From IMG/VR virus record IMGVR_UViG_3300039049_000045, positions 3,725 to 25,800 of that record: a DNA stretch of 22,076 bases, one strand, 5' to 3'. Source of the DNA: a virus. Positions 1 to 22,076 of this stretch are shown here, piece by piece (within the stretch, counting starts at the first letter, position 1; every line of letters begins with the position of its first letter). The position numbers and the translations under genes were made by a program. Below the pieces are notes generated by a model, which had not been told where the DNA came from, ran no database searches, and worked only from the letters and a program-made list of their open reading frames with translations.

Positions 1-302
1 CAGGTACACCTTGTCCGTTTGAAGGTAAGATAGGCTCAGAAGCTATTTCCCAGTGGGAAAAGTATGATGTTGAAAGACCAGACTATGAAAAATACGTATC
101 TAAATTAGAAACAAGGTCTAGAATAGATGCTGAACTGGAAGCTATAAGAATACAAAAAGAACAAGAAGAACTAGCTAAAAAGCTAGCTGAAGAGCAAGCA
201 AAGTTAGAGACACTAAAAGAACAAGAAGAAGTAGATAATATAATTATTGAAACTGACTTAGTAACAGAAGAAAAAAAAATAATAAACGTACACGCTGAAT
301 GA
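1..302 (+). CDS. C-terminal part of a charged coiled-coil protein (partial)
   Basis: An open frame enters from the left edge (first full codon at 3) and ends at TGA 300-302, giving 99 visible residues with the start outside the window. The beginning (GTPCPFEGKIGSEAISQWEK) looks globular. It is followed by a long Glu/Lys/Gln/Leu-rich stretch with repeats such as KEQEELAKKLAEEQAK, typical of a coiled coil. The stop overlaps the next gene's start in an ATGA arrangement, so the two are probably translationally coupled and in one transcript. By position it is probably a virion or tail-associated protein, but I do not recognise the family. The open frame and the tight junction make it a real gene. 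Confidence 0.8.
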   Translation, partial: GTPCPFEGKIGSEAISQWEKYDVERPDYEKYVSKLETRSRIDAELEAIRIQKEQEELAKKLAEEQAKLETLKEQEEVDNIIIETDLVTEEKKIINVHAE

Positions 303-2032
303 GATATTTATACTACGGGATATGGCTTTCAATAGCTTTATCCTTTTTGTGCATCTACAATATAGGAAATGCACAGACAATGAACACCGGTAATATTCTT
401 ACCAATTCAACATTTGGAACTGGAGGAAATACTACTACAACTGGTTGGTCAACAGATGGCGACCACGGTATTCATACTCATGGTGCTTGGAATGGATTTC
501 CATATCAAACAGGCATGGATGATACTGGTGGTGTACTAGCATTTGAAGGTCATACGGAAGATAATGTATATCAAGATGTAGATTTGGTTGGTGATGGCCA
601 CTTGACACAATCAGAAGTTAATCAAGGTTTTACATCAACCATGGCGGCAGATGTATGGTTTTGGAACAGTATTGAAAATACACTTACCCTTAAACAAACT
701 GTTACGGGTTCGGATGGTTCAGTATCTACACAAGTTAGAGAGATAAATGACCACCACCCTAATAGGTCAATGAATGGCGGTACATTTACAAACTATACAA
801 ATGTTTATACTCAAGGCTCGAATACACAAACAGATTTTACAATAAGAGCAGAGCTGTACAATGAAACTGCAGGTACAACTTATGATAACTATCATCGTGG
901 GCCAGATGTAGATAATGTTACATTAGATGTTACTTATACTTATATACCCCCTATAAGTGAAGAAACACAAGATGTTATAGACGACATCGATGGTGATATT
1001 ACAGATATAGTAGAAAACATACCGGATGATTTTAATTGGTATGAAGAAGATTTACCTATATTTGAAATACCAGTAGAATTTGATGACACGTTTTATTTTG
1101 AAGATATAGAAACAGTTTATATAGATGAACTACCTTCAATAGAAGAATTTGATATGGGTGGTTTTGAAGAAATGCCGGAGATAGAAACGGTATTTTTTGA
1201 AGACGAGTTTATGATGGAGCCTCCACCAATGATGGTAGAGGAGGTATTCACAGAAGAATTTGAGGAGGACTTTACTGAATTTTTAGAAGAGACTGGCATG
1301 GAAGAAGAGTTCATGGAGTTTCTAGAAGATGAAGGCATAACAGCCGAAGAGTTTTTTGAAGAGATAACTGAGGAGGAGTTCAATGACGAACTTACTGAGG
1401 AATCTTTTGAAGAGTTTGAGGAACCACTGGAAAGTTTCGCAACGGAGGAAGAAGGCATTTCGAAGGTTGAGGAAGATGAGACAGAAACAGTGGAAGAAGT
1501 TACTGAAACAGAAACAGTAGAGGAAGAAAAACAAGTAGCAAAGAATGAAAGCACAGAAGAAGACAAATCCGATAGCAAAGACACTGAGGAGTCAGAGATA
1601 CAAACAGAAGAGGGTGGAGAGCAAGAAGACATACAATCGGAAAAAGTGGACACCGAAGACGGGGTTGCTACAGATGTTGCAAACGTAGAAAAGAAATTAA
1701 ATAAGAATTTAAAAATTATAGCTAAACAAATAGCAAAGGTTACAAAAGAAACAACTCAAAACTTAACAAAAGAGGATTTATTTTTTAAAGAAAATAACCT
1801 TGACGCTTACAAGCAGATAGCTTTTTATTCTGCTGAAGACATTTATGAAAATGCAAACGTAGGGTTATTTATACAAATTGATTTATCTTCCTACTCGGGA
1901 GATATATACGCAGGAGTCGCTTTAGATTCCTACACAAATAATGACCCTGTAGAAGTACACAGAGTCAAACTACTAAATATAACTAGTAAAAAAAATAAAT
2001 TACTAGCTGAACTGGAGGCACTTAGACAATGA
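299..2032 (+). CDS. Secreted-looking acidic virion/tail protein with signal peptide
   Basis: 577 aa in three parts. Residues 1-25 resemble a Sec signal peptide: a basic/aromatic start, a hydrophobic core (IALSFLCIYNI) and a GNA|Q cleavage-like end. Residues about 26-215 are rich in Thr, Gly, Asn and Asp and read like a beta-sandwich, beginning ILTNSTF...GWS, a pattern common in carbohydrate-binding-like jelly-roll domains. Residues about 220-455 are a very acidic low-complexity tract built from variants of EEF, EEE and FEE. Residues about 460-577 return to a mixed composition with a short basic helix (KKLNKNLKIIAKQIAKV). The start overlaps the preceding stop by 4 bp and the stop overlaps the next start by 4 bp. 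Position suggests a tail fibre or other surface-exposed virion part, but a signal peptide is unusual for such proteins, so a periplasmic or envelope role is also possible. Function is not established. Confidence 0.75.
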   Translation: MRYLYYGIWLSIALSFLCIYNIGNAQTMNTGNILTNSTFGTGGNTTTTGWSTDGDHGIHTHGAWNGFPYQTGMDDTGGVLAFEGHTEDNVYQDVDLVGDGHLTQSEVNQGFTSTMAADVWFWNSIENTLTLKQTVTGSDGSVSTQVREINDHHPNRSMNGGTFTNYTNVYTQGSNTQTDFTIRAELYNETAGTTYDNYHRGPDVDNVTLDVTYTYIPPISEETQDVIDDIDGDITDIVENIPDDFNWYEEDLPIFEIPVEFDDTFYFEDIETVYIDELPSIEEFDMGGFEEMPEIETVFFEDEFMMEPPPMMVEEVFTEEFEEDFTEFLEETGMEEEFMEFLEDEGITAEEFFEEITEEEFNDELTEESFEEFEEPLESFATEEEGISKVEEDETETVEEVTETETVEEEKQVAKNESTEEDKSDSKDTEESEIQTEEGGEQEDIQSEKVDTEDGVATDVANVEKKLNKNLKIIAKQIAKVTKETTQNLTKEDLFFKENNLDAYKQIAFYSAEDIYENANVGLFIQIDLSSYSGDIYAGVALDSYTNNDPVEVHRVKLLNITSKKNKLLAELEALRQ

Positions 2033-2529
2033 AGATAATTGAAAAACTTAGCACATATGCGGCACTATTGGGAGTGATTGGAGCTATAGGAGGAGGGTTC
2101 TATACATGGGGTCAATTCAACTCAAGACTTGACGCTATTGAGGCTACACCTCCAGTAAATTTAAAACCACTAAAAGAAAAAGACAAAGAATTAGAAAAGA
2201 AAATTGATGAAGCACTATTGTATGCAAATGAATACAAAGTAGATTTAATTGATAGAATTAAAAAGGTAGATGATAAAATTGTACCTACTGATTTAACTTT
2301 GGTGTTTAAAGAAATAGGTAAAATAAAAGAACAGATAGCTATGCTAGACATACCAGAGCCTTTTATTATACAACCTTTTATAGCACCAATTAATGAAACT
2401 ATTAGGACATTAGAAAGTATAATATCAGAATTATCAAAACAAGTAGCAATTGCATTAAAAGAAAATGAAGTGCAAGATGTTATGATAGAAGAGTTAAAAC
2501 TTAGCACTAATAACCCTCTAAGTAATTAG
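2029..2529 (+). CDS. Small membrane-anchored coiled-coil protein
   Basis: 166 aa. Residues about 8-27 (YAALLGVIGAIGGGFYTWG) form one transmembrane or Gly-rich membrane-active helix. The remainder is Lys/Glu/Ile/Leu-rich with heptad-like spacing (LKEKDKELEKKIDEALL; IRTLESIISELSKQVAIAL), consistent with a coiled coil on one side of the membrane. The ATG overlaps the preceding TGA. The layout resembles inner-membrane spanin subunits or membrane-anchored virion accessory proteins. No outer-membrane lipoprotein partner gene is seen nested inside it, so I do not call it a spanin. A 42-bp gap follows, the largest within the rightward block. Confidence 0.7.
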   Translation: MKIIEKLSTYAALLGVIGAIGGGFYTWGQFNSRLDAIEATPPVNLKPLKEKDKELEKKIDEALLYANEYKVDLIDRIKKVDDKIVPTDLTLVFKEIGKIKEQIAMLDIPEPFIIQPFIAPINETIRTLESIISELSKQVAIALKENEVQDVMIEELKLSTNNPLSN

Positions 2530-2571
2530 TGTTGAGTTTTATAGGGAGTGGTCGTTTAACAAGGAGAAACA

Positions 2572-2766
2572 ATGACCCAAGAAAAAACAAATAACGTAGA
2601 CCCTAAAATCTATGAAGAAGTCATAGGTAAAATTGCACAGCAACGTAATGATGCACACAATCGAGTAGCAACTTTAGAAATAGATGTTGCAAAACTAAAA
2701 CAAGAAAACATGAGATTGAAAGCAACAATACAGGCTGAAAAGGAGTTTAAAAAGAAGGATAAGTAA
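2572..2766 (+). CDS. Short coiled-coil protein
   Basis: 64 aa, predicted almost entirely helical, with a leucine-zipper-like stretch (RVATLEIDVAKLKQENMRLK) and a basic tail (FKKKDK). A clear Shine-Dalgarno, AAGGAG at 2561-2566, sits 5 nt before the ATG. The final A of its TAA is the first base of the next ATG (TAATG), which suggests coupling. It could be an oligomerisation adaptor or scaffold-like peptide of the neighbouring virion proteins. No family is recognised. Confidence 0.7.
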   Translation: MTQEKTNNVDPKIYEEVIGKIAQQRNDAHNRVATLEIDVAKLKQENMRLKATIQAEKEFKKKDK

Positions 2767-4136
2767 TGGCACAAGAACCAGTAACAGGCGGCACAGGATT
2801 ACCGGAAGAAAGGTCTAAGTTACCTATTGTACAAACTGAACAACAAGCAGGAATTGCTGATACTCCTGCTACTCTTCCTACTGGCACAGAAGTAACACCA
2901 GATAAATTAGAAATAGGGGCAGATGAATTATTAACTACACCTGCACCTTTAACAGCTAAAGAACAAACTATAGCTACATCACCAACAACTAATTTAGATG
3001 TATCAGTTCCACAATCAAAAACAGCAACAACTTATACAGCATACACAGAACCGGGAACAGTTGAAGCTAATGCCGCAAGTGGCACACTAAATTCTCAAGC
3101 AATAATAGGTAACATTGAAGGTGCTGTATCTCAAGCATCGCAAGCATCTGTTGTTAATCAAGAGTTAGACCAACGTGCTACAGTAAAATATCAATTAGAT
3201 AAATTATTTAGTGACTTCCAAGAAGGAACAGAACTACCTGCATGGGCATCACCTGCAGTTAGAAAAGTTACTGCTATAATGAATCAACGTGGTTTAGGTT
3301 CTTCTAGTATGGCATCAGCCGCTATTACACAAGCAATTATGGAATCTGGTGTTGCCATAGCCGCTAATGATGCAAAAATGTATGCGGCAATACAATTACA
3401 AAACTTAAAGAATGAACAGCAAACCACATTACAAAATGCATTAGCAGTAGCCGCAATGGACAGAGCTAATGTAAGTGCAAGAACAAATGCGGCTGTAACA
3501 AACGCACGTTCTTTTCTATCAATTGATTTAGCTAATTTAACAAACGAACAAAAAACTGCTGAGTTAAATTATCAAGGAACATTGCAAAAGATGTTTAAAG
3601 ACCAATCAGAAATAAATGCATCTAGACAATTTAACGCAAAAGAACAAAATGACATAGATGAATTTTTTGATGAATTAGCAACACAAGTAGAAACAGCAAA
3701 CGCTAACAGACAAGTAGCTAACGAACAGTTTAATGCCGACCAAAAAAATGCAATAACAAAATACTATGAATCACTAAATGATTCTCGTGATAAATTTAAT
3801 TCTAATATGACTACACAGATAAATCAATCAAATGCTGTGTGGAGAAGAGAAATAAACACAGCTAACACTGCACTACAAAACGAAACAAATAGACTTAATG
3901 CAGGTAATTTATTAAACTTAACAACAAACGCACAAAATTATTTATGGCAAAGATACCGTGATGAAGCATCATGGTTAATGGCTAGCACAGAATCTGCAAA
4001 AGATAGAGCACATGCAGTTGCAATGTTTGCACAACAAGCAGAGTTTAATCAAGATACTTATGAAAAACAACAAAAAGACTTACTACTAACAGAACTTGGT
4101 ATGACAGTTTTTGATTTAATATTTGGAGATAACTAA
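2766..4136 (+). CDS. Helical Ala/Gln/Asn-rich virion protein (possible internal or tail-associated)
   Basis: 456 aa. Residues 1-110 are Pro/Thr/Ala/Glu-rich with little hydrophobic core and are probably disordered. From about 115 onward the protein is strongly helical and rich in Ala, Gln and Asn, with long coiled-coil-like stretches (NEQFNADQKNAITKYYESL). A segment at about 173-190 (NQRGLGSSSMASAAITQA) is the most conserved-looking part and resembles a motif I associate with structural proteins of marine tailed phages. It ends with a hydrophobic segment (LLLTELGMTVFDLIFG). It has 1-bp overlaps with both neighbours. Its place just upstream of the presumed ejection-protein genes fits a gp14-like internal core or tail-associated role, which is inference. 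Confidence 0.75.
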   Translation: MAQEPVTGGTGLPEERSKLPIVQTEQQAGIADTPATLPTGTEVTPDKLEIGADELLTTPAPLTAKEQTIATSPTTNLDVSVPQSKTATTYTAYTEPGTVEANAASGTLNSQAIIGNIEGAVSQASQASVVNQELDQRATVKYQLDKLFSDFQEGTELPAWASPAVRKVTAIMNQRGLGSSSMASAAITQAIMESGVAIAANDAKMYAAIQLQNLKNEQQTTLQNALAVAAMDRANVSARTNAAVTNARSFLSIDLANLTNEQKTAELNYQGTLQKMFKDQSEINASRQFNAKEQNDIDEFFDELATQVETANANRQVANEQFNADQKNAITKYYESLNDSRDKFNSNMTTQINQSNAVWRREINTANTALQNETNRLNAGNLLNLTTNAQNYLWQRYRDEASWLMASTESAKDRAHAVAMFAQQAEFNQDTYEKQQKDLLLTELGMTVFDLIFGDN

Positions 4137-4768
4137 TGAACTTTGTAAAAAAATTAAAAAATATAGTTAATGACATAATACCGAATGAAATAAAAAATAA
4201 TGATTATGTAAAAGCGGCTTTATTAGCGGCGGGTGCTTATTATGGTTATGGTGCGGCTCCGCAATCTTTTAAAGATTTATTTAAACCCGGCCCAACTAGT
4301 CTTGTATCTAGAGGTAAAGGGTTTTTGTTTGGTGAGCCATCAAAAGTTTTATTACAAAGAAGTGATGTAATTCTTAGGTCAAAACCTACGAAAGGTAAAA
4401 TAGGTAGTGGCGGTGTACCTTCTAGTCTTTTTGAAATTGGTAAAAAAGGTTATAGTCTATTTAAAAGTAGAGGGTCGGGAGAAATAAGTGATACAAAAAG
4501 AAAATCACAAGCACTTGTTCCAACTATTCAAACTGTAAATGTAAACCCAAATATAAATACTGGTGGTATAAATAAATATTCATCTGGTAAAGTAGGTATG
4601 GTAGGAATGACAGACGCAAGAGTAGAAATGGCATTAGCACAACTAGTAAATAGTAAAAACTTTTTACAAGCTATGAACGGAAACATACCAATGGATTTTA
4701 TACAACCCGGTAGTCCTAGTGGCCCTACAGTATCAATTGGTAGTACAGGAGGCACTGACATAACATGA
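4136..4768 (+). CDS. Virion-region protein with Ala/Gly hydrophobic segment
   Basis: 210 aa. A basic amphipathic start (NFVKKLKNIVNDII) is followed at about residues 25-42 by a short Ala/Gly/Tyr hydrophobic segment (KAALLAAGAYYGYGAAP). The middle is basic and Gly/Ser/Lys-rich. The end (about 150-210) is Gly/Ser/Thr/Pro-rich and probably flexible. A small protein with one membrane-active segment just before two very large helical proteins matches the position and size of T7 gp14 (196 aa), the smallest ejection protein. This is a positional analogy; I see no sequence signature that proves it. It starts by 1-bp overlap (TAATG) and ends in a 4-bp ATGA overlap. Confidence 0.7.
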   Translation: MNFVKKLKNIVNDIIPNEIKNNDYVKAALLAAGAYYGYGAAPQSFKDLFKPGPTSLVSRGKGFLFGEPSKVLLQRSDVILRSKPTKGKIGSGGVPSSLFEIGKKGYSLFKSRGSGEISDTKRKSQALVPTIQTVNVNPNINTGGINKYSSGKVGMVGMTDARVEMALAQLVNSKNFLQAMNGNIPMDFIQPGSPSGPTVSIGSTGGTDIT

Positions 4769-5298
4769 GTTTAAAAACAAAAGATTTTAGCGTAGACCAA
4801 TTAAATGCACCTGTTCCGGGTCATTCATTAACAACAGCAGTAGGTAAGTGGCCGTGGGAAAGACCTGCTAGAGAGTCAGACCCAGAAAAAGTTGTATCTA
4901 TGATAGTTGATAAATTAGAAAAACCTAGTGTGCAAGATAGATTAGCACGTCTTATGCTTACAGGTGTATCAGTACAAGAGATAACTAATACAATAGCACT
5001 TGGTGGTTTTACAAAAGGTGAATTCTCACCAGATGTTGCAGAATTAATAAAACCTGCAATTGTAATTTATGTAACAAAGATAGCACTTGATAAAGAGATA
5101 CCAGTAAAAGTATTTAATAATGATGACAAACAAAATGAAGCTGATGATATTGAAATGCTAGATGCTATGAAAGAAAACAACCCGCAGGTGTTTAATAGAA
5201 TAATGCAAATGAAAGATGAAGAGGATGCTATGCCACAAATAGAAAACAAAGAACCACAAGGTTTTTTAGATATAGATGATAGTGAGGTACAATCATGA
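4765..5298 (+). CDS. Conserved-looking marine phage protein, PGHSLT/WPWERP type
   Basis: 177 aa. The N-terminal region carries PVPGHSLT and WPWERP (about residues 17-35), a signature I associate with conserved proteins of unknown function in marine tailed phages. The middle (about 40-105) is helical (VVSMIVDKLEKPSVQDRL; ITNTIALGGFTKGEF), with a hydrophobic helix IKPAIVIYVTKIAL. The C-terminal 60 residues are acidic and probably flexible. Both junctions are 4-bp ATGA overlaps, so it is embedded in the virion operon between the 210-aa and 770-aa genes. A structural or assembly role is inferred from context only. Confidence 0.75.
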   Translation: MSLKTKDFSVDQLNAPVPGHSLTTAVGKWPWERPARESDPEKVVSMIVDKLEKPSVQDRLARLMLTGVSVQEITNTIALGGFTKGEFSPDVAELIKPAIVIYVTKIALDKEIPVKVFNNDDKQNEADDIEMLDAMKENNPQVFNRIMQMKDEEDAMPQIENKEPQGFLDIDDSEVQS

Positions 5299-7607
5299 GT
5301 ATGAGTGTTCCATTTTTTACAGGGTTTCTTAGAAGACGTAGAGAAACAAAAGATTTTACAACACAAACTGAAGCTGATTTAATTAAAGCATTAGAGGTTC
5401 AAGAATCTGCAAATGCAAATGATTTAGATATACAGTATGCAAAAAACATAGGTGCAATACAAAAATCATTACTTGAAAGTTATGTTGAAAATCACGATAA
5501 AAATTTAAGTTTTGGTGGTAGTAATATTAGCACACAATTATTAGGTTTAGTACAAAATGGTACTTTAGATGGTAAAGATTTAGATGCAAATACTATAAAT
5601 AGTTTAATACAACAACCTGTATTTAAATTTAAAAAACCAGATGATAAAAATCCTACTGAATTTTTATTTGATTTACAAACTCAATACGTAGAAAACAAAG
5701 CTAAGTTTAATGAATACTTTTCAGAAAACACCGATGACTTTGCATCACTAACAAGTGCTTTTATAACATCTATTGCTAATTATGATAAACAATTTAGAGT
5801 AGAAACAGATGCAGGAAGAATAACATTAAATCCTAATCTTGAATCACAATTTGCTAGTCTGTTAGAAATACCTCAATTTGCTAATGCACTTGATGTTTAT
5901 CTAGGTCAAAAGAAGCAAGTGGAAATAGCAAAGCTACACGGTGATGACAACAAGATAAATGACATTGTATCTGTAGAAACAAAAGTAGATGATGTTGATT
6001 TAACAATGAATATAGCTACAGAGGGCATAGCACCATCATTAATAGGCTTAAATAATGATGAGGTTGGTAATGATAAATTACAAAAAGTATTAGATTTTAT
6101 GACAATAAATGACCCAGATGGTAGGTCAAAAGATATGTTAAAAAACGAAATACAAATTGATGGCAATAGTGTAAATGAATATGCAAAAGCTCTTGTCGTA
6201 GCATTACCATTTGCCACCAAACTAAACACAGCAACAAATGCAGATGTAGCTAATCTATCTAATTATATTGCAGGTAAAGAAGTTATCATTGATGGTAATG
6301 TATTTCAAACAGACTTTTTTAAAGGTGATGAAGCTAGAGTAGCAGATTTGTTTTTATTTATGTCTACGAAAAAAAATGTTGTTAATCAAGGCAACATGGT
6401 TCAAACAACGTATACACTAGATGAAAAAGAATTACGTGAAGCTCAAGATAGAAACGAAGCGGCTGACCAAGCAATTCGTCTAGTAGACGATTACCTAGAT
6501 ATTTTAAATATATCTGAGGGTTACGGTTTACCAGACAACCAAGTTGTAAGAAACTTTATTGCATCTTTTGAAGGTTTAAGAGCAGGTATTACATCTACAC
6601 AAAACTACCTTGCAGGACAAACTAGCGGTGCCTATGGTACTTGGGCACAGACAACTTTTAATAGACTAAATGGTTTGTCTAATCGAATAGAAGAAACACT
6701 GGCAGGTGAAGGCATAACTGATGCCAATAAAAGCATAGTATTAAACGCTATGACAGAATTTACACAAACAGCTTTAGCATATCAAGTATCTATGGCGTTT
6801 CAAGGTGGTTCTGGTGGTAGAACAGTTTCAAACGAAGACTTTGCATTAGTATTAAAAGCAATAAAAGGTGGTGCGTTTGATACGTACGAATCACAACGTG
6901 CAAGACTTTTATCATTAAAAAAATTCTTAGAGGCACCTTTAGTGACTAGTGACTTGTTAATAATGCATGGTGTTCAAGGTAAAAATGCATCTCAATTATA
7001 TGACAGATACTATCGTAGAAAAACTGGCATTAACTTAAACTCAAGTAATAGTGTTAACAATGAAACTAATATAACAGAGTTTGCCAATGCATTTCAAGCG
7101 GAACTTACACTTGCCCCTCAAGATGGTGGGTTTGATGACACATTTATTGATAGTAGATTTGTACCAACAAAAGATTTACGTAGTAGAATTTTTATTGTGA
7201 ATATAGACCCAAATGATGCTTCAAAAGGGCAAGTAGCTATAATGAATGTATTTAAAGGCGGTATGGCACAAAGAAACAACCTTTCAAATCTAACTGCAGA
7301 AAATACACAAACTATTATATTAGATATAAATCCTGAACAAGCAATAGATAATAGATTTAAATTTTTTGTTATGAATAAGGGGGAAGCTAATTTCTTACCT
7401 CTAGATACCGAACAGTTTTTAGAAGACACAAAAAAAACTATTAGCGGATTAACAAAAGGTAGCGAGTTATCTGATGAAGAGAGAAATTCTGTATTAGGTC
7501 AATTTAATAGTTTAAAATCTTTGATGGGGCCGGTTAATATTGGTAAAGATGGTCAACTAATAGGAATAAGTGACGTAGCAGAATCAGAATGGTTTACAGG
7601 TAGTTAA
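5295..7607 (+). CDS. Large internal virion (ejection) protein candidate, T7 gp15-like by position
   Basis: 770 aa, largely helical, with short beta-rich parts, no signal peptide and no clear transmembrane span. It lies directly before the 1544-aa gene. T7 gp15 is 747 aa and precedes gp16 (1318 aa), so order and size match the T7 internal-core pair. No enzyme motif is visible. A Gly/Ser-rich loop (FQGGSGGRTVSNEDF) lies near residue 500. The start is chosen at the ATG of the 4-bp overlap with the preceding gene. A second ATG two codons on (MSMSV) cannot be excluded. Known role of this class: released with the DNA to form the conduit across the cell envelope. Assignment here is by synteny and size. 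Confidence 0.65.
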   Translation: MSMSVPFFTGFLRRRRETKDFTTQTEADLIKALEVQESANANDLDIQYAKNIGAIQKSLLESYVENHDKNLSFGGSNISTQLLGLVQNGTLDGKDLDANTINSLIQQPVFKFKKPDDKNPTEFLFDLQTQYVENKAKFNEYFSENTDDFASLTSAFITSIANYDKQFRVETDAGRITLNPNLESQFASLLEIPQFANALDVYLGQKKQVEIAKLHGDDNKINDIVSVETKVDDVDLTMNIATEGIAPSLIGLNNDEVGNDKLQKVLDFMTINDPDGRSKDMLKNEIQIDGNSVNEYAKALVVALPFATKLNTATNADVANLSNYIAGKEVIIDGNVFQTDFFKGDEARVADLFLFMSTKKNVVNQGNMVQTTYTLDEKELREAQDRNEAADQAIRLVDDYLDILNISEGYGLPDNQVVRNFIASFEGLRAGITSTQNYLAGQTSGAYGTWAQTTFNRLNGLSNRIEETLAGEGITDANKSIVLNAMTEFTQTALAYQVSMAFQGGSGGRTVSNEDFALVLKAIKGGAFDTYESQRARLLSLKKFLEAPLVTSDLLIMHGVQGKNASQLYDRYYRRKTGINLNSSNSVNNETNITEFANAFQAELTLAPQDGGFDDTFIDSRFVPTKDLRSRIFIVNIDPNDASKGQVAIMNVFKGGMAQRNNLSNLTAENTQTIILDINPEQAIDNRFKFFVMNKGEANFLPLDTEQFLEDTKKTISGLTKGSELSDEERNSVLGQFNSLKSLMGPVNIGKDGQLIGISDVAESEWFTGS

Positions 7608-7608
7608 T

Positions 7609-10600
7609 ATGGATTTTGGTAATAAAGAAATATTTGGAGGTTTTTACACAGGCGATAGAGATTTATTTGATACAAATGGTGCTATCATAGACATGGGCGG
7701 TAAATCAGACATTGAAATACAAAAACTTATTGAAGATAATTATTTTAATAAAAAGTATACGGGCCCTGTTATTCAAAAAGATATTGGTACTAAATTAGAG
7801 GAAGCAACACAACCCGGAGCCGCTACATTTGAGGAAAGAAAAAAATTAAAGGAACAGAAAAAAGAATCTGAGTTTCTTACTGAATTAAACAATACTTTGA
7901 TGGCCGCAGGTGTATCGCAAGCAGATATAGATAAAATCATCCCTAATCCTGCATTTAACGATGTTAATAGTCCATTGTACAATCCAGATATGTATAACGT
8001 GCAGATGGAAAACTTAAATAAAATGAGAGATTTTTATGGGCCACTTCCGGGTCTTACGCAAGGCATATATAAAGGCGTAGATACATTTAAAACAATTCAA
8101 AAGATTGTACCATTTATGTTAGATGCACCTATAGAGGGAGGTTCTACTACAGGATTTGATACAAGTAAACTCCCAGAACCAGTAAAAAAATTTACCGGTG
8201 AAGTAAGAGATTTTATTGAAACATACACACCATTTGGAACAAGAACTACAGCAGAAAATATAGCGGCTAATTTTGATGCTTACAATTTGCCAGATGTTTT
8301 AGAAAAATATGATGCAGATACTTTTAGTAAAATAGTATCTCCGGATAAAGATTTTAAACCTTACCCAGACATAGACCCCGGATACAAACTAGACACTCTT
8401 TCTACACCTGTGGCTACAATAACACAACTTACATTAGAAAACGTTGGTTTTGGAGCGGCATTTTTAAAATTTGGCTACAATCTTGCTAACAGATGGGGTG
8501 ATGAATTTACAGAATTTATGATTAAAAAACTACAAAACGATGGTTTTGAAGAGTTTAATCAGACAGTGGCAAACCAATACTTAGCAAATCCCGGAAAACT
8601 ACTAGACGAGTTTTTCGTACAACAAAAAGGTTACAAAAAAGGAACTATATTCCACAAAATGTTTTTAGAACCAAGACTAAAAACTGGTTTAAGTATACAA
8701 CAAAGTTTAAAAAATGCTGAAGAGTTGGATAAAGTAAGTTTAGAAATAATAACAAATCAAAGATTACTTAATGAAGCAATTGATGCGGGCAAACCACAAA
8801 AAATAATTAGTGAATTAGAAAGAAAAATAAACGTAGGTTTACAAACTCAATTTAATTTATTAGTTCAATCAGTTCCAAAATTTGTAAAGACAGAAGGACA
8901 AGCACTGGTCGGTGCTGTTACGTTTGGAACTTACTTTAATGAAACTAACCCACTTGGTTTTGGTGTTGCTACAGGTGAAATAACGGGTGCTGTTATCACT
9001 CCATCTATTTCTGGTTTAGGAGTTTATGCTATAAAAGGAGTAAACAATACAGTAGCATCATTTGCAGATTTAATATTTGATGCTTTTCAAGTAGACCCCG
9101 GCACTAATTTTATATCTCCGGTATTTGGTGCTTTTGGAACTATAAAAAAAGCCGAAGACGGCTTGTTATTAATGCGTGACCCTAACGCTAAAGGTAATCC
9201 TAGACTAAATATACCAGAGGGTTTTAGACAAGCAACTACTAAAGAAGTAAACGCATATGAAAAATTATTTTTAGGTTTTTCTAAAAATTTAACACCAGAA
9301 ACTCGTGACGAAGTTTTTAGAGAATTAGAAAAAGCCAAAACAAAATATTTAGAATTAGAATCTTTCTTAATAAAAAGTGGCAAATCAGAATTAGAAGCAT
9401 ACGACATTGCATCTAGGGCAATGAACTTATCATTTCAAATACCTGCAATACAACATTTAACATTAGAAAGCACATTAAAATTAAAACCTAGCAATTATAA
9501 AGGATTTAGTGGTGCTGTTGCAGAACACACTGAGTTATACGTGCAATCAGTTTCATTACAAACAGAGCTATCAAAGTTATTAGCAGAAATATCGCCATTA
9601 ACAAAAGCTCAAATGGGAGGCACCAATGAAACATTAAACTCATTGTTTGAATCCTTAACTAGAGCTCAAGCTAACAACTCAATATTTATAAAAGAAACAG
9701 AAGCACAATTTGAGCAGATTATTAATTTAAAATTTGCACAACTAGTTGGTGCTGATGAAACATTAGAAAATCCAGATGAAATAATACTATCATTAAAAAG
9801 GTTAGAAAATTTAAATGAAACGTATCCAGATTTACAATTTAAAGATTTTAAAAAGTTAATTGAGATAACAGAAAATAAAATAAATTTAATAAACACATTT
9901 GAGTCTAACGCTCAAAAGAAATTTGATTCGTTTGCTAAGTTGATGGACACACCAGAAAATCAACAAATGGCTAAAACACAATCTACAAAATATATGCTTA
10001 AATATTTAAAAACAAAAAAAGCATTATTGACTAGACATTGGGAACGAACTTTTAAAAACCCACTTAAAAATGCGTTAAAAGATGAAGACATAATTAATTT
10101 TGCTCCTATACTAAAAATAATAGACGACTCATTTCCAGAACTGCAATATGATGGTATATCAAAAAAAATTACAGGAACACAAAAACTAGTAGGATTATTA
10201 CCAAATGAAAGAAAAATATTTGAGCTATATCAATCTTTAGAAAGACCTGCTTTTGAAGCATTAAAAAATAATCCACTATTTACAGGATACACAATGTCTG
10301 AGTTAGTAACTGAGACAGCTAAAGCATTAAAAAAGAATCCAGACAACACTAGTTTCTTTGACATATGGAAATTTTATAATGGAAAAGAATTTGATGGTGA
10401 AGTTGTTGATATGCCACTAAACTTAAATTTTGAAGAATCTCACAACATGAAAGGTTATTTTAATGACATAATTAACAATGAGTTAGCAAAAAGAGGTGAA
10501 AAAAATATTGCACCTGTTTTCTTTGATATTAGAGAAAACGTAGATTTAGGAATAAGAGAGTTTTTTGATGGAACATCAGATGAAATACAAACTTTGTATA

Positions 10601-12243
10601 ATAATTACAATAGTTTTTATAGACTAAATATAGGAGAAGTATACACAGCTAAAAAAAATAGAGTGCCATTGGGTTCGTACTTAACAGGTACGGGAGTTAC
10701 TGGTTTTGAAAAAGAGACAGTATTTTTAACTGGTTATCCACAAAATTTCTTTTCATCAAAAACTCTTAATAAAGTAGACAATGATGATTACATAAATAAA
10801 TTAGCAATGTTATATGGAGTAGATGCATCATATGTTGATTCATCAATAAATGCTAATCAATTATATAATGGAAGAATATTTGTTGAATTATCAGAGGAAG
10901 AAGCAAAAAACGCACCAATAGAAATAAAACAAGCGGCAAATTCTTTTAGATTATTACAAGAAAAATTAGAAATAGATTTTAAGACAACACTCTTAGCAAA
11001 CACTGAAATAGGAAAGTTATTAGTTAATGAAAATATTACTAATAAAGAAATACTAAAAAAAATAGAAGAACTCGCTGTATCAGATGGAGAATTTTATAAG
11101 TTAATTAATGATTTTAAAAATAATTCAAAAGTATTCGTAAGACAATCAGATGGTAGTGTTGTATTTAAACCATTAGTAGATACAGACAGAATATTAAGTG
11201 AGTCAAAACTAAACATAGAACACATGTATAGAGCATATCCAAATATGCAACCTATGATTGATAAAGTAGTTAAAGACCAGTACGACCAAATACAAGTTAT
11301 AAAACAACAAGTTAAAAAACCTTTTGATGATGACATGACATTTTTAAGAACGTATTCTAATGCGTATCAATCAAAATTTGGTAAACCATTGAGCGTAAAA
11401 GATTTCTATACAAGATACATAAACAATCCGGCTATGCTTGATGAATTAAAAATAGAATTAACTCAAGGTGGTCTTGTTCAATCAAAATTAGGTTTACCAC
11501 CAAAAGAAAATGTAATGTCTTTAGAGGCTTACAATAAAATGATTAAAGAGCTATTATACGCAGGTTTAATGGATGAAGTTGGTGCGGGTAGAACTTTGAT
11601 GACATCGCAAATAGAATCAATACAAGTTGGAACTAAATCTGAATATTATAAAAACCTTTTAGAAAGAGTGCTACATTTCAAAAACTCTCCACCACCATCA
11701 AAAATAGATAGAGTAAAAGAAGGTGAAGGAATAAATCTTGCACTTTTAAATTCAAGGCTAACAGACAACGCAGAATTATTTAAAAGCATAATACCAGAAG
11801 ATGAATACAAATCTTTAGTTTTATTAACTGATTTGTTAATAGATGCAAGCGGAGGAAAAGCAGGAGCTAAAGCAAGTCTAGAGGGCATTGCTAATGGTTT
11901 AAGCATACCAAGTCTACAAAGTAGGATATACAATGTTTACAGAGGTATCATATCACCACAATATGTTTTTGGTGAAGCATCCTTCATGCAATTTAGAAAA
12001 TCAAATCAAAGTTTTATAACACAAATATTAACAAACGCAGAAGCAACTAAAAACTTAATTAAAATACTGCAATCGGATAAACCACTACCAGAACAAGAAT
12101 TTAGAAAATCCATGGGCATAATATTTGCTGATGTTATAGCACCCATAATGGCTAAACATTTACTACTTATTGAGGATGAAGATGAAAAAACAAAAGGTGA
12201 AAAGTTTGTAGAACAAATGAAAGGATTGTTTAGTGATGATTAA
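7609..12243 (+). CDS. Very large internal virion (ejection) protein candidate, T7 gp16-like by position
   Basis: 1544 aa, the largest gene here. It is predominantly helical and rich in Lys, Asn and Glu. Two stretches are markedly less polar: about residues 265-285 (LTLENVGFGAAFLKFG) and about 434-490 (Gly/Ala/Ile/Val-rich, including GEITGAVITPSISGLGVYAI), which could be membrane-active segments. I see no lytic transglycosylase signature at the N-terminus, unlike T7 gp16, so peptidoglycan cleavage must come from elsewhere or is unrecognised. The gene begins 1 nt after the previous stop and overlaps the following small gene by 11 bp. Position after a gp15-sized protein suggests a gp16-like ejection or DNA-transport role. 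Polymerase-like or nuclease motifs were looked for and not found. Confidence 0.65.
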   Translation: MDFGNKEIFGGFYTGDRDLFDTNGAIIDMGGKSDIEIQKLIEDNYFNKKYTGPVIQKDIGTKLEEATQPGAATFEERKKLKEQKKESEFLTELNNTLMAAGVSQADIDKIIPNPAFNDVNSPLYNPDMYNVQMENLNKMRDFYGPLPGLTQGIYKGVDTFKTIQKIVPFMLDAPIEGGSTTGFDTSKLPEPVKKFTGEVRDFIETYTPFGTRTTAENIAANFDAYNLPDVLEKYDADTFSKIVSPDKDFKPYPDIDPGYKLDTLSTPVATITQLTLENVGFGAAFLKFGYNLANRWGDEFTEFMIKKLQNDGFEEFNQTVANQYLANPGKLLDEFFVQQKGYKKGTIFHKMFLEPRLKTGLSIQQSLKNAEELDKVSLEIITNQRLLNEAIDAGKPQKIISELERKINVGLQTQFNLLVQSVPKFVKTEGQALVGAVTFGTYFNETNPLGFGVATGEITGAVITPSISGLGVYAIKGVNNTVASFADLIFDAFQVDPGTNFISPVFGAFGTIKKAEDGLLLMRDPNAKGNPRLNIPEGFRQATTKEVNAYEKLFLGFSKNLTPETRDEVFRELEKAKTKYLELESFLIKSGKSELEAYDIASRAMNLSFQIPAIQHLTLESTLKLKPSNYKGFSGAVAEHTELYVQSVSLQTELSKLLAEISPLTKAQMGGTNETLNSLFESLTRAQANNSIFIKETEAQFEQIINLKFAQLVGADETLENPDEIILSLKRLENLNETYPDLQFKDFKKLIEITENKINLINTFESNAQKKFDSFAKLMDTPENQQMAKTQSTKYMLKYLKTKKALLTRHWERTFKNPLKNALKDEDIINFAPILKIIDDSFPELQYDGISKKITGTQKLVGLLPNERKIFELYQSLERPAFEALKNNPLFTGYTMSELVTETAKALKKNPDNTSFFDIWKFYNGKEFDGEVVDMPLNLNFEESHNMKGYFNDIINNELAKRGEKNIAPVFFDIRENVDLGIREFFDGTSDEIQTLYNNYNSFYRLNIGEVYTAKKNRVPLGSYLTGTGVTGFEKETVFLTGYPQNFFSSKTLNKVDNDDYINKLAMLYGVDASYVDSSINANQLYNGRIFVELSEEEAKNAPIEIKQAANSFRLLQEKLEIDFKTTLLANTEIGKLLVNENITNKEILKKIEELAVSDGEFYKLINDFKNNSKVFVRQSDGSVVFKPLVDTDRILSESKLNIEHMYRAYPNMQPMIDKVVKDQYDQIQVIKQQVKKPFDDDMTFLRTYSNAYQSKFGKPLSVKDFYTRYINNPAMLDELKIELTQGGLVQSKLGLPPKENVMSLEAYNKMIKELLYAGLMDEVGAGRTLMTSQIESIQVGTKSEYYKNLLERVLHFKNSPPPSKIDRVKEGEGINLALLNSRLTDNAELFKSIIPEDEYKSLVLLTDLLIDASGGKAGAKASLEGIANGLSIPSLQSRIYNVYRGIISPQYVFGEASFMQFRKSNQSFITQILTNAEATKNLIKILQSDKPLPEQEFRKSMGIIFADVIAPIMAKHLLLIEDEDEKTKGEKFVEQMKGLFSDD

Positions 12244-12436
12244 AGATACTGTATGGTTTGTAGGTGTAGTTTTAGCACTAGGTGTGACATGGGGTATGAC
12301 CTCACAAAGAATATCCGCTATGGAGCAAGACATTGATAGGATGGAAGAAGCTATAGTAATGTTTACAAAAATGGAAGTTAGACTTGCAGTAATAGAAGCA
12401 GAGATAAAAAATATAAATAAAAAATTAGACAATTAA
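12233..12436 (+). CDS. Small single-TM coiled-coil protein (lysis-region)
   Basis: 67 aa with an N-terminal transmembrane helix (TVWFVGVVLALGVTWGM, about residues 6-22) followed by a coiled coil (ISAMEQDIDRMEEAIVM; EAEIKNINKKL). Two starts are possible: GTG at 12233 or ATG at 12236. The Shine-Dalgarno-like AAAGGA at about 12220-12225 is better spaced for the GTG. It overlaps the end of the 1544-aa gene and directly abuts the holin candidate. The small N-in TM plus coiled-coil layout resembles i-spanins or haemolysin XhlA-like lysis accessories. The family is uncertain. Confidence 0.65.
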   Translation: MMIKDTVWFVGVVLALGVTWGMTSQRISAMEQDIDRMEEAIVMFTKMEVRLAVIEAEIKNINKKLDN

Positions 12437-12949
12437 ATGGAATATATACTACTAGCACTTACGGGTGCGAATTTAGTAAGTAACGTAACAGGTGATGAAG
12501 GAGTAAATAATATGTTAGGTGGATTACCAGTAGAAATGATTACAATGCTAGGCTCTAGTGTATTAGGTGGTATTATGTCCATCTGGTCGCAAAGTATCAA
12601 AGCAAAACAAGACGAACAAAAAATGTTATTAGCGAGAGCTGATAATCAAATGAAACACATTGAAAAAGCTAGAACTTATGAAAACAAAGGCTTTCAATGG
12701 ACAAGAAGAATAATAGCACTTACTGCTGTATTCATGGTAATTGCATATCCTAAACTTGTTCCTGTATTTTTTGATATTCCTGTTATCTTAACATGGACAG
12801 AATTTAAAGGCGGTTTTCTATTTTTAATAGACCAAAAAGAAGTGCTGATGGACAAAGCATTTGCAGGTGTTATCATAACACCACTTGACACCCACCTTAT
12901 GTCTGCTATAGTAGGCTTATACTTCGGTGGTTCTTTAGTCAAGAAATAG
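12437..12949 (+). CDS. Probable three-TM holin
   Basis: 170 aa with three hydrophobic segments: about 33-52 (EMITMLGSSVLGGIMSIW), about 90-115 (IIALTAVFMVIAYPKLVPVFF) and about 148-166 (THLMSAIVGLYFGGSL). A charged helical linker (SIKAKQDEQKMLLARADNQMKHIEKAR) joins the first two, and WTRRIIAL leads into the second. This plan resembles the 3TM holin family known from gene-transfer agents and marine phages. Its role would be timed permeabilisation of the inner membrane. It starts immediately after the stop of the 67-aa gene, and its TAG shares a base with the next GTG. No endolysin gene is recognised nearby. Confidence 0.6.
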   Translation: MEYILLALTGANLVSNVTGDEGVNNMLGGLPVEMITMLGSSVLGGIMSIWSQSIKAKQDEQKMLLARADNQMKHIEKARTYENKGFQWTRRIIALTAVFMVIAYPKLVPVFFDIPVILTWTEFKGGFLFLIDQKEVLMDKAFAGVIITPLDTHLMSAIVGLYFGGSLVKK

Positions 12950-13506
12950 TGGGCAGAGCAAAATCAATACAACAAGATATAATAGATTGGTCTATCAATG
13001 TGCTTGAGAAGCCAAACAAACATCTAAATAATTTTCCTGCGTGCCCTTATGCTAGGGTAACTAGACTAAAAAATAAATTAAAAATAAAAGTTAATTTAAG
13101 AACTAATAGTTTCTTTCAAGCTGTTGAAAGACAGATAAAAGCATTTCCTAAAGAAAAAAAAGATTTAATAATCGTTGCAGACCCTAATGTAGACGATGTT
13201 ACACCTTATTGCATACAATATTTTGTGGACACACGAAACATTGCTTTGCAAGATGAGAACCTTTATCTAATGTGTTTTCATCCCGGTAGTCCTGCCACAG
13301 TTGAAGAGCATGCATTTTTAGCTGATAATGATTGGGATAGTAGTAAAGTTGAACCTTATATGATGATATTTATGCAAGAGTTAAAACTTTTACAAGATGC
13401 ATCTAGCCAGTTAAAACGACAGGGGTACTACAAAAATTGGCCAATGGATTACTACAATGAGGTAGTTACTCCACGACAAAAACTTAAACCTAATATTAGG
13501 AGATAA
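12949..13506 (+). CDS. Conserved-looking unknown with PACPYA motif (GTG start)
   Basis: 185 aa, starting at GTG 12949 that shares its G with the preceding TAG. The N-terminus has IQQDIIDWSINVLEKPN followed by FPACPYARVTRLKNKLKIKV. Similar openings (a helix, then a P-x-C-P-[FY]-A motif) occur, as far as I know, in small conserved proteins of marine phages and bacteria of unknown function. The middle is alpha/beta (KDLIIVADPNVDDVTPYCIQ; LYLMCFHPGSPATVEEHAF) and compatible with a compact soluble fold, and the tail is basic (RQKLKPNIRR). Its final codons also supply the AGGAG ribosome site of the next gene. Position next to lysis genes could suggest a packaging or late function, but nothing in the sequence shows it. 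Confidence 0.7.
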   Translation: MGRAKSIQQDIIDWSINVLEKPNKHLNNFPACPYARVTRLKNKLKIKVNLRTNSFFQAVERQIKAFPKEKKDLIIVADPNVDDVTPYCIQYFVDTRNIALQDENLYLMCFHPGSPATVEEHAFLADNDWDSSKVEPYMMIFMQELKLLQDASSQLKRQGYYKNWPMDYYNEVVTPRQKLKPNIRR

Positions 13507-13508
13507 CA

Positions 13509-13754
13509 ATGGCAATGAAAAAGAAAAAAGCTATGATGCGTGGTGGTGGTAAAAAAACCAACATGAAAAAGAAAAAAGCAATGGGCGGAAGAATGTCCAA
13601 AATGAAAGATGAAAAGCTACCAACTATGAAAGGTGGCGGTAAAAAGAAAAAAGCTATGAACATGGGTGGCAAAAAGAAATCCATGATGCGTGGCGGAGGA
13701 ATGAAAAAAAAGATGATGCGAGGCGGCGGAATGATGAAAGCTAAGAAGAAATAA
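13509..13754 (+). CDS. Highly basic Lys/Met/Gly repeat protein
   Basis: 81 aa of extreme composition: by count 28 Lys, 4 Arg, 18 Met and 16 Gly, with only two acidic residues (net charge about +30). MMRGGG occurs three times (residues 9-14, 59-64, 69-74), with TMKGGG at 39-44, and these alternate with KKKKAM-type blocks. AGGAG at 13498-13502 is 6 nt before the ATG, a good ribosome site. It is the last rightward gene and its end overlaps the last leftward gene by 14 bp. Composition suggests nucleic-acid binding or condensation, like a protamine, possibly packaged with DNA. Membrane or polyphosphate interaction is also possible. I recall similar short K/M/G-rich ORFs in other marine phages, but no function. 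Confidence 0.7.
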   Translation: MAMKKKKAMMRGGGKKTNMKKKKAMGGRMSKMKDEKLPTMKGGGKKKKAMNMGGKKKSMMRGGGMKKKMMRGGGMMKAKKK

Positions 13755-13962
13755 TCTTCTGACTATCCTTACTCATTACAGTAAACACCCCTTTGTAGTA
13801 ATCCAGTAGGCTTGCTATAACAGGGGTGTTTTCATATGAGGGGTTCCATTTATCCATAGCATCTAAAAATTCATTGGTAGGTGGTAACTTTGTTTCGAGG
13901 ATTAACAATCCTTCTGTAGTAATTTTGACTTCAAAACTAGCTAATGTTGTTTCTTTATTCAT
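13741..13962 (-). CDS. Unknown small protein, last gene of the leftward operon
   Basis: 73 aa, soluble alpha/beta-looking (ASFEVKITTEGLLILETKLP; MDKWNPSYENTPVIASLLDYY). The family is not recognised. Its ATG shares one base with the stop of the upstream 109-aa gene, the same tight coupling as the rest of the operon, which supports it as real. Its 3' end overlaps the 3' end of the convergent K/M/G gene by 14 bp, and the body contains the hairpin at 13783-13831. Confidence 0.65.
   Translation of the reverse strand: MNKETTLASFEVKITTEGLLILETKLPPTNEFLDAMDKWNPSYENTPVIASLLDYYKGVFTVMSKDSQKIISS
13783..13831 (+). terminator. Possible hairpin terminator at the convergent junction
   Basis: AAACACCCCT (13783-13792) pairs perfectly with AGGGGTGTTT (13822-13831). 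Inside lies a second short stem, TAGTA/TGCTA (with one G-U pair), so the whole can fold as a long interrupted hairpin. On the + strand it ends in TTTT. It begins 28 bp after the last rightward stop and lies inside the last leftward gene. The U-tract is short and the loop long, so efficiency is uncertain. Confidence 0.4.
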
Positions 13963-14291
13963 TAGTCATCTAGTATATCATCTCCCTTAATTTTAGCGTA
14001 TTTCTTTTTAAATTGTGCACTTGATAAATTCTTAACATCTTCTCTAAACTTTTTTACAATATTCTTTTCTTTCTTTTTTAAATTTTCCCACTCTTCGTCT
14101 TTAGGAAAGAATATCGGAGTATCTGTCTCCTCTTTTTTTATCACAGGTTTTTCCCTACTTAATCCCAACTCCACTATTTTAAATAGCTCTTCGTGTTTGT
14201 AAACAATCTGTGTTTCATTATCAAAGTGTATCTCCCAATCATTCTTATCTATATCATCTAATTTGCGTATCTTAACTATTTTTTGATTCAT
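13962..14291 (-). CDS. Unknown charged protein
   Basis: 109 aa with a small N-terminal beta-rich part (KIVKIRKLDDI...WEIHFDNETQIVYKH), a linker rich in Lys, Glu and Pro, and a basic helical C-terminal half (WENLKKKEKNIVKKFREDV; AQFKKKYAKIKGDD). No catalytic motif is visible. Its start overlaps the end of the DUF6378-like gene by 20 bp and its stop overlaps the next ATG by 1 bp, so it is part of the leftward operon. No family is recognised. Confidence 0.65.
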   Translation of the reverse strand: MNQKIVKIRKLDDIDKNDWEIHFDNETQIVYKHEELFKIVELGLSREKPVIKKEETDTPIFFPKDEEWENLKKKEKNIVKKFREDVKNLSSAQFKKKYAKIKGDDILDD

Positions 14292-14562
14292 TTTTTCCTC
14301 TAAATTCTATTTCCCCTGCTATAGCACTATAACCTGCCATATCAACGTAAGTGTCTTTTGTGCGTGTTCCTATTTTAGTTCTAGCTACTTTTAATAAAAT
14401 CATCATGACAGAAACATCGTGTGCTTCTATTTTAACATCAAGATATGCCGACCATAATTTAGCAATATTATTATGGTTATCAACTTTATCGCCATATTCT
14501 TTTTGCCTATCACCACCAACTATCTCAATAGCTTTACTTAATAATTCTTTTGTAATTATCAT
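14272..14562 (-). CDS. DUF6378-like phage protein
   Basis: 96 aa. The pattern R-x3-YGD (RQKEYGD), N-x-x-IAKLWSAYL, a DVSVMMILLKVAR helix and DTYVDMAGYSAIAGE matches what I know as the DUF6378 family of small phage proteins. These are all-helical and have been compared with MazG-like nucleotide pyrophosphohydrolases. The conserved acidic residues in VDMAGY and in the DVSVMM helix would be the metal-binding candidates. A nucleotide-pool role in replication would fit the operon. It overlaps the upstream gene by 4 bp and the downstream gene by 20 bp. Biochemical function is inference. Confidence 0.7.
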   Translation of the reverse strand: MIITKELLSKAIEIVGGDRQKEYGDKVDNHNNIAKLWSAYLDVKIEAHDVSVMMILLKVARTKIGTRTKDTYVDMAGYSAIAGEIEFRGKNESKNS

Positions 14563-14921
14563 AGCTTAAATAATTCTACAATAGGAATTAAATATGCTTT
14601 AGAACGCTTACTATCTCCTACATCTTTTATCTTATCTGAAAATTTTTTTACTAATTTTCGTAATTTACTAGTTCTAAACCAAAGTATGCAATGTTCTTCA
14701 TCACCATTTGCTAATACATGTGCCCAATATTTAGCTTCAGTTGTAGCAATACCACTAGGTTTGCCGTATGATTCAAACTCTACAGCTATGTTTCCTGTTT
14801 TAAACCACCAAGCTCTTTCGGTTTTGACTTCTATTGTACCCTCTTCAATCATCTTTTTAATTCTATTCTCTCTTTTTTGACCGTATTTTAAGTCAATATC
14901 AAATTTTTTATTAGCTATCAA
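14559..14921 (-). CDS. PD-(D/E)XK-like small nuclease candidate
   Basis: 120 aa. After FDIDLKYGQKRENRI comes an E-x-K strand (TIEVKTE, E31/K33), then KTGNIAVEFES and GKPSGIATTEAKYWAHVL. Helix Glu18 (KRENRI), the acidic-x-Lys strand and the following Glu48 match the skeleton of PD-(D/E)XK nucleases, and the TGNIAVE...GKPSG block recurs, as I recall, in small phage proteins of this type. It is probably a DNA-cleaving or host-DNA-processing enzyme in the replication block, possibly supplementing the resolvase and the Cas4-like nuclease. Metal residues are assigned by eye. It has 4-bp overlaps on both sides. Confidence 0.6.
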   Translation of the reverse strand: MIANKKFDIDLKYGQKRENRIKKMIEEGTIEVKTERAWWFKTGNIAVEFESYGKPSGIATTEAKYWAHVLANGDEEHCILWFRTSKLRKLVKKFSDKIKDVGDSKRSKAYLIPIVELFKL

Positions 14922-15265
14922 TGTTTCTTACCTATGTCTATCTTTTTAAATATGGGGTCTAATTCTTGTGCGTCTGGCTTACTACCAGATTGTGAAGCCT
15001 CCGTAATTTTATCTATAACAGCCATTTGTCCTGCGGCTACAATTTTTTCCATATCACTATCTAGTAACTCTAAAATACCTTTCATAACATAAAATACAGG
15101 ATGTAAATCTTTGTCTGATGGCATCGTATCATAAGCAACCACATCAAAACCATCTGGCACATCTTGTGTTGGTTTAAATACTAAATAAAATCTATCTGGT
15201 AATAAACCTAATTCTTCTGCCGCATCTCTTTTTAAAGTAGAATAAAATTTTTTTACTTCAGCCAT
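14918..15265 (-). CDS. Unknown replication-operon protein
   Basis: 115 aa. An N-terminal alpha/beta part (VKKFYSTLKRDAAEELGLLPDRFYLVFKPTQ) is followed by FDVVAYDTMPSDKDLHPVFYV, then a helical half (MKGILELLDSDMEKIVAAGQ) and a charged flexible tail ending DIGKKH. No motif or fold is recognised. It overlaps the resolvase gene by 13 bp and the downstream nuclease-like gene by 4 bp, placing it in the same transcript. Being between two nuclease genes suggests a role in DNA metabolism, but nothing in the protein shows one. Confidence 0.65.
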   Translation of the reverse strand: MAEVKKFYSTLKRDAAEELGLLPDRFYLVFKPTQDVPDGFDVVAYDTMPSDKDLHPVFYVMKGILELLDSDMEKIVAAGQMAVIDKITEASQSGSKPDAQELDPIFKKIDIGKKH

Positions 15266-15609
15266 TCTCTCGGAATCCTTTTTTCACACCATAGTATATC
15301 ATGTTTAGTGCACCACGCACCATAAGTTGTTTTACTACCTTTGTAAATCTTATTGTTTGCATTAATAAATAAAATTCTAATATCAACTTTCTTGTGTTGT
15401 TTTTTAATAAGAAGATGCTTCTTTCTATCTGCCTTATCAAACTCACCTTTAACCTCAATAAAAAATTTGTACTTAGGCAAATAAAAATCTGGTAGATAAA
15501 TCTTTGGGTCTGGTATGTATTTAAATTTGTGCTTTTCATATTCATAATTTATACCTTCTTTTATTAGCCATGATGCAAAGCTAATTTCTGCCTTTGACCT
15601 AAACCTCAC
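15253..15609 (-). CDS. T7 endonuclease I-like Holliday-junction resolvase
   Basis: 118 aa, GTG start at 15609. The sequence follows T7 gp3 closely: RSKAEISFASWL with the catalytic helix Glu8, YLPDFYLP with Asp41, and FIEVKGEF with Glu52/Lys54, corresponding to T7 Glu20, Asp55, Glu65 and Lys67. It then has DRKKHLLIKKQH, DIRILF, KIYKGSKTTYG and the closing IPREWLK. It lacks T7's extra C-terminal residues (T7 gp3 is 149 aa). Known role: a PD-(D/E)XK dimer that resolves branched DNA before packaging and breaks down host DNA. The GTGA overlap with the upstream 130-aa gene supports the GTG start. Confidence 0.93.
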   Translation of the reverse strand: MRFRSKAEISFASWLIKEGINYEYEKHKFKYIPDPKIYLPDFYLPKYKFFIEVKGEFDKADRKKHLLIKKQHKKVDIRILFINANNKIYKGSKTTYGAWCTKHDILWCEKRIPREWLK

Positions 15610-15998
15610 AATAATGTTTTTAACTTATACTTACTGATGTTTGAAAAATGACTTTTAAATATTTCAAATGTACCAAATGTATTTTTTTCTAATTCATTTA
15701 AAACCATAGTAGTATCATCCTGCGGAAACACAATTAATTTACCTGTTTTTATCGCAGTAATTAATCCTTGAAACCTAGAATCAACTTCATGTTTTCTTCT
15801 TTTTAAGTTCTCATCTTGCCAATACCCATCTTTTGATTGATTGTCTCGATAAAATATAACGTGACAATTAGGATGCTCTCTCATCCATGCAATGTTTTTT
15901 CTTTCGTTGTTTGTATCATCATAGTAAATCCAAATAACATTTTCATCATTTGCTTCAACATCAGCTTTTCTAATGTTTGATAACCATAGTACGTTCAT
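15606..15998 (-). CDS. Small phage protein resembling the N-terminal 'FGDN' family, motif altered
   Basis: 130 aa. The order IRKADVEANDENVIWIYYDD, an NIAWMREHPNCHVI block, a helix with EVDSRFQGLITAIKTGKLIVFP and a final FEIFKSHFSNIS resembles a widespread small phage protein whose members usually read 'adl.anpd..fvFGDN' followed by '..ReaPNa.gIp' and end with '...iPadG.G.g...l....P.i...i'. Here the FGDN-like position is YYDD and the later Gly-rich signature is QDDTT, so if there is an active site it has diverged. Function of the family is unknown to me. 4-bp overlaps link it to the Cas4-like nuclease upstream and the resolvase downstream. Confidence 0.6.
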   Translation of the reverse strand: MNVLWLSNIRKADVEANDENVIWIYYDDTNNERKNIAWMREHPNCHVIFYRDNQSKDGYWQDENLKRRKHEVDSRFQGLITAIKTGKLIVFPQDDTTMVLNELEKNTFGTFEIFKSHFSNISKYKLKTLL

Positions 15999-16891
15999 AG
16001 GTCTGCTAGCTCCTTTGTTTTAAGTTTACTATACCATATAATAGGTTTAGCTTTTGCTCGTGATGTTATCTTAGGATGCATCTCAGCATTTGGCCAACAA
16101 TGTTTTCTAAATCCGCAATAACCACAAATAGTGTTTAGTATTCTATTACCAGTTTCTTTTTCTATCCCTTTATCTTTACCTGTTCTTGCTTTGTAAACTT
16201 CTTTTGCATCTTCAAAACCCTTTTTAAATTTTACATTTTTATTTAATTTATTTATCTTATCTTTTATTCTTTTTTGTGAGCTACTAATTTCTTCTTCTTG
16301 ACTATCTGGCACTTCACAAACTGCAAACTCACCAGTAACTTTATTAACCGCTATCCACCCACCAAATTTTGATTTATCACCAGACGCATACATAAACCCT
16401 TGGTCTACATAACCAAAAGTATCTTGTTCTTTTATTCTTTCAAATCCACCGTATTCACCAAATTTATTACTAAAACTAGCAGGACTTGCAGATTTAATAT
16501 CCCAAATCTTTCCATCTATTTTAACATCATAAGTGCCCTCTAATTTAATATTAGCTATGTCTAATGATACAGGTTCTTGTATCTTCTCTAATTGTATTCC
16601 TGCTCCTCTTAATACAGCTATCGCCATAGCTTCTATCAAATCACCTAATAAAAATTTTACTATTGCATTATATTCTGTTTCATATTCTACATTTTGTTTA
16701 CCAAGTTGTTGTTGACATAATGGCTTACCAACTTCAGACATTCGTAAACGCCATTCTTTTTTGTTAGAATTAAATTGTTTTTCTATCGCTTTTTGACAAG
16801 ATTCACCAAACTCCTTAACGACTTCGGGGGGAAGACTAGCTTCCCCCCTAGACGCATCATAAAGAAAATTTTCGACTAATGTCTTAATCAT
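15995..16891 (-). CDS. Cas4/RecB-like exonuclease with Fe-S-type cysteines
   Basis: 298 aa. The PD-(D/E)XK core of the RecB group is visible: the helix GDLIEAM (Glu87), EGTYDVKIDG with Asp122, the strand WDIKSAS with Asp131/Lys133, and QGFMY (Gln164, Tyr168) matching the QxxxY motif. Cys59 in the early KPLCQQQ segment and the C-terminal trio Cys256-x2-Cys259-x5-Cys265 reproduce the four-cysteine spacing plan of Cas4 and AddB-type nucleases that hold a 4Fe-4S cluster. The expected activity is 5'-3' single- or double-strand exonuclease for recombination or host-DNA breakdown, taking the place of T7 gp6. Overlaps are 1 bp upstream and 4 bp downstream. No cas1/cas2 is present, so it is a stand-alone phage exonuclease. 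Confidence 0.85.
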   Translation of the reverse strand: MIKTLVENFLYDASRGEASLPPEVVKEFGESCQKAIEKQFNSNKKEWRLRMSEVGKPLCQQQLGKQNVEYETEYNAIVKFLLGDLIEAMAIAVLRGAGIQLEKIQEPVSLDIANIKLEGTYDVKIDGKIWDIKSASPASFSNKFGEYGGFERIKEQDTFGYVDQGFMYASGDKSKFGGWIAVNKVTGEFAVCEVPDSQEEEISSSQKRIKDKINKLNKNVKFKKGFEDAKEVYKARTGKDKGIEKETGNRILNTICGYCGFRKHCWPNAEMHPKITSRAKAKPIIWYSKLKTKELADL

Positions 16892-17736
16892 TAAGGCTGT
16901 GCCTCTATCTCAATAGCTAGGGAGTGGTCGCTATTTTTTGGTTTTAGTTTCACAGCCTCACGATGTTTCTCCATGACGGACTCATTCACTGCAGATACAG
17001 TCTCAGCGAATTCTTTTAATAAACTCTTATCTTTATCATTTATAGTATCTACCATAGTTTTTACGGTAGGTTCCACAATAAAGAAAGTGTTCCCAACAGT
17101 TTTTTGTTTCTTCGTTGCCATTGATACAACTGCCCTTATCATTGGTTTTCGTTGCTTTGCAAGATTGCCAATAATTTTTTGGAAAGGTACGTAATTGACC
17201 CCTTTAGCATAGAAGACACATGGTTGGTCAACAATTGGTTCAAACTTAGTTTCATCAGTATATTTACCATCATTAATAGTAGCTATACCATAAATTACTT
17301 GATTACACTTAACTTGATTACTTAATACTTTCTTTGCATCAGTATCACTTAATTCAGCAAGCTCATCTTTACCCAGTTTTCCGCACTTGTAACCGCCTTG
17401 AACATCCGGAAATTCATCGCTTAAGCTCGGTCTTTGAACCGAAGCAACAAACGTATCTTCCGCATTATCCCAATAACTATAACTATATAATCTTAGAAAC
17501 ATTCTAAAATCTACCGTTTTCGCATAAACGGTTTTATCTCCCACACGTAATGAAAACCAACCTCTAGGTAATGGTTTATCATTTTCGTCTTCTGCTTGAT
17601 AATTTATAGATAGTCTTGATAATACTGAAGAGGAATCTCCACCGACTAAACCTTGACCTGTTAAGTTCATCAACTGTTCATCGGATAGATTATCAAAGTT
17701 CTCTGGTATGGCAATTGCCATATTATTTGTACTCAT
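16891..17736 (-). CDS. Unknown; candidate ssDNA-binding or replication accessory protein
   Basis: 281 aa. The N-terminus is Asn/Ser/Asp-rich, followed by a beta-rich middle (PRGWFSLRVGDKTVYAKTVDFRMF; QVIYGIATI; QPCVFYAKGVNYVPFQKII) and a helical C-terminal part (LLKEFAETVSAVNESVMEKH). Lying between polymerase and exonuclease, it occupies the place of T7 gp2.5 (ssDNA-binding protein), which also sits near those genes. The acidic C-terminal tail typical of such proteins is weak here (ending IEIEAQP), so this is only a candidate. It has the best ribosome-binding site in the window, a complete TAAGGAGGT 9 nt before the ATG, suggesting it is made in large amounts, as an ssDNA-binding protein would be. 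A second ATG five codons in is possible. Confidence 0.6.
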   Translation of the reverse strand: MSTNNMAIAIPENFDNLSDEQLMNLTGQGLVGGDSSSVLSRLSINYQAEDENDKPLPRGWFSLRVGDKTVYAKTVDFRMFLRLYSYSYWDNAEDTFVASVQRPSLSDEFPDVQGGYKCGKLGKDELAELSDTDAKKVLSNQVKCNQVIYGIATINDGKYTDETKFEPIVDQPCVFYAKGVNYVPFQKIIGNLAKQRKPMIRAVVSMATKKQKTVGNTFFIVEPTVKTMVDTINDKDKSLLKEFAETVSAVNESVMEKHREAVKLKPKNSDHSLAIEIEAQP

Positions 17737-19277
17737 GATTTGAATACCTCCTTAGTTTCTAACCAGTTACTACCCATCTTAAGTTCAATACCAATAGGCA
17801 TATCATACTTTACGCCATATCGTCTTTGAGTTTCCTCTGGTAAACACAACATAGCCTCTTTTAATGTTTCTATTGCCATCTCTTCTTCATCTGGGTAAAC
17901 GTCTAATACAATACTATCATGTACTGTGTTGCAGATAATACTTTTTAATTTACGCTTTGTCAACAACTCATCTAATTTAATTAACGATATGGGCAGTAAG
18001 TCAGCCGTGGCAAATCCTTGAACAGGATAATTTTTAATAGCTGTAGCATTTGATACACTACCACTAGGCATACGTTCAGTATTTGGAAAGTAATATGACC
18101 TTCCAGATGGTAAAGTTATGTGCCTTGTTTCTAATGCTTCATTAATTAGATTTCTATGCCATCTTGTTACACCGCTATACTTTTCTTTAAATGCACGATA
18201 GTATTGCATCTGTTTTGGTGTACCTAATACACCCCCATATAGCGGTTTAAAAGTGTCTGCCTTGGCTACTTGTCTTGAAACTCCTAATATCTTTGCCGTA
18301 AAGCTATGCACATCTACGTTGTTTTTAACATCAGCATATATCTGGTCATCATCAGCTAAAAACCCGGCAACTCTAAATTCTAATTGTGCGTAATCACCCT
18401 CTAATATTTTACCACCATCCCATCTTGATATGATACATTGTCTAACAGGAAACGTACCACCTCTAGGCATGTTTTGAAAGTTTGGATTTCTAGAACTAAG
18501 CCGACCTGTTGATGTAACACATTGCATGTATTGTGGTCTAATGTAATCGTTATTGTCTTTACTTTTCTCTATTCCATCTACAAAAGTTCTAAGATAAGTT
18601 CTTATAGCAGAATATCTTACATACTTTTCTAAAAACTCTCTTTGATTTGGATTAATAGATGATATAAATTCTTCTAATGTAGTTTTATCCGTCTTAAATC
18701 CTGTAGCAGATGTATCAAGTGAACCTCTTGGTATTAATCGTAATCCTGCTCTTTCTTTTGTATTAGTATATATTCTACCTTTTGCATTACATGTTTTACA
18801 ATTTCTTTTTATGTTACTGTATGTACCATCTTTCTTTTTGTATTTATACTTACCTGTGCCAGCACAGTTTTGACACAGTGTTGATGTTGTTTTAAATATT
18901 GGTTTTGCTAAACCATTTACTGCATGATAAAAATCGTTTATCTCATCATAATTAGTTTTACGTTTTTGTTTTCTTGTATTACCTCGTACTTCATATCCAA
19001 TATTAAATTCTTTTGCCCATAATTTTTTATCTATAACTTTCATAGAAAAAAATAACATAGACCTATCATCTGGCGAGTCTAAATTTATTGGTGTATCTCC
19101 CATAAGTTCATCTATCTTTGTAAGTAAAAAAGTTTTTAATTCTTTTAGTTCATTTTCGTATTGGTCTTTTATCTTGTGCAAAGCGTCAACATTAATCTTA
19201 ATGCCGTTGTATTCTATCTTTGCTAATACTTTCATTAGCTCCATACTTAATTTTATTGTTGGGAAAAGCCTCTGCAT
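17733..19277 (-). CDS. Family A DNA polymerase, polymerase domain with zinc-finger insertion
   Basis: 514 aa, the polymerase half only. Motif A is DYAQLEFR (Asp295), motif B is R335-x3-K339-x3-F343-x3-YG, and motif C is HDS (His453-Asp454-Ser455) where E. coli Pol I and T7 have HDE. Phe343 aligns with E. coli Pol I Phe762. Fingers and palm continue with YPVQGFATADLL. In the thumb region, residues 135-167 hold C-Q-N-C-A-G-T-G and C-K-T-C-N-A-K-G, two half-sites of a DnaJ-type CxxCxGxG zinc finger, absent from Pol I and T7 polymerase. The start ATG at 19277 overlaps the exonuclease gene by 25 bp, with GAGGA 3 nt before it. The N-terminus (LFPTIKLSMELMKVLAKIEYNGIKI) is the usual link following the exonuclease domain. 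Replicates phage DNA with the exonuclease encoded upstream. Confidence 0.95.
   Translation of the reverse strand: MQRLFPTIKLSMELMKVLAKIEYNGIKINVDALHKIKDQYENELKELKTFLLTKIDELMGDTPINLDSPDDRSMLFFSMKVIDKKLWAKEFNIGYEVRGNTRKQKRKTNYDEINDFYHAVNGLAKPIFKTTSTLCQNCAGTGKYKYKKKDGTYSNIKRNCKTCNAKGRIYTNTKERAGLRLIPRGSLDTSATGFKTDKTTLEEFISSINPNQREFLEKYVRYSAIRTYLRTFVDGIEKSKDNNDYIRPQYMQCVTSTGRLSSRNPNFQNMPRGGTFPVRQCIISRWDGGKILEGDYAQLEFRVAGFLADDDQIYADVKNNVDVHSFTAKILGVSRQVAKADTFKPLYGGVLGTPKQMQYYRAFKEKYSGVTRWHRNLINEALETRHITLPSGRSYYFPNTERMPSGSVSNATAIKNYPVQGFATADLLPISLIKLDELLTKRKLKSIICNTVHDSIVLDVYPDEEEMAIETLKEAMLCLPEETQRRYGVKYDMPIGIELKMGSNWLETKEVFKS
17746..17754 (-). promoter_or_regulatory. Perfect Shine-Dalgarno of the 281-aa gene
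   Basis: On the - strand TAAGGAGGT is fully complementary to the 16S rRNA 3' end (ACCUCCUUA). It lies 9 nt before the ATG at 17736, inside the last codons of the polymerase gene. Other genes of the operon have weak or no such site, so this marks locally strong translation initiation. Confidence 0.85.
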
Positions 19278-19810
19278 ACTTCCTCAAATTTTAAATTTAT
19301 TTTATTCAATTGTGCACATGCTAACTGATACGTAATCTCAACATCTTGTTTGCCATATTCTTCTACAACTTCCCAAGGTATATCTTCATATGATATTTTC
19401 TTTTTTAAGTACGGGTCAATTAAGTCTGTGGCTTTTAAATCTAATCCTCTTCTCTTACAGCTATCAGCTAAACTAAAACCTCTTTTTAATCCTTTTGCAA
19501 ATGTATATTCTATTATCATTGTGTCATACATTTTTTCGTTGTATGTAAATCCACAACTAACTAACCAATTGTAATCAAATTTAAGATTGTGTCCTACTAA
19601 TAATCCTGTTTCATCTAAAACTTTTTGCAAAATTTGTTTTGCATCTTTTGTTGGCTTTTGATGATTGTGATTAAAACATAGATACTCACAAGGTTTATCA
19701 TTAACTTTATAGCCAACACTAACAAGTATGTCTCCTTCAAAAGGACTTGATACCGTGTCATCATATTTTCTGTGATAAGATGTTTCTACGTCTAGTGTTG
19801 TTACGTTCAT
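19253..19810 (-). CDS. 3'-5' exonuclease (proofreading) domain of family A polymerase
   Basis: 185 aa with the DnaQ-fold proofreading motifs of Pol I/T7 gp5: ExoI TTLDVET (Asp7, Glu9), ExoII VGHNLKFD (Asn75...Asp79) and ExoIII YGKQDVEITY (Tyr152, Asp156). The middle (DTMIIEYTFAKGLKRGFSLAD) is also typical. In most relatives this domain is fused to the polymerase. Here it ends at TAA 19255-19253 and the polymerase starts in the -1 frame 25 bp earlier. It follows the helicase gene by a 4-bp overlap. It presumably works in trans with the polymerase. A sequencing frameshift is the alternative explanation. Confidence 0.93.
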   Translation of the reverse strand: MNVTTLDVETSYHRKYDDTVSSPFEGDILVSVGYKVNDKPCEYLCFNHNHQKPTKDAKQILQKVLDETGLLVGHNLKFDYNWLVSCGFTYNEKMYDTMIIEYTFAKGLKRGFSLADSCKRRGLDLKATDLIDPYLKKKISYEDIPWEVVEEYGKQDVEITYQLACAQLNKINLKFEEVCRGFSQQ

Positions 19811-21009
19811 TCAAATACTCCCCTCTCAATATCTATTGATGTGTATGTGTTACCATGCCAACCATTTAATTTATTTTTGCTAACATGTAAAGTTCTAGCA
19901 TTGTCACCTTCGCCAACACCTATTCCTAAAATTATGTCTGCCTCACCTGCCTTGCCTGTTCTTGAATTATCTAAATGTTCATAACTAACTTCATGTAAAT
20001 TTTGTGCTTCATAACTTGCTTGTGATACTGCCCATATTAAACAACTATGTCTTTTTGCTATCTCTCTTGTTCTTACATAAACTTCTTTTAATTTTTCATC
20101 TGTACGATTGTATAAACCAGTTATGTGTACTTTATCTAACTGGTCAATAAACATAACATCCGGGGAATAAAGTCTTGCATAATTTTCTATCTCGTCAATG
20201 TGCGTACCAACACTGTCAAAAACTGTCAGATAATCTTTTATCTCAGTTTGATAACGTGGTCTAAAATATTCTATTCTTTCTGCTACATCTTTTTTAGAAA
20301 CTTCAAAATGTGATTGTATTATTCTTGTTTTAATTCTTACTGCAGGTTCTTCATTTGCCCAATACGTTACTTTCTTTTTTTGTTGTACATAACCTGCCGC
20401 CAAAAAACTAGATAAAGTTGTTTTACCCATCTCTGGTCTTGCAAGTAGTATACAAAAATGACCACGAGATAAAGCTGTCACCCGATTATGTAAAGTTTCC
20501 AATCTAAAATCAAACTCACCTTTGTCAACTGAACCATCAAACAATTCGTCAATATCTTCCTTTATTTCACTGTAACTGTCAGCATCTATTAACTCTTGTT
20601 CATTTATCTTCTCTACCATATTTTTAAGACCACCGATTGCTTCTGGTCTTTCATGTCCGTTGTAGATGTCTACTGCTAGTTCTCCTATCTCTTTTGCTTT
20701 TGAGCGAACCCAAAAGTTTTTAATGATGTCAATATTTAGTTCCGGATTGATACTATTTTCTGGTATTTTATCTATTGTTTTACAAATGTTCTCGTATGTA
20801 GAGCTAGGTGTTGCGGGAAATAGGTCAGCATGTATGACCTTTAAATCATGATTTGTCAGCTTTTGACCAGAGTGATTGTCATGTGCATTTGTAATTAAAG
20901 TATAAATCTGTCGAAGCTCTTTGTTAAAAGCCTCTTTGTCAATAAATCGTTTTACTTTATTGTAGCTCTCGTAATCTTTACAGATGCTTATTACTTGCAA
21001 CGGTATCAT
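19807..21009 (-). CDS. Replicative DNA helicase, DnaB/T7 gp4-type
   Basis: 400 aa. The N-terminal 170 residues are helical (DnaB-N-like or linker). The RecA-type core begins near ETLHNRVTALSRGHFCILLARP. The P-loop is RPEMGKTT (residues 191-198, Lys196), a variant lacking the usual first Gly. Walker B is DVMFIDQLD (284-292), the Gln sensor is AVSQ (Gln329), and NSR-TGKAGEADIIL (348-361) holds the Arg-finger region. Ends SIDIERGVFE. Known role: hexameric 5'-3' unwinding at the fork, loading on the lagging strand with primase. It starts 32 bp inside the end of the primase gene in another frame, so it corresponds to the helicase half of T7 gp4, encoded separately. Confidence 0.92.
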   Translation of the reverse strand: MIPLQVISICKDYESYNKVKRFIDKEAFNKELRQIYTLITNAHDNHSGQKLTNHDLKVIHADLFPATPSSTYENICKTIDKIPENSINPELNIDIIKNFWVRSKAKEIGELAVDIYNGHERPEAIGGLKNMVEKINEQELIDADSYSEIKEDIDELFDGSVDKGEFDFRLETLHNRVTALSRGHFCILLARPEMGKTTLSSFLAAGYVQQKKKVTYWANEEPAVRIKTRIIQSHFEVSKKDVAERIEYFRPRYQTEIKDYLTVFDSVGTHIDEIENYARLYSPDVMFIDQLDKVHITGLYNRTDEKLKEVYVRTREIAKRHSCLIWAVSQASYEAQNLHEVSYEHLDNSRTGKAGEADIILGIGVGEGDNARTLHVSKNKLNGWHGNTYTSIDIERGVFE

Positions 21010-21793
21010 TCATCCACCCCCATGCTTTACTGTTTACCTTATCTACTAAAATTTTTATATCTTCGTCAGCCATATTTTTTATGTCATCTTCTAAAACTAA
21101 AAACTTTGTATTTATAATTAAATTTAATTCATCACAAATTTTTGTAGCTTTTTTTGTTGCATCTCTGTCAAGTGCAACCCCTACCTTATCATACTTTTTA
21201 ATGATGTCGATATGCTTTTGCAAAAGATTAGTTCCAAGTAAAGCTATGCCTGTAGCGTATTTTGATACAGCACAAGCACTAGCACAATCTTCAACAATTA
21301 TTGCTGTTTTTTTATCTCCACAAACAAAAGGGTATTTACTATTTCCATAGCGATACCATTTCGGTTTCATTCCATTTAGTGACCGACCAACTCCGTCAAC
21401 AACATTACCCTCTTCATCTTTAATTAAAAATACACATCTTGCTAAATTTTTGTCGTATTTTATGTCAACATGCTTATTGTAATAGGCGAGGTAACTATTT
21501 GATTTTGTTAGATAATCTAGACAATCTACACTAAATCTTGCATCATTCCAATTTGTCGGCGTTATAAAAATGTCATCCTCCTCCTTCTTTACAAATTCTT
21601 TTCTTGTAAAACTTTCTTTAGATAATTTTTCTCTCGCAACGCCTTTGATGTTACAATCAATATGAAAGCAATTGTATAACAAAACACTACCATTATTGTG
21701 AACAGAAAAAGTATTGTGATTGTGACAAATCGGACAATCCATTCTGGTAGTGGTGTTTGGTTCGATGTTGATGTCATTTAAAAATTCTTTCAT
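20978..21793 (-). CDS. DNA primase, T7 gp4 N-terminal / DnaG-type
   Basis: 271 aa. A zinc-binding domain is formed by Cys20, Cys23, Cys42 and Cys47 (CPIC...CFHIDC). An RNA-polymerase-type segment follows with FLIKDEEGNVVDGVGR and WYRYG. The TOPRIM domain has Glu168 (AIIVEDCASA), Asp209/Asp211 (GVALDRDA) and Asp237 (LEDDIKNM), the metal-binding acids. It is close in length to the primase half of T7 gp4. It is the first gene of the leftward operon. No Shine-Dalgarno precedes its ATG, and the promoter candidate places the transcript start within a few bases of it. It makes RNA primers for the helicase encoded next. Confidence 0.93.
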   Translation of the reverse strand: MKEFLNDINIEPNTTTRMDCPICHNHNTFSVHNNGSVLLYNCFHIDCNIKGVAREKLSKESFTRKEFVKKEEDDIFITPTNWNDARFSVDCLDYLTKSNSYLAYYNKHVDIKYDKNLARCVFLIKDEEGNVVDGVGRSLNGMKPKWYRYGNSKYPFVCGDKKTAIIVEDCASACAVSKYATGIALLGTNLLQKHIDIIKKYDKVGVALDRDATKKATKICDELNLIINTKFLVLEDDIKNMADEDIKILVDKVNSKAWGWMNDTVASNKHL

Positions 21794-21798
21794 TAGTT

Positions 21799-21827
21799 CT
21801 ATTAGAATTATAATTTTGAGATGTCAA
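21799..21827 (-). promoter_or_regulatory. Sigma70-like promoter of the replication operon
   Basis: On the - strand a consensus -35, TTGACA (21827-21822), is followed after 17 bp by TAATAG (21804-21799). The start would fall at about 21792-21793, the A of the primase ATG, giving a leaderless message. An alternative uses a perfect TATAAT at 21812-21807 with TTGTAA (21836-21831), 18 bp apart, giving a leader of about 7 nt. Either way there is no room for a ribosome site. Confidence 0.5.
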
Positions 21828-21845
21828 CCATTACAAACCATTACA
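21826..21845. repeat. Exact tandem 10-bp repeat, operator candidate
   Basis: AACCATTACA occurs twice head to tail (21826-21835 and 21836-21845) with no mismatch. The period is about one helical turn and the repeat overlaps the last two bases of the leftward -35 TTGACA. Placement next to the operon's promoter suggests a binding site for a regulator; this is inference. Confidence 0.75.
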
Positions 21846-21891
21846 TTGCATTTTTTTTTATTGACGAAATATTTTTTATCTGTAAAAAGGG

Positions 21892-21919
21892 TTGACCCCC
21901 CACCCCCATAGGGTATAAG
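21892..21919 (+). promoter_or_regulatory. Sigma70-like rightward promoter
   Basis: TTGACC (21892-21897) and TATAAG (21914-21919) are separated by 16 bp, five of six matches to consensus each. The start would be near 21926, about 20 bases before the ATG at 21946, leaving room for the ribosome site AAGGGAG (21933-21939). The spacer is almost entirely C, in an otherwise AT-rich genome. Confidence 0.55.
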
Positions 21920-21945
21920 CGAACCAATAACAAAGGGAGATTATT

Positions 21946-22076
21946 ATGAGTCCAAATAAAAGATTATACGAAGTAAAAGTAGATGTTGTTGAAACTAGAA
22001 TTTATCATGTTCATGCAGAAGATGAAGCCGAACTAAATACTTTATGGATGAATGGTAAAGCATGTGAAGGTAAACC
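21946..22076 (+). CDS. Unknown protein, N-terminal part (partial)
   Basis: The ATG at 21946 follows a ribosome site AAGGGAG and the promoter candidate at 21892-21919. The frame is open to the right edge, 43 residues visible. The start MSPNKRLYEVKVDVVETRIY followed by HVHAEDEAELNTLW reads like a small beta-strand/helix domain. It is divergent from the replication operon and is therefore the first gene of a rightward early block. No family can be named from this length. Confidence 0.6.
   Translation, partial: MSPNKRLYEVKVDVVETRIYHVHAEDEAELNTLWMNGKACEGK

Follow-up and report, generated by a model that had tools for sequence, protein, structure and literature searches.

A DnaJ-like four-cysteine finger inserted in the thumb of the DNA polymerase of a putative HMO-2011-type marine phage

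A phage DNA polymerase that carries a DnaJ-type cysteine motif between its conserved regions raises the questions of whether such a finger has been described before, where in the fold it sits, and what it might do there. The window, by which we mean the whole stretch of DNA analysed, comprises 22,076 nt (positions 3,725–25,800) of the 25.8 kb virus record IMGVR_UViG_3300039049_000045. The polymerase gene and the parts of it considered here are as follows.

17733–19277, minus strand: family A DNA polymerase without an exonuclease domain, 514 aa (PF00476, E 1e-48)
18702–19037, minus strand: whole thumb insert, residues 81–192, 112 aa (profile match to Bst Pol I; alignment with relatives)
18777–18875, minus strand: DnaJ-type Cys4 finger, residues 135–167, CQNCAGTG...CKTCNAKG (motif, PF00684, profile search, conservation)

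The preliminary description of this DNA had proposed a DnaJ-type Cys4 finger, and its coordinates were exact (on the minus strand, the finger runs from 18875, the first base of C135, to 18777, the last base of G167), as were its pattern for the first motif (C-x2-C-x-G-x-G) and the spacing of 17 residues. Motif 1, CQNCAGTG, occupies residues 135–142 (18852–18875, minus strand), and motif 2, CKTCNAKG, occupies residues 160–167 (18777–18800, minus strand). The latter, originally written as C-x2-C-x3-G, corresponds to a DnaJ repeat in which the first glycine has become alanine. Support for the proposed finger type comes from Pfam, from a profile search and from cysteine conservation. PF00684 (DnaJ_CXXCXGXG) matches residues 130–171 (E 8.4e-5, 23.2 bits) and the NCBIfam DnaJ model matches residues 99–175 (E 3e-5). 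A profile of 14 fingers, searched against PDB chains, has the Cys-rich domain of E. coli DnaJ (1EXK) as its top match (E 6.6e-5), aligns best with DnaJ repeats 2–3, and finds anti-TRAP protein next among the PDB matches. Judged by these scores, the match to the DnaJ type is far beyond chance. The finger is not a full member of PF00684, since it has two repeats rather than four and its 23.2 bits lie below the curated cut-off of 32.7 bits. While CxxCxGxG repeats are common to both, the E. coli DnaJ domain (1EXK, PF00684) has four repeats and two metal sites, whereas the finger in the window has two repeats and would be expected to have one site. Unlike E. coli DnaJ, the finger sits inside a polymerase and is not accompanied by a J-domain, the part of DnaJ that stimulates DnaK; searches of the 514-aa protein against Pfam and NCBIfam domains gave no J-domain match. 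By sequence, the finger is therefore best classed as a partial, derived relative of the DnaJ Cys-rich domain, and this DnaJ-like Cys4 knuckle most probably binds one zinc ion.

The finger in the window is an already published hallmark of HMO-2011-type polymerases. This group of marine phages, which includes HMO-2011, the RCA roseophages and pelagiphage HTVC033P, is defined by an atypical DNA polymerase whose partial DnaJ central domain bears two CXXCXGXG motifs (PMC9038755, PMC6918029, PMC8528129). The published domain thus answers in the affirmative the question, left undecided in the preliminary description, of whether the finger had been described before. The HMO-2011 record lists PF01612, PF00684 and PF00476 for its polymerase gene. 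With homology to isolates defined as at least 80% of length and at least 25% identity, the 514-aa protein is homologous to the polymerases of HMO-2011, the CRP phages and HTVC033P, over 96–99% of its length and with 37–45% identity; the closest isolate, HTVC033P, shares only 45%. It has the family A polymerase domain (by PF00476 and by fold, Z 31–33) and the partial DnaJ domain with two repeats, the second bearing Ala for its first Gly. The two CxxC repeats of a partial DnaJ domain are likewise present in HMO-2011 gp12, in the polymerases of CRP-1, CRP-2 and CRP-3, and in HTVC033P gp22, and HMO-2011 and HTVC033P share the gene order primase, helicase, polymerase with the replication module of the window, the other genes of which are listed below.

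15253–15609, minus strand: phage endonuclease I, same module (PF05367, E 5e-35)
19253–19810, minus strand: 3′-5′ exonuclease, separate gene, 185 aa (PF01612, E 7e-9)
19807–21009, minus strand: DnaB-like replicative helicase, same module (PF03796, E 4e-12; order as in HTVC033P and HMO-2011)
20978–21793, minus strand: DNA primase, TOPRIM, DnaG-like (domain matches; synteny with HTVC033P and HMO-2011)

Unlike these isolates, the window has exonuclease and polymerase as two genes and CxxCxAxG as its second motif. The exonuclease domain is absent from the polymerase chain and lies in the separate, overlapping ORF at 19253–19810. The split variant is nested inside the HMO-2011-type group on the tree, so that membership is by descent and not by a fused exonuclease. 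Compared by its replication module, the window can be assigned to an uncultivated HMO-2011-type marine phage. New here are the exact place of the finger in the thumb, one helix from the position of the T7 loop, and the existence of the exonuclease as a separate gene in this branch.

The preliminary description had allowed that the four cysteines might not be conserved in relatives, which the alignment rejects: all four are present in 245/245 insert-bearing polymerases (window included) gathered from viral contig scans and phage records, and in 34/34 representatives after clustering at 80% identity. Both glycines of repeat 1 and the last glycine of repeat 2 are also kept throughout the 245, while the first glycine of repeat 2 is variable, being replaced in 103 of them (by Ala in the window). 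Cysteines 253, 281, 449 and 478, which lie outside the finger, are not conserved and have been lost in many of the 34 representatives. The only invariant residues of the insert are the cysteines, the finger glycines, G151 and A177-G178, as would be expected for a metal-held fold. L258, a more remote member recovered from a genome bin, reads CDECKGNK...CKKC, with one glycine lost; it was rejected as an exception to the motif, since all four cysteines are present.

When the insert alone was searched against 50,697 phage records (E ≤ 1), no match was found outside HMO-2011-type phages. A distribution of the finger beyond the group was also rejected for genome bins, in which it is confined to contigs that encode HMO-2011-type polymerases. 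Such polymerases were observed on contigs in MAGs classed as bacterial, Neomarinimicrobiota and Euryarchaeota (L255–L263). L256 and L257, as well as L261 and L262, are equal-length, equal-match contigs in two MAGs, and these phage contigs have therefore probably been mis-binned.

Profile comparison and fold superposition both place the finger between the N-terminal helices of the thumb and the polymerase core, in agreement with the thumb location first suggested. The family profile matches Bst Pol I in two pieces (residues 8–79 on 178–244 and 187–506 on 253–579), between which ~107 polymerase residues face only 8 residues of Bst Pol I; in this comparison, the insert stands in place of about 8 thumb residues, after the N-x-x-S helix. 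The AlphaFold model of the 514-aa polymerase has a pLDDT of 89.6 (about 85–94 over the finger), and its strands 128–134, 143–147, 153–159 and 168–176 flank both CxxC turns. In VIA, model residues 1–509 superpose on Klenow 519–928 (378 aligned, rmsd 2.9, Z 31), and superpositions on Klenow, Bst and Taq give Z 31–33. The insert comes directly after the thumb helix that corresponds to residues ~579–593 of E. coli Pol I and precedes the ‘TDKxTL’ segment; its site matches residues ~593–602 of E. coli Pol I. It measures 112 aa in the window and 96–120 aa in finger-bearing relatives. Among finger-less entries of the phage collection, the best matches are the polymerases of Zobellviridae (VpV262 and relatives) and StenR_269, which are 33–37% identical to the window polymerase over the palm/fingers region. 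Four of these finger-less polymerases (three Zobellviridae and StenR_269) have 13–19 residues at the insert site. Because these closest finger-less relatives carry no long insert there, the idea that the finger is a replacement for another element finds no support.

The finger had also been tied to the thioredoxin-binding insertion of T7 polymerase, a link that the positions of the two inserts do not uphold. The T7 gene 5 polymerase is, like that of the window, a family A enzyme with a long thumb insertion, but its loop has no CxxC pairs, and the N-x-S-S helix separates it from the finger site. The T7 thioredoxin loop precedes the FNPSSRDHIQKKL helix (T7 334–346), whereas the finger in the window follows the equivalent INLDSPDDRSMLFF helix (residues 64–77), so that the two occupy opposite sides of the same helix and are two different insertions. 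The window polymerase has no T7-type thioredoxin-binding domain, that is, no insertion before the N-x-S-S helix, and we class the finger insert, on this alignment, as an element that is not of the T7 type. An hhalign pairing of the T7 thioredoxin loop with the finger was rejected, as it set the N-x-S-S helix of T7 on the wrong segment: between T7 and E. coli, this helix and the segment following it match with a score of 69, where shuffled sequences reach at most 44, which puts the inserts on opposite sides. T7 polymerase is not among the VIA matches listed, which says nothing either way on a T7 relation.

HMO-2011, HTVC033P, CRP-3 and CRP-738, all isolates, encode one chain with both the exonuclease and the polymerase. 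The window has instead two genes that overlap as follows.

19253–19277, minus strand: stretch shared by the end of the exonuclease and the start of the polymerase, 25 bases, different frame (ORF comparison)

An SD-like GAGGA stands just upstream of the polymerase ATG, and the exonuclease residues are kept: DxE (7, 9), N75-D79 (N-x3-D) and Y152-D156 (Y-x3-D). Split genes occur at 48 loci (the window and 47 relatives). Every one of them falls in a single clade related to HTVC033P, and the tree requires two changes between the fused and split states. Since these 48 loci come from different samples, an assembly error was rejected as the source of the split. A programmed frameshift was also rejected: the junction frame is −1 in the clade of the window and +1 in others, and in L012 and L015 ~190 bases separate the exonuclease stop from the polymerase start codon downstream of it. 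From these differing junctions and gaps, the two products are most likely separately translated proteins. The polymerase tree of PMC9038755 took in only sequences above 540 aa, a filter at which split polymerases of ~514 aa would drop out, and we infer that this survey missed them for that reason. Separate exonuclease subunits as such are already known in phages (PHROG 403 and 192).

As to function, the processivity or partner-binding role suggested in the preliminary description is plausible, and we tentatively favour a finger that acts as a zinc-held, basic extension of the thumb tip gripping the new duplex. With one zinc held by the four cysteines, the insert would fold as a rigid, basic extension; this would embrace or track the newly made duplex and, through that grip, make the enzyme bind DNA more tightly and act more processively in cis. 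According to a passage of PMC10061031 that cites Minnick 1996, E. coli Pol I with a shortened thumb binds DNA less well, is less processive and has a lower frameshift fidelity. The T7 thioredoxin loop and the thumb inserts of Pol gamma resemble the finger only in the broad sense of processivity-type thumb insertions. The Pol I thumb deletion made by Minnick in 1996 reportedly covered the very segment that matches the insert site. The basic character of the finger (14 K+R against 2 D+E in the window; net charge +3 to +13 over 47 sequences, with a median at the 85th percentile among equally long stretches of the same proteins) would count for a DNA grip. Against it, the net charge is raised yet not extreme in many members, and a basic surface is also compatible with protein docking. 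Outside Cys and Gly, the finger has a mean identity of 42%, compared with 59% for the polymerase core, a variability that would fit DNA contact but no less a role in structure or docking. No DNA is present in the predicted polymerase model.

That variability also speaks for a docking site for a replisome partner (the helicase or primase of the phage, a protein of the SSB type or a factor from the host), a reading that we consider possible but doubtful. The thumb loop of T7 binds thioredoxin and SSB, the thumb insert of the human mitochondrial polymerase binds partners, and a mobile-element family A polymerase has a predicted SSB contact at the thumb tip. Further, the finger profile matches both DnaJ and anti-TRAP, whose Cys4 knuckles serve protein contacts. 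However, the finger is kept by all members whatever the host, which argues against docking. Few conserved residues of the insert are anything but metal ligands or turn glycines, a pattern that could also be expected of a mere structural staple, which would help a long insert to fold and have no DNA or partner role of its own; this is improbable, since an insert of ~100 residues that all members seen have retained, divergent as the group is, points to a further function. Recruitment of the host DnaK chaperone system, in the way that host DnaJ does for lambda replication (an analogy brought up for the DnaJ-type domain in PMC9038755), has kinship with DnaJ repeats 2–3 in its favour but is very improbable, given a finger with only two of the four DnaJ repeats in a polymerase without a J-domain match.

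Combined with the separate exonuclease subunit, a duplex-gripping finger could form a thioredoxin-independent, zinc-held thumb processivity module, and hence, in the branch of the window, a family A replicase of two subunits that brings its own DNA grip. We think this combination unlikely; if true, it would place such a processivity module in the thumb of one of the most abundant phage polymerases of the ocean. The thumb placement replaces the vague annotation ‘between exonuclease and polymerase’ with a testable question, namely whether a zinc knuckle at the tip of the thumb sets processivity.

The catalytic residues of the window polymerase are kept in invariant alignment columns (motif A D295; O-helix R335-K339-F343-Y347; motif C H453-D454). 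F343 (18249–18251, minus strand), the O-helix equivalent of E. coli F762, is Phe in 249/249 aligned sequences; T7 polymerase has Tyr at this position. Elsewhere in the window, an 81-aa protein (13509–13754, plus strand) is built almost wholly from Met, Lys, Gly and Arg, arranged as repeating MKKK/RGGG units, gave no match in NCBIfam, and is encoded directly 3′ of a conserved phage ORF (phrog_28122). A 298-aa ORF (15995–16891, minus strand), for which no significant match was found in Pfam or NCBIfam, ends with the C-terminal cysteines CGYCGFRKHCW and is possibly a Cas4/AddB-like nuclease. CRP-738 has a gene annotated as exonuclease at a similar position.
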